This document shows, piece by piece, positions 1 to 64,000 of a stretch of 64,000 bases of DNA. Each line of letters starts with the position of its first letter. Position 1 is the first letter of the stretch. The position numbers and the translations under genes are program-made. This DNA comes from Alphaproteobacteria bacterium (lineage in GTDB: Bacteria > Pseudomonadota > Alphaproteobacteria > Micropepsales > Micropepsaceae): the NCBI GenBank assembly GCA_025350465.1, contig JANXXU010000024.1:124001-188000 (forward strand), read 5' to 3'. The notes beneath the pieces were generated by a model. The model was not told the DNA's origin and did not search any database. It was given only the letters and a program-made list of their open reading frames with translations.

Positions 1-450
1 GGACCAGGCCTCGCGCGAGGCGATGCGCTTTTTTCCGCGCAAGAAGGATTCGGTGAAGACGAGATCGTCGCCGTCCCAGCGGATGATCGCGGGCGAGAAC
101 GTGCAGCCGGCCTGGCTCGCGCTCGTGCACCAGAGCTCGCGGAAGGTTTTCGCGCGCGCGTCCCACCACAGGATCGCGGTCGCCGTCAGATGGCCGTGCG
201 GGGTGTCGGAATTGTAATCATAGACCAACGACAAGTTGCCGGGGCCGGCGCGCCAGGTTTCGCTGCCGTGGCCGGTGCCGCCTTTCGGCAGGTCGGGGCT
301 CGGCGGGTATTCCTCCTCGACCGTCCAAGAACCGGCGAGGCCGTCGATCGCCTTCTGCAGCTCCGGCGCGGGCTTTGGCGCGGCGGCGGGCGCGGTCGTG
401 GTGAACGCGGCAAGCGCGATGGCGGCGCAGGCGAGGGGCGTTGCTTTCAT
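1..450 (-). CDS. Secreted protein, DUF1579-like (C-terminus cut by window edge)
   Basis: An open frame runs leftward from an ATG at 450 to the window edge without a stop, so only the first 150 residues are seen. The N-terminus is a typical Sec signal peptide: a short charged start, a run of Ala/Leu/Thr and a probable cleavage after Ala-Ala-Ala near residue 24. The mature part has the pattern of small DUF1579-type proteins: a helix containing LAGSWTV, then beta-rich stretches such as YDYNSDTPHGHLTA and ILWWDARAKTF. Its role is unknown; members of such families are usually periplasmic or secreted lipocalin-like proteins. It is divergent from the VanW-like gene, with a 172-base gap between them. 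The family name is an inference from pattern only. Confidence 0.7.
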   Translation of the reverse strand, partial: MKATPLACAAIALAAFTTTAPAAAPKPAPELQKAIDGLAGSWTVEEEYPPSPDLPKGGTGHGSETWRAGPGNLSLVYDYNSDTPHGHLTATAILWWDARAKTFRELWCTSASQAGCTFSPAIIRWDGDDLVFTESFLRGKKRIASREAWS

Positions 451-622
451 TGCTGGCGACTCGGCGGTTGGCCGGCAAAGTATAGCAAGCGCCTGCCGGC
501 TGTGACCGGGGCTACAAACATTCGCGAGACCGCGTAACGGCGCCTTAACATCGTCACGATTCTCTTTCATCTCTCATGCCCGATGGGGTGGGGTGCCCGT
601 GGGTAGGGTGAAGGACACGCCG

Positions 623-2422
623 ATGACGCTCGTGCCTCCGTCGACGATTGCACTCGTGCCCCATGCGGCGCACAGCGACGTGCCGAGCCGATTATCGAGC
701 GCGGTGTTTCGCGCCAAGGTCGCGGTGCTGCAGATGCGACGCGCCTTGATAAACTTACGCGAACCGGTGCGCGCCTGTGCGAAGAGCGACGGCGCGGGCT
801 TCACTATCGTTGCCGGCGAATCGCGGACGAAACTCTGGTCGGACGAGCGACTCGCCGAGCGCGCCTTTCAGCTCGGCAAGGTGCAGAACTTGCGCCGCGC
901 GGTGGCGAGCCTCGACCGCATTCTGATCGCGCCCGATGCGACGTTCAGTTTCTGGTCGCAAGTCGGGCGTGCGCGGCGCGGGCGCGGCTTCGTCAAAGGG
1001 CGCATGCTGCAGCAAGGCTGCCTCGTGCCGGCGACGGGCGGGGGATTGTGCCAGCTCTCGAACGCGCTCTACGACGTCGCCCTGCAAGCGGGATGCGAAA
1101 TCGTCGAGCGCCACGCGCATTCGCGCAGCGTGCCGGGATCCGCGGCGGCGCTTGGGCGCGACGCGACGGTTGCCTGGAACTACGTCGATCTGCGCTTCCG
1201 GCCGCCGAGCGCGCTGTTTCTGGAAGCGCGGGTCGAGCGCGACGAGTTGGTGCTGCGCTTGCGGCAGCGCCCGGCGATGGCCGCCGAGGCGGCGAAGCCG
1301 GCCTTGCGCGTGCGCACGGTGCTACGCACGGACGCGCCTCAACGCGCGGCGCAAACCTGCGGCACGTGCACCGAGACGACCTGCTTTCGCCATGAGCAGG
1401 CGGAAGAGTGCGAGCGGCACGGCGACGGGCGAACCGCGTTCCTCGTCGATGAAAATTGGGGCGAGTTCAAAGACTACGTCGCGCACACGCGCACGAACAA
1501 AGATGTGTTGGGAATGCCGCTCGACGGCGCGCGGTGGCGGCTGGCGCGCTATCGCTGGGCGACGGAGGGATTCGATCGCGTCGGCGCGGCAAGCGTTGCC
1601 GCCGTGCGGCGCGCGCTCGCCATTCGCGGCAAGGCGCAAGGCCCGGCGCGACGCAACGCCGAAATCGAAGGCGCCGAGCGCATTGCGCTGCGTCTGTCGC
1701 GCTTGCTCAGCGCGGATGTGGAGCGCGTGTGCATCGCGCAGTCGCTCTTGCCGTTCGCGTGGCGCAACGGCGATCTGGGCGGGCGCGAGGTCAGCGTGCT
1801 GATGACGCGCCTGCCGATGACGGCGCTGCAGGCGCGCCTCGACGCCGCCTTCGCCGCGCACCCCGAGCGCAAGACGCTCGGCGATTTTCGCGCACCGGCG
1901 TGGCTGGTGAAAGCCGAACGCGAGGCGCTCGCCTATGCGTCGCGCATCGTTACACCGCATGCCGAGATCGCGGCGATGTATCCGGGCAAGGCCGAACTGC
2001 TCGAATGGCAGATGGCGAAGGTCGCGCGCGTCGAACGGTCAGCGGATTCGCAAAAGCGCATCGCGTTTCCCGGACCGACGATCGCTCGCAAGGGCGCCTA
2101 TGAACTGCGCGAAGCGGCGCGCGCGCTGGGGCTCGAAGTCGTACTCCTGGGCAGCGATTTGGAAGGCGCGGAGTTTTGGTCGGGCGTCACGATGCGGCGC
2201 GCTGATGTGGGTGGACCAAATTCGTGGCTTCGCGATGTCGGCGCTGTGGTGCAGCCGGCGCTCGTCGAAGAACGCCCGCGCCATTTGCTCGCGGCACTCG
2301 CGGCCGGCGTGCCGGTGATCGCGACGCACGCCTGCGGCTTGGGCGAGCGCGTGGGCGTAACGACGGTTAAGCATGGCGACGTGGATTCGCTGATTGCGGC
2401 GTTGCGCGCGGTCTTAGCGTGA
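623..2422 (+). CDS. VanW-like domain fused to a glycosyltransferase-like C-terminus
   Basis: A 599-residue protein. Residues about 85-205 carry the VanW pattern: a FSFW segment, then ATGGGLCQLSNALYD (137-151) and ERHAHSR. A small cysteine cluster follows (C246, C249, C254, C263), spaced like a metal-binding knuckle. The last 130 residues look like the nucleotide-sugar-binding half of a GT-B glycosyltransferase (IAFPGPTIARKGAYELREAA, then LLAALAAGVPVIATHACGLGE and a closing helix). VanW is known from vancomycin-resistance clusters but its reaction is unknown. I chose ATG 623 rather than GTG 593 because GAAGGA lies 8 bases upstream of it. There is no signal peptide or membrane helix, so it is probably cytoplasmic. 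A role in envelope or exopolysaccharide chemistry fits the exoD neighbour but is inference. Confidence 0.75.
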   Translation: MTLVPPSTIALVPHAAHSDVPSRLSSAVFRAKVAVLQMRRALINLREPVRACAKSDGAGFTIVAGESRTKLWSDERLAERAFQLGKVQNLRRAVASLDRILIAPDATFSFWSQVGRARRGRGFVKGRMLQQGCLVPATGGGLCQLSNALYDVALQAGCEIVERHAHSRSVPGSAAALGRDATVAWNYVDLRFRPPSALFLEARVERDELVLRLRQRPAMAAEAAKPALRVRTVLRTDAPQRAAQTCGTCTETTCFRHEQAEECERHGDGRTAFLVDENWGEFKDYVAHTRTNKDVLGMPLDGARWRLARYRWATEGFDRVGAASVAAVRRALAIRGKAQGPARRNAEIEGAERIALRLSRLLSADVERVCIAQSLLPFAWRNGDLGGREVSVLMTRLPMTALQARLDAAFAAHPERKTLGDFRAPAWLVKAEREALAYASRIVTPHAEIAAMYPGKAELLEWQMAKVARVERSADSQKRIAFPGPTIARKGAYELREAARALGLEVVLLGSDLEGAEFWSGVTMRRADVGGPNSWLRDVGAVVQPALVEERPRHLLAALAAGVPVIATHACGLGERVGVTTVKHGDVDSLIAALRAVLA

Positions 2423-2513
2423 CAACATTGTAAAGGCGCGAACGACAGCTCGCGCAGGCGCTGCAAATGGCGTAGCGTAAGTTCGACTCGGGCGCGCGCG
2501 AAAGGCGGCAAGA

Positions 2514-2711
2514 ATGTTCGGCATTCATTGGCTTCGCGGCCGGATCCTGATCGAAAAGCAGACCAGCGAGCTTACGGCGCTCGCCGAAGTCGTCTCCACC
2601 ACGCGGCGCGGTGCGCGCGACGTTGGGACGCGCCACCCGGGCAATGCGCCCGACAGTTTCAAAATCTTCAACGGCCTCGGTAAAGAGATGGGCCAATACA
2701 CTCTTACCTAG
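2514..2711 (+). CDS. Small conserved-looking hypothetical protein, 65 aa
   Basis: An ATG-started frame of 65 residues between the VanW fusion and exoD. Third codon positions are about 70% G or C, as in the neighbouring real genes, and GGCGGCAAG lies just upstream as a possible ribosome site. The protein is soluble, with a basic start (HWLRGRILIEK), a helical middle and a compact motif RHPGNAPDSFKIFNGLGKEMG near the C-terminus. No function can be assigned. Its stop is 11 bases before the preferred GTG of the next gene, so the two may be co-transcribed. Chance coding cannot be excluded for so short a frame. Confidence 0.55.
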   Translation: MFGIHWLRGRILIEKQTSELTALAEVVSTTRRGARDVGTRHPGNAPDSFKIFNGLGKEMGQYTLT

Positions 2712-2721
2712 GCCCGCCCTC

Positions 2722-3345
2722 GTGGGGGAAGCGACACCAGGCCAAGCGAACGCGCGCATCGCGACGTCTACCGTTCTCGATCACCTGTTGGACGAGGCGC
2801 CGGGCGACACCGTCACGCTCGCCTGGCTGATCGGCGCGTTGCGCCAACGATCGTTCGGGCTCGTCATGCTTTTGATGGCGCTCGTGGCGCTGGTGCCAGG
2901 CGGATCGACGGTGATCGGCGTCTTGCTCATCTTTCCCGCGGTGCAAATGATCTTGGCGCGCGAGAGCCCGAGTTTGCCGCACCTCATTTCCTCGCGCCGC
3001 ATATCGACGGAGCGTATTGCACGCGTCTGCCGGCGCGCGGCGGCGTTTCTCAGATGGGTCGAAACATTCAGCAAGCCGCGCTGGCAGACGCCGTTCCAAG
3101 CAACCAAACGCATCGTCGGCTTCACGATTGTGCTGCTTGCACCGACTCTCGTCTGGCCCTTCCCGTTCAGCCACATCATTCCGGCGCTCGTCATTATGCT
3201 GTTGGCGCTCGCCTATCTTGAAGAAGACGGCGTCTTATTGTGCTTGGCGCTGGCGGCGGCACTCGTGTCACTCGCGATCACAGCGGCGACAGTGTGGGCG
3301 GGAATCAAAGTTACCGACTGGGTTTCGCCATTGTTCAACGGGTGA
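2722..3345 (+). CDS. exoD: ExoD-family inner-membrane protein
   Basis: A 207-residue membrane protein with the ExoD pattern: a cytoplasmic N-terminal part (LLDEAPGDTVTLAWLIGALRQRSFGLVMLLMALVALVPGGS), a pair of hydrophobic segments ending in GVLLIFPAVQMIL, a loop with the conserved SRRIS and a C-terminal hydrophobic domain (WPFPFSHIIPALVIMLLALAYLEEDGVLL). ExoD was first described in rhizobial exopolysaccharide synthesis and is widespread in Alphaproteobacteria; its biochemical role is not known. The open frame extends up to 2611, but that part overlaps the preceding small gene and does not look like the family, so I start at GTG 2722. The frame of the upstream overlap is the main doubt about the start. 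Confidence 0.85.
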   Translation: MGEATPGQANARIATSTVLDHLLDEAPGDTVTLAWLIGALRQRSFGLVMLLMALVALVPGGSTVIGVLLIFPAVQMILARESPSLPHLISSRRISTERIARVCRRAAAFLRWVETFSKPRWQTPFQATKRIVGFTIVLLAPTLVWPFPFSHIIPALVIMLLALAYLEEDGVLLCLALAAALVSLAITAATVWAGIKVTDWVSPLFNG

Positions 3346-3573
3346 ACGTGCTGCAATAAACGGCGCAACTCAGCCATCACAGCGAGTTTTGTTGTATTTC
3401 GAACACTTGTCCTATATGTCTTTGCACGTGACGGCTGCATGCCCGTTCTGCGCAAGACGCAGCGGGTGCAATTCGTATTAGACGGCTTCAAAACCCCTCT
3501 CGTCGTTTGGCTAGCTTTTCACGCCGCTTCGGCATGTCGCCGGGGCGGCAACACTCGCTTTAAGGAATATCTC

Positions 3574-3780
3574 ATGTCGACGACCGGAACGGTCAAATTC
3601 TTCAACGTCTCCAAGGGTTTTGGATTCATCTCGCCTGACGGCGGCGGCAAGGACGTCTTCGTCCACGCGACTGCCGTCGAGCGCGCCGGAATGCGGGCTT
3701 TGGCTGAAGGCCAACGCGTCTCTTTCGAAATCGAGCCGGATGCACGCGGTTCAAAAGCAGTCAATCTCGTCGCGGCGTAA
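3574..3780 (+). CDS. cspA: Cold-shock domain protein
   Basis: A 68-residue protein that is a single cold-shock domain. Both RNA-binding motifs are present: KGFGFIS (RNP1) and DVFVHAT (RNP2), with the usual start GTVKFFN. Such proteins bind single-stranded RNA and DNA, melt RNA structure and act as antiterminators at low temperature. ATG 3574 is chosen because the family begins there and AAGGAA lies just upstream; an in-frame upstream extension to 3439 is not family-like. A 228-base untranslated stretch separates it from exoD, consistent with the long regulatory 5' leaders of csp genes, though no specific structure was demonstrated. A strong terminator follows. Confidence 0.95.
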
Positions 3781-3806
3781 TTCGCGACCGAGATCCTCGG
3801 GCAGAG

Positions 3807-3836
3807 AGAGCGACCGCCGACGTGGTCGCTCTTTTT
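3807..3836 (+). terminator. Rho-independent terminator after the cold-shock gene
   Basis: A perfect 9-bp stem (AGAGCGACC at 3807-3815 and GGTCGCTCT at 3824-3832) with an 8-base loop, followed by five T residues. It sits 27 bases after the csp stop codon and 35 bases before the next gene. Confidence 0.9.
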
Positions 3837-3870
3837 CCTGAACCACCGGCGACCCGCGGAGGCGCCGCCT

Positions 3871-4191
3871 ATGAAAAAGAAATTTGAGAAGCCCGTTCGC
3901 GCCGATACGCCGCTCGTCATCGTCGACCTGCACGACCGCGTGCCGGGAATGACGGACGACGCCCTGAGCACACTGCATGCGAATGCCGTGCGTTTGGTGC
4001 AAAGCGGCACCGAACGCCAGCGTGCCTCAGCCGGCGCGTTGATGCCTGCGATCGAATCCGAACTCGCCGAGCGGCGCGCCAAGGCGCTGGCCAATCCGCC
4101 GGTGCGCAAGCGTCGCGCAGCGGTCAAGAAGGTCAAGGCTGCGGCCCCACCGCCCACAGTCATCCCAACAGACGGAGATCAGGCCGCATGA
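3871..4191 (+). CDS. Small hypothetical protein, 106 aa, basic C-terminus
   Basis: The protein begins MKKKFEKPVRADTPLVIVDL, has a predicted helical core (residues 25-70, with a stretch resembling SGTERQRASAGALMPAIESELAERRA) and ends in a Lys/Arg/Ala/Pro-rich tail that may be disordered and bind nucleic acid. No known domain was recognised. Its ATG is preceded by GGAGGCG. Its last codons overlap the start of the following gene by four bases (ATGA), a sign of translational coupling. The strong csp terminator upstream suggests the two genes have their own promoter. Function unknown. Confidence 0.75.
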   Translation: MKKKFEKPVRADTPLVIVDLHDRVPGMTDDALSTLHANAVRLVQSGTERQRASAGALMPAIESELAERRAKALANPPVRKRRAAVKKVKAAAPPPTVIPTDGDQAA

Positions 4192-4382
4192 GCGAAGCTT
4201 TGCACAAATTCAAGATCGGTCAGAACGTAAAACTGTTTCTCAGCGTGAAAGGCGCGGCACCGCAAGGCGTCGAACACGAGGTGATGCGTCTGCTGCCCTC
4301 CGAAAACAACGAATTTCAATACCGGGTGCGTGCCGTCGACGGGCGCACTGACCGCGTCGTTCTGGAAAGCCAGCTGAAATAA
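4188..4382 (+). CDS. Small SH3-like hypothetical protein, 64 aa
   Basis: A 64-residue protein of beta-strand character: FKIGQNVKLFLS, then HEVMRLLPSENNEFQYRVRAV and a closing RVVLESQL. This resembles a family of short alphaproteobacterial proteins with an SH3-like barrel pattern (a KxGQxV start and a central RLLPxENxxxQYR segment) whose function is not known. It overlaps the preceding gene by four bases and is probably co-translated with it. No signal peptide or membrane segment. The 259 bases that follow, up to the OmpA gene, hold no gene that I can support and presumably carry the ompA promoter. Confidence 0.8.
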   Translation: MSEALHKFKIGQNVKLFLSVKGAAPQGVEHEVMRLLPSENNEFQYRVRAVDGRTDRVVLESQLK

Positions 4383-4641
4383 TTGCACTTGCGGCCGGCG
4401 CTCAACCAGCGCGCGCTGCACGCCACGACTTCGAAGTTTCGTAGGCGTTCGCGGAGAACAGCCGAAATCTGGCCACGTCTTGTGGTTGAGTGTGCCGCGT
4501 CGGTCACAGTCGAGAGCTACGTTGATCGCCTGTGATCGAATCACCGTTGATTGATACAGCACGGACTCGCACCCTTCGACGATTGGGAGCCGCCACGGCT
4601 TGGGGCCGGCGGCATGTTCGTCCTTTTGGGGGCACACTTTC

Positions 4642-5685
4642 ATGAAAATTAGAACACTTCTGCTCGGCACCGTCGTAGGTCTCGCGTTCGCCGGCTCGGC
4701 GCAAGCGGCGCCTTTCCATGGTTGGTATGTGGGTTTGGAAGGCGGCGCCGATTGGGTGCAGAAGGACAATTTTGTCAACCACTTCACTGGCGGCGGCCCG
4801 TCCATCATCGACGAGCAATTCAGCGTCAAGACGGGGTGGGCGGTCTTGGCCACCGTCGGTTATGCCTTTGGTCGGCATTGGCGCGTTGAAGGCGAGGCCG
4901 GTTACCGGGCCAACAACCTTGATCGGTTGAAAGTATTTAGCCCGCCAATTTATGCCGGCAGTGGCCCCGCTCAGGGCGATCTGCGGGAAATGACGCTGAT
5001 GGCGAATGTGCTCTATGACATTCCACTTACAGCGAAGCTGGACTTGTCGATCGGCGCCGGTGTCGGCGCAGACAATGCGCGCCTCAAAACGACTCCAAGC
5101 TTTTCCGATTCCACATGGGACTTCGCCTACCAAGGTATCGCGGCGCTGAATTATTCAATCGGGCAGCGCTCGCAACTCTTCGTGGATTATCGGTATTTGA
5201 CGGATTCGAGCCCCAAGTTCGATGGTGGTCCCAATCACCTGTCCTTCGACGACATCCACAAACACACCGTGACGCTCGGTTTGCGCTATGCGCTCGAGCC
5301 GCAAGAAGAAGCGGCGCCTCCGCCTCCTCCGCCGCCACCACCACCACCGGCAGCGCCGTCGCACTTCATCATCTTCTTCGGCTTCAACAAATGTAACATC
5401 ACGGCCGAAGCCGATAGCGTGTTGAGCGAAGCGGCGTCAGCCGCCAAGAGCATGGGTTCGGCCAGCGTGACGATCGTCGGTCACACCGACACCGTCGGCT
5501 CGAACAAGTACAACCAGAAACTCTCCGAATGCCGCGCACATGCGGCCGAGTCCAACCTGGAGGGCAAAGGCGTGCCGAAGGGCGCGATCTCGGCTTCGGG
5601 CAAAGGCGAAACGGAGTTGATGGTTCAGACGGGTGACGGCGTAAAAGAGCCGCAAAACCGTCGCGCCACGGTCGATCTGCACTAA
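4642..5685 (+). CDS. ompA: OmpA-family outer-membrane protein
   Basis: A 347-residue protein in the classic OmpA layout: a signal peptide (residues 1-20, ending GSAQA), an N-terminal eight-stranded beta-barrel (about 22-220, beginning FHGWYVGLEGGADWVQ and closing LGLRYAL), a linker of consecutive prolines (about 228-242) and a C-terminal OmpA peptidoglycan-binding domain. In that domain the two residues that contact diaminopimelate are in place: D283 of GHTD and R298 fifteen residues later. It anchors the outer membrane to the wall. Start is at ATG 4642, after TGGGGG; the frame is open upstream to 4600 but the signal peptide fixes the start. A terminator follows immediately. Confidence 0.95.
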   Translation: MKIRTLLLGTVVGLAFAGSAQAAPFHGWYVGLEGGADWVQKDNFVNHFTGGGPSIIDEQFSVKTGWAVLATVGYAFGRHWRVEGEAGYRANNLDRLKVFSPPIYAGSGPAQGDLREMTLMANVLYDIPLTAKLDLSIGAGVGADNARLKTTPSFSDSTWDFAYQGIAALNYSIGQRSQLFVDYRYLTDSSPKFDGGPNHLSFDDIHKHTVTLGLRYALEPQEEAAPPPPPPPPPPPAAPSHFIIFFGFNKCNITAEADSVLSEAASAAKSMGSASVTIVGHTDTVGSNKYNQKLSECRAHAAESNLEGKGVPKGAISASGKGETELMVQTGDGVKEPQNRRATVDLH

Positions 5686-5715
5686 GTCAGACCGATCTTC
5701 TCAAGGGGATGTTCA

Positions 5716-5747
5716 AGGGCGGGCCAAACGGCCCGCCCTCTTCTTTT
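5716..5747 (+). terminator. Rho-independent terminator after ompA
   Basis: A perfect 10-bp GC-rich stem (5716-5725 with 5730-5739) around the tetraloop AAAC, followed by a T-rich tail at 5741-5747. It lies 30 bases after the ompA stop codon. Confidence 0.92.
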
Positions 5748-5796
5748 GCGGGCAGGCGAATCTGGTAGGTTTTTCACGCAAACGGAGAACAAACCG

Positions 5797-6189
5797 ATGG
5801 TCACCACCACCGCACTCTACGCCGGAATTCTCGCGCTGATTTCAATCGTGCTCGCCAACCGGGCCGGCATGACGCGGGCGAAGTTGCAAATTCCGCTGGG
5901 TGACGGCGGCAACAAGGATTTGATCGCCGCGATCCGGCGCCATGCCAACTTTGTCGAATTCGTGCCGCTGATCGTCGTCATGATGGCGATGATCGAGTTG
6001 AACGGTTCGCCGAAGTGGTGGCTGCATGCACTGGGCATACCGCTCGTCATCGCGCGCATTGTTCATCCCTTAGGCATCAGCACCGAACAAATGTCGAGCC
6101 CATTGCGGATGATCGGCTCGCTGGTGACGGCCCTTGTCACCGTTGCCTGCGCGTTGCTGCTGCTGTGGCAGGCGGCCGCCGCTCTCTAA
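5797..6189 (+). CDS. MAPEG-family membrane protein
   Basis: A 130-residue protein with four hydrophobic segments, the MAPEG fold (membrane-associated proteins in eicosanoid and glutathione metabolism). The family signature region is visible: IPLGDGGNKDLIAAIRRHANFVEFVPLIVVM, where the R..AN.VE..P motif belongs to helix 2, and a later RIVHPLGI. Bacterial members (YecN type) are poorly characterised; some have glutathione transferase or peroxidase activity. ATG 5797 follows CGGAGAAC and fits the family length; the frame is open to 5746 but that part overlaps the ompA terminator. The 257 bases after it hold no gene I can support. Confidence 0.88.
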   Translation: MVTTTALYAGILALISIVLANRAGMTRAKLQIPLGDGGNKDLIAAIRRHANFVEFVPLIVVMMAMIELNGSPKWWLHALGIPLVIARIVHPLGISTEQMSSPLRMIGSLVTALVTVACALLLLWQAAAAL

Positions 6190-6446
6190 CGAGAGTGCGA
6201 ACCCTGTCGTTTTCGACGTGAGGTTTTGAAGGATTCCTTCCCTCGGCCGAAAGGGCGGTCGAGCAGGTTTTTCCCGACTTGTCGCCCACGAGTTCCCCAC
6301 ATCCATCGCGCGAAAGTTGCAGACCTCGCGCGTGCGCAAGTCTCGGCGCTCGTGCTATCGTGCCATGCGTTCGGTTCGGCCACCCACTAGGGCTAGCCCC
6401 CGAGTATCTTCGTTTTGCCCCAATCGCCAACTACAGGCTTCGACCC

Positions 6447-7073
6447 ATGTCCAAGCTTCTTCGTTTCTTGGTCTTTGTGCCCCTTCTTATGCTGGCCGGC
6501 TCGGCGAACGCGAGCGCCGCGCTGACGTCGCGCGATCTCGCCGATCTCAAACGCGTTTCGGATTATCTGAACTCGATCTCGTCGATGCAGGCGGGCTTCG
6601 TGCAGGTCGGACCAAACGGGGAGCTCGACCAGGGCGTCCTCTACGCGCGCAAGCCCGGCCGCCTGCGCTTCGAATACGCGCCGCCGTCGCCCTATCTCAT
6701 CGTTTCCGACGGGCAGACGATCGCGGTTGCGAACAGTCAGCTGCGCACAGTCGATCGCTATCCCCTGCTCGAAAATCCGCTGAGCGTCATTTTGAAAGAG
6801 GGCATCGACCTGGCCAAAGACGCCAACGTCGTTGCCGTCGACCATCAGTCCGGAACGCTTCGGGTGACGGCGCGTCAAGATTCCGGGCCGCTCAAGGGGC
6901 AGGTGACCTTGATCTTCGCCGATCCGGCGATCGAGCTTCGGCAATGGATCATCACCGATGCGCAAGGCCTGCAGACGATGATCGCGCTTAAGGACATGAA
7001 GACCCAGGTGCAGCTCGACCCATCGAAATTCCTGCTGCAGGACGTCGACAAGTTCCACCGCAAGCAGGATTAG
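6447..7073 (+). CDS. lolA: Outer-membrane lipoprotein carrier protein LolA
   Basis: A 208-residue periplasmic chaperone that carries lipoproteins from the inner-membrane LolCDE transporter to the outer membrane. Residues 1-23 form a signal peptide (FLVFVPLLMLAGSANASA). The mature protein has the LolA pattern: a first helix with LNSISSMQAGFVQ, GELDQGVLYARKPGRLRFEYAPP, LIVSDGQTIAV and a late TQVQLDPSKFLLQ. ATG 6447 is chosen because the signal peptide starts there; the in-frame extension to 6279 is not protein-like. In many alphaproteobacteria lolA sits next to ftsK and xth; neither is here. Confidence 0.92.
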   Translation: MSKLLRFLVFVPLLMLAGSANASAALTSRDLADLKRVSDYLNSISSMQAGFVQVGPNGELDQGVLYARKPGRLRFEYAPPSPYLIVSDGQTIAVANSQLRTVDRYPLLENPLSVILKEGIDLAKDANVVAVDHQSGTLRVTARQDSGPLKGQVTLIFADPAIELRQWIITDAQGLQTMIALKDMKTQVQLDPSKFLLQDVDKFHRKQD

Positions 7074-7120
7074 AGGGATTCTCTGCGCGGTTGGCGCAGA
7101 CATAATCAAGAAAAACAACT

Positions 7121-7145
7121 GGATTCCGGCTCGCGCGGGAATGAC
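7121..7145. repeat. Single dRS3-like inverted repeat
   Basis: Between lolA and the puuD-like gene is ATTCCG, eight bases, GGGAAT: the ATTCCC-N8-GGGAAT pattern of short dispersed repeats, with one mismatch. A separate 7-bp hairpin (7082-7088 with 7094-7100) precedes it and could help end lolA transcription, though it has no T tract. I saw no second copy in the window. Confidence 0.35.
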
Positions 7146-7154
7146 ACTCCGTCG

Positions 7155-7916
7155 ATGACCCGCGCCAAGCCCATTGTCGGAATTCCATGCGATCTGCGCA
7201 TGATCGGAGCGCACCCGTTTCATGCGGTCGGCGAGAAGTACATTGTCGCCGTGCGCGACGGTGCGGGGGCGTTGCCGCTGCTTCTTCCGGTGCTTGAAGA
7301 TCCGATCGATATCGACGAACTCATCGAGACGGTTGACGGAGTCTTACTGACCGGGTCGCCCTCTAATGTCGCGCCGAAGGTCTACGGCGGACCGGCGCCG
7401 AGACCGGGCGTACTGCAGGACGAGCGGCGCGACGCAACGACCTTGCCGCTGATCAAACAGATTGTTGAGCGCGGCGTCCCGTTGCTTGCGCTATGCCGTG
7501 GTTTCCAAGAGCTTAACGTCGCCTTTGGCGGCACGCTGCATCAGCATGTCGAAGAAATCGCCGGGCGCTTCGATCACCGGGAAGACAAAAATCAACCACT
7601 CGATGCCCAATATGCGCCGGTTCACAACGTTCTTCTGACGCCGGGCGGGCGATTGGAAATGCTGGCGGGCACGGCCACGATCAAAGTCAATTCCTTGCAC
7701 AGCCAAGGCATCGACCGGTTGGGGCAAGGCCTTGCCGTCGAAGCGGTTGCGCCTGACGGGCAGATTGAGGGCGTGCGCGTGCGCGACGCCCGGGCCTTTG
7801 CCCTCGGCGTACAGTGGCATCCGGAATGGCGCTTCTGGGAGAGCGATTTTTCGAAAGCTCTTTTTGCCGCCTTCGGCGCCGCGATGAATGCCCGCCGCGA
7901 GCAATCGGTGCGATGA
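7155..7916 (+). CDS. puuD: Gamma-glutamyl-GABA hydrolase-like peptidase C26
   Basis: A 253-residue class I glutamine amidotransferase-like hydrolase of the peptidase C26 family. The nucleophile is C114 in LLALCRGFQELN and the triad is completed by H222 and E224 in GVQWHPEW. Also typical are GVLLTGSPSNV and GGTLHQHV. PuuD cleaves gamma-glutamyl-gamma-aminobutyrate to glutamate and GABA at the end of the Puu putrescine pathway. The next gene, overlapping by four bases (ATGA), is a gamma-glutamylputrescine-synthetase-type ligase, so the pair supports this role. The oxidase and dehydrogenase of the pathway (PuuB, PuuC) are not in the window. Confidence 0.85.
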   Translation: MTRAKPIVGIPCDLRMIGAHPFHAVGEKYIVAVRDGAGALPLLLPVLEDPIDIDELIETVDGVLLTGSPSNVAPKVYGGPAPRPGVLQDERRDATTLPLIKQIVERGVPLLALCRGFQELNVAFGGTLHQHVEEIAGRFDHREDKNQPLDAQYAPVHNVLLTPGGRLEMLAGTATIKVNSLHSQGIDRLGQGLAVEAVAPDGQIEGVRVRDARAFALGVQWHPEWRFWESDFSKALFAAFGAAMNARREQSVR

Positions 7917-9268
7917 GCCAGAACACGGCGACGCTCAAAGAGTGGCTCAAAGAGCACCGCATCACCGAAGTCGAGCTCCTTGTCGCCGACATGGCCGCGA
8001 TCGCGCGCGGCAAGATCCTGCCGACCAATAAGTTTCTGGCCGGGCTCGACAACAACACGCTGCGCCTGCCCGAGAGCGTGTTCGGCCAGATGGTGACCGG
8101 CGCGGACGCCGAGACCAAGGCGTTGAGCCAGCAATCGCCGGACATGACATTGGCGCCAGACGCCGACACCATCTGCATCGTGCCGTGGTATCGCGAGCCG
8201 ACCGCCCAAGTACTGTGCGATTGCCTCAACCGCAAGGGCGAGCCGATTCAGGTGGCGCCGCGGCAGGTGCTTAAGAATGTGCTCAAGCTTTATGCAGACA
8301 AAGGCTGGCGGCCCGTCGTTGCGCCGGAGGTCGAGTTCTTCCTCTCGCAAAAAAATATCGACGCCGACTATCCGCTCTTACCGCCGGCCGGCAAGTCGGG
8401 TCGCCCCCAAACCGGGCGCCAAGCCTATTCGATCGACGCGGTCAACGAATTCGATCCACTCTTTGAGGACGTCTACGATTTCTGCGAGAGCCAAGAGATC
8501 GGCATCGACAGCTTGATCCACGAGGAAGGCGTCGCCCAAGTCGAGATCAATTTCTATCACGGCGATCCGCTGAAGCTTGCGGATCACACGTTCCTCTTCA
8601 AGCGCACGGTGCGCCAAGCGGCGCTGCGCCACGACATCTACGCGACGTTCATGGCCAAGCCCTACGAGCTCGAGCCGGGCAGCGCGATGCACATTCACAT
8701 AAGCGTTTTGGATGCAGAGACCGGGCGAAATATCTTCTCGACCGCCGGCGGCAAGGACACGAAGTTGTTCATGGCCTATATCGCGGGTCTGCAGAAATAT
8801 CTGCCGGCGGCGATGCCGTTGATTGCGCCCTACGTGAATTCCTATCGCCGTCTGGTGCGGTATTTGTCGGCACCGGTGAACACGCATTGGGGACATGAGA
8901 ACCGAACGGTGGGTTTGCGCATTCCGGAATCGGAAGCGAAAAACCGGCGCATCGAGAATCGCGTGCCAGGTGCCGACGCCAATCCCTATCTCGCGATCGC
9001 AGCGTCGCTCGCCTGCGGCTATCTCGGCATGACGCAAAATCTGTCGCCGACCAAGGCGATGGAAGGCAATGCGTATGAATCGATGCGCTATCAATTGCCG
9101 CGCCACCTGCTCGATGCGATCCAAAAATTTCGTGCCTCCGACGAGTTGCGTGAGATTCTGGGCGAAACGTTTGTCGACCTTTATTCCGACGTCAAAGCCT
9201 CCGAGCACGATGCCTATCAGCAGGTGATTTCACCCTGGGAACGGCAGCATTTGCTGCTCAACGTCTAG
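7913..9268 (+). CDS. puuA: Glutamine-synthetase-family ligase, probable gamma-glutamylputrescine synthetase
   Basis: A 451-residue member of the glutamine synthetase fold. The N-terminal beta-grasp part (EVELLVADMAAIARGKILP) is followed by the catalytic domain with APEVEFFL, the EGVAQVEINFYHGDP metal-site stretch, SAMHIHISV, and NRTVGLRIPES with ENRVPGADANPYLAIAA. This pattern is that of PuuA-like enzymes, which join glutamate to putrescine or another amine, rather than GlnA: no adenylylation loop is visible. The start at 7913 overlaps the puuD stop. The substrate is inferred from the pairing with puuD; other polyamines or amines are possible. Confidence 0.85.
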   Translation: MSQNTATLKEWLKEHRITEVELLVADMAAIARGKILPTNKFLAGLDNNTLRLPESVFGQMVTGADAETKALSQQSPDMTLAPDADTICIVPWYREPTAQVLCDCLNRKGEPIQVAPRQVLKNVLKLYADKGWRPVVAPEVEFFLSQKNIDADYPLLPPAGKSGRPQTGRQAYSIDAVNEFDPLFEDVYDFCESQEIGIDSLIHEEGVAQVEINFYHGDPLKLADHTFLFKRTVRQAALRHDIYATFMAKPYELEPGSAMHIHISVLDAETGRNIFSTAGGKDTKLFMAYIAGLQKYLPAAMPLIAPYVNSYRRLVRYLSAPVNTHWGHENRTVGLRIPESEAKNRRIENRVPGADANPYLAIAASLACGYLGMTQNLSPTKAMEGNAYESMRYQLPRHLLDAIQKFRASDELREILGETFVDLYSDVKASEHDAYQQVISPWERQHLLLNV

Positions 9269-9693
9269 TGCGACGGCTGCTGTTTCTCATGGCACTCGCG
9301 ATTTCGGTCGCGGGCAATTCGTTTGCCGCAGATCTTCAAACCTGCAAACGCAATCCGCAAATCGCAGCTGCGTGCTATCGAATTCACGGCCGGCTCGACG
9401 TTTGGAACGGAACGCCTAGCATCCGGCTCTGGCACATCGGCACGCATCACATGTTGGGAATCGAACCGCCCGAAGGCGCGGTCATGCCGGACATCTTGCT
9501 CAAACAGTTGCAAGCCGGAAATGCCGTCTACGGCGACTACGTCGTTTGCCCGCTCCGCAAAGAACGCGCGGGGCGGATGGGCGCGGTGTGCATTGAATCG
9601 GCCTCAAACCTCTTTGTACAGGACCGCGCGAACGGCGAAATGACTGTTCGCCGGATTCCCGGTCGATATTCTTTGTCAGCGCACCATCATTGA
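9268..9693 (+). CDS. Small secreted hypothetical protein, 141 aa
   Basis: The GTG start overlaps the last base of the puuA-like stop codon, so it is probably in the same transcript. It begins with two arginines and a hydrophobic stretch ending SFAADL, a convincing signal peptide. The mature part has at least four cysteines (in TCKRNPQIAAACYRIHGRL, YVVCPL and AVCIES) that could form disulphides in the periplasm, and a beta-rich pattern (PSIRLWHIGTHHMLGI). An ATG at 9289 would give a shorter signal peptide. I do not recognise the family; co-transcription with puuDA may be incidental. Confidence 0.7.
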   Translation: MRRLLFLMALAISVAGNSFAADLQTCKRNPQIAAACYRIHGRLDVWNGTPSIRLWHIGTHHMLGIEPPEGAVMPDILLKQLQAGNAVYGDYVVCPLRKERAGRMGAVCIESASNLFVQDRANGEMTVRRIPGRYSLSAHHH

Positions 9694-9753
9694 CCGAAAA
9701 CGCGCGCGCAGTATGGCTTGCCCGCTACTCGGATTGAGCTAAGCTCGGTCCCC

Positions 9754-10104
9754 GTGGGGGACAATTTCGATATCGCGTTGGCGGCGGGCGCGGCAGCCGT
9801 CGCTCTGATGTGGGCTCTCGCCGAAGTGTGGCGCGACCTCACCGGGCGACGCTATCCGTCTTACGCCTCGCTGCAGCGTGCGGCGGGCGAACTCGATGCC
9901 GGCGATGCGTCGCGCGCGTTGATCTCTTTCCGGCGGGCCGGCCGGATTGCGGCACATCATGGCGACCTCGCAGCGCTTGCCGCAGCGTGGCATGGACTTG
10001 CACGAGCGCGAAAGGCACTGGGCGATTCTCCGGGAGCTCATGCCGCTGAAGCGGCGGCGGAAGACGCCGAACGCCAGCTTAACGCTCATCCCAGAACGGC
10101 TTGA
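9754..10104 (+). CDS. Membrane-anchored protein with TPR-like helices
   Basis: From the GTG at 9754 the protein has 116 residues: a single N-terminal membrane helix (about residues 5-22, IALAAGAAAVALMWALAEVW), then Ala-rich helical repeats resembling a tetratricopeptide pair (LQRAAGELDAGDASRALISFRRAGRIA and AAAWHGLARARKALGDSPGAHAAEAAA). A TTG at 9718 could extend it by 12 residues. The role is unknown; such small TPR anchors usually mediate protein contacts at the inner membrane. Its 3' end overlaps the convergent CYTH-CHAD gene by 26 bases. Confidence 0.6.
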   Translation: MGDNFDIALAAGAAAVALMWALAEVWRDLTGRRYPSYASLQRAAGELDAGDASRALISFRRAGRIAAHHGDLAALAAAWHGLARARKALGDSPGAHAAEAAAEDAERQLNAHPRTA

Positions 10105-11641
10105 GTTTTGCGAATTTCTTCCAGCGTTTGGCGAGCGACTTCATCGTCGTAGATGCGTGTTGAGTGTGCCAACCCACGACAGCGCCGCCGGCATAGGCCA
10201 GTCCCGCGGCGGAGCCGGGATCGCGACCGCCTTCGTTCGCTAAGATGTCCTCGATCAGGGTGCGCGCAATGTTGGCATCGTTCAGATGGCCGAGCATATC
10301 CTGCAATTCGGAAATTCGTTTTTGATGCGGGCGGATGTTGCGCTTTTTGTAAAAGCAGGCAAAGAAATCGGCGGCATAACGAAGCTTCTTCAAGCGAATG
10401 CGCAGTTTGTGGCGCTCCGCCGGCTCGAGCTCTTCAATGCGGCGGCCGCGTTTCAAGGCCTTGGCATGGCGTTTGGCAATGTGCTCGTTGGCAAAGTCGA
10501 CCGCAAGGCCGTGGCCGGCCTCGGCACCGTTGCCGGCCGTCGCCCATGGCTGCAGCAGTGTCGCCGCACCAAGATCGAGTGCGAGTTTGCGAAAGCGCTC
10601 GGACTCCATGGCGTCGAGCACGCCGCTCCATGCGGCGCGGCGGCGGGCGCGAACGGCGGCGCCAAGTTGAATCAAACGTCCGTCGTCGCCGAACGCTTGC
10701 GCGGCCGGTTTCAGGATGTCGTCGTGAAACACGTCGAGATCGCGTGCTTCGCCCAACGCCTGGGTCAGCCACTTGATCTCGTCCTCGAGCGCGCCGAGCG
10801 ATGCGCGAAACGGCTCGCCGAACAGCGACAAGGCGCTGCGCATGCGGCGCATGGCGACGCGCATTTGATGAATGCCTTCGGGGTCGCGCGTGCGCAGAAC
10901 ACACGGCGCGTTGCGCAAGAGATGCGACAGACAATGCGTCAGGACCCGGGAAAAGGCATCGTCGGCATGCGCTTTTCGATCGAGCGCGACACGGCCGGCT
11001 TTGACGGGATGATCGATTTCCCCTTCGACCAATGAGTAGCCTCGCTCGGCCTTCGACTGAGTGCCGAGCGTCAACGGCAAACCGGCCGTCAAAGCGCGCG
11101 CCGCTTCAACCAAATCCAGTGGGCCGCCACGCTTCAGCTCAAGCTCGAATTCGCAGACGGGGATGGAGGCGCCGGCCTTGGGGCCCAATGCCTTGATTGT
11201 TCCCTGGTCAAGCGATGCTTCGATCATCACGCCGCGCTTGGGCGTTAGTGCGATTTGCGCGCGGCGAACCTCAACCGCAAATAGAGGCAAAAGCCGATCC
11301 TTCTTCGCCGCCGCTTTGACGGCTCGCCGCAGCTTTCGATCGTCGATGGCATCGATGGCGACATCGCCGGAGGGGACATCAGCGTTCAATTCGGTGCGCG
11401 CGGCGATGTTGGTATAGCGAGCCGCCTTGACAGTCTGGACGAAACGCCCGCCCTCCTCGCGTACGCGCAGAATCAACCCTTGGTCGCGCAATACGAAATC
11501 GGGGGTATCGAAATAAACCGCCCGCAGCATCTTGTTTTGAAACCGATTGCCGCGCGCGAATTTTCTGAGCGCGGGCGAGCGGCGCAGCCGCTCAAGCGCG
11601 TCCTCCGGCCCTAAGAATTTGAGCTCGATTTCCTCGGCCAC
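10079..11641 (-). CDS. CYTH and CHAD domain protein
   Basis: A 520-residue protein with two domains. The N-terminal CYTH domain (residues about 3-200) opens with the EIELK signature of triphosphate tunnel metalloenzymes and continues with YFDTPDFVLRDQGLILRVREE. The C-terminal CHAD domain (about 225-510) has IHQMRVAMRRMRSALSLF and KLRIRLKKLRYAADFF, the conserved histidine and basic helices that bind polyphosphate. CYTH-CHAD proteins are thought to hydrolyse or bind triphosphate or polyphosphate, often on polyphosphate granules. I prefer GTG 11641 to the far upstream TTG 11734, because the EIELK motif starts the family and AGGG precedes this GTG; the extra 31 residues are not family-like. It lies downstream of hisF on the same strand, 235 bases away. 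Confidence 0.88.
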   Translation of the reverse strand: MAEEIELKFLGPEDALERLRRSPALRKFARGNRFQNKMLRAVYFDTPDFVLRDQGLILRVREEGGRFVQTVKAARYTNIAARTELNADVPSGDVAIDAIDDRKLRRAVKAAAKKDRLLPLFAVEVRRAQIALTPKRGVMIEASLDQGTIKALGPKAGASIPVCEFELELKRGGPLDLVEAARALTAGLPLTLGTQSKAERGYSLVEGEIDHPVKAGRVALDRKAHADDAFSRVLTHCLSHLLRNAPCVLRTRDPEGIHQMRVAMRRMRSALSLFGEPFRASLGALEDEIKWLTQALGEARDLDVFHDDILKPAAQAFGDDGRLIQLGAAVRARRRAAWSGVLDAMESERFRKLALDLGAATLLQPWATAGNGAEAGHGLAVDFANEHIAKRHAKALKRGRRIEELEPAERHKLRIRLKKLRYAADFFACFYKKRNIRPHQKRISELQDMLGHLNDANIARTLIEDILANEGGRDPGSAAGLAYAGGAVVGWHTQHASTTMKSLAKRWKKFAKLKPFWDER

Positions 11642-11876
11642 GGCGCCCTGATCCAATCGCGTCCGGTTCCGAACCAAAGCGCCTGTCCTGCTTTTCCCCA
11701 AGTCATTGTGAGAGGAGCGTGCAGCGACGTGCAAGTGTCACAATTACGTCAGATCATTGTCATGGAACGCTTAGTGCCGTGTGTGCAAAACCGCTCAACT
11801 GTTAGTCAACCTTACTAGCGGCGGATGCAAGAAACCCAGCGATGTTGCGAAATGGGCGCGGCGTTTGGACACCAGG

Positions 11877-12647
11877 CTACAAGTTCGGGTTGAGCCGCAC
11901 CGGGATGCCGGCTCGCGCCAAATGCGCTTTGGCATCGCCGATCGTCGCCTCGGCGAAATGGAAGATCGACGCGGCGAGCACGGCGCTCGCGTGGCCGTCG
12001 CGGATGCCTTCGACCAAATGATCCAACGTGCCGACACCGCCGCTTGCTATCACCGGCACCGTGACGGCGTCGGCGATAACGCGCGTGAGGGCGAGGTCGT
12101 AACCCTGCTTGGTACCGTCGCGATCCATAGACGTGAGCAGGATTTCGCCGGCGCCGAGCGCGACGACTTCCTTGGCGTAGGCAATAGCGTCAAGACCCGT
12201 CGCGGTGCGCCCGCCATGGGTGAAAACTTCGAATTTGCCGGGCGCCGTTTGCTTGGCGTCGATGGCAACGACGACGAGCTGCGCGCCGAATTTCTCGGCC
12301 GCCTCGCGCACGATGGCGCGGCGCTCGACAGCTGCCGTCATGATCGAGACCTTGTCGGCGCCAGCGAGGAGGAGCGCGCGGATGTCGTCGAGCGTGCGTA
12401 CGCCGCCGCCGACGGTGAGCGGCATGAAACAGGCCTCAGCCGTGCGGCGCACAACGTCGAGCAAGATGCCGCGCCGCTCGTGGCTCGCCGTGATGTCGAG
12501 AAAGCAAAGCTCGTCGGCGCCCGCTGCATCGTAAGCGCGCGCGGCTTCGACCGGATCGCCAGCATCGCGCAAATCGACGAACTTGACGCCCTTGACGACG
12601 CGGCCGTCCTTGACGTCGAGACAGGGGATGATGCGGGTTTTTAGCAT
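11877..12647 (-). CDS. hisF: Imidazole glycerol phosphate synthase, cyclase subunit
   Basis: A 256-residue (beta/alpha)8 barrel. HisF takes ammonia from HisH and converts PRFAR to imidazole glycerol phosphate and AICAR, the fifth step of histidine synthesis. The two catalytic aspartates sit in [14 protein letters not shown] and in VVVAIDAKQ; phosphate-binding loops [20 protein letters not shown] and the closing barrel strand are intact. The start is ATG 12647, overlapping the hisA stop by seven bases. The frame stays open far upstream through hisA, but that is a shadow of hisA. In many alphaproteobacteria hisE follows; here a CYTH-CHAD gene does. Confidence 0.97.
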
Positions 12648-13375
12648 CGCGGCATCCGCAGAAGATCGAGGGCAGCCTTCGCATCGAGGCGGCCGTCGTA
12701 GAGGGCGCGGCCGGCGATGGCGCCGGCGATGTTGGGGTGGGCGAGCGATTTCAACGCGCGCAGATCGTCGAGCGAACCGATGCCGCCCGAGGCAATCACC
12801 GGGATCTTGACGGCACCGGCGAGGGCCGCCGTCTCTTCGAGATTGAGGCCCGAGCCCGTGCCGTCGCGGGCGATGTCGGTGTAGATGAGCGCGGCGACGC
12901 CGACGTCTTCGAAGCGGCGCGCAAGATCGACTGCGGACATGTTCGTGGTTGCGGCCCAGCCTTCGACCGCGACTTGGCCTTGGCGCGCGTCGATGCCGAC
13001 GGCGATGCGTCCGGCATGGGACTTCGCCATGTCGCGCACGAGCACCGGATCCTTGACCGCGATGGTTCCCAAGATCACGCGGCGGACGCCGGCTTCGAGC
13101 CAAAGCTCGATCGCGGCCTTGTCTCGAATGCCGCCGCCGAGCTGGACGGGGAGCCCTATCGAGAACAGGATTTTTTGCACGGCGTCGGCGTTGACGGCTC
13201 GGCCTTCGATGGCGCCGTCGAGGTCGACGAGATGGAGCCATTGAAAGCCTTGCGCCTCGAACGACTTGGCCTGCGCCACGGGGTCGTCGTTAAAGACTGT
13301 GGCGCTCGCCATCTCGCCGCGCACGAGACGCACGCAGCGGCCGCCTTTCAGATCGATCGCGGGGAAGAGGATCAT
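12641..13375 (-). CDS. hisA: ProFAR isomerase HisA
   Basis: A 244-residue (beta/alpha)8 barrel that isomerises N'-5'-phosphoribosyl-formimino-AICAR to PRFAR, the fourth histidine step. It starts [17 protein letters not shown], with the first catalytic Asp in AIDLK and the second in YTDIARDGT; the phosphate loops VQLGGGIRD and [11 protein letters not shown] are present. It overlaps hisF by seven bases and the upstream GNAT gene by four, so the whole cluster is probably one transcript. Confidence 0.97.
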
Positions 13376-13827
13376 TCGAGCTCGAGCTTCATGCCGATAT
13401 GGGACGACTTGAAGCCAAGGCGCTCATAGAAACGGTGGGCATCGATGCGCGATTTGTCGCTCGTCAGTTGCACGAGGCGGCACCCGGTGGCGCGCGCCTT
13501 GTCGATCGCATGGCGCACCAAGTCTTCGCCGACGCCTTTGCCGCGCAACGATTGCGATACGCGGACACCTTCGAGGAAGGCCCGCGTTGCGCCCTGACGG
13601 CTCAGGCCCGGCACAATCAAAAGCTGCAGGCAGGCGACGACTTCGCCGTTCTCTTCGCCGACGACGATGTCGTTGCCCTTTTGCGCCTTCAACGCGTCGA
13701 AGGCGCGCGCGTAACTTTGCGGGACGGGATCAGCGACATTCTCGCGGCGGGCCCCTAATTCATCATCTGCAAGCAGCCGCACGATCGCGGCCAAATCGGC
13801 GCGACGGGCGGAACGAAATTCGGTCAT
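13372..13827 (-). CDS. GNAT-family N-acetyltransferase inside the his cluster
   Basis: A 151-residue GNAT domain. The acetyl-CoA loop is visible as [26 protein letters not shown], followed by [26 protein letters not shown], the usual beta5-beta6 ending. The substrate is unknown. It lies between hisH and hisA, overlapping both neighbours by four bases (ATGA), so it is translationally tied to histidine synthesis. ATG 13827 is preferred to GTG 13836. A GNAT in this exact place occurs in some alphaproteobacterial his operons; whether it acts on a histidine-pathway compound is not known. Confidence 0.9.
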
Positions 13828-14471
13828 GGGCGCCACCGCAGGAAGTTCGCGAGCAGCGCCAAGCCGACGCGCTGGCTCTTCTCAGGATGAAATTGCGTGC
13901 CGACGAGATTGTCGCGGCCGACGACGGCAGTGACCGCCCCGCCATAGTCGGTATCGGCGAGCAACGTCTCGGCGTTCGCCGTGCGCAGGTGGAATGAGTG
14001 CAAAAAGTAAGCGTGGTCCTCCACGCGCAAGCCTTCGAGCAGCGCATGGCCGCGTTTCGGGCGCAGCGTATTCCAGCCCATGTGGGGGATTTTCAGCGTC
14101 GCATCATTCGGCGTGAGCTTGACGACGTCGCCGGGAATCCAGCCAAGGCCTTTGTGTTCGCCATGTTCGAGGCCGCGCGTCGCCATCAATTGCATGCCGA
14201 CGCAGATGCCGAGAAACGGACGGGCGCGCGCGATCACAGCATCGCTCAGCGCGTCGATCATGCCCGGCAGTTTGGCGAGACCTTGCATGCAATCGGCGAA
14301 GGCGCCTACGCCGGGCAAGACGATGCGCTCAGCCGCGGCGACATCTTCGGCGCGCGAGGTCACCAAGACGCGCTGCCCGCCGCCGCTTTCCTGCGAAGCG
14401 CGCTCAAGCGCCTTCTCGGCAGAGCGCAAGTTGCCGGAGCCGTAGTCGATGATGGCGACCGTCGCGCTCAA
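13824..14471 (-). CDS. hisH: Imidazole glycerol phosphate synthase, glutamine amidotransferase subunit
   Basis: A 215-residue class I glutaminase that supplies ammonia to HisF. The nucleophilic cysteine is in [11 protein letters not shown] and the His-Glu pair is in [26 protein letters not shown] at the N-terminus and [12 protein letters not shown] (oxyanion region) are standard. It overlaps the upstream membrane-protein gene by four bases and the GNAT gene downstream by four. Length is normal for the family. Confidence 0.97.
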
Positions 14472-15262
14472 CGTTCCCTCGCGCCCAGGAAAGGCAATGC
14501 GATCGTAGCGATGACGATCAGCTCGACAAAGGCCCGATAGATAAAGCAGAAGGACGACATCAAAAGGTGGCGCGGATTGTTCGAGATGTCGGAGACGCCG
14601 CAGTCGAAGATTTCGAAGAAGTCGAGAAACGTGGCCTTCAGCGTCTGGTCGACCCAGAAGAGAAAGAAGGCGCGATAGCCGCGATCGCCGGTCGCGGGAT
14701 TGGCCGTCGAACGAAAACCGTCGGGGAGGAAACTTGCGATCGATTGCTTGCAGTCGGAAAGCGTTTGGTCCTGAACGAAGACAACGGGGATGCTCACGGT
14801 TTCGCCGACGGGAATGGCGCGTTCGATGTTGTTCGTCGCAAGAAGGGCTGCTTGCGTTGCAAGGGCGCCGGCCACCGGCAACGCGAGAATGGCCAGGAAG
14901 GTATAGAGCGCCGTGCCCAAACGCGGCAGTTGCTGAACATAGGCTTGCAGGAGCGGCAGCGCGATGGGAATAACGATTGCCGCGATCGTCAGGAAGATTA
15001 TCGCTATTTCCGCAAGAGCGACGTTCTGGTCGGTTGGATTAGCCTGTGCCCGCAAAGTCAGCGGCACGATGATCGCGGTCGCCAAACCCAGCGGCACGAT
15101 GCGCCCAAGCACCCACCAATTCACCCGCGCCTCGCCGCCGGTCAGCGCGCGGCCGAACGCCAACAGCAGATGCAGGACCGGCAACGCGATCGTCAGCAAG
15201 CCGATCAGCGCGAAGGCCGCCCACGGAATCTCGTAAAGGAGTTCTGAGACCAAATAGCCCAT
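14468..15262 (-). CDS. Hypothetical multi-pass membrane protein between hisB and hisH
   Basis: A 264-residue protein with about five predicted membrane helices (roughly residues 12-33, 50-68, 80-102, 118-140 and 235-255). Between helices 4 and 5 is a soluble loop of about 90 residues, with two cysteines (DCKQSIASF and FDCGVSDIS), that may be periplasmic. No known family was recognised. Its stop overlaps the hisH start by four bases, so it is expressed with the histidine genes. There is no sequence sign of a histidine or histidinol transporter fold, so the link to the pathway may be only positional. Confidence 0.75.
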
Positions 15263-15351
15263 GACCGAATTTGCACCCCCAAGGCACGCCCGTTTTCGCC
15301 GAGGCTCACCTTACGGTCAATAATAGGGCAAATGCGTGACTTCGCCGCCGG

Positions 15352-15945
15352 TCAGGAACCCAAACTGCCTTTGACCGAGGGGATTTTCCCGGCGTTGCGC
15401 GGGTCGATCGCGACGGCGTCGCGCAAAGCTTGGGCGCAGGCCTTGTAGCAGCTCTCGACTATATGATGGTTGTTCTCGCCGTAGAGGTTTTCGACATGCA
15501 GCGTCAGACCCGCGTTCTGGGCGAGCGCATGGAACCATTCCTTGAAAAGCTCGGTGTCCATCTCGCCGAGCTTGGGGCGCGTGAAGTTCACCTTCCAAAT
15601 CAAATAAGGCCGCGCGGAGACGTCGATGGCACAACGCGTCAGCGCCTCGTCCATCGGGATCAGCGCGTGGCCAAAACGGCGAATGCCCGCGCGGTCGCCC
15701 AGTGCTTTCGCGATGCCCAAACCGATGGCGATGGCCGTGTCCTCGGTCGTGTGATGAAAATCGATGTGAATGTCACCCTTGGCGCGCACCTTGAGGTCGA
15801 TGGCCGCGTGCTTGGCGAAGCTCTCAAGCATATGATTCAGAAAGCCGATCCCGGTCTCGATGTCGTACGTTCCCGAGCCGTCGAGCTCGAGGCTGATATT
15901 GATCTCGGTTTCGCGCGTCTTACGCGCGATGGTGGCACTGCGCAT
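15352..15945 (-). CDS. hisB: Imidazoleglycerol-phosphate dehydratase
   Basis: A 197-residue monofunctional HisB dehydratase, removing water from imidazole glycerol phosphate in the sixth histidine step. The manganese-binding histidine motifs of both half-repeats are seen: [32 protein letters not shown], and later [11 protein letters not shown] and [17 protein letters not shown]. There is no phosphatase domain, as expected outside enterobacteria. ATG 15945 gives the normal length; longer in-frame extensions run into hslV. It is divergent from hslV, and the 93 bases between must hold both promoters. Confidence 0.97.
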
Positions 15946-16038
15946 TTCAAGGCCTTTGCGAAGTCGGGGCGGACCGTCATATAGCAAGTGGCCGCTTATA
16001 GCAGGTGGCCGTTTAAGGAAATGAAAGGGCCGAAATAC

Positions 16039-16599
16039 ATGGTTGACGCCGAAGGCCAAAGCGCGCTCTGGCGCCGCACGACAGTGCTGTCGGTGCGCAA
16101 GGGGGGCAAGGTCGTGATCGCCGCGGACGGGCAAGTCACCCTCGGCCAGACCGTCTTCAAATCGAATGCGAAGAAAGTGCGGCGCCTCGCCGGGGGCAAG
16201 GTGATCACCGGATTTGCCGGCGCGACGGCGGACGCCTTCACGCTGTTCGAACGGCTCGAGGCCAAGCTCGAACAGCACCCGGGCAATTTGACGCGCGCCG
16301 CGGTCGAGCTTGCCAAGGATTGGCGCATGGACCGCTATCTGCGCCGGCTCGAAGCGATGATCGCGGTTGCCGATGCGACGACAAGCCTGATCCTGACGGG
16401 TGCGGGCGACGTGCTGGAACCTGAAGACGGATTGATCGGCATCGGCTCAGGCGGCAACTACGCGCTTGCCGCGGCGCGCGCGCTCTCGTCGTTTGACATC
16501 AGCGCCGAAGAGATCGCACGCCGCGCGATGAAGATCGCCGCCGATATCTGCGTCTACACCAACGACGAACTGACGATCGAAACGCTCGAGGCCAAATAA
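16039..16599 (+). CDS. hslV: ATP-dependent protease HslVU, peptidase subunit
   Basis: A 186-residue proteasome-like threonine protease. The active-site threonine is T14 in [12 protein letters not shown], so about 13 residues are removed on maturation; the rest ([59 protein letters not shown]) follows the family closely. Three in-frame starts exist (15988, 16021, 16039). I chose ATG 16039 because AAAGGG lies about nine bases upstream and the length matches alphaproteobacterial HslV. It overlaps hslU by one base (TAATG). Confidence 0.96.
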
Positions 16600-17906
16600 T
16601 GTCGACACTGTCGCCGCGGGAAATCGTCTCGGAGCTCGATCGCTACATCGTCGGCCAGGCGGCAGCCAAGCGCGCCGTGGCGATCGCCTTGCGCAATCGC
16701 TGGCGACGTAAGCAATTGCCGGCGGATTTGCGCGAAGAGGTGCTGCCGAAGAACATCTTGATGATCGGCCCGACCGGCGTCGGCAAGACCGAGATCTCGC
16801 GGCGCCTCGCCAAACTCGCGCAGGCCCCATTCCTCAAGGTCGAAGCGACCAAGTTCACGGAGGTCGGCTATGTCGGGCGTGACGTCGAGCAGATCATCCG
16901 CGATCTCGTCGAAATCGGCATCGCGCAATTGCGCGAGCGGCGCCGGCGTGAAGTTCAAGCCCGCGCCCACAAGGCGGCCGAAGAGCGCATTCTCGACGCG
17001 CTGGTCGGACGCGAGTCGGCCGAAAGCACGCGCGAATCCTTTCGCCGCAAGCTGCGCGCCGACGAACTGAACGACAAAGAAATCGAGGTGCAGGTGAGCG
17101 AGGCCGGCGGGATGCCATCCTTCGATATTCCCGGCATGCCGGGCGGTCAAATCGGCATGATCAATCTCTCCGACATGCTCGGCAAGGCGCTCGGCCAACG
17201 GCAAAAGACGCGGCGCATGAAGGTTGCCGACGCACATGCGCCCCTCGTCGCCGAGGAATCCGACAAGCTCATCGACAACGACGCGTTGGTGCAGGACGCG
17301 ATCGCGATCGTCGAGAACGACGGCATCGTCTTTCTTGACGAGATCGACAAGATCTGCGCCCGCGAGGGACAGGTGCGCGGCGGCGACGTCAGCCGCGAAG
17401 GCGTGCAGCGCGACCTGTTGCCGCTGATCGAGGGGACGATCGTGTCGACCAAGCACGGACCGGTCAAAACCGATCACGTGTTGTTTATCGCCTCAGGCGC
17501 CTTTCATGCGGCCAAGCCGTCCGACCTGTTGCCGGAATTGCAGGGGCGATTGCCGATCCGCGTCGAGCTCTCGGCGCTGACGCGCGACGATTTGCGCCGC
17601 ATCCTGACCGAGCCCGAAGCGAGCCTCATCAAGCAATACAAAGCGCTGATGGCGACGGAGGGGGTGGAACTCGAATTCACCGACGACGGCATCGACGCTC
17701 TGGCCGATGCGGCGGCCGAAGTGAACGCAACGGTCGAGAATATCGGGGCGCGGCGCCTGCAGACGGTGATGGAGCGGGTGCTCGAAGAAATCTCCTACCA
17801 CGCGCCCGATCGATCCGGCGCAAAGGTGGTAGTGGACAAGGCGTTCGTCACCAAGGAGTTGGGGGAGTTAACCAAAAACGCGGATCTATCGCGCTTTATC
17901 CTCTAG
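16599..17906 (+). CDS. hslU: ATP-dependent protease HslVU, unfoldase subunit
   Basis: A 435-residue AAA+ ATPase that unfolds substrates and threads them into HslV. Walker A is [14 protein letters not shown], the pore loop is GYVGRD, Walker B is [12 protein letters not shown], and the sensor/arginine parts include [13 protein letters not shown] and [15 protein letters not shown]. The variable I-domain lies between, at about residues 110-230. The C-terminus ends DLSRFIL, the hydrophobic tail that inserts into HslV. The 247 bases after it hold no gene I can support. Confidence 0.97.
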
Positions 17907-18153
17907 AGGGTGAGCCGGCGGCTTCTCGGATTCCGGCGATCTTGTGAGGCGGGAGCACAAGATATGCGCTTATGCGTGCATTGCGCGGCGCCAACGACCC
18001 TAGGTCGCAACATTGATCTCACAGAATTCAGGCGCTTAACTGCGCGCGCGGCTCGCACTTCGCTTGGGCTTCCTGTAGCGTTAACTTCTAGCGGTGGCGT
18101 GCCGGAAGCTGGGTCCGGCGCTGCAGTATTGGTGTGTTCGTGGGGGACCGCAG

Positions 18154-20268
18154 GTGTCGAACGGGGCTCTGTTCGTCAGCTTTGCCGAAAGCGATGGCGG
18201 GCATTCGTATCTGGCGGCGCGAGCGATGCTCGAGCCCAGCCAGGTCGGCCACCTCGTTTTCCGCAATACCGTGTCTGAAACCCTGGACGCGCTGGTCGCG
18301 GGCCAGTCGAATTTCGCCGTCGTGCCCTTCTACAATTCGATCACGCAATGGGAAGGCGCGACCGTCAAAGCGCTCGCCACAGGCCAGTTCGAAATCTTTG
18401 CGCAGACCTGCATGCCGACGAGTTATGTGCTGGCCGCACACCGCGAGCACATCAACATCGCTCTGCAGCTTTATGCGACCGAACGGAATATCCCGGCTGA
18501 AAATCTTCCCGATTTCACGCAGTTGGACGATTGGTTGAAAAAGAAGTTCGACAGATTCACCTCGGAGAATCCGCAATCGTCGCCGGAAGAGCGCAGGAAG
18601 TACGAAGAGCGCGAGTTAGAAGGTGCGAAGGACGCGCTGAAAACCTACACGCGCTTACTAACGACAATCTACGTCGGCGCGCAGGCGGACGAACAATATC
18701 GCGGCCGGCTGCTGCGGCCGGACATGAACAAAGTCGACATCGATCTGACGCGCAATCCGCTGCGCGTTCTGGAAGAGGTGAACCGCTCCGACCTGATGAA
18801 GTCGATGGCGCGGTCGCAAGGGCCGCAGCCAATCTACCCGCCACAAAATGTATCGGGCGGCGGAATACCGCTAAACTTTGGCTTCGGACCTGCGCCACTG
18901 CTTAAAGACTTCAAGGGTCCCGCCGCCCTCGTCGCCAAGGGTTTGATGGAAGCGCCCGGCAGCCAGGAAGGCTGGGATAAGCCAGGTTCGCTGGGTGAGA
19001 TCGTCGCGCTCCTGCGCAAGCTGCAGGTGCTGCTCGATGTCTATTCGTTCGGACCACCGGACCTGCCCGACAACAAAACCCAATATTTTCTCCTGGCGCG
19101 AAAAGGCGAAAAGATTCGCCCGGATTTCCAATCGATCGCCGGCGCACATGACGCGCCGTTGCGGACGATGGCTCTGATAAGAGCCAATCCCAAGGTACAT
19201 GGGCGCGACGTTTGGTTGGGCCCGCGCGAGGAATTGCGGCGGCGCACAGAAAAGCCTCTCGGCATTGTCTATGACCGCGCGCCGCTGATGGTGTCGCCGA
19301 CGGGACGCACCGTCTTCCTGCAGGAAGGCGGCAAGCTCAGGTCGATGCTCGGCGGGCACAGCGATATCAAAGAGCTTGCCGAAAAACTCAAGAAGGCCGT
19401 TGAGCGCAAGCCGAGCGAAGGTGGCTGGAGCAACAGCGCGTCAAGACTCGATGCCTCGTTCCTCGGCGTTTATCCAACCTGGTCGGCGGATAAGATTTGC
19501 GACGGTTGGCTGTGCGAGCCGGCCGGGCCGCACAAGCCCGACTTGCCGCCATCGGCATTCCTCATCTGGCTTGGGAAGAACTGGCTGCTGCTCTTGTTCC
19601 TCCTCCTGTTGCTGACCGGCATTGCTTATTCGCTTCAGGCGTGGCGCGCCGCTTGCGAGGAGTCCGATTCCGCGTGGTGCACCGGTCACGTCGATTGGCA
19701 GAAGGTTTTCCCACCATCACCGCCACCTTCGGCGAGTGAGCCTCCAGTCGTACCGCGGAGCGAACCGCCGGCTGCGAGTCCAAGCGCACCGCACACGAGC
19801 GAGCCCGCGCACTATCCGACGAGCGCGCCACCACCGCCCGTTCAAGTGACGCCGCCCGTGACGCATGCGCCACCGCCACCAGTCGCCGGGCCGCCGCCCT
19901 ACGTTCCACCGCCTGAGCCCGTGTTCCATGTGCCGTTCTTCGAGGCGAAGGCAAACCTGTTGCCAGAGTCGCTAACCGCGCTGCGCGATGCCGCGATGCG
20001 CGCGCTCGAGACGGATAAACTCGTACGCTTGCGCATATTTGCATTGGGCCCGCGCGAAACAGACGGCGAATTGTGGCGCCGGCGCTTGCAAGCGGTGAAG
20101 GACGAGCTCGTGCGCTTGGGCGTGCCGGCGGATCGCATCACGCAGGAAGGCGAGGGGCCCTATGAGGTCGTCATCCGGCAACGCGTGGTGCCGAGCACAC
20201 GCACCGGTCGCCAGCGTGTGACGATGGAGGTGATCCCCGATCCCCTCGCCGGAGATGACGATCAGTAG
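18154..20268 (+). CDS. Prephenate-dehydratase-like domain, membrane helix and OmpA-like tail in one protein
   Basis: A 704-residue protein of a layout I do not recognise. Residues 3-98 read like the first lobe of prephenate dehydratase (LFVSFAESDGGHSYLAARAM, then NFAVVPFYNSI, matching the usual VPxENS segment with Glu replaced by Tyr). After a long insertion the dehydratase-type ending returns as DNKTQYFLLAR (T309), where the usual NxTRF motif has Arg changed to Gln. One strong membrane helix (about 477-496) follows, then a proline-rich linker (about 519-590) and a C-terminal OmpA-like fold (about 594-680) lacking the diaminopimelate-binding Asp. With no signal peptide, the N-terminus should be cytoplasmic and the tail periplasmic. 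GTG 18154 is chosen because GGGGG sits seven bases upstream; GTG 18094 lacks this. Catalysis is doubtful; ligand sensing is one possibility. Confidence 0.75.
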   Translation: MSNGALFVSFAESDGGHSYLAARAMLEPSQVGHLVFRNTVSETLDALVAGQSNFAVVPFYNSITQWEGATVKALATGQFEIFAQTCMPTSYVLAAHREHINIALQLYATERNIPAENLPDFTQLDDWLKKKFDRFTSENPQSSPEERRKYEERELEGAKDALKTYTRLLTTIYVGAQADEQYRGRLLRPDMNKVDIDLTRNPLRVLEEVNRSDLMKSMARSQGPQPIYPPQNVSGGGIPLNFGFGPAPLLKDFKGPAALVAKGLMEAPGSQEGWDKPGSLGEIVALLRKLQVLLDVYSFGPPDLPDNKTQYFLLARKGEKIRPDFQSIAGAHDAPLRTMALIRANPKVHGRDVWLGPREELRRRTEKPLGIVYDRAPLMVSPTGRTVFLQEGGKLRSMLGGHSDIKELAEKLKKAVERKPSEGGWSNSASRLDASFLGVYPTWSADKICDGWLCEPAGPHKPDLPPSAFLIWLGKNWLLLLFLLLLLTGIAYSLQAWRAACEESDSAWCTGHVDWQKVFPPSPPPSASEPPVVPRSEPPAASPSAPHTSEPAHYPTSAPPPPVQVTPPVTHAPPPPVAGPPPYVPPPEPVFHVPFFEAKANLLPESLTALRDAAMRALETDKLVRLRIFALGPRETDGELWRRRLQAVKDELVRLGVPADRITQEGEGPYEVVIRQRVVPSTRTGRQRVTMEVIPDPLAGDDDQ

Positions 20269-20815
20269 TCCGGTTCGCCCGCTAATCGCGATTGCCGTGA
20301 CGCTTGTGTCAACGGGCTTGATGTCCTGCGAGAGCCGAACACCTGCCAAATGGCGAACTTACGAATCCAAGGGGGACGGATTCTCCGTCCAGTTTTCCGG
20401 TGATGTCGTCACGGAGAAACAACCGATCAATGCCACGACTAAGGGCAAATACGCCAAAGTCACCATTTACAAGGAAGACCCCGGACCGTTTTCGTTTTCT
20501 GTCGCGGTGCTGGTGATCGAACCCGGCTTTCACCCCGACTATGATGCCATGACAAAGAACGCGGTGGAGCGGTTGAAGTGCACCCGGATCGACCACGACA
20601 CATCCCCGGATGGGGATCGCACTGCAGCGATGCTGGGATCCGACAACACGCGGACCATCCATGGCTCGAACTGCACGGCGGCCCGCTTTCGTGCGGCTCA
20701 ATTATTCGTACGGAAGGGTGAGCGGTTTTATTTGGTCGAATACGTCATTCCGGGCGACGCTAACCCATCAGATGCGGAGCGCTTCCTCCAGTCTTTCAAG
20801 CTCATATCTCAATGA
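20255..20815 (+). CDS. Probable lipoprotein of unknown function
   Basis: A 186-residue protein whose first 25 residues look like a lipoprotein signal (hydrophobic run AIAVTLVSTGLMSC, with C25 as the candidate lipid-bearing cysteine). The mature part is beta-rich and ends RAAQLFVRKGERFYLVEYVIPG, then SDAERFLQSFKL, a pattern common in small alphaproteobacterial periplasmic proteins described as hypothetical. It starts within the last codons of the upstream fusion gene (14-base overlap), so both are probably made together and may work together in the periplasm. Function unknown. Confidence 0.7.
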   Translation: MTISSPVRPLIAIAVTLVSTGLMSCESRTPAKWRTYESKGDGFSVQFSGDVVTEKQPINATTKGKYAKVTIYKEDPGPFSFSVAVLVIEPGFHPDYDAMTKNAVERLKCTRIDHDTSPDGDRTAAMLGSDNTRTIHGSNCTAARFRAAQLFVRKGERFYLVEYVIPGDANPSDAERFLQSFKLISQ

Positions 20816-20834
20816 ATTGGCCGCGACCTCCGCG

Positions 20835-21443
20835 CTAGCGCACACGCTTGCGGCGCAAATATATGTAAAACGCGCCGGTGCCGCCGTGGCGTTGATGGGC
20901 GCTTTGGACACCGACAACCATCGTTCGCAAATCGCTTTCGTTCAACCAATGGGGCACAAGCGCGCGCAGGACGCCGGCACGCGAACGCTCCGGCATCACA
21001 AAGCCCTTTGTGTTTGGCGCGTCAGACGATTTGCTCAAGCCTTTGCCAGTGATGACGAGCAAGCAGCGATGACCCTCGGCGGAGCTGCGACGGATGAAAT
21101 TCAAGAGCGTCGCGTAAGCGCGATCCTGGGTTAGACCGTGCAGATCAAGAACCGCGTCGGGCGCGAGGCGGCCGCGACGCAAGCGCTCCGCGGTGCCGCC
21201 GTCGACACCGGCCATCGGTTGGCCCGGCATCAAGGCGGGCGCCAGGCCTTTCAGCGGCTCGGCCGGCGGCTTTGGGGACTTTACATGTGCTTGCGTGCGC
21301 AGCGGCGCTTTGGCCGTGACGCGCTTTGTCGATGCTTCCGCAGATGCTTTCACCCGAGGCTTCCCGCGCGTGGGTTTGACGTTGCGCGTGACTTCATCCC
21401 AAAGCGCGTGTTCGCCGGGGTCCAGGTCACGGCGCTTGCTCAT
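20835..21443 (-). CDS. Smr-domain protein
   Basis: A 202-residue protein with a basic, flexible N-terminal half rich in Lys, Pro and Ala and a C-terminal Smr domain (about 110-200). The domain carries both signature motifs: DLHGLTQDRA and ITGKGLS. Smr domains are nicking nucleases of MutS2 and of stand-alone proteins; bacterial stand-alone members act on RNA or DNA, and some are linked to ribosome rescue. It overlaps mltA by four bases (ATGA) and follows timA and mltA in a conserved alphaproteobacterial string near the origin. Confidence 0.92.
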   Translation of the reverse strand: MSKRRDLDPGEHALWDEVTRNVKPTRGKPRVKASAEASTKRVTAKAPLRTQAHVKSPKPPAEPLKGLAPALMPGQPMAGVDGGTAERLRRGRLAPDAVLDLHGLTQDRAYATLLNFIRRSSAEGHRCLLVITGKGLSKSSDAPNTKGFVMPERSRAGVLRALVPHWLNESDLRTMVVGVQSAHQRHGGTGAFYIYLRRKRVR

Positions 21444-22663
21444 GGCTTGGCGAGCTTGGCCGCCACCGGCTTCGGCAGAAAGACGAAGAGCTTGCCTTTG
21501 TGCGCCATCCGTCCGGCGACGCTCTCGGCCGTCTTGCCCGCGCCCCAATAAACGTCGCCGCGCACGGGGCCGCGAATGGCGCCGCCGGTGTCCTGAGCGA
21601 CGACCAGACGGCGAAAGTCGACATCGGGTTTGGTTGCGTCCGGCGCCGGCGCGTGCGCTTCGACCCACATCGGCGCGCCCAAGCCGTGAAAGCGCGTGTC
21701 GACGGCCAGGCTCGCCTCGGCCGTCAGCGGTACGCCCGCCGAACCGGGGGCACCGTCGTTCGGGTTGGCGATCTCGAGTTCCTTGAAGAAGACGTAGGAG
21801 GCATTCTCATCCATAAGCGAACGCGCGTCGGCCGGATGTGCGACAAGCCAAGCGCGGATCGACTGCATCGACAATTGATCCTTGGCGATTGCGCCGCGAT
21901 CGACCAGCAGACGTCCTATCGCGGTGTAGGGATAGCCGTTTTGCCCGTCGTAGCCGATACGGATCGTAGCGCCGTCGCTGAGCTTCACGCGGCCGGAGCC
22001 CTGTACCTGAAGAAAAAACGCGTCGAACGGATCGTCGACATAGACGATGGGACGCGTGCGCGAGCCAAGCGCGCCGGCGACGATGTCGCCGCGCTTTGCA
22101 TAGGGCACGAGCTTTCCGCCGTCGACGCGGCCGGCAATGCGCTCGCCCTTCAGCGTGTCGCGAAAGGCGCCGAGGTCGACCATCACAAGATCGGCCGGGC
22201 GCGCCAACAACGGCGTTTGAAAGCGGCCTTGTTTCTTGCGGCTACCGTTCAGCTCGGGCTCGTAATAACCGGTGAAGAGTCCGATGGCGTCGCCGTGATT
22301 GGTGACGGCCGCAGGCGTGAACCATTGGCCAAAAAAGCCGCGGGCGGCGTCGGCCGGAAAATCGTGCGCGTTCAGCGCCGCAGCGCAAGCAGGCTTCCAG
22401 TCGCCAACTGTTCCATATTCCGCGCTGCCGGCGAATGCGTCGGCATCGGGGCGCTGCATGATCTTCCCGCATGAAGCGGCAAACGCACCCAATGCCGAAC
22501 GTGGATCGATCGCACCCCATTGGTCGAGCGCCGCAAATGACGTCGCCTGCAAGACCAATTTATCGGATGGCGGTTGCGGCAAGACTGGCGCGCCGGTGGG
22601 CGCACAAGCTGCAAGCATGGTTAGAGTCAGAGTCGCGGCGAGAAGCGGCCTGCGGAGCGGCAT
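21440..22663 (-). CDS. mltA: Membrane-bound lytic murein transglycosylase A
   Basis: A 407-residue lipoprotein (signal peptide with lipobox LAAC, C20) that cleaves peptidoglycan glycan strands to 1,6-anhydromuropeptides. Diagnostic segments are FTGYYEPEL, FFLQVQGSGRVKL with GYDGQNGYPYTAIG, and the 3D-domain end VVAQDTGGAIRGPVRGDVYWGAG, which contains the catalytic Asp. It acts at the inner face of the outer membrane. It is followed by smr (overlap) and preceded by timA. Confidence 0.95.
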   Translation of the reverse strand: MPLRRPLLAATLTLTMLAACAPTGAPVLPQPPSDKLVLQATSFAALDQWGAIDPRSALGAFAASCGKIMQRPDADAFAGSAEYGTVGDWKPACAAALNAHDFPADAARGFFGQWFTPAAVTNHGDAIGLFTGYYEPELNGSRKKQGRFQTPLLARPADLVMVDLGAFRDTLKGERIAGRVDGGKLVPYAKRGDIVAGALGSRTRPIVYVDDPFDAFFLQVQGSGRVKLSDGATIRIGYDGQNGYPYTAIGRLLVDRGAIAKDQLSMQSIRAWLVAHPADARSLMDENASYVFFKELEIANPNDGAPGSAGVPLTAEASLAVDTRFHGLGAPMWVEAHAPAPDATKPDVDFRRLVVAQDTGGAIRGPVRGDVYWGAGKTAESVAGRMAHKGKLFVFLPKPVAAKLAKP

Positions 22664-22669
22664 GGCGCG

Positions 22670-23377
22670 TCAGTGAGCGGCGGTGGCGACGAGTTTCCAG
22701 TTGGGATCGGCCGAGCGCGGATCGCGCGCAAAGATCCACACATCCGTCACGTCGCGAACGGCGCCTGCCGCGCCCTCGATCACGGCACCGGCCGCATCGC
22801 GCGTCGCGCTGATGAGTTCGCTTACGAATTTCACGGTGATCTCGGCGATACGGTCGCGCAGGCTGACCTCCTCGAGCGTCGCCTGCTTCAAGCCGACGAA
22901 GGAGAACTCGACCTTGGAGCCAGCGCGCTCACGCGCGCCGATGGCGTCATCAAAGCCGCGATAGACATCATCGGACAGGAGTGGCTTCAGGGCGCGGCGA
23001 TCACCATCCGCATAGGCGCGGACGATCAATTCGTGCGCGACCTTCGCGCCGCTCAAGAAGCCGTCGGGACTGAAACTACGGTCAACCTGGCGAAGTTGCG
23101 TGATGCCGATCGCCAAGGCGGAACCGGGGGGGAGCTTTGCTTCGATGGAGTCGACGACCGGGGCGCGCGGCACGTCACGTGCGGGACGCGGCAGAGGAAT
23201 AACTTTATCCTCGGAAGCCTGCGTGCGGCGTGCGTCAAGGCGTTCGCGCTGATTGATCGGATCGAAGGGCGTCTGCTCGTTGCCCGTGCGCCGGCCAAGG
23301 ACGCTATAGAGGCGAAAGGCGATGAAGGCCGCGACGCCGGCGAGGAATAGAATTTCGATCACGGCAGAACTCGACAT
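22670..23377 (-). CDS. timA: Tim44/TimA-family protein
   Basis: A 235-residue protein with one N-terminal membrane helix (about 7-26, EILFLAGVAAFIAFRLYSVLG), a short linker with Pro and Arg, and a Tim44-like domain (about 95-232) with FLSGAKVAHELIVRAYADGDRRALKPLLSDDVYRGFDDAI, the hallmark of the family. TimA is the bacterial relative of the mitochondrial import motor part Tim44; in Caulobacter it is an inner-membrane-associated protein of uncertain role. It is divergent from secB with 263 bases between, where no gene was seen. Confidence 0.92.
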   Translation of the reverse strand: MSSSAVIEILFLAGVAAFIAFRLYSVLGRRTGNEQTPFDPINQRERLDARRTQASEDKVIPLPRPARDVPRAPVVDSIEAKLPPGSALAIGITQLRQVDRSFSPDGFLSGAKVAHELIVRAYADGDRRALKPLLSDDVYRGFDDAIGARERAGSKVEFSFVGLKQATLEEVSLRDRIAEITVKFVSELISATRDAAGAVIEGAAGAVRDVTDVWIFARDPRSADPNWKLVATAAH

Positions 23378-23640
23378 CGGTTACGTCCGTCCCATGGAAC
23401 AAGCGCACGCTTTTTGGGGCTCAACCTCTTATAGTGCGCATCGAGGGGGGCCCAGCTCTGTCTGTCCGCGCTTGGCCAAAGAGCCTACAGGCGTAATCCT
23501 TTCCGGTCCATACCATCACGATCAACTTCGACCTTTAGAGCCAAATTGTGCATTCCCTTGTGCCTTGGGCCCTGGGCGTGATAGCCACCGCCGCCATACA
23601 GATTGATTGAACTTGGACTCTTTCAAGGACGTAACTGCAC

Positions 23641-24135
23641 ATGAGCGATTCACCTGGTGGAAACGGTAACGGCGTGGCGTTGGACGCAAGTAGCGGCCCG
23701 CAGATCCAGGTCCTGGCGCAGTACGTTAAGGATTTGTCATTCGAGAACCCGGCCGCGCCGATGAGCCTGCAGGGGCAAAAGCCCGCACTTGAGGTCGGCG
23801 TCGATGTGCAGGCACGCGGATTGGGCGTCGATCAGTACGAGGTGATCATTCGCGTGCGCGCGGACGCCAAAGCGGCGACGCAAACGGTTTTTGTGTGCGA
23901 ACTCGCCTTTGCCGGCGTATTCATGCTGAAGGGCATTCAGCAGGAAAACGTTCAGCCGCTATTGCTGATCGAATGCCCCCGGCTGTTATTCCCGTTCGCG
24001 CGGCGCGTTGTGGCCGATGTGACGCGCGACGGCGGATTCCCGCCGCTGTTGCTCGACCCGATCGATTTCGCGGCGCTCTATCGGATGCAGGTCGCGCGCC
24101 AGCAAGGCACGCAGCCGCAGGCGATGCAGGCGTAA
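23641..24135 (+). CDS. secB: Protein-export chaperone SecB
   Basis: A 164-residue tetrameric chaperone that holds pre-secretory proteins unfolded and hands them to SecA. Typical segments are VLAQYVKDLSFENPAAP, the beta-strand region FVCELAFAGVFML, LIECPRLLFPFARRVVADVTRDGGFPPLLLDPIDFAALYR. A glycine-rich start and a Gln-rich tail are normal variation. ATG 23641 has AAGGA about ten bases upstream. It stands next to timA and hemN; secB near the origin is part of the conserved alphaproteobacterial cluster. Confidence 0.97.
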   Translation: MSDSPGGNGNGVALDASSGPQIQVLAQYVKDLSFENPAAPMSLQGQKPALEVGVDVQARGLGVDQYEVIIRVRADAKAATQTVFVCELAFAGVFMLKGIQQENVQPLLLIECPRLLFPFARRVVADVTRDGGFPPLLLDPIDFAALYRMQVARQQGTQPQAMQA

Positions 24136-24146
24136 CGCCTGCGTTT
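24126..24146. terminator. Hairpin between convergent secB and hemN
   Basis: GCAGGCG (24126-24132) and CGCCTGC (24136-24142) form a perfect 7-bp stem whose loop is the secB stop codon TAA, followed by GTTT on the plus strand. Only nine bases separate the two convergent genes, so the hairpin may serve as a weak two-way terminator. Confidence 0.45.
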
Positions 24147-25488
24147 AGACCGCGACGGCATGGCGCCCTTGTTCGCCCTCCAGGTATGCGTCGAATGCGG
24201 CGCAGACAAGTCTGACGCCGGCACGCATTTCGTCGGGGATCGTTAGGCGCCAACCATCGACGACAACAAGGCCGTCGGCGGCAAGCGGCCTGAGTGCATT
24301 CAACTCTCCGCGTAAGACGCTTGCGCTGCGAGCATGGCGTGCAGCCACGACTTCGAGATCAACCGAAAGATCGCACATCAGACGCTCGATGATATCGCGG
24401 CGGAAGCAATCTTCGCCTGTCAGCCCACGGCCGCGCGCGACAGCGAAGTCGCCGCGCACCAGACATTGACGGTACGCCGGAACCGCGGTTGCGTTCTGCG
24501 AGTAGCCTTGCGGCAGTGACGAGATCGCGGAAGCGCCGAAGCCGATCAGCGCACGGGCGCCGTCCGTCGTATAACCCTGGAAGTTGCGTGCGAGCTTCCC
24601 TGCACGCTGTGCAATCGCTAGCGGATCGGACGCCAACGCGAAGTGATCCAGGCCGATCGGTTGATACCCATGACCAATGAGCGCGGCGTTGACTGCATCG
24701 TACTGGCGTAGGCGTTCGCCGGTACCGGGCAGAGCGGTCACATCAATCAATTGTTGATGGCGCTTCATTTGCGGCACATGCGCGTATCCGAATACCGCCA
24801 AGCGCTGAGGCCCAAGCTCTACGGCGCGGTCAACCGTATTGCGAATGTTCGAGACCGATTGATGCGGCAGGCCGTACATCAGATCGATGTTGAGCGCGGT
24901 GATGCCCGCGTGGCGCAATCTTGTCACGGCGTCGCGCGTGATACACATGGGTTGCCAGCGATTGACTGCGTGCTGAACCGAAGGATTCACATCCTGAACG
25001 CCGACGCTCGCCCGATTGACGCCGGCGCTGGCGAAGGCGTCGACCGTTTCTTGGCTCAAGCCGCGTGGATCGATTTCGACGGCGAATTCAGCATCGGGCA
25101 ATACGGCGAACCGTTCGCGGATCGCGCCGGTCAGGCGATCGATGTCGCCGGCGCTAAGGATTGTCGGTGAGCCGCCGCCAAAATGGATGTGCGCCACCGG
25201 ACGCGACGGCCCAAGGGCAAGCGCGGCGACGTCAAGTTCCTTCAGCAACAGATCCACGTAGGCCCTGATCGGCCCGTAATTGTTCACGACGCGGGTGTGG
25301 CAGCCGCAGAACCAACACAGAGTGTCGCAGAAGGGGATGTGAACATAGAGCGAGATCGGCTCACCATGCGGCAAGGCTTCGAGCCAACCGCGAAGCGTCG
25401 ATGCGGTAACTTCCGCGTTGAAGTGCGGGGCCGTCGGATAGCTTGTGTAGCGCGGTACGCGCGCGGCGACGAGGTCTGATCTGAGCAT
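24145..25488 (-). CDS. hemN: Oxygen-independent coproporphyrinogen III oxidase
   Basis: A 447-residue radical SAM enzyme that decarboxylates coproporphyrinogen III to protoporphyrinogen IX without oxygen. The [4Fe-4S] ligands are in the HemN motif CX3CX2CXC: C54, C58, C61 and C63 in HIPFCDTLCWFCGCH. SAM-binding and substrate parts are present (HFGGGSPTIL, VEIDPRGLSQETVDAFASAGVNRASVGVQD, DLMYGLPHQ). Haem genes hemE, hemH and hemJ are about 8 kb away across the candidate origin; hemF is not in the window. Confidence 0.95.
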   Translation of the reverse strand: MLRSDLVAARVPRYTSYPTAPHFNAEVTASTLRGWLEALPHGEPISLYVHIPFCDTLCWFCGCHTRVVNNYGPIRAYVDLLLKELDVAALALGPSRPVAHIHFGGGSPTILSAGDIDRLTGAIRERFAVLPDAEFAVEIDPRGLSQETVDAFASAGVNRASVGVQDVNPSVQHAVNRWQPMCITRDAVTRLRHAGITALNIDLMYGLPHQSVSNIRNTVDRAVELGPQRLAVFGYAHVPQMKRHQQLIDVTALPGTGERLRQYDAVNAALIGHGYQPIGLDHFALASDPLAIAQRAGKLARNFQGYTTDGARALIGFGASAISSLPQGYSQNATAVPAYRQCLVRGDFAVARGRGLTGEDCFRRDIIERLMCDLSVDLEVVAARHARSASVLRGELNALRPLAADGLVVVDGWRLTIPDEMRAGVRLVCAAFDAYLEGEQGRHAVAV

Positions 25489-25505
25489 CGTGCCGATCCG
25501 GGCCC

Positions 25506-26684
25506 TTAGGTGACTTCGCGACCTTCGGGCACGATGTAAATGACGTGACCGAACTCGTCTTTGACGGGCGTGAGCGTGATGTCGATCTTGCGCACATCGC
25601 CTTCGGCGCGGTGCAGTTCGGCGGTGTAGCGCACGGCTTCACCATGCGCGGCTTCGGCGATTGCGTTCTTTAGGCGCTGACGCGCGCTATCGTCGGGAGC
25701 GAGGTCACTGCCCGCCCACGGCAGGTCCCAAAGAGGCAGGCCGGTCAGCTGCGAGGCGCCTTCGGTCATCAGGCGGCCGGCGCGGTTGATCTCAAGAACC
25801 GTGCCGTCGGGCGAAAGAAGACCCATCGCTTCGAACGCATGCTCGAAGACGGCGCGGAAGCGGCGCTCGTTCTCCTTCAGCATTTCGTCCTGGCGCTTGC
25901 GTCGCGTGATATCGCGCGCGTGGGCCGTGAAGGTCAGCGCGCCGCCGACCGTCACCTTGGTTATCGCCACTTCCATCGGGAATTCTTCGCCGTTCTTGCG
26001 CAGGCCGAGCACGTGGCCCCGTTCATTCATCCGGCGCGATGCCTGTTTGCCGGCGCCAAAACCCGCGACTTCCTCGCGATGGCGATGGCGATAGCGCTCA
26101 GGAAGAAGCGTCGACAACGGTCGACCCAGGACATCCTCGGCGCGATAGCCGAACATTTGCTCGGCCTTCAGATTGAAAAATGTGATCGTTTGCGAGGCGT
26201 CGGCCGAGATGATGCCATCTTCGGCGATCTGCAGGATGCGCGAGGCCTTGAGATGAGCTTCCTTGAAGGCGGCTTGCTCCTGGCGGCGCGCGGTGTTGTC
26301 GCGGAAGGTGATGAAATAGCGCTGCTCGCCGTCGAGCGCGCGCTCGACGACGCGCACGTCGACCGGCATTTGCTTGCCTGATTTCGTCTGCGCAATGAGA
26401 TCGAGGAAGCGCGATTGCGTCTCGTCGGATTCATGCGCCCAGCGTTCAAGCCATTTCATGGCGTCGGCGCGCCGGTCGGGCTGCGTGGGCACAAGCATGG
26501 TGATGTTGCGGCCGACGACCTCGCCTTGTGAGTAACCCAAGAGCCTCTCCGAGGCCGGATTGAAATAGGTGATCGTGCCGTCGGGAGCGGCGACAATGAT
26601 CGCTTCGGGCACGCCTTCGACCAGGGCCTTGAAGAAGGCGGGCGACGTATCGCTTCGATTACGCGTCAGGTTCGTCATGGCCAT
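25506..26684 (-). CDS. PAS-repeat sensor protein without an output domain
   Basis: A 392-residue protein made of three consecutive PAS domains (about 15-130, 145-260 and 280-385). Each is marked by a PAS core such as IVAAPDGTITYFNPASERLLGYSQGEVVGRNI and ISADASQTITFFNLKAEQMFGYRAEDVLGRP, with PAC-type endings FRDNTARR and ARDITRRKR. The first two are close to the haem-type or FixL-like PAS repeats in appearance, but no ligand can be assigned. No histidine kinase, GGDEF or other effector follows; the frame stops after the third PAS. ATG 26684 and 26678 are both possible starts. It lies 17 bases upstream of hemN, so it may be co-transcribed with an oxygen-related haem enzyme. Confidence 0.85.
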   Translation of the reverse strand: MAMTNLTRNRSDTSPAFFKALVEGVPEAIIVAAPDGTITYFNPASERLLGYSQGEVVGRNITMLVPTQPDRRADAMKWLERWAHESDETQSRFLDLIAQTKSGKQMPVDVRVVERALDGEQRYFITFRDNTARRQEQAAFKEAHLKASRILQIAEDGIISADASQTITFFNLKAEQMFGYRAEDVLGRPLSTLLPERYRHRHREEVAGFGAGKQASRRMNERGHVLGLRKNGEEFPMEVAITKVTVGGALTFTAHARDITRRKRQDEMLKENERRFRAVFEHAFEAMGLLSPDGTVLEINRAGRLMTEGASQLTGLPLWDLPWAGSDLAPDDSARQRLKNAIAEAAHGEAVRYTAELHRAEGDVRKIDITLTPVKDEFGHVIYIVPEGREVT

Positions 26685-26752
26685 TTTTCGCAAATAGCAT
26701 AGACCGAGCGCCCGCCAAGGAGAGAGGCCGGCGCTCGGTCCACACGAAGGCG

Positions 26753-27865
26753 CTATTCCGCAGCGACTTCGAGGCTAGGTGCGCCGCCTTCCATCTGATG
26801 GAGAATGCGCATGTCTTCGGAGATCTTAATGCCGGCCTCTTCGTATTTCTTGCGGACGCGCGGCGTGATCAGGCCGACGCGAGCAATAGCGGGCAGCATC
26901 AAATCGTCCAGTGAGTGAATCTGACCGGGCGGCAGATCGGTCAAGATCCCCAAGTCGGCCGCTTCGCTCAGACCCTTGAAGAAGTCGTCGGGATCGATCT
27001 CGGAATTCTTCAGGACTTCCATGAAGCCGGGATCGGCGCGGCTTGCCAAAGTCTGGCCGCCGCCGACCTGCGTTCCCTGGACGATCAGATGGATCGCGTT
27101 GAAAGCAAAGTCAGCGAGTTCCTCGCGAGCCGCTTCATCGAGCTTCTTGATTACCGGGCCCAGGAACACGTGACCGAACGATACGTGACGCGATTCGTCG
27201 CGCATGACGTTGAAGGTCAACGCCTTCAACAACGGGCAGTTGGTGGCGTGATACATGTTGTTGAAAGCGCCAAGGGCGAGGCCCTCGACGATCATGTTCA
27301 TGCCGATCATCACCTTCTCGTAGCGATCGGACTTCAGCGTCGCGTCGATCAGCATTTTGAGCCACGGGGTCATCGGATAGACCATGGCGATCTTGTCGCA
27401 ATATTTCGCGTAGACCTCGACGTGGCGCGCTTCATCCATGGTCTGCGTCGCGGCGTAGAGCTTCGCGGTCGTGTCAGGCACCGAATGCGTGACGCAGGCC
27501 GCGGTCATCAGCGCCCCTTGCTCGCCGTGCAGAAACTGCGAGAGCAGCTGCGCAGTCGAGTGCGCCGTGAAGGTCTCGCGCTGCGACTTCGACAGCTTCG
27601 AGAAGAACGGCATTTTGTGATAGACGGACGATCTGTCCGCGATCAGCGGGTTCGAGGGATCGACTTTGGTGTCCCATGGCAGAAGCTCATCGGCGTCCCA
27701 TTGATTCTGTTTGGCGCGCTTGTAGAGATCCTCGACCTTGCCCTTGCCGAACAGGTAGTCGAACGACCAGGCGATATCCATCGGATTGCGATAGAGGTCG
27801 TCGGGCGTCATGGTCACTTGCCAGTTGCCCTTTTTGACGATTTTGCCAAGCGCCTGCGCTGCCAT
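26753..27865 (-). CDS. Ferritin-like diiron oxygenase of unknown substrate
   Basis: A 370-residue soluble protein with a full set of carboxylate-bridged diiron ligands in ferritin-like spacing: E115, E145 and H148 (DEARH), E194, then E224 and H227 (DESRH). This E, ExxH, E, ExxH pattern is shared by ribonucleotide reductase R2, bacterial multicomponent monooxygenases and R2-like oxidases. The surrounding sequence is not R2: no radical tyrosine context or R1-binding tail is evident. It may be an N-oxygenase, hydroxylase or desaturase-like enzyme. A [2Fe-2S] ferredoxin gene lies directly upstream on the same strand (126-base gap) and is a plausible electron donor. Confidence 0.8.
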   Translation of the reverse strand: MAAQALGKIVKKGNWQVTMTPDDLYRNPMDIAWSFDYLFGKGKVEDLYKRAKQNQWDADELLPWDTKVDPSNPLIADRSSVYHKMPFFSKLSKSQRETFTAHSTAQLLSQFLHGEQGALMTAACVTHSVPDTTAKLYAATQTMDEARHVEVYAKYCDKIAMVYPMTPWLKMLIDATLKSDRYEKVMIGMNMIVEGLALGAFNNMYHATNCPLLKALTFNVMRDESRHVSFGHVFLGPVIKKLDEAAREELADFAFNAIHLIVQGTQVGGGQTLASRADPGFMEVLKNSEIDPDDFFKGLSEAADLGILTDLPPGQIHSLDDLMLPAIARVGLITPRVRKKYEEAGIKISEDMRILHQMEGGAPSLEVAAE

Positions 27866-27991
27866 TTCGATCCTCCCGGTCCATGGGCCCGTGTGTAGTT
27901 TTCGTGGCTAAGAATGACGCAAGCGTCAGCGCGACGTTTTGATTCAGATCAAAGTGCCTGATGGAAATTCGGCGAAAGAGACCGGCTTGCG

Positions 27992-28312
27992 TCAGTACTG
28001 GCGCGCCGGCGTGCGCACGATGAGACCGTCGAGCGCAGGCGAGACCTTGATCTGGCAAGAGAGACGGCTGTTCTCTTTGACGTCGAAAGCGAAGTCGAGC
28101 ATGTCGCGTTCGAGGTCGTTCATCGGCGGCAGTTTTTCCATCCAGCCGTTCTCGACATAGACGTGGCACGTCGCGCAAGCACAGGCACCGCCGCAATCGC
28201 CATCAATGCCCGGCACGGTGTAACGCAGCGCGCCCTCCATGACCGACAGACCATCCGGCACATCGACAACATGCTCGGTGCCGGAATGCTCTATGTAAGT
28301 GACCTTCGCCAT
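27992..28312 (-). CDS. Adrenodoxin-type [2Fe-2S] ferredoxin
   Basis: A 106-residue ferredoxin with the adrenodoxin-type ligand pattern CX5CX2C plus a distant cysteine: C40, C46, C49 and C86. An additional cysteine, C44, sits within the loop. The family elements [16 protein letters not shown] and SRLSCQI are clear. Such ferredoxins carry electrons to cytochromes P450, Fe-S assembly or diiron oxygenases. No isc gene is near; the gene downstream is a diiron oxygenase, which is the most likely partner by position. Confidence 0.95.
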
Positions 28313-28434
28313 GTGACCGCCGACGCTGCCTCCGTCGCAACCGATAGCGAGAGACGCGACGCGCGCAATTGACCTCGATCAACTCAAGATCGATTAAGTC
28401 AGCGGTCGAAGGCGCGTCCATGCGTTCGGACAAA

Positions 28435-29142
28435 CTAATTCTTAGTCGCAGCCAGGATCGGACCGCCGTTCGGGGCCTGCACGAGAATTGCCGTGCCAAA
28501 ATTCGCCTCCGCAGCCGGGGGCAGGCGAAAGCTTTCCGCGTTTCCGTTCCAGCTGCCGAGGCGCACAAGTTCTCGGACGATGTTCTTGTGCGGCAAGGTC
28601 CGGCCGTCGTTTTCGCCGGCCGAGATAGGCACCTCGAGCGTGCGCCGATCATAGCGGATCAGCCAGACATCGGCGGGTACGCGCGGCGGCGCTGCCGCGC
28701 GAATGGCAAGGCCGCTCGCGCTCAGCGACAACAATTGCGCCGGCACGCGATGAGACCGCTGGACTGCCGATTCCAATTGCCCTGCGTCGATGCCGGTCAA
28801 ATCTTCCTTGCCGTTCAACACCACCTGCGGCGTGTAGACGTTCGCAAGGCCAAGGCCATGCGAATAATCGTACTGGCGCGCGGTGAACTCCCGCTTGGCG
28901 AACGTGTCGCGCCAGCCCAAGCGGTCCCAATAAGTAACGGCGAAACTTAACGCCAACACGCCTGGCCGGTCGCTCAGCGCGCCGACGTTGGCGTTGGCTG
29001 GCGGACACGACGAGCAGCCCTGGCTCTGGAACAGTTCTACGACGGCGAGGTCGCCGGCCGCATTGGGCGACGAAGAGGTAAAGGGCCACACGGCCGCGAC
29101 CGCAAGAACAAGCGCCGCCGAGATCGCAATCATATCGGTCAT
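28435..29142 (-). CDS. DUF1223 thioredoxin-like protein
   Basis: A 235-residue protein with an N-terminal membrane segment or uncleaved signal (about residues 4-21), then a thioredoxin-like domain. The CxxC motif is C43-C46 in ELFQSQGCSSCPPAN, the signature of DUF1223, and TYWDRLGWRDTFAKREFTARQYDY and VYTPQVVLNGKED are its other conserved blocks. Members are thought to be secreted or periplasmic thiol proteins of unknown substrate. I chose ATG 29142 over GTG 29148, since GGGAGG precedes it by five bases. Confidence 0.92.
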   Translation of the reverse strand: MTDMIAISAALVLAVAAVWPFTSSSPNAAGDLAVVELFQSQGCSSCPPANANVGALSDRPGVLALSFAVTYWDRLGWRDTFAKREFTARQYDYSHGLGLANVYTPQVVLNGKEDLTGIDAGQLESAVQRSHRVPAQLLSLSASGLAIRAAAPPRVPADVWLIRYDRRTLEVPISAGENDGRTLPHKNIVRELVRLGSWNGNAESFRLPPAAEANFGTAILVQAPNGGPILAATKN

Positions 29143-29226
29143 CGTCACCTCCCTAAGGACGGCCGATCAGGAGCCATGCGATGGCGCACGTCGAAATGAA
29201 ATAAACGTGAGGCGCGTGTTCCGCGG

Positions 29227-29919
29227 TCAGAGATTCCAAATCGCCTGGGGGCCTAGCGAGGCGATCGCGGCAGCGTGGCGTGCCAATTCTTCCGCGCTGA
29301 TGCGCGGGGCCAGCGAATGCGGACGCGGCGGCAGCGGCTTGTGTTTCGCCAAGTTTGCAAGGCCCTGCTCGTTCAGCGACGCCATCAACTCCAGATGCGG
29401 CTGACGGCCACCGCACAATTCGAGATAAACTTGCGCCAACAATTCCGCGTCGAGCAGCGCGCCGTGGCCTTTGGCCTGACGCTCTTCAAGATCGATATTG
29501 AAACGCCGGCACAAAGCATCTAGCGAGGCAGGGGCCCCCGGATAGCGCAGGCGCGCCATTTGCGCTGTATCGACCGCACGGGTTGGCGGAAGGGTAGCGC
29601 GTTCAATGCGACCAAGCTCGAAATTCAGGAATTTGAGATCGAACTCGGCATTGTGAATGACGAGCTGGCTGTCTTCGATGAAGGCCGAAAACGCCTCTGC
29701 GATGTCGGCGAACACCGGCTTGTCGCGCAGAAATTCGGTCGCAATGTTCGAAATGCGCTGCGCCTCCAGCGGCACGTCGCGCAGCGGGTTGACGTAGGTG
29801 TGATAGCGCCGGCCGGTCGGCGTGCGATTCTTGAGTTCGATGCAACCGATTTCGATGATGCGATGGCCTTGCGCGGGATCAAGGCCCGTTGTTTCGGTAT
29901 CCAGAACGATTTCGCGCAT
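29227..29919 (-). CDS. dnaQ: DNA polymerase III epsilon subunit (proofreading exonuclease)
   Basis: A 230-residue 3'-5' exonuclease. The DEDDh catalytic motifs are all seen: DTETTGLDP (Exo I), HNAEFDLKFLNFEL (Exo II) and HGALLDAELLAQVY (Exo III, with the catalytic His and Asp). The C-terminal part is the flexible tail that binds the alpha subunit. It follows coaE with no gap and belongs to the origin-proximal string ppsR-maf-aroE-coaE-dnaQ. Confidence 0.97.
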   Translation of the reverse strand: MREIVLDTETTGLDPAQGHRIIEIGCIELKNRTPTGRRYHTYVNPLRDVPLEAQRISNIATEFLRDKPVFADIAEAFSAFIEDSQLVIHNAEFDLKFLNFELGRIERATLPPTRAVDTAQMARLRYPGAPASLDALCRRFNIDLEERQAKGHGALLDAELLAQVYLELCGGRQPHLELMASLNEQGLANLAKHKPLPPRPHSLAPRISAEELARHAAAIASLGPQAIWNL

Positions 29920-30564
29920 CTATTTCTCTCTTATGGCCGCGCCAGGTCTTATCCCAGGGGGCCACACTTTCGAGTCGCGCCCCTTGAGGGCCTTGACGAT
30001 CTCTGCCACTTGCACGCGAGCGTGTTCAAGGCCCTTGGAGGTGTCCACCACGAAATCTGCGCGGGCGCGCTTTTCCACATCGGCGAGCTGCTTTGCGAGG
30101 ATCGAGTCCAGCTTTTCCGCCGTCATGCCCGGGCGCGCCAGCACACGCTCGCGCTGAACATCGTGCGGCGCGCTGACAACGACGGCGACGTCGACGCGCT
30201 TGTGGCCCTCCGTCTCGAACAACAGCGGTACGTCGAGCACGACCATCCTTGCGCCGCGCGCGGCGGCGTCCTGCAGAAACGCGCGCTGATGAGCGCCGAC
30301 CAAGGGGTGGACGATGGCCTCAAGGCGCTTGAGCGCGTCAGTGCCGCCGAGAACTCGGGCGGATAGCTTTGCGCGATCGATGCAGCCGTCGACAGCGACC
30401 CCGGGGAACGCCGCTTCGATGGGTGCGACAGCAGCGCCGCCTTTGCCGTAGAGCGAATGGACGGCGGCGTCCGAATCATAGGTGGGAATGCCGAGGGCGG
30501 CGAACATCTTCGCCGTTTCGCTCTTGCCCATGCCGATCGATCCGGTGAGGCCGATGATCAGCAT
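29920..30564 (-). CDS. coaE: Dephospho-CoA kinase
   Basis: A 214-residue P-loop kinase that phosphorylates dephospho-CoA in the last step of coenzyme A synthesis. The Walker A is [14 protein letters not shown]; substrate-site segments include [22 protein letters not shown] and [26 protein letters not shown]. It starts four bases after the aroE stop and ends immediately before dnaQ, so all are likely in one transcript. Confidence 0.97.
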
Positions 30565-30567
30565 CGA

Positions 30568-31416
30568 TCAGCCTTTGAGCGCGGCAAGCATGTGCGCGCG
30601 CAATGCCGTTGTGACTCGGGGCTCGACGCCGAACCAAGCGGCAAACGCCGGCACCGCCTGATGCAGCAGCATGCCGAGGCCGTCGATCGTTTTGCTGCCT
30701 CTAGCGCGATAGCCCGCGAGGAATTCCGTTTCGAGCGGTCGATAAACGATATCCGCCGCCACATCGCATTTCGGGACGACGTGGTAGGTATCGGCTGGCT
30801 CGGCTGGCTTTTCCATCGAGGCGGCCATGCCGACACTGGTGGCGTTGATGATCAGGTTCACCTTGTCGGTGGGATAAGTGGCTTCGACGCGCGTACCGTT
30901 TCGCCCGTCAAAAAGCGTTGCAAGCTCTTCGGCTTTCGATCGTGTTCGATTGACAATCCAGATCCGTGACGCCTTGAGCTGTGTTAGCGCAAAGACAACG
31001 GCACGGGCCGCGCCGCCAGCGCCACCGACAAACACATTCTGACTTTTAAGTGACGTGATGCCGGCGTCGCGCAGCATGCCGATGACGCCAGCGACGTCGG
31101 TGTTCTTGCCGATGATGCGGTCGTTTTCGAAGACGAGCGTATTGACCGCTCCCGTCGCCGTCGCCGCTTCGTCGTGTTCGGTCGCAAGGGCGAAGGCAGC
31201 CTCCTTGTGCGGGATCGTGACATTGAGGCCGCGAAAGCCGAGCTTGGGCAACAAGGCGACTGCGCTGGCAAAATCTTCGCGACGAACGGGAAGAGGCACA
31301 TAGGCAGCGTCGAGCTTATGCTCGGCGATCCAATAGGCATGCAGCCGCGGCGACAGCGAATGACCCACAGGCCATCCGGCAATGCCGGCGAGCTTCGCGT
31401 TGCCAGTCAGGCTCAT
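30568..31416 (-). CDS. aroE: Shikimate dehydrogenase
   Basis: A 282-residue NADPH-dependent enzyme that reduces 3-dehydroshikimate to shikimate in aromatic amino acid synthesis. The shikimate site is seen in PVGHSLSPRLHAYW and GLNVTIPHKEAAF (catalytic Lys), then NTLVFENDRIIGKNTDVAG (catalytic Asp). The nucleotide-binding loop is VGGAGGAARAVVFAL, with NRTRSKAEELA for the NADP phosphate. It overlaps maf by four bases. Confidence 0.96.
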   Translation of the reverse strand: MSLTGNAKLAGIAGWPVGHSLSPRLHAYWIAEHKLDAAYVPLPVRREDFASAVALLPKLGFRGLNVTIPHKEAAFALATEHDEAATATGAVNTLVFENDRIIGKNTDVAGVIGMLRDAGITSLKSQNVFVGGAGGAARAVVFALTQLKASRIWIVNRTRSKAEELATLFDGRNGTRVEATYPTDKVNLIINATSVGMAASMEKPAEPADTYHVVPKCDVAADIVYRPLETEFLAGYRARGSKTIDGLGMLLHQAVPAFAAWFGVEPRVTTALRAHMLAALKG

Positions 31417-32009
31417 GATTTCAACACGCCTTGCGTGCGCAGCATATCGAGGAGCGGCAAAAGCGGAAGCCCGAGAATGGTGAAATAGTCGCCGTCGATG
31501 CGGGAGAACAGCTGGGCGCCCAAGCCTTCGATCTGATAGCCGCCGACGCTGGTCAAAACGGCAGGGCCGGCCTTTTTCAAATAATCGTCCAGGAAGGTGT
31601 CGGAAAACGGACGCATCGTAAGCTTCGCCTCGCGAACCTCGCGCCAGATCGCAGTGCCGTCGCGGGCGACGACGACGGCGCTCGTCAAACAGTGCGTCTG
31701 GCCGCGCAATTCTTGAAGTTGCTTGCGCGCTGCGTCCAAGCTGGCGGGTTTGGCGAAGAATTTCGAACCCAGACTCAAGATCTGATCGGCACCAATCACA
31801 AGGCCGCTTGGGTGTTTGGCACTGACCTTCAGCGCCTTCATCTCTGCCAACAGATCAGCGGCATCGCGTGGCTTTGCGTGTTCGGACTCAAGCGATTCCA
31901 ACACCGACGTCTCGTCGACGGCCGCCACATCGACTTTGAATTCAACACCGGCGGCGCGCAACATTACTTGGCGCGCCGAGCTTCCAGAGGCGAGGATGAC
32001 GGCGGGCAT
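31413..32009 (-). CDS. maf: Maf/YceF-family nucleotide pyrophosphatase
   Basis: A 198-residue Maf protein. Diagnostic segments are ILASGSSARQVMLRAAG, the catalytic AAVDE region, LVIGADQILSLGSKFFAKP, RGQTHCLTSAVVVARDG and SVGGYQIEGLGAQLFSRIDGDYFTILGLPLLPLL. These enzymes hydrolyse nucleoside triphosphates, often modified or canonical pyrimidine ones, and have been linked to control of division. It abuts ppsR (one-base gap) and overlaps aroE. Confidence 0.95.
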   Translation of the reverse strand: MPAVILASGSSARQVMLRAAGVEFKVDVAAVDETSVLESLESEHAKPRDAADLLAEMKALKVSAKHPSGLVIGADQILSLGSKFFAKPASLDAARKQLQELRGQTHCLTSAVVVARDGTAIWREVREAKLTMRPFSDTFLDDYLKKAGPAVLTSVGGYQIEGLGAQLFSRIDGDYFTILGLPLLPLLDMLRTQGVLKS

Positions 32010-32849
32010 TTATGGCGCCGGCGCCCGTGCGCGGGTGTAGAGCGACATCACGGCCGCGGCGGTTTCTTCGATCGAGCGGCGGGTTACATCAATCACCGGC
32101 CAGCCTCTGTCGCCAAAGAGCTTGCGCGCGAATGCCACCTCTGCGCGCACCGTGTCGAGGTCGACGTATTCCGTTTCAGCTGCCTCGTTCAGCGACAAGA
32201 GCCTGTTGCGGCGGATTTGAATGAGACGTTCGGGGCTCGCCAACAAACCCACGATCAGAGGCCTTGTTATGGTTTCGAGTTCCGTCGGGATACCCAGGCC
32301 CAATACGATCGGTACGTTCGCTGCTTTGATCCCGCGATTGGCGAGATAGATGCAGGTCGGCGTTTTTGAGGTCCTGCTGACGCCGACAAGCACGACGTCG
32401 GCCATACCGAGCGACGCCGTACTTTGACCGTCGTCATGGGCCATGGTGAAATTCAACGCTTCGATGCGCGCAAAATATTTAGCGTCGAGTTCGTGTTGTG
32501 CGCCGATGCGATGGCTGACTTCAACACCCAGATAATTGCCCAAAATCGCCATTACCGGATCGAGCACGGCAACCGACGGCTGCCCGATCTCGCGGCATTT
32601 ATCCTCAAGCAACAGGCGCAACTCGGGATTGACCATCGTATGAAACACGAGGCCCGGCGCACCTTCGATTTCAACCAAGGCGCGCTCGACCTGCTTGCGA
32701 TTGCGCACAAGAGGATAGATATGCTCGATCGGGCGGCCCATTTCGAACTGTGCGCAAGCCGCCTTCGCCACGGCGTTCAACGTCTCGCCGGTTGAGTCCG
32801 ACACGAGATGCAAATGAAAATAGACAGCGGCGCTGCGATGACGTTGCAC
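32010..32849 (-). CDS. ppsR: PEP synthase/PPDK regulatory kinase-phosphorylase
   Basis: A 279-residue DUF299-family bifunctional enzyme that inactivates pyruvate phosphate dikinase or PEP synthase with ADP and reactivates it with phosphate. The family's N-terminal FHLHLVSDSTGETLNAVAKA and the P-loop-like VGVSRTSKTPTCIYLANRG are clear. The start is a GTG at 32849. Its homologue in Caulobacter and Rickettsia, RP001, flanks the replication origin opposite hemE, and here it does too, which is the main reason for placing the origin in the adjacent gap. Confidence 0.95.
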   Translation of the reverse strand: MQRHRSAAVYFHLHLVSDSTGETLNAVAKAACAQFEMGRPIEHIYPLVRNRKQVERALVEIEGAPGLVFHTMVNPELRLLLEDKCREIGQPSVAVLDPVMAILGNYLGVEVSHRIGAQHELDAKYFARIEALNFTMAHDDGQSTASLGMADVVLVGVSRTSKTPTCIYLANRGIKAANVPIVLGLGIPTELETITRPLIVGLLASPERLIQIRRNRLLSLNEAAETEYVDLDTVRAEVAFARKLFGDRGWPVIDVTRRSIEETAAAVMSLYTRARAPAP

Positions 32850-33253
32850 GAAGATCTATGGACGAGGTTGTGAAGAAGGATGCCAATAAGACCGGGAGCA
32901 GCCTGGGCATGCAAGGGGTCGGTTATTCATGCCATGTCCATACAGGCATGATTAGCGGATTCATTCCCACCCCTTTTGTGTGATCCCCAGTTCCGGCGAG
33001 CTGTTCACGGGCGGAATTATTCAAGGCTTCGTCCACAATCAACGATGTGAGCAATGATCCCTTTTATGCGTTTGAATCGCTTGAGTTTGAAGTTGTCCAA
33101 GGTTCATCCGCACCTGCGGAGGACGTTCGCCCTTGTCGATGAGCTTGGGGAAGACCCTTGGGCGCAGGCTTATCCCCGCGCTCCACAACACCAACTATCT
33201 TCCATCACCTTAAGTCCTTCTATACTTAAAGAATTGAAGGACGTGAGTGAGGT
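32850..33253. other. oriC: Candidate chromosomal replication origin (oriC)
   Basis: A 404-base gene-free gap between ppsR and hemE, the position of the Caulobacter origin. The segment 33011-33100 is 58% A+T in a GC-rich window. DnaA-box-like sites that match seven of nine bases of TTATCCACA are at 32869-32877 (minus strand), 32981-32989, 33029-33037 and 33170-33178; about one would be expected by chance. None is perfect, though 32981 is one base from the Caulobacter TGATCCACA box. Genes on both sides point away from the gap. No parS, IHF or CtrA site is certain. Confidence 0.6.
33208..33231. repeat. Imperfect inverted repeat before hemE
   Basis: CCTTAAGT (33208-33215) and ACTTAAAG (33224-33231) form an 8-base inverted repeat with one mismatch around an 8-base spacer, in the AT-rich end of the origin gap, 23 bases before the hemE start. 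The two TTAA half-sites resemble CtrA half-sites but are spaced by 12, not 7, bases. It could be a hemE or origin regulatory site. Confidence 0.35.
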
Positions 33254-34291
33254 GTGGCGGATTTGAAAAAAGAGAAACTCATGTTGCGGGCGTTGCGCGG
33301 CGAAGCGCTTGCGTGCCCGCCGATCTGGCTGATGCGGCAGGCAGGGCGGTATTTGCCGGAGTATCGAGCGCTGAGGGCGAAGGCGACGAATTTTCTTGAG
33401 CTTTGCCTGGCGCCGGATTTGGCCGAAGAGATCACATTGCAGCCAATTCGCCGGTTTGGTTTCGATGCGGCAATTTTGTTTGCCGATATTTTGCTGGTGC
33501 CGAGCGCGCTTGGGCGGAAGCTTTGGTTTCAGGATGGCGAGGGGCCACGACTGGAACCTTTGGCGGCTCGTGATGTTGCTGCCTTGACGCGTTCGGCTAT
33601 TCCCGAGCGTCTGTCGCCGGTGTTCGAAACGATCAAGCGGCTGCGGAAATCCCTGCCGGTGGAAACAACGCTAATCGGATTCGGCGGCGCGCCGTGGACG
33701 GTTGCGACCTACATGATCGCCGGCGCCGGTTCGGACGATAGCGGTGCGGCCCGCTTGTTCGCGCTGCAAGAGCCGAAGGCGTTTGCCGCGCTGATCAATG
33801 TGCTTGTGGATGCAACGGTGGACTACCTTGTGGCGCAAGCGCGAGCCGGCGCGGAAGTGCTGCAGTTGTTCGAGAGCTGGGCGGCGACAATACCGGCTGA
33901 AAGTATCGCCGCGTTTTCTGTCGGGCCATTGGAGCGGATTGTGGAAGGCGTCCGTGCAAAGGCACCGGGCGTGCCGGTGATGATCTTTCCGCGCGGAGCG
34001 GGCACGAATTATTTGCGCTACGATGCGATCGGCGCGGATGCGCTGTCGCTCGACGCCCATGTTTCGCTCGAGGCGGCTGTGGGCATGTTGAAAACACGGT
34101 GTTTGCAGGGGAATCTTGATCCTTTCCGCCTGATTGCCGGTGGAAAACCTCTTGAAGAATCTGTGCGCCATATTCGCCGGGCGATGAATGGTCGTGCGTT
34201 CATCTTCAATCTCGGCCATGGTGTTCGACAGGAGACGCCTGTCGAACACGTGGCACAATTGGTGTCGCTGGTGCGCGAGGCGGCGGCGTGA
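33254..34291 (+). CDS. hemE: Uroporphyrinogen decarboxylase
   Basis: A 345-residue enzyme that removes four acetate carboxyls from uroporphyrinogen III. The signature PIWLMRQAGRYLPEYR (catalytic arginine-containing loop) starts near residue 17; ILFADILLVPSALG with the catalytic Asp, IGFGGAPWTVATYMI and FNLGHGVRQETPVEHV are also present. I use GTG 33254; an ATG at 33281 would cut off residues before MLRALRGE. It overlaps hemH by four bases and forms the operon hemE-hemH-hemJ, transcribed away from the candidate origin. Confidence 0.96.
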   Translation: MADLKKEKLMLRALRGEALACPPIWLMRQAGRYLPEYRALRAKATNFLELCLAPDLAEEITLQPIRRFGFDAAILFADILLVPSALGRKLWFQDGEGPRLEPLAARDVAALTRSAIPERLSPVFETIKRLRKSLPVETTLIGFGGAPWTVATYMIAGAGSDDSGAARLFALQEPKAFAALINVLVDATVDYLVAQARAGAEVLQLFESWAATIPAESIAAFSVGPLERIVEGVRAKAPGVPVMIFPRGAGTNYLRYDAIGADALSLDAHVSLEAAVGMLKTRCLQGNLDPFRLIAGGKPLEESVRHIRRAMNGRAFIFNLGHGVRQETPVEHVAQLVSLVREAAA

Positions 34292-35325
34292 AAGTCGCGG
34301 TCGTGTTGTTCAATCTGGGCGGGCCCGAGACGCTCGAGGGCGTCGAACCCTTCTTGTTCAATTTGTTCTCCGATCCGGCGATTTTGCGTCTACCGAGCTT
34401 TCTCCGCCGGCCGTTGGCGAAGCTGATTGCGCGCCGTCGGGCCGTCGTGGCGCGGGAGATCTATGCCAAAATCGGCGGCGGCTCGCCGATCCTGGGCCAA
34501 ACACGCGCGCAAGCGGCAGCACTTGAGAAGGCGTTGGAACGCGACGATCTTCGCGTCGAGACGTTCATTGCCATGCGCTACGCCGGTCCGCGTGCGCGTG
34601 ACATCGTGCGCGATGTCAAAGGCTTTGCGCCGGAGCGAATTGTTCTCCTGCCGCTCTATCCGCAATTCTCGACGACCACGACGCGCTCCTCATTGGTGGA
34701 GTGGCAGACCGAAGCTGCCAAGATCGGTCTGACGGCGCCCACGAGCATCGTGTGCTGTTATCCGGCCGACGTCGGATTCATTTCAGCCCAAGCTCAGTTG
34801 ATTGGCCAGACGATGGCTGCTTTGCCGGAACAGAGTCGCTTCCGTCTTTTGCTGTCTGCCCATGGCCTACCGAAGCGGATTGTCGCCGCGGGGGATCCTT
34901 ACCAGGCCCAAATCGAACAGACGGCCAAGGCGATTGTGGCGGCTCTGGCGCGCTCCGATCTCGACTGGTCTGTCTGCTATCAAAGTCGCGTCGGGCCACT
35001 GAAATGGATTGGGCCGGCAACGGATTTCGAGATCAAGCGCGCCGGCCGCGAGGGGCTCAGCGTCGTGATTGCGCCCATTGCCTTCGTCAGCGAGCATTCG
35101 GAAACACTGGTGGAACTCGACATCGACTACGCGCATTTGGCGAAAGCTGCCGGTGTGCCGGTTTATCTGCGGGTGCCGGCCGTCGGTACGCAGGCTGATT
35201 TTATTACCGGCCTTGCTCGGCTAGTGAACGAGGCGCTGGAGACGATCGGTGTCCGGCCTGGCGGCGGCGGGCGGTCATGTCCGGCGAGCTGCCGTCAATG
35301 CGCGCTTGAGGAGATTGCCGCATGA
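34288..35325 (+). CDS. hemH: Ferrochelatase
   Basis: A 345-residue enzyme that inserts ferrous iron into protoporphyrin IX. Family blocks are LFNLGGPETLEGVEPFLFNLFSDPAILRLP, AMRYAGPRARDIVRD, the catalytic histidine in LLLSAHGLPKRIVAAGDPY, and IAFVSEHSETLVELDIDY. The last 20 residues hold three cysteines in the order CX3CX2C (CPASCRQC). Some ferrochelatases, including the Caulobacter one, carry a [2Fe-2S] cluster with C-terminal cysteine ligands; these residues could be such ligands, but this is inference. It overlaps hemE and hemJ by four bases each. Confidence 0.95.
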   Translation: MKVAVVLFNLGGPETLEGVEPFLFNLFSDPAILRLPSFLRRPLAKLIARRRAVVAREIYAKIGGGSPILGQTRAQAAALEKALERDDLRVETFIAMRYAGPRARDIVRDVKGFAPERIVLLPLYPQFSTTTTRSSLVEWQTEAAKIGLTAPTSIVCCYPADVGFISAQAQLIGQTMAALPEQSRFRLLLSAHGLPKRIVAAGDPYQAQIEQTAKAIVAALARSDLDWSVCYQSRVGPLKWIGPATDFEIKRAGREGLSVVIAPIAFVSEHSETLVELDIDYAHLAKAAGVPVYLRVPAVGTQADFITGLARLVNEALETIGVRPGGGGRSCPASCRQCALEEIAA

Positions 35326-35765
35326 CCGAGATGCTGGCGCCGCTCTATCTCTGGCTCAAGGCGCTCCACATCATCGCGGTAATCGCGTGGATGGCGGGTA
35401 TGCTCTATCTGCCGCGTCTCTTCGTCTATCACTGCGAGGTCGAGCCGGGGACCGGCGAATACGACCGCTTCGTGCTGATGGAGAAGCGGCTGATGCGCAT
35501 TATCGTCAATCCGTCGATGATCGCAGTTTGGATCTTCGGGATCCTGCTGGCTTTTGCCGCGGATGCGTGGGGCCAGCCTTGGCTTCACGCCAAGTTGTTG
35601 TTCGTCGTCGCGTTGTCGGCGTTGCATGGGATGTTTTCGCGCTGGCGGCGCGACTTTGAACGCAGCCAAAACACACACAGCCGCCGTTTTTACAGGACCG
35701 TGAACGAGGTCCCGGCGGTGCTTATGGTCCTGATCGTGTTTCTGGTGGTTTTGAAGCCGTTCTAG
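35322..35765 (+). CDS. hemJ: HemJ-type protoporphyrinogen IX oxidase
   Basis: A 147-residue membrane protein with four helices. The family signature is LYLWLKALHIIAVIAWMAGMLYLPRLFVYH, which holds the conserved histidine, followed by a conserved loop with EKRLMRIIVNPSM and the ending NEVPAVLMVLIVFLVVLKPF. HemJ oxidises protoporphyrinogen IX to protoporphyrin IX in most alphaproteobacteria lacking HemG and HemY. It is the last gene of hemE-hemH-hemJ and overlaps hemH by four bases. Confidence 0.95.
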   Translation: MTEMLAPLYLWLKALHIIAVIAWMAGMLYLPRLFVYHCEVEPGTGEYDRFVLMEKRLMRIIVNPSMIAVWIFGILLAFAADAWGQPWLHAKLLFVVALSALHGMFSRWRRDFERSQNTHSRRFYRTVNEVPAVLMVLIVFLVVLKPF

Positions 35766-36083
35766 GTCGGTGTAGACCACAGACCACAAAGAAATAGTGG
35801 GAACCGGCTAGTAATTGTGGTTCTCGGGCGTCCATCCCCTGTTGTGTTGGCGGCGGTTTCGGTGTGTAATGCGGTTCTCCACAGACCGTTCGGAGAATCC
35901 CTGGGCACCAAGCCTGTCATCGCGCTGTTGCGCGGGTCGGCTATGGCCTAGCGGATCGAAAGCTCAAGCGCTTTCAGACGATCTTTTCCCCCGCCGCATT
36001 TGCGCCCAAGCATCGTTCGCGCGGGCGGACCAGCACCTTCCTTCCCTTCCCGAGTAACCCACCTTCACTGAGAGTACCCGCCT
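35766..36083 (+). promoter_or_regulatory. Leader and promoter region of rho, with hairpin and C-rich tract
   Basis: A 318-base gene-free stretch. It contains a direct repeat GACCACA near its start, a hairpin with stem TTCTCC/GGAGAA (35875-35880 and 35892-35897) that includes a DnaA-box-like TTCTCCACA (35875-35883, eight of nine bases), and a C-rich, G-poor tract at 36031-36083. That tract has 24 C and 7 G in 53 bases, as expected of a Rho-binding site. rho is autoregulated by attenuation in E. coli, so this fits, but the exact signals are inferred. Confidence 0.45.
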
Positions 36084-37355
36084 ATGACGCTTCAAATCAT
36101 GAAGCTCCAAGACCTTAAGACCAAGTCGCCCGCCGCCCTTCTCGAGCTAGCCGAAGAGCTGAAGATCGAGAACGCGAGCGCGATGCGTAAGCAAGACATG
36201 ATGTTCGCCATCCTCAAACAGCTCGCCGAGCAAGAGGTGGAAATCACCGGCGGCGGCGTTGTCGAGGTGCTGCCCGACGGCTTCGGCTTTTTGCGCGCGC
36301 CGGAATCGAATTATCTGCCCGGCCCGGACGACATCTATGTCAGCCCCTCGCAGATCCGCCGATTTGCGTTACGGACCGGCGACACAGTCGACGGACCGAT
36401 CCGCAGCCCGAAAGACGGCGAGCGCTATTTCGCCTTGCTCAAGGTCAACAACATCAATTTCGAGGATCCGGAGAAGCAGCGCCACAAGGTGCACTTCGAC
36501 AATCTGACGCCGCTCTATCCCGACGAACGCCTGAAATTGGAAATCGCCGATCCGACGATCAAAGACCGCTCGGCGCGGGTCATGGATATCGTGACGCCGC
36601 TCGGCAAAGGGCAGCGCGCGTTGATCGTGGCGCCGCCGCGTACGGGTAAAACCGTGCTCTTGCAGAACATCGCGAAGTCGATCGCGGCCAATCATCCGGA
36701 GTGTTTCCTGATCGTGCTTCTGATCGACGAGCGGCCGGAAGAAGTCACCGACATGCAGCGCACCGTGAAGGGCGAGGTCATCTCTTCGACCTTCGACGAG
36801 CCCGCCTCGCGCCATGTTCAGGTCGCCGAGATGGTGATCGAAAAGGCGAAGCGCCTCGTCGAACACAAACGCGACGTCGTCATCCTGCTCGACTCGGTTA
36901 CGCGTCTCGGCCGCGCCTACAACACCGTGGTGCCGTCATCGGGCAAAGTGTTGACCGGCGGCGTCGACGCCAATGCGCTACAACGGCCGAAGCGCTTCTT
37001 CGGCGCCGCGCGCAACATCGAAGAAGGCGGCTCGCTGACGATCATCGCGACGGCGCTGATCGACACCGGCAGCCGTATGGATGAAGTCATCTTCGAAGAG
37101 TTCAAAGGCACCGGTAACTCGGAAATCGTGCTCGATCGCAAGGTTTCCGACAAGCGCGTCTTCCCGTCGATGGACATCCTCAAATCCGGCACGCGCAAGG
37201 AAGAGCTTCTGGTCGAAAAGAACGTGCTGCAGAAGATGTACGTGCTGCGGCGCATCCTCAACCCGATGGGCCCGACCGACGCGATCGAATTCCTGCTCGA
37301 CAAACTCAAGAGCACGAAGACGAACAGCGAATTCTTCGACGCGATGAATACGTAA
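36084..37355 (+). CDS. rho: Transcription termination factor Rho
   Basis: A 423-residue hexameric RNA helicase. The N-terminal helical domain ([39 protein letters not shown]) precedes the cold-shock-like RNA-binding domain ([37 protein letters not shown]). The ATPase core has Walker [15 protein letters not shown], Walker [16 protein letters not shown] and the R-loop [17 protein letters not shown]. Length is normal for Rho without an insertion. An internal ATG at 36099 is also possible. It is probably self-regulated through the leader. Confidence 0.97.
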
Positions 37356-37376
37356 GGCGCGGCGGCGAGGCAGGGA

Positions 37377-37934
37377 TTGATCGCATTCGATCGCTACGCG
37401 TCGCCGTTCATCGCTACGGAGCGGTTGACACTCGAGCCGCGAGGCGCGCTACACGCCGAGCGTCTGTTTGCGTCATTCAGCGATCCCGAGCTTTACACCT
37501 TCTTGCCCGGTGATCCGCCGCTATCGCTCGAGGCGATGCGAGAGCGGTATCAGCGGTTGGAGACGCGGCGTTCGACCGACGGCAAGGCGCTCTGGCTCAA
37601 TTGGGCGGCGCGGCAAGAGAGCGGCACTTATGTCGGCGTCGTCGAGGCGACGGTGCATGCCGACGCCAGCGCGCATGTCGCCTATTTCGTGTTTCGTCCG
37701 TTTCAACGACAGGGCTTTGCCGCCGAGGTGGTCGAAGCCGTGCTGGCGCATTTGAAAAACGACGTTGGCGTCGAGACCGCGCGGGCCCTTCTAGACACGC
37801 GCAACGAGGCGTCGTGGCGCCTGCTTGAGCGCCTGCGATTCAAACGCGACAGAACCATCAAGAATGCAGATCACTTCAAAGGCTCGAAGAGCGATGAATA
37901 CGAATATGTCCGAGATCTGAGGGGCGCGCGGTGA
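37377..37934 (+). CDS. GNAT-family acetyltransferase (RimJ/RimL type)
   Basis: A 185-residue GNAT of the Acetyltransf_3 type. It opens ATERLTLEPRGALHAERLF and carries the acetyl-CoA loop AYFVFRPFQRQGFAAEVVEAVLAHL, then VETARALLDTRNEASWRLLERLRFKRD. Such proteins acetylate amino groups on proteins or small molecules; the target is not known. A TTG start at 37377 is supported by a strong purine run (AGGCAGGGA) directly upstream. It overlaps the following yjbQ-like gene by four bases. Confidence 0.85.
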   Translation: MIAFDRYASPFIATERLTLEPRGALHAERLFASFSDPELYTFLPGDPPLSLEAMRERYQRLETRRSTDGKALWLNWAARQESGTYVGVVEATVHADASAHVAYFVFRPFQRQGFAAEVVEAVLAHLKNDVGVETARALLDTRNEASWRLLERLRFKRDRTIKNADHFKGSKSDEYEYVRDLRGAR

Positions 37935-38347
37935 GACTCACGTCGCACAGGCTCAGTGTTGGGACAAGGGGCCCTGGCTTCACCGACATCACCGGTGGCG
38001 TGCGGGCGTGGATACGAAGCCAGAAGCCGGGCGAGGGGCAGGTCACCCTCTTCATCCGCCACACCTCGGCCTCGCTCGTCATTCAGGAAAATGCCGATCC
38101 GGACGTGCTCACCGATCTGCAAGGGTTCATGGAGCGAATCGCACCGTGGGACGCGCAGCTCTACGCACATGTTACCGAAGGGCCTGACGACATGCCGGCG
38201 CATATCCGCGCGGCGTTGACGCAGACGTCGGTGACGATCCCGGTACTTGACGGGGAGCCGGCACTCGGTACCTGGCAAGCGATCTATCTGTGGGAGCATC
38301 GGGCCGGGACACAGACGCGCGAAATCGTGCTGCAACTGCTCGCGTAA
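37931..38347 (+). CDS. YjbQ/UPF0047 family protein
   Basis: A 138-residue single-domain protein. The three conserved blocks are FIRHTSASLVIQENADPDVLTDL, a loop with HVTEGPDDMPAHIRAALTQTSVTIPV, and GTWQAIYLWEHR, with the family's metal-binding histidines. Some members were reported to rescue thiamine-phosphate synthase defects, hence the name secondary thiamine-phosphate synthase; the natural reaction is unclear. The GTG start overlaps the GNAT stop. Confidence 0.9.
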   Translation: MRLTSHRLSVGTRGPGFTDITGGVRAWIRSQKPGEGQVTLFIRHTSASLVIQENADPDVLTDLQGFMERIAPWDAQLYAHVTEGPDDMPAHIRAALTQTSVTIPVLDGEPALGTWQAIYLWEHRAGTQTREIVLQLLA

Positions 38348-38424
38348 TTGTGTGGGCGGCCACTCCTCAAAGAGCGAAGGCAACGCTAATGTCCCGTCCT
38401 CATTTTGAATCGAGGGTGAATCCC

Positions 38425-39279
38425 ATGCGGATCGTTGGCTCAGCCATCCTGGCGCTCGTCGCCTCAATCAGCTTTGCGCGGGCGGAGGGCGTCACTCTCT
38501 CGCCCGCCCGGCAGGCCTCCCTTGAGGGTGTGTGGAAAGGCGTCGATGCGATGTCGGACGCGAGCAAATTGTGTTCGGAACAATCGACCTCGAACAACAC
38601 GCTGTCGCTGGAGTTCTTGCGCACCGGCGGCATGATTTTCTTCAGCGACGGCGGCGACGCCTCGACGCGTGCACCGTTGAGCTCCGCCGAGGAAGTCAAC
38701 GGAGTCATCACCTTGACAGCCGGCAACCAGGTTTGGCGCTTCCGGTCGACCGGCAAGGACGTGCTGACCAGCGTGCGCAATTCTGCCTCGCTCGGCGCCG
38801 ACGTCGACGATTTAGTCTACAAGCGCTGTCAGCAGCCTGCGGACCGCGCCGCGATCGCCTTCGATGCGGCGCAGCTCAAGTTGCTGGCCGCCGACATGCC
38901 GGGCGACGAGGCGTTTTTCATCGACACGCGCATCGCGCCGAAAACCGGCGACCGCTGCGTCGGCGAAGAGACTCAATATTTGTTCTTCGCGCTGGTGGGA
39001 CCCGCCGAGTTTCGCTTGAGCCGCTGGAACAGCTTTGCCCTCGCCGACAAGATGGCGTCCGGCGGCAAAAGCAAATTGCCGCTCGATCCGGTCGCCGATT
39101 GGGCGATCACCGGGGCGCGCGTCGATGGCGGGAAATACGTTTTCCAAATCAAGGATTACGACAAACCGTCCGCACCGGTGAAGACGATCCACCTCGAAGT
39201 CAAAGCCAATGGCGAGTTCACCGTGCCCGAATGGAAGCGCAGCTTCGTGCGCTGTACCGGATTCCAGAGCCGGAGTTAA
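38425..39279 (+). CDS. Secreted hypothetical protein, 284 aa
   Basis: A 284-residue protein with a signal peptide (residues 1-19, ending SFARA). The mature part starts EGVTLSPARQASLEGVWKGVDAMSDASKLCSEQS, with a pair of cysteine-containing segments, an SGLVYKRCQQPAD-like region and a C-terminal beta-rich half ending WKRSFVRCTGFQ. Five or so cysteines suggest periplasmic disulphides. No domain family was recognised. ATG 38425 follows GAGGGTGA, and the signal peptide supports it over the in-frame 38290. Separate from its neighbours. Confidence 0.75.
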   Translation: MRIVGSAILALVASISFARAEGVTLSPARQASLEGVWKGVDAMSDASKLCSEQSTSNNTLSLEFLRTGGMIFFSDGGDASTRAPLSSAEEVNGVITLTAGNQVWRFRSTGKDVLTSVRNSASLGADVDDLVYKRCQQPADRAAIAFDAAQLKLLAADMPGDEAFFIDTRIAPKTGDRCVGEETQYLFFALVGPAEFRLSRWNSFALADKMASGGKSKLPLDPVADWAITGARVDGGKYVFQIKDYDKPSAPVKTIHLEVKANGEFTVPEWKRSFVRCTGFQSRS

Positions 39280-39323
39280 TTGCGGAGCTTACCGCAAGCT
39301 CGAGGCTCAGGCGGCGGCGTAGC

Positions 39324-39932
39324 CTAGCTCTGCGCCTTTAACGCTCGCTGATAGGCCGGCTGCGCGGCGAGACGCTCGCGATAGGCGGCGAGTCTGTCGG
39401 GTATGGGTTTGCCGAGAGCACCCTTCCAGATTCCCAGCGCGGTGCTCATGCACATGTCGGCGAGCGATAACCTGTCGCCGGCGAGAAATGAATTCTCGCC
39501 GAGCAGATCGGCCACATAGGCGATCGCGTCCTGGACGCGTAATTCTGTTCCACGTACCGACCAGTTGTGCTTGTCCACCTCCGGCGCGCTGAAATGGGCG
39601 TTAAGAAGTGTATTGATGCTGGCGCCCAGCGTCGCTTCGCTGAACACCATCATTTGCAGTACGCGCGCGAACGCCGGATCGTCTTTGCCCGGCAACAACG
39701 GCGTCGGCCCATATTTCTGCGCGAGATAGAGCATGATGGCGACAGACTCATTGATCGCAACGCCGGCGTCGTCTTCGAGAAAGGGGACAGAGCCAAGACG
39801 ATTAAGAGCGCGATATGCGGCACTGGGCGGAAAGGTCACCGTCTCGACTTGATAAGGCAGACCCATTTCCTCGCACTGCCAGAACAAGCGCAAGCCGCGG
39901 GCGCCGCGCGCGAAGTTGTAGATCTTGATCAT
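39324..39932 (-). CDS. Glutathione S-transferase family protein
   Basis: A 202-residue protein with a thioredoxin-like N-terminal half (IKIYNFARGARGLRLFWQCEEMGLPYQVETV, then GSVPFLEDDAGVAINESVAIMLYLAQKY, the cis-Pro and glutathione gamma-Glu site) and an all-helical C-terminal half (ENSFLAGDRLSLADMCM). Substrate unknown; likely detoxification or dehydrogenation chemistry. The start at 39932 has GAGGGG upstream. The ORF is also open further upstream, but the family begins here. It precedes a minus-strand run of oxidoreductase and hydrolase genes. Confidence 0.9.
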   Translation of the reverse strand: MIKIYNFARGARGLRLFWQCEEMGLPYQVETVTFPPSAAYRALNRLGSVPFLEDDAGVAINESVAIMLYLAQKYGPTPLLPGKDDPAFARVLQMMVFSEATLGASINTLLNAHFSAPEVDKHNWSVRGTELRVQDAIAYVADLLGENSFLAGDRLSLADMCMSTALGIWKGALGKPIPDRLAAYRERLAAQPAYQRALKAQS

Positions 39933-39957
39933 CGACGTCCCCTCTCCCGTGCGACCG

Positions 39958-40350
39958 CTACAACGCGGCGCGCGGTGCGTAAAGTTTGCCGCCGAGCCAA
40001 GCGCTCGGCAGCGCCAATATCGCGAGCGCGATCGGATACCAGGCGGGGCCGACGCCCCACATGACGATGGCGCCGGTCGTGCCCAACGCGAGTCCGATGA
40101 CGCCAAGCGCGAGGGCGTGAGCGAGCGCTCGGCTCGGCGCGAGCGCGGCCGCGACGTAGCCGCCGACCACCCCGGCTGCGGTTCGATAGACGGTCGCGGC
40201 GACGAGCATTGCCGAGGACGCGACCGCTTCACGTGGCGGAAGGAGGCCCACCCAGCGCAAGAGGGCGTCGGTGCCCTCCGACAGGACGACGACGACGACC
40301 AAGCCGGCGAACACCGAGAGAATGCTGCGACCGATCACCGCCGTGTTCAT
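39958..40350 (-). CDS. Small multi-pass membrane protein, unknown function
   Basis: A 130-residue protein with about four membrane helices (LSVFAGLVVVVVL, SSAMLVAATVYRTAAGVVGGYVAAALA, ALALGVIGLALGTTGAIVMWGV and YPIALAILALPSAWLGG). This resembles small alphaproteobacterial membrane proteins annotated hypothetical. No catalytic or transport motif is visible. It lies 25 bases upstream of the GST gene on the same strand and follows the oxidoreductase gene, so it may belong to that transcript. Confidence 0.75.
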   Translation of the reverse strand: MNTAVIGRSILSVFAGLVVVVVLSEGTDALLRWVGLLPPREAVASSAMLVAATVYRTAAGVVGGYVAAALAPSRALAHALALGVIGLALGTTGAIVMWGVGPAWYPIALAILALPSAWLGGKLYAPRAAL

Positions 40351-40371
40351 GATTGTGGCCGAGCGTCCGCG

Positions 40372-41349
40372 TTAATCCGGAACAAGCACAAGCGAGCCGG
40401 TCGTCTGTCGGCTTTCGATGGCGCGGTGCGCGTCGGCGGCCTGGGCGAGGCTGAACTTTTTCGGCGGGCGCACCCGCACCGCGCCGCGGGCAATGACGTC
40501 GAAGAGTTCGGCGGCGGCAGCGTCGAGCTCGGCAGGGGTCGAGACATAATTCGCCAGCGTCGGCCGGGTAAAATAGAGGGAGCCCTTCTGGGCCAGAATT
40601 GAAGCATCGAATGGCGGCAGGGGCCCGGAGGCGTTGCCGAAGCTGACGAAGAGGCCGAGGGGCGCGAGCGAATCGAGCGAGGCCATGAAGGTGTCACGGC
40701 CGATCGAGTCGTAGACGACGGGCACGCCCTTGCCACCGGTGATCTCACGCACGCGGCCCGCAATGTTTTCGGTGCGCGACACGATGACATGCGCGGCGCC
40801 CAGGTTCTGCGCGAACGGCACCTTCTCGTGACTGCCCACGGTTGCGATCACCACGGCGCCAAGGGATCGGGCCCACTGCACAGCGAGCATGCCGACGCCG
40901 CCAGCCGCGGCGTGAAACAGAATATGGTCGCCCTTTTTTACCGCGTAGGTTCGCCGCAAAAGGTAATGCGCGGTCAAACCCTTCAACAGTGACGCGGCGG
41001 CGATATCGTCGGTCACGCCATCCGGCAATTTCACCAATCGTGTCGCTGCGATGTTGGCCGCTTCGCTATAGGCGCCGACCGGAGCGCTCGCATAGGCGAC
41101 GCGATCGCCTGGCGCGACGCGGGTCACCTGCGGCCCGATGCTTTCGACGACACCGGCCGCCTCCATGCCGAGGCCTGCCGGCAACGGCAATTTGTAGAGA
41201 CCGGTGCGATGATAGATGTCGATGAAATTGACGCCGATGGCGGTGTGGCGCACGCGGGCTTCGTGGGCGCCGGGCGGCGGCAGGTCGATGTCCTGCAGGG
41301 TCAGGACTTCCGGTCCGCCGATCTTCTCGAAGCGAATAGCGTGCGTCAT
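40372..41349 (-). CDS. qorA: NADPH:quinone oxidoreductase (zeta-crystallin type)
   Basis: A 325-residue zinc-free member of the medium-chain dehydrogenase/reductase family. It begins AIRFEKIGGPEVLTLQDIDLPPPGAHEARVRHTAIGVNFIDIYHRTGLYKLPLPAGLGMEAAGVV, the quinone-reductase N-terminal pattern. The nucleotide-binding loop is AAAGGVGMLAVQWARSLGA, and there are no zinc ligands. It reduces quinones with NADPH. A four-base gap separates it from the next hydrolase gene, suggesting co-transcription in a detoxification block. Confidence 0.93.
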   Translation of the reverse strand: MTHAIRFEKIGGPEVLTLQDIDLPPPGAHEARVRHTAIGVNFIDIYHRTGLYKLPLPAGLGMEAAGVVESIGPQVTRVAPGDRVAYASAPVGAYSEAANIAATRLVKLPDGVTDDIAAASLLKGLTAHYLLRRTYAVKKGDHILFHAAAGGVGMLAVQWARSLGAVVIATVGSHEKVPFAQNLGAAHVIVSRTENIAGRVREITGGKGVPVVYDSIGRDTFMASLDSLAPLGLFVSFGNASGPLPPFDASILAQKGSLYFTRPTLANYVSTPAELDAAAAELFDVIARGAVRVRPPKKFSLAQAADAHRAIESRQTTGSLVLVPD

Positions 41350-41352
41350 TGG

Positions 41353-42051
41353 TCAACTCAGGTTGGTGCGCAGGAACTCGGCGGTGCGCTTGTTGGCGAG
41401 ATCGGCGGCCTTCTTATCGTAATGCTGGCCGCCGACGCGAGCGAAGGCGTGGTCGCACTCAGGATAGGTATGGAGCGTGACCCCGGGCATGTCCTTTAAT
41501 CCCTCGATGATCTGCTGCTGGGCGACCGCAGGGACGAACTGATCCTTTCCGCCGATGTGCAACAGAAGCGGCTTCTTGATCTTTTCCTTCTCGTTCAAGT
41601 GCCGCTCGATCGAGACGCCATAATAGCCGACCGCCACATCGGCGTTCGTTCGGGTCACCGTCAAGAAGGCAAGCAGGCCGCCGAGGCAATAGCCGATCGC
41701 ACCGACCTTGGGGCCGGCGCCCGGTACGCCGCGCAAATGGGTCAGCGTCGTTTGGATGTCCTTGACGCCGAGATCGACGTTGAACTTTTGGTAGAGGTCG
41801 AAGGCCTTCTTCCATTCGGCTTCCGATTTGTCGGTGATCTGGACGTTGGGCTCGATGCGCCAGAAGAGGTCGGGCGCCAGGGCGAAATAGCCCTGCGCGG
41901 CCAGTCCATCGCAAATATCGCGCACGATTTTGTTGACGCCGAATATCTCCTGGATGACGACGATGCCCGGTCCCTTATGGGTATCAGGGACGGCGAGATA
42001 CGCGCCGAAGGTCCCGTCGGGACCCGTGATCGTCAGGTCAGTACCGGCCAT
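41353..42051 (-). CDS. Dienelactone hydrolase family protein
   Basis: A 232-residue alpha/beta hydrolase with the dienelactone hydrolase triad: C122 in IGYCLGG, D170 in HIGGKDQFVP and H201 in CDHAF, plus E35 in VIQEIFGVN. These enzymes open dienelactones in chlorocatechol breakdown, but most genomic members have unknown esters or lactones as substrates. ATG 42051 is preceded by GGAGGAAG, which decides it over an upstream ATG at 42066. No other aromatic degradation gene is near. Confidence 0.93.
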   Translation of the reverse strand: MAGTDLTITGPDGTFGAYLAVPDTHKGPGIVVIQEIFGVNKIVRDICDGLAAQGYFALAPDLFWRIEPNVQITDKSEAEWKKAFDLYQKFNVDLGVKDIQTTLTHLRGVPGAGPKVGAIGYCLGGLLAFLTVTRTNADVAVGYYGVSIERHLNEKEKIKKPLLLHIGGKDQFVPAVAQQQIIEGLKDMPGVTLHTYPECDHAFARVGGQHYDKKAADLANKRTAEFLRTNLS

Positions 42052-42098
42052 GATGTCTTCCTCCATTCGAACCGCGCCGCCCGCCGATACCGAACGAC

Positions 42099-44159
42099 CT
42101 AGGCCGATTGCACCATGTCGCCGGGCGGAACTTGAAAGGCGCGAGTCTTGAGTTGTGATTCGAACATTGCCGGATCGGTGACGGGCTGAGAACAGGTCCG
42201 TGCCATACAGATATAGGCGGTCGGGCGATTGTCCATCTGGGCCTTGCCGTGGGCCGGGTGGGCCTTATGCAGTTCCTCGTCCGGGGCGACGATCGACAAG
42301 ATCCGGCTCGGCAGACTGAGCTTGCGCAGAACATCACGGAACGCGGCGACACCCGGTTCGTTCCGCTCGCCGATGATGACGATTTGCTGGGCCCGCAAGA
42401 GCAGGTCGAAGCCGTTCAAGAAGGTGGCGGCGCTGAACGGTTGCCGCCGCGCATCCTCGGCAAACGTCGCCAGCAGCGCATTGGCGCGCGCCGCGCAAGC
42501 CTCATCGCCGGTCAGATAAAAGAGGCGCGCCAGCACGCCCATCATCGTGCCGTTGGCGGAAGGAACGGCGCCGTCGCTAATCGTCCGTACACGGACTATT
42601 AGCGTATCGCCGTCATCCGCCGTCATCGCGTAGCCACCGATATCGGGGCGCCAGAAATGCGTGTCGAGCGTTTCGGCCCACGCCCTCGCGCGCCCGAGAT
42701 AGCGCGCGTCGCCGGTCGTCTCGAAGAGCGCCAGCGCGGCGCGCGCCATGTTCGCGTAATCCTCGGCGAGACCTTGGGTCGTCGCCGTGCCGCCCCGCCA
42801 GCTATGAGCGAGGCGATCGCCCGTCGCCATCTTCCCGGCGACGAACCAAAACGCTCTGACGGCGGCGGCTTGCCAGTCGGCGCGATTGAATGTCTCGGCC
42901 GCTTGCGCCAAAGCCGCGATCATCAAGCCGTTCCAGTCGGCCAAAACTTTATCGTCGAAACCGGGCCTGACGCGTTGCGCGCGGCGCGCCAGCAACTTTT
43001 CGCGCATTGCGTTCAAGCGACCTTCTTCGACGGCGCCTGTCGATTGAGAGGGGCGCAGGCGGTGGAGAATATTGTGGCTCTCCCAATTGCCCTCGGCGCT
43101 GACGTCATAGACTCGCTTGAAGAGCGTTGAGTCCTTGCCAAGCACCTCGTCGACTTCGGCTTCGCTCCAGACGTAGAATTTGCCTTCCTCACCTTCGGAG
43201 TCGGCGTCGAGCGACGAGGCGAAGGCGCCGCCCTCAACCTGCATCTCGCGCAAGGCCCATGCGATTGTCTCTTCGATACGTGCGCGGTAAATCGGGTTGC
43301 GGGCATGCGGCCAGAGCAGGGTCAGAATTTCTACGAGCTGCGCATTGTCGTAGAGCATCTTCTCGAAGTGCGGCACGAGCCAATATTCGTCGACCGAATA
43401 GCGCGAGAAGCCGCCGCCGAGATGATCGTAGATTCCGCCTTGGCACATGTTCGCCAATGCCGTGTCGACGGCCTGGGCGAATTGCGGCATGACCGAACGC
43501 GTATAAGCGCGCCAGAGCAATTCGAGAACCGGCACATTCGGGAACTTCGGCGCGCCGGCGACGCCGCCGTTGAAAACATCCATCTGCTGGCAGAGGCGTT
43601 TGGCGGCAACGTCGATGGCGTCGATCGACAACCCAACGCGACTTGGGGGCTGTCCGGCAAAAATCTTATTCAATCGATCGCGCAGCAGCGCGATGTTTTC
43701 TGAGACTTGGGTTTTGTTTTCGCGATGGCTGCGGGCGATGTCGTGAAGTACCTGGCGGAAGCTCGGGCGGCCAAATGCCGGCTCCGGGGGAAAGTAGGTG
43801 CCGCCCCAAAACGGTTCGCCTTGCGGCGTCAAAAACATCGTGAGCGGCCAGCCGCCTTGCTGCCCCATCGCGGCTAACGCCGCCTGATAGATCGTGTCGA
43901 TGTCGGGACGCTCTTCGCGATCGACTTTGATGTTGACGTAAGTCGAATTCATCAGCGCAGCGACGTCGGGATTTTCAAAGCTTTCATGCGCCATCACGTG
44001 GCACCAATGGCAGGCGGCGTAGCCGACCGAGAGGAGGATCGGTTTGTTCAGACGCTGCGCTTCGGCCAAGGCCTCGGGGCCCCAAGGACGCCAGTCGACC
44101 GGGTTGTCCTTGTGCTGAAGGAGGTAGGGGCTCGTCGATTGGGCGAGCATGTTGGCCAT
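42099..44159 (-). CDS. DUF255 thioredoxin-like protein (YyaL/SSP411 family)
   Basis: A 686-residue protein. The N-terminal thioredoxin-like DUF255 domain has [16 protein letters not shown] and a CxxC (C50-C53) in [19 protein letters not shown]. The rest is an alpha/alpha toroid resembling six-hairpin glycosidases ([47 protein letters not shown]). Members (bacterial YyaL, human SPATA20) are widespread but their reaction is not established; a role in handling thiols or sugars has been suggested. ATG 44159 gives the family start; the frame opens at 44186. Confidence 0.93.
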
Positions 44160-44284
44160 CGGGCAGGGCCGCTCCTCGGAGGGCATAAGGTTTGTGTTGG
44201 ACGGCAGACCTAGTGCTGCGTCCGGCCGCTACACACGCTAAGCTCGCCCGCAGTGACAACAAAAAAAGGCCGGACGTCGCGACG

Positions 44285-44566
44285 ATGAAAATCACAATTG
44301 AAGTGGATTGTACACCCGCCGAGGCGCGCGCTTTCATGGGTCTTCCCGATGTCGAGCCGCTGCAAGACGAGGTCATGGCCGAGATCCAGCGCCGTGTGAT
44401 GCAGGGCCTGTCTTTGACCGACCCGCAGCAACTCCTCAGGATGTGGGCACCGCTGGGCACGCAAAGCTTCGAAGCGCTGCAAGGGTTGGTGCGCGCGGCG
44501 ACGGGAACCAGGCGCAGTGAGCCGAAGGACGACGACGCCGCGCCCAAGGGCAAGTCGCGCACCTGA
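44285..44566 (+). CDS. DUF6489-like small protein
   Basis: A 93-residue protein beginning MKITIEVDCTPAEARAFMGLPDVEPLQDEVM, with a helical middle ending in LLRMWAPLGTQSFEALQGLVR and a charged, Lys/Asp-rich tail. It matches a small alphaproteobacterial family often found just upstream of mnmE, whose function is unknown; the name DUF6489 is recalled, not checked. It sits ten bases before mnmE and is probably co-transcribed with it. The frame opens earlier at 44192, but the family start is at 44285. Confidence 0.8.
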   Translation: MKITIEVDCTPAEARAFMGLPDVEPLQDEVMAEIQRRVMQGLSLTDPQQLLRMWAPLGTQSFEALQGLVRAATGTRRSEPKDDDAAPKGKSRT

Positions 44567-44576
44567 TCCCCGACCC

Positions 44577-45938
44577 ATGAGCGACCGCGACACGATCTTC
44601 GCGCTCTCGTCCGCGCGCGGGCGAGCGGGCATTTGTGTGTTCCGGGTCTCTGGTCCGCGCGCCCGCGTCGCTGCCGCGGCGTTGACGGGGAGCGGAGTTC
44701 CGGCGGCGCGCGAGGCCACGCTTCGACGCTTCGTCGATGCGCGGGGTGAGCCGATCGATCGTGGGCTCGTGCTCTGGTTTCCGGCGCCGAACAGTTTCAC
44801 CGGCGAGGACGTTGCAGAATTTCATACGCATGGGAGTCCGGCCGTCATCGCGGCATTGATCGCCCGGCTCGGTCAGATGAACGGGCTACGGCCTGCAGAG
44901 CCCGGCGAGTTCACGCGGCGCGCTTTTCACAACGGCAAGTTCGATCTGACCGAAGCCGAAGGGCTCGGGGATCTGATCGCGGCCGAGACCGAACAGCAGC
45001 GGCGCCAAGCGCTGCGTCAGATGGAAGGCGCTTTGCGCGAACGCTATGAGAGGTGGCGCGACGGCCTGATCAAGACGCTCGCCCAGCTGGAAGCCGTCAT
45101 CGATTTCGTCGACGAAGATTTGCCGCGCGATCTCTTCGACAGAGTGGCGGCGGCGGCCTCGCAGCTCGAGAGCGAAATCGAATTGCATTTGAGCGATCAG
45201 CGGCGCGGTGAAATCGTGCGCGACGGATTCTCGATCGTCATCGTCGGCGCACCGAATGTCGGCAAGTCGTCTCTGCTGAATGCGCTTGCCGCACGCGATG
45301 TTGCGATCGTCACGGAGACCGCCGGTACGACACGCGATCTTATCGAAGTCGATCTCGACCTCGCCGGGTACGCGGTGACGCTTGTCGACACTGCCGGCCT
45401 GCGCGAGACGAGCGATGCGATCGAGAGCGAAGGCATTCGTCGCGCGCGTGCGCGAGCGGCGCGCGCCGACATGCGATTAGCGGTGATCGATGCAGCGTCG
45501 CTCTCACTTGATCCTCTTGTTGCAAACACGCTTTCAGTCGGCGATGCGGTGTTGATCAACAAGATCGATCTTGGTGTTTCACATGAGTCAGAAGTGTGGA
45601 CGATGAATGCGGAGACGACGTTGCCGCTGCTCTATATCTCGGCGCGCGACGGCGACGGTATCGATGCGCTGATTTCGTTTCTCACAAATCAAGTCGTCGC
45701 GCGAGCAGGCGGTTCGGAGTCCGCACCGCTGACTCAGCTTCGGCATCGCAATGCGCTCGAGGCGACGCGCGATGCATTGAAGCGGGCGGCAGTGAATCTC
45801 TCGCACGATCATCACGCGATCGATTTGGCAGCGGAAGATTTGCGCATCGCGACGCGCGAACTTGGGCGCATCACCGGGCGCGTCGATGTCGAGGATTTGC
45901 TGGACGTGATCTTTCGCGAATTCTGCATAGGCAAGTAG
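44577..45938 (+). CDS. mnmE: tRNA modification GTPase MnmE
   Basis: A 453-residue GTPase that, with MnmG, makes the 5-carboxymethylaminomethyl group on the wobble uridine of tRNAs. Domains are an N-terminal tetrahydrofolate-binding part (FALSSARGRAGICVFRVSGP, PGEFTRRAFHNGKFDLTEAEGLGDLI), a helical domain, an inserted G domain (GAPNVGKSSLLN, DTAG, NKID) and the C-terminal CIGK with the catalytic cysteine. The family starts at ATG 44577. It is 116 bases before mnmG, with a weak parS-like site in that gap. Confidence 0.96.
   Translation: MSDRDTIFALSSARGRAGICVFRVSGPRARVAAAALTGSGVPAAREATLRRFVDARGEPIDRGLVLWFPAPNSFTGEDVAEFHTHGSPAVIAALIARLGQMNGLRPAEPGEFTRRAFHNGKFDLTEAEGLGDLIAAETEQQRRQALRQMEGALRERYERWRDGLIKTLAQLEAVIDFVDEDLPRDLFDRVAAAASQLESEIELHLSDQRRGEIVRDGFSIVIVGAPNVGKSSLLNALAARDVAIVTETAGTTRDLIEVDLDLAGYAVTLVDTAGLRETSDAIESEGIRRARARAARADMRLAVIDAASLSLDPLVANTLSVGDAVLINKIDLGVSHESEVWTMNAETTLPLLYISARDGDGIDALISFLTNQVVARAGGSESAPLTQLRHRNALEATRDALKRAAVNLSHDHHAIDLAAEDLRIATRELGRITGRVDVEDLLDVIFREFCIGK
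45575..45590. promoter_or_regulatory. parS-like site inside mnmE
   Basis: TGTTTCACATGAGTCA matches the parS consensus TGTTTCACGTGAAACA at 13 of 16 positions. It lies in the mnmE coding sequence, about 3 kb before parA, in the region where ParB loads in related chromosomes. Confidence 0.5.
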
Positions 45939-45952
45939 TCGAGAGATCTGTG

Positions 45953-45968
45953 CGTCGCATGTGAAACA
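45953..45968. promoter_or_regulatory. Weak parS-like site between mnmE and mnmG
   Basis: This intergenic site matches the parS consensus at 12 of 16 positions, with an intact right half (GTGAAACA). A match this weak is expected about twice per 64 kb by chance; its place in the gap near other sites makes it worth noting. Confidence 0.3.
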
Positions 45969-46053
45969 CGCGCGATCGAACGCGACAGCCGGCGTGCTGA
46001 ACTTCGAGGGCGCTCTTTGACATCGTAAGCCCGAGTCAGTATCGCCATGTCCG

Positions 46054-47919
46054 ATGAGTGAGACCCCGTTCGATGTGATCGTGATCGGTGGCGGACATGC
46101 CGGGTGTGAGGCTGCGGCAGCGTCGGCGCGCGTCGGCGCGCGCACCGCCCTCATCACTCACCGCCTTGAGACCATCGGCGAGATGTCGTGCAACCCCGCC
46201 ATCGGAGGTCTCGGCAAGGGCCACCTCGTTCGCGAGATCGATGCGCTCGACGGCGTGATGGGCGTGGTCGCCGACCGTGCCGGCATTCAGTTCAGGCTGC
46301 TCAATCGTTCGAAGGGTCCGGCCGTTCGTGGGCCGCGCGCCCAAGCCGACCGCAAACTCTATCGCCGACACATGCAGGCGCTCCTTCTGAACTACCCTAA
46401 CCTGACCGTGATTGCGGCCGAGGCCGAAGATCTGATTGTGCGTGACGGACGTGTCGAGGGGGTTGTCGCGAAGGACGGAAGGTCGTGGACGACCGGCGCT
46501 GCAGTGCTGACGACGGGCACGTTCCTACGTGGACTGATCCACATGGGTGACGTCAAGATCCCGGCCGGACGTGCCGGCGAGGCGCCGTCGATTGGATTGG
46601 CGCGGACGCTCGAGTCGCTTGACTTGAAGATGGGCCGCTTGAAGACGGGGACGCCGCCACGGCTCGATGGCCGGACTATCGATTGGGCGGCGCTCGAGAT
46701 GCAGCCGGGCGATGACCCGCCGATGCCGTTCTCGTTTCTGACGGAGCGCATTGAGAACCGGCAAATCGCCTGCGGCATCACCACGACGACGACCGAGACC
46801 CATGATGTCATCCGCGCGAACCTGCATCGCTCGGCGATGTATTCGGGTCAGATCGAAAGCGTCGGCCCGCGCTATTGCCCCTCGATCGAGGACAAGGTCG
46901 TGCGCTTCGCGTCGCGCGACCGGCATCAGATTTTTCTTGAGCCCGAGGGTCTCGACGACGACACGGTCTATCCGAACGGCATTTCGACCTCGCTGCCGGA
47001 AGAAGTCCAGCGGGCGCTGGTCGCGACGATGCCTGGGCTCGAGCGGGCGGTCATCCGGCGGCCCGGCTACGCGATCGAATACGATTACGTTGACCCACGG
47101 GAACTCTTCGCGACGCTCGAGACCAAGAAGCTCGGCGGCCTTTTCCTGGCGGGCCAGATCAACGGTACGACCGGTTATGAGGAGGCGGCCGCACAGGGTC
47201 TGATCGCGGGCCTCAACGCTGCACGTCGGGCCGCGGGCGGGCAGGGGCATATCTTCGATCGGGCTGACGGCTATCTCGGTGTACTGGTCGATGACCTGGT
47301 CACGCGTGGGGTCAGCGAGCCATATCGCATGTTCACCTCGCGGGCGGAGTACCGATTGACCCTTCGCGCGGACAATGCCGATCAGAGATTGACGCCGGTC
47401 GGGATCAAACTCGGGTGCGTTGGAGGCGAGCGCAGCCGGCGGTTCGACGCAAAGGTCGGAGAGCTGGAGCGAGCCCGGCAGCGACTGTCCAGCCTGTCCC
47501 TGACGCCGACCGAGGGCGAGCGCCAAGGGCTCAAACTCAACCGGGATGGGCAGCGCCGTTCTGCCCTCCAGCTGCTCAGCCATCCGCAGGCCGGGCGTGC
47601 CGAGGTGCTCCGCCTTTGGCCCGAGCTTCAGGGTCTGGATGCCGCCGTCCTGGAGCAACTCGAAGCCGACGCGCTCTACGCCGGATATCTTGGGCGGCAA
47701 ATGTCGGACATCGCCGCGTTCCGGCGGGACGAGGCGCTGCCTCTTTCGGTCGATCTCGACTATGCGGCGGTGCATGGATTGTCGACTGAGGTCATGCAGA
47801 AACTATCGCAAGCTCGACCCGCAACGCTCGGGCAAGCGGCGCGTATCGACGGTGTGACTCCGGCCGCGCTCACCGCCCTTCTGGGTCATATCAAATCGGC
47901 GGCGAGACGAGTCGCGTGA
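46054..47919 (+). CDS. mnmG: tRNA uridine-5-carboxymethylaminomethyl modification enzyme MnmG
   Basis: A 621-residue FAD enzyme (GidA) that works with MnmE on wobble uridine. The dinucleotide-binding motif is [19 protein letters not shown]. Other family blocks are [36 protein letters not shown]-like [42 protein letters not shown], and [21 protein letters not shown]. The C-terminal helical domain binds MnmE. It overlaps rsmG by four bases. In older literature the gene is gidA. Confidence 0.97.
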
Positions 47920-48593
47920 CCACCGACGAGTCGGTCGCAACGCCCGCCTATGGCCCTCTTGACTTTGCCCGCGACTCAAAAGTCCCACGTGAAACACTGG
48001 ATCGACTCACGATCTATGCCGACCTGCTCGCCGAGCGAAATTCGCAATTGAATCTTGTCGCGGAGTCAACGCTTGGCGACTTATGGCGACGGCACTTTTT
48101 GGACTCGGCACAGCTGGTCGAGCAAATACCTTCCGACGCCAGGTCAATGGTTGACCTCGGGAGCGGTGCCGGCTTCCCAGGCCTGGTCGTTGCCATAATG
48201 CTACGGGACGATCCCCGCTTTCATGGGTTTCACATGAATCTTATTGAAGCGACCCAGAAAAAATGCCGTTTCCTGGAAGAGGTGGGGAGCGCCACACAGA
48301 CGCCGGTCAAGGTCCACTGGTCGCGAGCCGAAGACATGCGAATGAGCGCGGATGTGGTGATGGCGCGGGCCTTGGCGCCGCTCAAGAAGCTGTTGAGGGT
48401 GGCGTTTCCCTTTTTTAAGGCCGGCACGGTTGGCCTTTTCCCCAAGGGCAAGAATGTGGACCAAGAATTGACCGACGCACGCGAATCCTGGAAACTGCAG
48501 GCAATCCGAGTCCCGAGCCGGTCTGATCCCTCGGGGAGTATTTTGCGCGTGACAGGACTGAGCCCTTGGCGGAAGCCCCGGAAACCCTCCTAG
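47916..48593 (+). CDS. rsmG: 16S rRNA m7G527 methyltransferase RsmG
   Basis: A 225-residue SAM methyltransferase (GidB) that methylates G527 of 16S rRNA; loss gives low-level streptomycin resistance. The SAM loop is [19 protein letters not shown]; later family segments are [25 protein letters not shown] and [11 protein letters not shown]. The GTG start overlaps mnmG and its 3' end overlaps parA by 28 bases, with a parS-like site just inside the gene. The mnmG-rsmG-parA-parB order is typical of bacterial origins. Confidence 0.96.
47981..47996. promoter_or_regulatory. parS-like site near the start of rsmG
   Basis: AGTCCCACGTGAAACA matches parS at 13 of 16 positions and keeps the central CACGTG and the whole right half. 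It sits about 585 bases before parA. Of the four candidates in this region it has the best core. Confidence 0.55.
48226..48241. promoter_or_regulatory. Weak parS-like site in rsmG
   Basis: GGTTTCACATGAATCT matches parS at 12 of 16 positions. Alone it would not be notable; it lies only 230 bases after the stronger rsmG site. Confidence 0.3.
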
Positions 48594-49462
48594 AGCCGAA
48601 GCGGCCACAGGCGGGGAAGACGAGAGTTATAGTTATCGCGAACCAAAAGGGCGGCGTCGGCAAGACGACGACCGCCATCAATCTTGGTACGGCGTTGGCG
48701 GCCGTGGGCAAGCAGATTCTGGTGATCGATATTGACCCACAGGGCAACGCGTCGACTGGTCTCGGCATCACCAAACACCAGCGCTCGCAGTCGATTTACG
48801 AGGTGCTGATCGGTCACGGGCCGCTCGCCGACGCGATCGTGCCGTCGGCAATTCCCGGGCTTCATGTCGTGCCGGCGACGTCGGATCTGGCGGGTGCGGA
48901 GATGGAGTTGGTTGGCGTGCCGCGCCGCTCGTTCCGCTTGCGCGATGCGCTCGACGCCTATCAGTCGCGCCTTGCCGAGCCGACGACGCGCTCATCGTCC
49001 ACGGCGGTCTCGACCGAGCAAAGCATGCTCGTTTCTTACGACTATATTCTCATCGACTGCCCGCCGTCGCTGAACCTTCTCACCATCAATGCGATGACGG
49101 CAGCCGACGGAATGCTCGTGCCGTTGCAATGCGAATTTTTTGCGCTCGAAGGTCTCTCGCAATTGTTGCGCACGATCGATCTCGTGCGGGGCAGTTTGAA
49201 TCCGCTGCTCGAGATTCAGGGCGTCGTGCTGACGATGTTCGACAAGCGCAACAATCTCTCCGAGCAAGTCGCCGAGGACGTGCGCAAACATCTCGGCGAG
49301 AAGGTCTATCAAACAATCATTCCACGGAATGTACGTATCTCGGAAGCTCCGAGTCACGGTTTGCCGGCGTTGCTCTATGACGTGAAGAGCGCCGGCAGCC
49401 AAGCCTATATCAAACTCGCGGGCGAACTCATCCAACGTGAAAGGTCGCGTAAGGCGGCATGA
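48566..49462 (+). CDS. parA: Chromosome-partitioning ATPase ParA
   Basis: A 298-residue deviant Walker ATPase that moves ParB-parS complexes and segregates the chromosome. Walker A is KGGVGKTT (28-35), with the A' motif VIDIDPQGNASTGLG and the Walker B region YDYILIDCPPSLNLL. Between VGVPRRSFRLRDAL and that strand (about residues 132-156) it has an extra Ser/Thr-rich loop of about 20 residues not usual in the family. A TTG at 48566 is the likely start, overlapping rsmG; no better start is in frame near the family N-terminus. It overlaps parB by four bases. Confidence 0.96.
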   Translation: MAEAPETLLEPKRPQAGKTRVIVIANQKGGVGKTTTAINLGTALAAVGKQILVIDIDPQGNASTGLGITKHQRSQSIYEVLIGHGPLADAIVPSAIPGLHVVPATSDLAGAEMELVGVPRRSFRLRDALDAYQSRLAEPTTRSSSTAVSTEQSMLVSYDYILIDCPPSLNLLTINAMTAADGMLVPLQCEFFALEGLSQLLRTIDLVRGSLNPLLEIQGVVLTMFDKRNNLSEQVAEDVRKHLGEKVYQTIIPRNVRISEAPSHGLPALLYDVKSAGSQAYIKLAGELIQRERSRKAA

Positions 49463-50340
49463 ACACTCCAGTGAAAAGACCTCAATTCGCAGGCCTCGGG
49501 CGCGGCCTCTCGGCGTTGTTGGGCGAGAGCGAGCGCGACACCGTTTACGCGACACCGTCGAGCGAGCATCGACCGCAGCGCACGCTGCCGATCGCGCAGC
49601 TGAAGCCCAATCCGTTTCAGCCGCGCCAAACGTTCGAACCAGAGGCGCTCGAGGATCTCGCGAACTCGATCCGCGAGAAGGGCATCCTGACACCGATCCT
49701 CGTGCGCCCGGTGCCGGGCGAACCCGACCAATATCAAATCGTCGCCGGCGAACGGCGTTGGCGGGCGGCGCAAAAAGCGCGGCTGCACGAAGTACCGGTC
49801 GTCGTCAAATCGCTGAATGATTCCGAGGCGCTCGAATACGCGCTCATCGAAAATATTCAGCGCGCCGATCTGAACGCGATGGAAGAGGCGCGCGGCTATC
49901 GCCAGCTGATCGAAAAATTTAGCTACACCCAAGAAGCCCTCGGCCACGAGATCGGTAAGAGCCGCAGCCACATCGCAAACACCATGCGCCTGTTGCAGCT
50001 GCCTGCGACCGTTCAGGATTACATCACTTCCGGTCAGCTGTCGGCAGGCCACGCTCGTACGCTTGTCGGCGTCGACGATCCGGAAGCACTGGCGCGCGAA
50101 CTCATCGCGGGACGCATGAATGTGCGCGAAGCGGAAGATCGCGGGCGCGCCGCCAAGGGTAAAGTCAAACGTCGTGCCGGCAAGGACGCCGACACACGTG
50201 CGCTCGAAGCGTCGCTCTCAGCGCAGCTCGGCCTCACCGTCACGATCAACAACAAGGGCGAAAAGGGCGAGATAAAGATCGCCTACAAAACTCTCGAACA
50301 GCTCGACGACGTGTGCCGTCGATTGGGTACGGGGAATTGA
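49459..50340 (+). CDS. parB: Chromosome-partitioning protein ParB
   Basis: A 293-residue CTP-dependent DNA clamp that loads at parS. It begins with the ParA-activating region LGRGLSALLGE, then the CTPase pocket QYQIVAGERRWRAAQKA and ENIQRADLNAMEEARGY, and the helix-turn-helix YTQEALGHEIGKSRSHIANTMRLLQLP. The C-terminal part is the dimerisation domain. Its expected targets are the parS-like sites found upstream between mnmE and rsmG. Confidence 0.97.
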   Translation: MNTPVKRPQFAGLGRGLSALLGESERDTVYATPSSEHRPQRTLPIAQLKPNPFQPRQTFEPEALEDLANSIREKGILTPILVRPVPGEPDQYQIVAGERRWRAAQKARLHEVPVVVKSLNDSEALEYALIENIQRADLNAMEEARGYRQLIEKFSYTQEALGHEIGKSRSHIANTMRLLQLPATVQDYITSGQLSAGHARTLVGVDDPEALARELIAGRMNVREAEDRGRAAKGKVKRRAGKDADTRALEASLSAQLGLTVTINNKGEKGEIKIAYKTLEQLDDVCRRLGTGN

Positions 50341-50484
50341 CGGAGTCTTTTTCATAACCGCGCTTCCGACTCTTACGCCACAGTCGGCGAGCGGTTTCGA
50401 TTCAGCGGAACATTCGATTGGCGCGGGAGTCGGACGCCGCTTTCAATAAGAGCCTGCGCGCTGGGCGAGTCGTGAGGGCCGAAC

Positions 50485-50823
50485 GTGATTGTTCGTGTTG
50501 CCGCGTTGGCGTTGTTTGCATTGGCACCCTGGATTGGCGGCGCCGGCTCAATCGCGAGTTCGGGAACGGCGCGTCCGGTCGAAGCCGCGCCGTCGGAGTG
50601 CGACAACCAAAACGCGCCCTCCCTCGATGAGCCGAGCGTCGACACGGATGCCGGACGTCCCATCACAGAAAAGGTCGCTGTGCCGGCTGACGATGAGGAC
50701 GATCAAGACGACGATCAGGACAGCGGTGGTGTTTGTCGATCCGAAACATTGGAACTTTGGTTTCAGCAAGAGCCGCTGCCAACGCTGCAAGTGCTCAACG
50801 TGACAGCGCGCGTCAATTCCTAA
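50485..50823 (+). CDS. Small secreted acidic protein
   Basis: A 112-residue protein with a signal peptide (ALALFALAPWIGGAGSIAS) and a run of aspartates and glutamates (DDEDDQDDDQD) at about residues 69-79, ending LPTLQVLNVTARVNS. Two cysteines may pair. The function is unknown; the acidic run could bind metal or basic partners. The GTG start has GAGGG upstream. It stands alone between parB and the marR operon. Confidence 0.6.
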   Translation: MIVRVAALALFALAPWIGGAGSIASSGTARPVEAAPSECDNQNAPSLDEPSVDTDAGRPITEKVAVPADDEDDQDDDQDSGGVCRSETLELWFQQEPLPTLQVLNVTARVNS

Positions 50824-50917
50824 GACCGCCGATTGAGGCCGCAAGCGCCCGCGCCGAAGCTCGATGCAGGCCCGTCACACGAGTAAGCCTTGTGAAACCA
50901 ACAACTTAGATAACTAC

Positions 50918-50945
50918 TTGTCCATATGATAACGTTGCTTATATT
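50918..50945 (+). promoter_or_regulatory. Promoter and possible MarR operator before the efflux operon
   Basis: TTGTCC (50918-50923) and TATATT (50940-50945), 16 bases apart, resemble -35 and -10 boxes in an AT-rich stretch. The inverted repeat ATAA-N6-TTAT (50929-50942) overlaps the -10, where a MarR repressor would block transcription. Confidence 0.5.
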
Positions 50946-50968
50946 AAGGTGCATTATTGGATTGTACG

Positions 50969-51424
50969 ATGCCGCAAAACCTCGATCGCGAATTGCTCTA
51001 CGTGCTGCATGACGTTGCGCGCTTGATCCGCACCAAGGCCGATCAGCGAGCGCGCACTCACGGCATGACGCGCGCCCAGTGGGTCATACTTTCGCGGCTT
51101 GAACGCCAGCCCGGGCTTTCGCAAAACGAGATGGCGGCGATCGTCGAGGTCGAGCCGATCACGATCGCGCGCCTCGTCGACCGCTTGCAGGCGGCGGGGT
51201 ACGTCGAGCGGCGCGCCGATCCAAAGGACCGCCGCATTTGGCGCCTGCATCTGACGCCGGCAGCCGAGCCGATGCTCGCCGAGATCAAAAAAGTCAAAGC
51301 GCAGCTGCACGACGAAATCACCGCGGGCGTCGAACCCGCAACGCTCGACCTCATGGTCGACGGCCTTTTGAAACTGAAAGCGAACTTGACCTCCGATGGA
51401 CGCGCGATTCTCAGAGCGGTTTGA
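50969..51424 (+). CDS. MarR-family transcriptional regulator
   Basis: A 151-residue winged-helix repressor. The helix-turn-helix is in GLSQNEMAAIVEVEPITIARLVDRLQAAGYVERRADPKDRRIWRLHLT, with the wing motif DPKDRRIW typical of MarR. The flanking helices form the dimer interface. It most likely represses the following emrA-emrB type pump genes and itself, releasing DNA on binding a phenolic or lipophilic ligand. ATG 50969 is preferred to TTG 50957. Its end overlaps the next gene by 29 bases. Confidence 0.93.
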   Translation: MPQNLDRELLYVLHDVARLIRTKADQRARTHGMTRAQWVILSRLERQPGLSQNEMAAIVEVEPITIARLVDRLQAAGYVERRADPKDRRIWRLHLTPAAEPMLAEIKKVKAQLHDEITAGVEPATLDLMVDGLLKLKANLTSDGRAILRAV

Positions 51425-52577
51425 AACGTCGGCGCCACCGCCACCGACCATAGCCAAGACCCGGTTCGACCAGGCGCAGGATCTGCTGCGCCAAGCGCTC
51501 GACGCGGGCGTTCAAACGATCAACACGATCCGCGTTCGCGGGCTCGTTCGGCCCGTGCTGATGATCGGTGGCGTGGTGCTGGTCGCACTCGTCGCCGCGT
51601 ATGTTTGGTTCACGGGTGGGCGCTACGTGTCGACCGACGACGCGTATGTGCATGCGTCGAAGCTGATGGTATCGGCCGAGGTTTCGGGCATCGTCAGCGA
51701 AGTCGACGTGCATGAAGGTCAGATCGTGAAGAAGGGCGATGTGCTCTTCAAGATCGATCCGCGACCGTTTCAGATCGCCCTTGAGAACGCCCAGGCGCAA
51801 CTCGCCATTTCCGCGCTGACCGTCGAATCGATGAAGCAAGATTATCGCCGCATGCTCAACGACATCGAGGCGCAGAAGGCGCAGGTGGCGCTGGCGCAGT
51901 CGAACTACCAGCGCAACGCGGTGCTCTACGCCAAGAAATTCGTGTCGCAAGCGGGCTACGACCAGGCACGCTTCACGCTGGACGCGGTGCAGAAGACCCT
52001 GCAGTCGCTGCAGCAACAGGCGCAGGTTCAGCTGGCAAAGCTCGGGGGCAATCCCGATGTGGCGCCGACCACGCATCCGCAATATCTGACCGCAAAGGCC
52101 GCGGTCGACGAGGCGCAGCGTCAGCTCGACCGTACCGTCGTGCGTGCGCCGTTCAATGGCATCGCAGCGCAGGTCTCGTCGCTACAGCCGGGCGCCTATC
52201 TCGTCTCGGCGATGGCAGCCTTTGCCGCGACATCAGCGGTGGGCCTCGTCTCGACCGATCAGGTCTGGATCGACGCCAACCTTAAAGAGACCGATCTGAC
52301 ATTCGTTAAGCCCGGCGACCACGTTGATGTCACCGTCGACACGTATCCGGGCAAAGTGTGGAAGGCGACGATCGAGACCGTGGCTGCGGCGAGCGGTGCC
52401 GAATTCTCGATGCTGCCGAACAGCAACTCGAGCGGCAATTGGGTCAAGGTGGTGCAGCGTATTCCGGTGCGCGTGCGCGTCGAGCGCGAGCCGGGCGATC
52501 CGATATTGCGCTCCGGCATGAGTGCCAATGTCGATATCGACACCGGCCATCATCGAACGCTCTCAGACTTGTTTTAG
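51396..52577 (+). CDS. emrA: EmrA/HlyD-family membrane-fusion protein
   Basis: A 393-residue periplasmic adaptor with one N-terminal membrane helix (about 52-72, RPVLMIGGVVLVALVAAYVW). The biotinyl-lipoyl-like domain is split around a long coiled-coil (LENAQAQLAISALTVESMKQDYRRML to LQSLQQQAQVQLAKL), and GQIVKKGDVLFKIDPRPFQIAL and VRAPFNGIAAQVSSLQPGAYL are the usual landmarks. It couples the EmrB-like pump to an outer-membrane channel. The gene starts within marR and runs to ten bases before emrB. Confidence 0.92.
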   Translation: MDARFSERFETSAPPPPTIAKTRFDQAQDLLRQALDAGVQTINTIRVRGLVRPVLMIGGVVLVALVAAYVWFTGGRYVSTDDAYVHASKLMVSAEVSGIVSEVDVHEGQIVKKGDVLFKIDPRPFQIALENAQAQLAISALTVESMKQDYRRMLNDIEAQKAQVALAQSNYQRNAVLYAKKFVSQAGYDQARFTLDAVQKTLQSLQQQAQVQLAKLGGNPDVAPTTHPQYLTAKAAVDEAQRQLDRTVVRAPFNGIAAQVSSLQPGAYLVSAMAAFAATSAVGLVSTDQVWIDANLKETDLTFVKPGDHVDVTVDTYPGKVWKATIETVAAASGAEFSMLPNSNSSGNWVKVVQRIPVRVRVEREPGDPILRSGMSANVDIDTGHHRTLSDLF

Positions 52578-52586
52578 GCGGGCACC

Positions 52587-54143
52587 GTGACGACCGCGGT
52601 CTCAGCTCATCCAGACTTGGCAAACCGGCATCGTCTGATCGTCACCGTTTCGGCGATGATCGCGACGCTGATGCAGGCGCTCGACAATACGATCGCCAAC
52701 GTGGCGCTGCCGCATATGCAAGGCAGCCTGTCGGCGACGTCGGATCAGATCACTTGGGTGCTCACGTCCTACATCGTCGCGGCGGCGATCATGACGGCGC
52801 CGGTCGGCTGGCTGGCCGGCCGTTTCGGCCGCAAGAATTTCTTTGTCGCCTGTCTGGTCGGCTTCACGGTCGCGTCGATGCTGTGCGGTGTCGCAGAGAC
52901 GCTGTCGCAAATGGTTTTGTTCCGGGTGCTGCAAGGCATGTTCGGTGCGGCGCTCGTGCCGCTGTCGCAAACGACGATGCTCGATCTTTATCCGGTCGAG
53001 CAGCGCGGCTCGGCGATGGCGATGTGGGGAATGGGCGTCATGGTCGGACCGATCATGGGTCCGACGCTCGGCGGCTATCTGACGGACATCTATAATTGGC
53101 GCTGGGTGTTCTATGTGAACCTGCCGTTTGGCCTGCTGGCGATCGCCGGCTTGTGGTTCTTCATGAAGGACGAAGGGCGCAATGCGGCGCTCAAATTCGA
53201 TTGGCTGGGGTTCGGGGTTTTGAGTTTGTGTCTCGGCGCTCTTCAGTTGTTTCTCGATCGCGGCGAGGGCCAAGACTGGTTTGGTTCCAACGAAATCATC
53301 ATTGAAGCCGTGCTCGCCGGACTTGGCGGTTACCTGTTCTTTGTCCATATGCTCACGGCAAAGACCCCGTTCATCTCGCCGAAAATTTTCGCCGACCGAA
53401 ATTTTCTCGGCGGCTTCTTCATGATGTTCACGATGGGCCTGGTGCTGCTGTCGAGCTCGGCGCTGCTGCCGCCCTATCTGCAAAATCTGGGGGGCTATTC
53501 CGTGACAAGCGCGGGCCTTTTGATGGCGCCGCGCGGCATCGGCACAATGATCGCCATGATGCTCGCGGGGCGGCTCACCAACCGCATCGATCCACGCATG
53601 CTCATGCTGGGCGGCATCGCGATGATGACGGTCGCAGTGTGGCAGATGACGGCGTGGACGCCCGACGTCGATTCCTGGTCGATCGTCGCCTCGACGATGC
53701 TGCAGGGCTTCGGCATGGGATTCGTATTCATTCCGCTTCAGGTCGTGGCGTTCGCCACACTAGCGCCGCAGTATCGTACCGACGGCGCCTCGCTCTTCAG
53801 CCTGATGCGCAACATCGGCAGCGCGATCGGCGTGTCGCTCGCCGTCGTCTTGCTGACGCAGAGCACCGCGACAATGCACGCGCAGCTCGCCGAACAGATC
53901 ACGCCCTTCAACCGATTCCTGGAGACGGGCCCCGCCAGTCTGCTCTTCAATCCGCACACGCCGATGGGATTGAACGCGCTCAATGCTCAGATTTCACGCC
54001 AAGCGTCGATCATCGCCTATGCCAATGTTTTCAAGGCCATGCTGCTCGCCGGTTTGCCGGCGGCGCTGGCGCTGTTATTGATGCGCAGGCCACCGCGCTT
54101 TGAGCTGGCATCTGCGGACGCCGTCGCGGCTGCATTGGAGTAG
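52587..54143 (+). CDS. emrB: EmrB/QacA-family drug-efflux transporter
   Basis: A 518-residue MFS transporter of the DHA2 family with 14 predicted helices. Motif D1 is LDNTIANVALPHMQGSL, motif A is GWLAGRFGRKNFF and the motif C region is MGMGVMVGPIMGPTLGGYL. It exports lipophilic drugs in exchange for protons, with EmrA. The GTG start at 52587 gives a normal N-terminus. It ends one base before the convergent holA gene. Confidence 0.94.
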   Translation: MTTAVSAHPDLANRHRLIVTVSAMIATLMQALDNTIANVALPHMQGSLSATSDQITWVLTSYIVAAAIMTAPVGWLAGRFGRKNFFVACLVGFTVASMLCGVAETLSQMVLFRVLQGMFGAALVPLSQTTMLDLYPVEQRGSAMAMWGMGVMVGPIMGPTLGGYLTDIYNWRWVFYVNLPFGLLAIAGLWFFMKDEGRNAALKFDWLGFGVLSLCLGALQLFLDRGEGQDWFGSNEIIIEAVLAGLGGYLFFVHMLTAKTPFISPKIFADRNFLGGFFMMFTMGLVLLSSSALLPPYLQNLGGYSVTSAGLLMAPRGIGTMIAMMLAGRLTNRIDPRMLMLGGIAMMTVAVWQMTAWTPDVDSWSIVASTMLQGFGMGFVFIPLQVVAFATLAPQYRTDGASLFSLMRNIGSAIGVSLAVVLLTQSTATMHAQLAEQITPFNRFLETGPASLLFNPHTPMGLNALNAQISRQASIIAYANVFKAMLLAGLPAALALLLMRRPPRFELASADAVAAALE

Positions 54144-54144
54144 G

Positions 54145-55161
54145 TCAGCGCTGCCGGCCTGCAGCCGCCCTCGCCCGTCCAAGCTCGGCGACGGCAAAGA
54201 GCGCGTGTTGGGCAATCGGCGCGTCCGGCAGCACGGTCGTGCGCGTCTCGGCTTCGGCTTGCGCCAGCAATTTCATCGCACCGATCAAGCTGGTGCGGTC
54301 CCAGTTGCGCAATTGGGCCGCTAAACGCTGGCCATAGGGCGATGAACTAAACCCACCGCCTCCACTTTCCGAGAACGCCGCAAGACGCTGGAACAATCTG
54401 AGCGTCGCGCCGACGACGCCGGTCCACGATATGCCGGCTTCGGCCGCTTTTGCGATCAGGAGATCGAGCGCGCGCAGGTCGCCGGCAACGACCGCATCGG
54501 CAATCTCGTCGGCTTCAACGCTGCCGCTGTCACCGATCAGGCCCTGCGCTTGCGCGCGCGTCACGGTCGACGACGGTTGGCCGAGCCCTAGGTAAAGCGT
54601 GAGCTTTTCAAGCTCGGCGCGCAGCAGCCGGCGATCGAGGCTCAACGCTTCGCTCAAATAGCCAAGCGCCTCCGGTTCGATCTTCCAGCCGAATTCGGCG
54701 AGTGTCTCCTTGATCAATTTCGCCGCGTCTTCCGGGCGGTCGTCGAAACACTCGATCGCGCCCGTCGTCTTCGCCGCCTCGAACAGTTTGCGGAGCGCCG
54801 AGGCCTTGGTCAGATCACCCGCTTCAACGACGACGAGCGCGTCGCCTTTGTGCGACGCCAGGAACCCATCGAATACATCGGCCATGCCGTCGACCGCATC
54901 GCGCACGCGCACGACGCGCCGGCCGCCGAACATCGCAATCGACGCGGCTTCATCGGCCAAGCGCGCGGGGTCTTTCTTGAGCACATCGGCGCTCAAGTCC
55001 GCGATACGAAAGGCATCGGCCAGATCGGGCACGATGGAACGTGCGGCCCTGTCGGCGCGTTCGCGCACGAGCCCGGCATTCGGTCCGAAAAACAAAACGG
55101 CCGCCCAGGCCTTGGGCGGCGCGCTTGTGAGTTTGTCAGCTTCGGCGGAGGAAACGCGCAT
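54145..55161 (-). CDS. holA: DNA polymerase III delta subunit
   Basis: A 338-residue clamp-loader wrench. Family landmarks are VLFFGPNAGLVRERADRAARS, AASIAMFGGRRVVRVRDAVDGM, VVVEAGDLTKASALRKLFE, KLTLYLGLGQPSSTVTRAQAQGLIGD and the C-terminal RLAAFSESGGGGFSSSPYGQ region. It opens the sliding clamp with the tau/gamma and delta' subunits. It lies 14 bases after lptE on the same strand; the leuS-lptE-holA order is common in alphaproteobacteria. Confidence 0.93.
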   Translation of the reverse strand: MRVSSAEADKLTSAPPKAWAAVLFFGPNAGLVRERADRAARSIVPDLADAFRIADLSADVLKKDPARLADEAASIAMFGGRRVVRVRDAVDGMADVFDGFLASHKGDALVVVEAGDLTKASALRKLFEAAKTTGAIECFDDRPEDAAKLIKETLAEFGWKIEPEALGYLSEALSLDRRLLRAELEKLTLYLGLGQPSSTVTRAQAQGLIGDSGSVEADEIADAVVAGDLRALDLLIAKAAEAGISWTGVVGATLRLFQRLAAFSESGGGGFSSSPYGQRLAAQLRNWDRTSLIGAMKLLAQAEAETRTTVLPDAPIAQHALFAVAELGRARAAAGRQR

Positions 55162-55175
55162 CAGCGGCGCGGCTC

Positions 55176-55691
55176 TCAGGATTTAGTGAAGCGCTGCTCG
55201 AAATAGAGACCGAGGCGGATGCGAATGTCTTCGCCGATTTCGCGGCCAGCGCGATCCTGGGCGTCGCGCTCGGCGGAGAGCGTGGCAAATTGCGAGTCTA
55301 CGACGTTGAAGGGCGCGATGGCGCGGGAGATGCCTTTGTCGAGCACCTGGCCGCTGACGGCGTCTTTCAACTCGTACTTCGCGGTCAAATTGTAATTGTA
55401 CCGGGTGATGCGCGTGTCTTGCTGAATGGCAAGACCTTCCTTTTGTTCTTCCAGCCTGACCGACAAACGATAGGCGCCGGAGGCCGGCGTACCGCCCGGC
55501 GTGAAGGCGTCGAGCAACTGATTGCGCAGATGAACGCCTTGGCGGCCCTCGATCGGCTCGACCAAAACTTGCTGGTAATATTGGGTCATCCCGCCGGGCG
55601 TCGTATCGGTGGCATAAAGCGGGCGAAAGCCGCACGCCGACAGCGAGGCGGCAGCACAGACTGCCATTGCGAAACCAAGAACGCGTTTCAT
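55176..55691 (-). CDS. lptE: LPS-assembly lipoprotein LptE
   Basis: A 171-residue outer-membrane lipoprotein that plugs the LptD barrel and helps insert lipopolysaccharide. The signal peptide ends in the lipobox SLSAC (C20), followed by [14 protein letters not shown], the usual LptE start; [13 protein letters not shown] and [25 protein letters not shown] are typical. Sequence identity in this family is low, but position between leuS and holA confirms it. It overlaps leuS by four bases. Confidence 0.93.
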
Positions 55692-58264
55692 GCGCCGCCT
55701 TGCTCCATCACCACATTCGCGATGCGATTCGGGACGATAATGACCTTTTTGATCTTACGCCCGTCAATGGCCTTACGCACGGCGTCGAGGTCGAGAACCG
55801 CCGCCTCGACCGCTTGAGCCGCGGAATCCTTGGGCATTTCGATCTCGCCGCGGCGTTTGCCGTCAACCTGGATGGCGATCACAACCGTATCTTGGCGGGT
55901 CAGCTTAGGATCGGCCTTTGGCCAGGGGGCATCGACCGCCAGGTTCTTGGCCCCCAGTTGCTGCCAACTCTCCTCCGCCAGATGCGGCATCATCGGGGCG
56001 ATCAGCACGACCAACGTCTCCAACGCTTCGCGCAACGCCCAACGATCATCCGCGCTCACGGGCTCGAAGCTGCCCAACACGTTGACGAATTCGTAGAGGC
56101 GCGCGACGCCCTTGTTGAAGCGGAACTGGTCGAGATCATCGGTCACTGCGCCAATGGTGCGATGCGTCACTTGGCGGAGCGCCGTCGCCGCCGGATTGAA
56201 ACTCGCAGGAGCCGGCGCGCCTAACGGCGGGAGTGTGTCCTTGCTCTCGGAGATAAAGCGCCAGACGCGCTGGACGTAGCGCCAGGCGCCCTCGATACCA
56301 GATTCGCTCCATTCGGAATCGCGCTCGGGCGGGGAATCCGACATCAGGAACCAGCGTGCCGCATCGACCCCGTATGTGTCGGCAATGACCTCGGGGGCGA
56401 CGACGTTCTTCAAACTCTTCGACATCTTCTCGATGCCGCCGATCGCAACGGAATGATTGGTGCCGCGCTTCAAGGCGATGCCGTCGCGCTTCTCGACCTC
56501 CTCCGGGAAAAGATATTTGCCGTCGGCGTCTTTGTAGGTCTCGTGCGTAATCATGCCTTGGGTGAAGAGGCCGGCAAACGGCTCGCTGATATTCGAATAG
56601 CCGGCCATGCGCATCGCGCGCGTGAAGAAGCGCGCATAGAGCAAATGCAGGATCGCGTGCTCGATGCCGCCGATATATTGATCGACCGGCAGCCAGTAAT
56701 CGACGGCTTCTCGGTTGGTCGGCGTCGTCGCCGTCGGATCGGCGAAGCGCGCGAAATACCACGAGGAGTCGACGAAGGTGTCCATCGTGTCGGTTTCGCG
56801 CCGTGCCTTGGCGCCGCATTCGGGGCACGCCACATGCTTCCAGGTCGGATGGCGATCGAGCGGATTGCCCGGCTGATCGAAGGTAGCGTCGTCCGGTAAT
56901 GTCACCGGCAGATCCTTTTCCGGCACGGGGACAACGCCGCAAACCTCGCAGTGAATCATTGGGATCGGGCAACCCCAATAGCGCTGACGGCTGACGCCCC
57001 AATCGCGCAGGCGATAAGTGATCATGCGCTTGCCGCGCCCCATCGCTTCCAGACGCGCAATCATCATGCTCTTTGCTTCCTCGACGGCCATGCCATCGAG
57101 GAAATCGGAATTCGCCAGAGTGCCGTCGCCGGTGTAGGCATCAGTGCCGACCATAAACTCGTCAGGCTTTTCGCCCGGCGGAATAACGACCGGGCGGACG
57201 GGCAAGCCGTATTTTCGCGCGAAATCGAGATCGCGTTGATCGTGTGCGGGGCAGCCGAAGATCGCGCCCACGCCGTATTCCATAAGAACGAAATTGGCGA
57301 TGTAGACCGGCAGATCGCGGCCGGGCACGAGGGGATGCTTGGCGCGCACGCCCGTGTCGAAGCCCTTTTTCTCGGCTTTTTCAATTTCCATGAGCGAGGT
57401 GCCGATGTGCTTGCACTCGGCGACGAACGCGGCCGCGGCCGGGTTCGATTTCGCCGCCTCGACGGCCAGCGGATGATCAGGCGCGACGGCGCAAAAGCTC
57501 GCACCGAACAGCGTGTCCGGCCGGGTCGTGAAAATTTCCAACGACGACAGCGGTCCGCCCGTCAGGGCGAAAGTTACGTTGGCGCCTTCGGATTTGCCGA
57601 TCCAATTGCGCTGCATGACGCGAACTTTTTCCGGCCAGCGCGGCAAGTCGTCGAGGGCGGTGAGCAGATCCTCCGCCATGTCGGAAACGCGGAAGAACCA
57701 TTGGGTGAGCTTGCGCTGCTCGACCTCCGCACCCGAGCGCCAGCCGCGGCCGTCGATCACCTGCTCGTTTGCTAAGACCGTTTGATCGACGGGATCCCAG
57801 TTGACGTTAGACTCTTTGCGAGCGACCAAGCCTAGACGATTGAAGTCGAGGAACAGTTTTTGCTGGTGCTTGTAGTAGGCGGGATCGCAGGTCGCGAACT
57901 CGCGCGACCAATCGATCGAGAGCCCCAACACTTTGAGCTGCGCCTTCATCGTTACGATGTTGGCGCGGGTCCATTTCGCCGGATCGATTTTCTGCTCCAT
58001 CGCGGCATTTTCCGCCGGCAAGCCGAAAGCGTCCCAGCCCATCGGATGCAGAACGTTGAAACCCATCGCGCGCTTGAAGCGCGCCACCACATCTCCCATC
58101 ACGTAGTTGCGGCCGTGACCGATATGAATCTTTCCCGAGGGATAGGGGAACATCTCGAGCACGTAGTATTTGGGCTTGGTGCTGATCCGCGCGCGGAAGA
58201 CCTGCGTGTCTTCCCACACTTTCTGCCACTTGGGCTCGACCTCGCGGGCATTGTAGCGCGACAT
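55688..58264 (-). CDS. leuS: Leucyl-tRNA synthetase
   Basis: An 858-residue class I synthetase. The HIGH motif is at residues 47-50 ([15 protein letters not shown]), the KMSKS motif near 613 ([11 protein letters not shown]), and the CP1 editing domain sits between them ([22 protein letters not shown]). Cysteine knots (CEVCGVV and CPECGAKA) may hold zinc. The start is ATG 58264; the frame opens at 58285. It starts the leuS-lptE-holA group, overlapping lptE by four bases. Confidence 0.97.
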
Positions 58265-58372
58265 GAAACAGCTATCCGGCGTCAATCAAAAGTTGAAGCA
58301 ACGTTTATGACCGTCAGCGGGCCCTCCCGGCAAGAGGGGCTGGCGACGCAATGGACCGGTCAAACGATCCGA

Positions 58373-58915
58373 CTAGTCGGCGGCGAGCTTAAGCTCGCGG
58401 GCGCGCGTCAAGATCAAGTTCTCGATCTTGGTCGTGGTGTCGGGATCGACGCTGGCGTCGACCCAATTGCCGGCCGCGTCCTTCGTCTGCTGGAACACGG
58501 AGACGCGAAGGGCGTCGGTGCGCAATCGCGTGTCGAGAATGAATACCGTGACCTTCAAGCGCTGGGTCGGCGATTGGGCGGCCGTGTACCAGTTTGTCTT
58601 GATGACGCCGGCGAACGGATCGGCGCTTTCCATCGGCATGAAATGGAGCGTGTCCAAGGTGGCGCGCCAAAGAAATTCGTTGACGCCGATGCCCTGCGTC
58701 GTGCCGGACGAACCGAAAATGCCGAACATGCCGCCGTTGTTGTCCTGGACCTGATCGCTCGGGCGGTTGGGCTCAGGGCGCGGCAGCGGCGCGTCGACCT
58801 GCGGCGCCGGTTCCGCCTCTTTGGGCTCCGAACTGCACGCGGCAAGACCGAAAACAGCGGCGCTTGCCATTACAACCAGCGCGAATACGCGCGCAGCAAC
58901 TGAAAGGGTTTTCAT
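58373..58915 (-). CDS. DUF3576 lipoprotein
   Basis: A 180-residue protein with a lipoprotein signal (lipobox GLAAC, C27) and a Pro/Glu-rich linker. The DUF3576 core follows: GIGVNEFLWRATLDTLHFMPMESADPFAGVIKTNWYT, LKVTVFILDTRLRTDALRVSVFQQ and a closing ILTRARELKLAA. DUF3576 is typical of alphaproteobacteria and often lies upstream of leuS; its function is unknown. It is divergent from the first porin gene, with 244 bases between. Confidence 0.93.
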   Translation of the reverse strand: MKTLSVAARVFALVVMASAAVFGLAACSSEPKEAEPAPQVDAPLPRPEPNRPSDQVQDNNGGMFGIFGSSGTTQGIGVNEFLWRATLDTLHFMPMESADPFAGVIKTNWYTAAQSPTQRLKVTVFILDTRLRTDALRVSVFQQTKDAAGNWVDASVDPDTTTKIENLILTRARELKLAAD

Positions 58916-59159
58916 CGAGGGCCCGAGGGTGAAGCGACGTTACGGCCGAATTGCGGCATTTGTTATAGGGCATCGACTGGGCGAGCGGCAATCGGGTTCC
59001 TCGACAAGTTGCAGCGAGCCCGTGATCGACGTCACCGGTGAACGTTCATTTGACTTTTTGCCTTCAGAACCGAACACTTACGGCTTCGGGATTCGAAAGT
59101 GTATCCAGTTGTGTCAGCGGCTGTCTTCCGTGGCGGCGCCACCCCGCGAGTTCTGTGCG

Positions 59160-60479
59160 ATGCGTGAGATCAGACAGTTGTTGCTCGGCGGTGCGGCAGT
59201 GCTAGGCGCACTAGCTCTCGGCTTGCAGGCAAGCGCGGAAGAGTACGGTTTTGACTACGGCGGGTATGTGAATTTCTCAGGCTATGGTGTCGACCAAGAC
59301 TCCGTACCGGGGAGCGATGTCCAGGATTTCGGCTTTGCCGCGGACGCGCATGTGCGCGGGCGGGCGAAGGTCATCCTCGACGATGGCATTGAGCTTGGCG
59401 TTCGTGCCCAGCTACGCTTCGAATCGGATGAGGCGCGGTTTTCCGACGATTCGATCCGCGGCGCCCCGAGAATCCTCGACAAATTCTTCATCTATGGCCA
59501 GCACGCGTTCGGCCGGCTGTCGATCGGTGACGACTACGGCGCAGCGGAACAGAGCGGAATTTTCGCACCGGTCGTCTCGGAAGCGAACCGGGTCGACAAT
59601 CCGCGCCACTACATCCTGCAAGATCCGCTGCGACCAAGTTTCACGCCCTACGCCCCGAACGGCGCCCATTTGCGCACCGACCTCAACGCATCGGGCGAAG
59701 CGTTCAAAATCATGTACGCCTCACCGCGCCTGATCGGCGTGGAAATCGATGTTTCCTACATGCCGGAGCTGACGCGCGGGCTGAACGACCTGTTCAACAA
59801 CGAACATGAACTCGACGAGCAATCGAACATCTGGGAAGCCAATTTGAGCTACCAGAAGTCGCTCGGCGGTTTCGATTTCGGGGCATATGCCGGCTACTTG
59901 ACCGGCAAGAATGAACACCCGAGCGTCAGGATGCTGCAGATCATAGCGCCGCGGTTGAGCGATGGTGCGATACTGCCGTTCTCCTCGAACCTCTTTACGC
60001 CGGACGACGTGCAGGAATATGGCGCCGGCGCACAGGTGGCCTATGAAGGGTTCAAAGTCGGCGGGTCGTGGCGTCATACCAACATTGCCGGCGGCGGACC
60101 GCTGCGCGACGACAACGTTTCGCCGCCCGCATCGACTGGGTGCGGCCAGCTTGGCGGATGCGTGTTGCCGAATGCCGACACGGAGATTTGGAGTGCCGGA
60201 GTGACCTACGAGACGGGTCCGTGGCAGTTCGGCGTCAACTACGCCAACCTCACCGAGCAGCTGCCGCCCTTTCTTGATGCGGGCGTGACACGCCATCTGA
60301 CACAAAACGGCGAGGCCTGGCAGGGAACGGTCGGCTACGAAATCGCCAACGGCGTCGATCTCTATGCCGGCTATCAGCGCTACAGCTTCAGCGGGCCGAC
60401 CGGCGGGTGTTCACTTGCCGCATGCGATTCGCTCCAAGCAGACGTTGGTTTTCTGCAAACCGCGATCTCGTTCCCCTAG
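59160..60479 (+). CDS. Gram-negative porin, first of a tandem pair
   Basis: A 439-residue outer-membrane barrel with a signal peptide (residues 1-26, ending LQASA). The mature part is rich in aromatic and glycine residues in alternating strands: GYVNFSGYGVDQDSVPGS, KFFIYGQHAFGRLSIGDDYGAAEQSG, VQEYGAGAQVAYEGFKVGGSWRHTN. It ends FLQTAISFP, a terminal aromatic as in BAM substrates. It resembles porins of the Porin_4 type. ATG 59160 starts the signal peptide; the frame is open upstream. Similar in pattern to the next gene. Confidence 0.9.
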   Translation: MREIRQLLLGGAAVLGALALGLQASAEEYGFDYGGYVNFSGYGVDQDSVPGSDVQDFGFAADAHVRGRAKVILDDGIELGVRAQLRFESDEARFSDDSIRGAPRILDKFFIYGQHAFGRLSIGDDYGAAEQSGIFAPVVSEANRVDNPRHYILQDPLRPSFTPYAPNGAHLRTDLNASGEAFKIMYASPRLIGVEIDVSYMPELTRGLNDLFNNEHELDEQSNIWEANLSYQKSLGGFDFGAYAGYLTGKNEHPSVRMLQIIAPRLSDGAILPFSSNLFTPDDVQEYGAGAQVAYEGFKVGGSWRHTNIAGGGPLRDDNVSPPASTGCGQLGGCVLPNADTEIWSAGVTYETGPWQFGVNYANLTEQLPPFLDAGVTRHLTQNGEAWQGTVGYEIANGVDLYAGYQRYSFSGPTGGCSLAACDSLQADVGFLQTAISFP

Positions 60480-60656
60480 TCGGGAATCGTTAATCATTGG
60501 GGCGTAGCCCTATGGATTGGTGCGCCTGCAGGTTGAATCACACTCTGGCTGGAATTCGCCTTGGCGGCGAAACGGCGGCGTGTTTTAACACTTAGCCACG
60601 TCGACCGTTCGCAACGAGCCGGCGTCGCAAGGCCATCGAGTGACGAGGGGGCCATA

Positions 60657-61889
60657 TTGAAAAAGCTAACATTGAGTGTCGTGAGCTTCCTCGCGTTGAC
60701 GGGTGTTGCCCATGCGGTTCAAACCAAGCTCGGCGACGTCAATCTGAAACTTTCGGGCTACGGCACGCTCGTCGGCGAAGGGATCGGCCAATCCAATCAA
60801 AGCGGTCTTGATTCCGTCGTCGGTGCGATCGACACGTCGATTATCGGCGCGGCGTGGATCGACAGCGACGCTGAAGAGTTCGGTGCGGTCGTCGCCCTCG
60901 ATATCGACTACGCGAGCAATTTCAATTCCATGCTCAACGATGCCGGCTCGAACACCATTCTGAACCAAGCTTGGATCTATTTCGACAGTCCCTTGGGCCG
61001 CCTTCAGGTGGGCCAGCAGGACGGCGCGGCCCGCGTGCTCGGTCTGCGCCCGCCGTCCGTCTCGGGCAGCGTGCGGGTCGACAATCCGGAAGTCTTTCTG
61101 CTCGGCTATCCGTGTAACAGTTTCTGCAGCAATACTGCGCAGGCACCGGGCTCGATCTTCAGTCCGAACGGCATGCAGCTGCGCTCCGACATCCACTCGT
61201 CGGATGTGTGGCTGAAGGTTGCATATTACACGCCGCGTATCGCCGGCTTTCAGCTCGGCGTTTCGTACACGCCCGACGGCTCGCGCAACCTCGGCGAATT
61301 CTTCGGCGGCGGCAGCAACCGACCCAACAAGCAAAGCAACGTCTTCGATATCGCGCTCAACTACATTGCGACGGTGGGCGCGGTCGATGTCGGCGCTAGC
61401 GCCGGCTACGTGACCGGAAGGAACGAGCACAATGATTTCCCGGGCACCTTCACCGACGTACGCGATTGGGGCGCGGGCTTAAACCTCGGCTATCGCGAGT
61501 GGTCGGCGGGTGTCTCCTATCGGCGCACTAATGTCGCCGGCGGCGGCCCGGTTTTGCACGGCGCGTTCACAAGCAACGTGATCGACCGCAACGATACGGA
61601 TATCTGGTCGGCGGGCGTGAAATACGAAACGGGACCCTGGGCGTTCGGCCTCGACTACATCACCTCGAGAGAACAGATTCCTTTCTCGACAGATCAGACC
61701 GGCAAGGGCATGGAAGCCGCGGTCGGATATACCTTCGACGAACACATCCGGTTCACTGGCGGCTATCAGCGCTTCGAGTTCGACGGTCCGTTCGGCAGCT
61801 GCCTAACCGACAAAGGCGGCTTGGGCTTCCCGCCATGCGATACGCTCGATGCCAATGTCGGCTTCGTCGAAAGCAAATTCAGCTTCTGA
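60657..61889 (+). CDS. Gram-negative porin, second of a tandem pair
   Basis: A 410-residue barrel with a signal peptide (ending LTGVAHA). It shares blocks with the first porin: SSLGRLQVGQQDGAARV-like QVGQQDGAARVLGLRPPS, WSAGVSYRRTNVAGGGPVLHG, DTDIWSAGVKYETGPWAFGLDYIT and a terminal GGYQRFEFDGPFGSC to FVESKFSF. The TTG at 60657 is chosen since GAGGGG lies seven bases before it and it begins the signal peptide. Tandem duplication is likely, with divergence since. It overlaps the convergent thiE by 11 bases. Confidence 0.9.
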   Translation: MKKLTLSVVSFLALTGVAHAVQTKLGDVNLKLSGYGTLVGEGIGQSNQSGLDSVVGAIDTSIIGAAWIDSDAEEFGAVVALDIDYASNFNSMLNDAGSNTILNQAWIYFDSPLGRLQVGQQDGAARVLGLRPPSVSGSVRVDNPEVFLLGYPCNSFCSNTAQAPGSIFSPNGMQLRSDIHSSDVWLKVAYYTPRIAGFQLGVSYTPDGSRNLGEFFGGGSNRPNKQSNVFDIALNYIATVGAVDVGASAGYVTGRNEHNDFPGTFTDVRDWGAGLNLGYREWSAGVSYRRTNVAGGGPVLHGAFTSNVIDRNDTDIWSAGVKYETGPWAFGLDYITSREQIPFSTDQTGKGMEAAVGYTFDEHIRFTGGYQRFEFDGPFGSCLTDKGGLGFPPCDTLDANVGFVESKFSF

Positions 61890-62505
61890 GCCAACCACCG
61901 ATTAGAGCGATGCCGGCCGCACGCGATACGGCGAGCTGTTCTGCATTGCCAGCGGTGATACCGCCCAGCGCATAAACCGGAACGGGTGATCGCAAGGCGA
62001 TCGCATCGAACCCGGCGGCATCGAGCGCCTTGGAGTACGGATGGCTTGAGGTCGGAAAGACCGGCGCCACGAGCATTGCGTCGGCACCGTGTGCTCTCGC
62101 CGCGACTTCCGCGCTGTGCACGGCCCCCGTGATCAACCAGTGGGGATGGAGACCGCGCCAGGCAGCGATCCGATCGTGCTCGGCCTCGCTCGCGTGGACG
62201 CCGTCGGCGGCGAGATGCTCAGCGAGTGCGAGATCGCCGGCGATCAAGCAACGGTTGGCGTTGCGGCGTGCGGCTTCAAGCAGCAGCCGGGCGAGCCGTT
62301 CGCGCTCGATCGGGTTGCGATGACGAACGATGACGGCGGAGCCGGCCGGCAGTGCATGTACGGCTTCCAGCCAATCGGCGTCGCGCTGATCGTCGGTCAT
62401 CAGGATCAGCGGCGGCAGACCGCGACCATGCGCGTTGCGGGCGTTGAGCGCGCTGCTTATGCGTGTCAGTGTCTCGCGCGCGTCAGCGATTTTGTCTTGG
62501 CCCAT
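61879..62505 (-). CDS. thiE: Thiamine-phosphate synthase-like TenI/ThiE protein
   Basis: A 208-residue TIM barrel of the ThiE/TenI family. Landmarks are LPPLILMTDDQRDADW, IVRHRNPIERERLARLL, AADGVHASEAEHD, and VYALGGITAGNAEQLAVSRAAGIALIGGW. ThiE joins two pyrimidine and thiazole precursors of thiamine; TenI is a thiazole tautomerase, and such divergent short forms are hard to tell apart. The ATG at 62505 overlaps the yggS start codon on the other strand by two bases. The frame continues far upstream as a shadow of yggS and should not be read as one gene. Confidence 0.85.
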   Translation of the reverse strand: MGQDKIADARETLTRISSALNARNAHGRGLPPLILMTDDQRDADWLEAVHALPAGSAVIVRHRNPIERERLARLLLEAARRNANRCLIAGDLALAEHLAADGVHASEAEHDRIAAWRGLHPHWLITGAVHSAEVAARAHGADAMLVAPVFPTSSHPYSKALDAAGFDAIALRSPVPVYALGGITAGNAEQLAVSRAAGIALIGGWLRS

Positions 62506-63193
62506 GAACGTATCGATAGCAGCGAGCGACATTGCCGCCAACCTGGCCGACGTGCGCGGGCGCGTCGAAAAAGCGGCGGAAGCCGCTGGGCGCGCGGCCG
62601 ACAGCGTCAATCTCATCGCCGTCAGCAAGGGCCATCCAATTGAGGCTGTTCGCGCGGCGCTTGCGGCCGGGCAGCGCAGCTTCGGCGAAAATCGCGTCCA
62701 GGAGGCGAAGAGTAAATTTCCGGAGTTGCGCGCGAGCGCTCCCGATCTCGAGCTGCATCTGATCGGTCCTTTGCAGACGAACAAAGCGCGTGAGGCGGTT
62801 GCGCTCTTTGATGCGATCCACAGTGTCGACCGCGCGAACCTTGCCGAAACGCTCGGCCACGAAATCGCGCGGACGGGGCGAGCGCCGAAATTGTTCGTGC
62901 AGGTCAATACCGGCGAAGAGCCGCAAAAGGCGGGCGTCGCGCCTCGCGAAACACTCGCGTTCGTGCGCCAATGCGGCGAGGCGTTCGGCTTGAAGATCGC
63001 GGGGCTTATGTGCATTCCGCCCGAAGATGAGGAACCGTCATTGCATTTCGCATTGCTGTTGAAGCTCGCGCGCGAGGCGGGTTTGAACGAACGCAGCATG
63101 GGGATGAGCGCGGACTACGAAGCCGCGATCAGGCTCGGGGCAACGCATGTGCGCGTCGGTACGGCGATCTTTGGGGCGCGGTCAAACGTCTAG
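62504..63193 (+). CDS. yggS: YggS-family PLP homeostasis protein
   Basis: A 229-residue pyridoxal-phosphate barrel protein. K42 in LIAVSKGHPIEAV binds PLP, and the family segments FGENRVQEAKSKF, LHLIGPLQTNKAREAVALFDAIHSVDR, FVQVNTGEEPQKAG and LNERSMGMSADYEAAIRLGATHVRVGTAIFG are present. It regulates free PLP. ATG 62504 is the only sensible start; its codon overlaps the thiE start on the opposite strand. It is 15 bases before the next, oppositely read gene. Confidence 0.95.
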   Translation: MNVSIAASDIAANLADVRGRVEKAAEAAGRAADSVNLIAVSKGHPIEAVRAALAAGQRSFGENRVQEAKSKFPELRASAPDLELHLIGPLQTNKAREAVALFDAIHSVDRANLAETLGHEIARTGRAPKLFVQVNTGEEPQKAGVAPRETLAFVRQCGEAFGLKIAGLMCIPPEDEEPSLHFALLLKLAREAGLNERSMGMSADYEAAIRLGATHVRVGTAIFGARSNV

Positions 63194-63207
63194 CGGCAAG
63201 CTGCCGA

Positions 63208-63621
63208 TCAGTTCGCGGCGCCGGCGCCGGTCAAGGTTTGCGCAGTCTGATATGCGCGGTTGGCGCGATAAGGATCGCTCGAAGCGACCGTTGTCGTGCT
63301 GTTGCTGCCGCCGTCGCCCTGCAACAGGGACAGGATCGTCTCGCCGACGTCGTGGCCGGTGACTGCCTTCAAGAACTCGTTGCCGAGGGCGCTGAAGAAG
63401 CCGAAGACGCCGCCGTAAAGAGCGCCGCCGATGATTGCCGCCGGCGCACCCATCTTGTCGCCCGTCACCTCGCGATAAATCGTTGAGACGACGGGGATGT
63501 GCTGCAGCGGATTGATGGTGTCGACGAGCGCGTCGAAGTTCAAATCGTCGGCCGTGATCGCGCCGCTCGGGTGGGCGGCGACGGGCTCGGAGGCCATGAC
63601 GGGGCTAACGGAGTCGATCAT
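63208..63621 (-). CDS. Hypothetical glycine-rich helical protein, 137 aa
   Basis: From the ATG at 63621 the protein has 137 residues. Its conserved-looking core is NPLQHIPVVSTIYREVTGDKMGAPAAIIGGALYGGVFGFFSALGNEFLKAVTGHD, with a Gly/Ala/Phe hydrophobic stretch that could enter a membrane. The ends are Ser/Thr/Asp rich. It resembles proteins found next to yggS in other alphaproteobacteria, but I cannot name a family. A TTG at 63672 and an ATG at 63597 are alternative starts. Confidence 0.75.
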   Translation of the reverse strand: MIDSVSPVMASEPVAAHPSGAITADDLNFDALVDTINPLQHIPVVSTIYREVTGDKMGAPAAIIGGALYGGVFGFFSALGNEFLKAVTGHDVGETILSLLQGDGGSNSTTTVASSDPYRANRAYQTAQTLTGAGAAN

Positions 63622-63757
63622 AAGCCGAGGGCGACGCAAGGCGCGGGCCAGAGTCGACGCCAGCGAATTCAAGGCGTTGAGACGCGACGAAGGTCGCGAC
63701 GCGGCAATTCTTGCCCGGGTGCCGGGGAAGTGCGTTCACCCGTGACGTTCGCTCGAA

Positions 63758-64000
63758 TCAGAGCACATGACCCGCCTTCGCCTTCTTCGTCGCGAGGTAG
63801 GTCTCATTGTGCGGGTTCGCGGGGAACGCATGGGGGACGCGCTCGACGACGTCGATGCCGAAGCGCGTCAGGGCCTCGACCTTGTCGGGATTGTTGGTGA
63901 GGAGGCGCACGCGCGTGAAGCCAAGCTGCTTCAGCATTTCGGCGGCGGCGGCGAAGATGCGCTCGTCGGCCTCGAAGCCCAGGCGCTCGTTCGCCTGAAT
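63758..64000 (-). CDS. ribA: GTP cyclohydrolase II, C-terminal end (cut by window edge)
   Basis: The last 80 residues of a gene entering from the right edge. The sequence shows ANERLGFEADERIFAAAAEMLKQLG, VRLLTNNPDKVEALTRFGIDVVERVPH and HNETYLATKKAKAGHVL, the C-terminal pattern of RibA, which opens GTP for riboflavin synthesis. It ends at the stop in 63758-63760. Whether an N-terminal DHBP synthase (RibB) is fused cannot be seen. Confidence 0.93.
   Translation of the reverse strand: MQANERLGFEADERIFAAAAEMLKQLGFTRVRLLTNNPDKVEALTRFGIDVVERVPHAFPANPHNETYLATKKAKAGHVL

Follow-up and report, generated by a model that had tools for sequence, protein, structure and literature searches.

From its N- to its C-terminus, the 704 aa protein encoded at 18154–20268 (+) of the window (the whole 64,000-nucleotide stretch of DNA that was analysed) comprises a prephenate dehydratase (PDT) module, an ACT-like domain, a single membrane segment, a linker rich in proline and an OmpA-like domain. 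Even chances are given to the proposal that this protein is a membrane-tethered, neofunctionalised PDT–ACT module, most likely a sensor or a scaffold, that takes no part in phenylalanine synthesis. The proposal is favoured by the PDT fold over the soluble part, the membrane segment and locus shared by all 13 homologues, the retention of an ordinary PDT, the changed cleft, the lack of an ES[Y/F] motif, purifying selection and the OmpA-like profile matches. The gene is a single open frame with a GTG start at 18154 and a stop at 20268; GGGGGA at 18142–18147, upstream of the GTG, is Shine–Dalgarno-like. The gene and its parts are as follows:

18154..20268 (+): the whole gene from its GTG start, 704 aa and a stop codon (open frame; 10 further genomes of the genus have homologues)
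18166..18441 (+): PDT first subdomain (residues 5–96), with the ESDGGHS loop and VVPFYNS (PF00800 over cut-off; hhalign; AF2)
18442..18657 (+): insertion 1 (residues 97–168), shorter in congeners except G001 (alignments A1 and A6)
18658..18771 (+): second-subdomain stretch (residues 169–206), SHPQ-like region with the invariant Q181 (hhalign, alignment)
18772..18915 (+): insertion 2 (residues 207–254), Gly/Pro-rich (alignments A1 and A6; model confidence low)
18916..19104 (+): first subdomain resumed (residues 255–317), DNKTQY replacing NTTRF (alignment)
19156..19485 (+): ACT-like domain (residues 335–444), ending LGVYPTW (AF2 strand and helix order; PDT–ACT chains aligned over 5–445; weak sequence profile)
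19552..19644 (+): membrane segment (residues 467–497) (hydropathy maximum 2.23; AF2 helix 477–503)
19645..19917 (+): proline-rich linker (residues 498–588) (sequence)
19918..20175 (+): OmpA-like domain (residues 589–674), wall-binding Asp loop absent (AF2, Foldseek, tail profile)
20176..20265 (+): C-terminal tail (residues 675–704) with a conserved Asp-Pro (alignment A7; model confidence low)

The soluble part and its cleft

PDT ancestry, which had been suggested from the sequence, was borne out by family profiles and by two structure models. The window protein scores 26.0 bits with Pfam PF00800 against a curated cut-off of 25.2 (profile positions 8–100 of 181), and the same family matches 12 of the 12 aligned homologues at E ≤ 1; with NCBIfam PRK11898 the score is far under the cut-off (23.6 vs 219). 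The ordinary PDTs used for comparison were 30 extracted sequences, of which 23 went into alignment A3 and, from these, 17 into A5 and 18 into A6; the homologue of genome G018 was left out of alignment A4. A profile of the 13 homologues aligned by hhalign with the 23 ordinary PDTs over residues 5–188, including the SHPQ-like region, with a probability of 95.9 and E of 5.3e-9; among solved PDTs it matched 3mwb (E 6.1e-10) and 2qmw (E 3.1e-7).

Both AlphaFold models were built without ordinary PDTs in the alignment. Model 1 is the window protein (AF2, 12 homologues in the alignment); model 2 covers the G004 homologue's soluble part, in which the insertions are shorter than those of the window protein. 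Confidence in the models is modest; their Foldseek TM-scores lie around 0.4–0.6 by target length. Model 1 has a mean pLDDT of 60 and is poor across residues 164–306; its best matches are PDTs over approximately residues 5–445, namely 4lub (Z 15.9, 185 residues aligned, 3.5 Å) and 3mwb (Z 15.5, 254 aligned, 4.6 Å), and the first match outside the PDT fold appears at Z 8.7. Model 2 has a mean pLDDT of 69, and its best PDT-fold match reaches Z 13.2 (184 aligned, 3.5 Å) vs 8.6 for the first match of another fold; the best 12 Foldseek rows are all PDT-fold, with E from 1.7e-10 to 8.2e-8 and TM-scores of 0.40–0.54 by target length. The single parts agree with PDTs better than does the relative placement of the parts.

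Structure prediction, proposed earlier as a check of the fold, thus returned PDTs as top matches and no unrelated N-terminal fold. Since both models match PDTs first over the whole soluble part, the likeness, originally placed in the N-terminal half, extends to a PDT with an ACT-like domain; the PDT assignment stood and its extent did not. The number of insertions was also revised: one long insertion had been described, and at least two are present relative to ordinary PDTs (about 97–168 and 207–254), as seen in alignments A1 and A6, the latter containing the 13 homologues and 18 ordinary PDTs. We conclude that the soluble part is a PDT with an ACT-like domain behind it and that both insertions lie within the PDT. 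A short (N)(V/L)SGG(S/G)I stretch within insertion 2 (18772–18915) is kept in most congeners; the model leaves this region unfolded.

Residues 336–444 of model 1 show the ferredoxin-like β–α–β–β–α–β order, with strands at 336–343, near 378 (short, the second strand), 387–394 and 433–444 and helices at 352–369 and 403–416; model 2 has fewer strands in this part. By hhalign, the C-terminal half of the soluble part matches PDTs weakly (probability 14, E 0.0019). Pfam ACT was reported for none of the homologues, and the genome's own ordinary PDT also escaped it, so this test is insensitive. The ES[Y/F] motif (ESRP-type, phenylalanine site) is present in the ACT part of none of the 13 homologues vs 18 of 18 ordinary PDTs.

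Nine columns are invariant in all 31 sequences (13 homologues and 18 ordinary PDTs), including G15, N61, Q181, N307 and T309. We take N61, Q181 and T309 to be the equivalents of the catalytic Asn160, Gln215 and Thr278 of the E. coli enzyme (placed by motif); these are found in 13/13 homologues and 18/18 ordinary PDTs. Every homologue has other residues in place of Glu159 and Ser208, and in all but the G018 homologue (12 of the 13) the TRF arginine is replaced as well; in ordinary PDTs, the ENS glutamate is present in 17/18, the SHPQ serine in 18/18 and the TRF arginine in 18/18. The original prediction had read ENS to YNS (60–62) and TRF to TQY (309–311) as changes of catalytic motifs. Both changes are present, but N61 and T309 within them are kept in all 13 homologues. 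In all 13 homologues another five residues are constant, E12, D14, G16, T70 and E180; apart from one D at position 14, none of them occurs in the 18 ordinary PDTs. The most conserved residues sit in the cleft loops (E12–S18, N61, Q181 and T309). Two acidic residues gained in a loop of ordinary PDTs would argue against a dianion such as prephenate as the ligand.

According to PMC10845154, TRF is critical in PDTs, and ESRP and GALV bind ligand. A precedent for altered motifs is GqqA of Komagataeibacter europaeus (7am0), which shares the PDT–ACT fold, turned to another task, and is among the best fold matches; PMC8192741 describes it as a PDT-fold acylase that has two of the four known residues and complements an E. 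coli pheA mutant. In contrast to the window protein, GqqA is soluble, has 281 residues and retains the Glu equivalents E55 and E127 (same source). Because the three catalytic positions are invariant, and in light of GqqA, the motif changes are no proof of simple inactivation. Judged by its residues, the cleft is rebuilt and not plainly dead.

Monofunctional PDTs with an ACT domain (3mwb, 2qmx, 6vh5 and the PDT of the same genome) share with the window protein the fold, the PDT-then-ACT order and residues G15, N61, Q181, N307 and T309. Compared with them, the window protein has two insertions, replaced cleft residues, a membrane segment, a linker and an OmpA-like tail, and has no ES[Y/F].

Membrane segment, linker and OmpA-like tail

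The single membrane helix expected from the sequence corresponds to one hydrophobic segment at residues 467–497. Such a segment lies at the same place in 13/13 homologues and is missing from the genome's own ordinary PDT. Hydropathy suggests a topology in which the module would be cytoplasmic and the far end periplasmic. In most congeners (L032–L036, L039 and L040), Cys clusters flank the segment, CWCC before it and YC..TGAC after it; the window protein and that of G001 are without flanking clusters of this form. A proline-rich linker (residues 498–588) follows, as had been described; it is the least conserved part of the protein, with a mean pairwise identity of 34%.

Pfam OmpA (PF00691) gave no match to the window protein at E ≤ 10 and matched five of 12 homologues at E ≤ 1, one of the 12 being without a tail and another cut before it. 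A linker-free profile of ten tails (alignment A7, from which the separate G007 tail was left out) matched seven other frames of the window's own genome, with E from 1.1e-12 to 6.6e-6, and solved OmpA-like domains in the PDB from E 3.5e-4; six of the seven frames were read, and all six contain the GHTD motif. By these profile matches the C-terminal domain is genuinely OmpA-like. It shares with OmpA-like domains (1r1m, 6jfw and OmpA-type frames of the same genome) profile similarity and the strand–helix order, and differs from them in the missing wall-binding Asp loop, the replacement of Asn by Asp and the lack of an outer-membrane barrel.

The claim that an OmpA-like fold is present without the wall-binding Asp agrees with this profile and with the alignment of the tails. 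The printed alignment has a four-residue gap at the GHTD wall-binding Asp and Asp in place of Asn, with Leu and Arg retained; GHTD, which carries the diaminopimelate-binding Asp, occurs in 0/10 tails, and after the Asp loop all ten have Leu or Ile at 51 and Arg at 54–55. In TagL, Asp486, Asn494, Leu497 and Arg501 contact diaminopimelate, as stated in PMC8253398. Standard peptidoglycan binding by the tail is doubtful, because the wall-binding Asp segment is missing and Asn is replaced by Asp.

Elsewhere in the window, frame 4600–5685 (+) encodes an OmpA with a C-terminal GHTD domain; it has several relatives in the genome, three of them adjacent on contig C45, and is a possible donor of the tail. 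MotB_plug has one match over cut-off in the same genome, in a 507-residue open frame.

The layout is analogous to that of TssL of type VI secretion, which likewise combines a cytoplasmic domain, a single near-C-terminal membrane helix and, in some cases, an OmpA-type extension; PMC3426401 and PMC8253398 describe TssL as C-tail anchored, some members having a fused peptidoglycan-binding domain. The cytoplasmic domain of the window protein, unlike that of TssL, is PDT-like; the likeness is one of layout and not of membership.

Distribution and locus of the gene

Going by names assigned from frame sequences, the gene lies between hslVU on one side and the convergent smr–mltA–tim44 on the other, with secB beyond. 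A homologue stands beside hslU in all 11 searched genomes of the genus, the window's own included; smr is on the other flank in 10 of them, and the G007 contig stops inside the gene. The check proposed earlier, a search for the same order of parts in other genomes, found it unbroken in 10/11 genus genomes. In two further genera of the family, represented by genomes G016 and G018, homologues stand after hslU and before smr–mltA; these comprise the soluble part and the membrane segment, followed by just 20 and 47 residues. The G018 homologue was recognised by profile and missed by tblastn. The hslU-adjacent locus is thus common to 13/13 homologues, and all 13 carrier genomes also encode an ordinary PDT (strong match). 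An OmpA-like tail was seen in the window's genus alone among the three; the tailed architecture holds for that genus and not as a shared trait, two of the three genera being without it. The tail may have been gained in the window's genus or lost elsewhere.

A search of the family (96 genomes) gave matches in 21 at E ≤ 1e-5, 13 of them at E ≤ 4.4e-108; the remaining eight match weakly, in the first third of the protein, and are taken for ordinary PDTs. Searching the 96 genomes for the order of parts returned the same 13. In the class, where no more than four candidates were scored for any genome, 2/385 genomes matched at E ≤ 1e-9, the window's own and G241; the G241 match overlaps an ordinary 295-residue PDT frame and was rejected as a homologue, so that at this depth of scoring the homologue is confined to the window's own genome among the 385. 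A pattern scan of genome contigs yielded 11 loci, all from uncultured Alphaproteobacteria MAGs; the patterns are insensitive to the G018 branch, since loci of that type were missing from the result. In five class relatives (G025, G030, G032, G037 and G039) smr follows hslU, and the gene was found there neither by tblastn (among the matches listed) nor by profile (E ≤ 1e-9); the sensitivity of tblastn in this comparison is limited, as the true G018 homologue was also missed. Across the phylum, PF00800 matches 382 of 398 genomes, and the longest open frame among the matches listed is 560 aa; the absence of the PDT–membrane–OmpA architecture elsewhere in the phylum is weakly supported.

Rough NG86 dN/dS values against the nearest relative are 0.065 for the PDT core, about 0.08 for residues 169–330, 0.15 for the ACT-like part, 0.11 for the OmpA-like part and 0.19 for the linker; they are only rough because synonymous sites are close to saturation. 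The gene is under purifying selection. This selection and the unbroken order in 10 of 11 genus genomes contradict a frameshift joining two genes, which had been named as a possible objection. An artefact, that is, two genes fused by frameshift or misassembly, has in its favour that each half resembles its own family only slightly, and nothing else, and its probability is negligible; with the order unbroken in 10/11 genomes, and the G007 gene meeting the contig end on both pieces, it was ruled out.

No conserved neighbour or partner gene of the protein was found. A 186 aa frame at 20255–20815 (+), whose ATG lies within the last codons of the gene, has a lipoprotein-like N-terminus (LMSC); neither Pfam nor NCBIfam matches it at E ≤ 10 and the frame, considered as a conserved partner, is present in one of 21 genomes, the window's own. 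Two porin-like frames, alike each other, stand in tandem at 58767–61889 (+). Promoter-like sites number 0 vs 0.6 expected and terminator-like sites 4 vs 4.1 expected. Rfam gave no match within the window, PADLOC and PHROGs none, and no entry of the viral structure library matched at E ≤ 0.001.

Possible function and its meaning

In the proposed scenario, a PDT–ACT gene lying between hslU and smr in the ancestor of three related genera would have gained a C-terminal membrane helix, by which the protein would be suspended from the inner membrane with its PDT–ACT module in the cytoplasm. The rebuilt cleft would most likely bind a ligand other than prephenate, PDT activity presumably having been lost. 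In one genus, the proline-rich linker and OmpA-like domain would carry the far end into the periplasm, where it would probably dock on an envelope partner and not use the standard peptidoglycan grip. Sensing or scaffolding is likelier than phenylalanine synthesis. The proposal is weakened by N61, Q181 and T309, which in 13/13 homologues fit a working enzyme, by the TRF arginine kept in G018, by the weak sequence match of the C-terminal half, by the modest models, by a topology drawn from hydropathy and by the fact that no ligand or partner was found. A reading of the protein as a trans-envelope receptor, with a retired biosynthesis enzyme as the cytoplasmic sensing head and a signal passing through the ACT-like domain and helix to the docked OmpA-like domain, is tentative, at clearly less than even chances.

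Three other explanations keep to a real gene. The protein may still be an enzyme, a membrane-tethered PDT-fold hydrolase or lyase whose substrate is new, on the pattern of GqqA with its acyl-homoserine lactones. The three invariant catalytic positions, the new invariant acidic loop, the PDT-core dN/dS and the presence of 7am0 within the top ten matches of both models agree with this. It is opposed by the loss of the Glu159, Ser208 and TRF-arginine equivalents and by the absence of a candidate substrate or pathway gene adjoining, and a membrane anchor is, to our knowledge, no usual part of PDT-fold enzymes. Such an altered enzyme is somewhat unlikely; the three retained cleft positions, and the ability of GqqA still to complement a pheA mutant, make it a serious rival. 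The same losses, with the ordinary PDT in 13/13 carrier genomes, tell against a second, membrane-bound prephenate or arogenate dehydratase still engaged in phenylalanine synthesis, which is very improbable despite the PDT fold, the three retained positions and the PDT activity that GqqA has with few known residues (PMC8192741).

It is also conceivable that the protein is a scaffold or a structural part of the envelope, the PDT–ACT fold being just a dimerising platform that takes no small ligand. An ACT-like part without ES[Y/F], a tail suited to docking and the variability of the insertions and linker would suit such a role; a mere platform has no need for top-conserved residues in cleft loops, and this explanation is considered quite unlikely.

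The preferred reading, a neofunctionalised module on a membrane tether, draws on two ingredients that are already known: PDTs put to another use, and OmpA-type tails on inner-membrane proteins. Their combination fits the earlier statement that the order of parts is undescribed: in open-licence PMC text, no description was found of a PDT followed by a membrane anchor and an OmpA-like domain, and nothing on PF00800 with PF00691 or on prephenate dehydratase as a pseudoenzyme.

The family looks like a metabolic enzyme turning into a membrane protein, with the intermediates still alive: at one hslU locus, over three genera, a series runs from module with anchor to module with anchor and OmpA-like tail. 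The ordinary PDT in each carrier genome is a built-in control, and the table of kept and replaced cleft positions makes the question of prephenate replacement directly testable. If the receptor reading is true, these proteins would form a new class that signals across the envelope from inside to outside and that would have arisen stepwise, anchor first and tail later.
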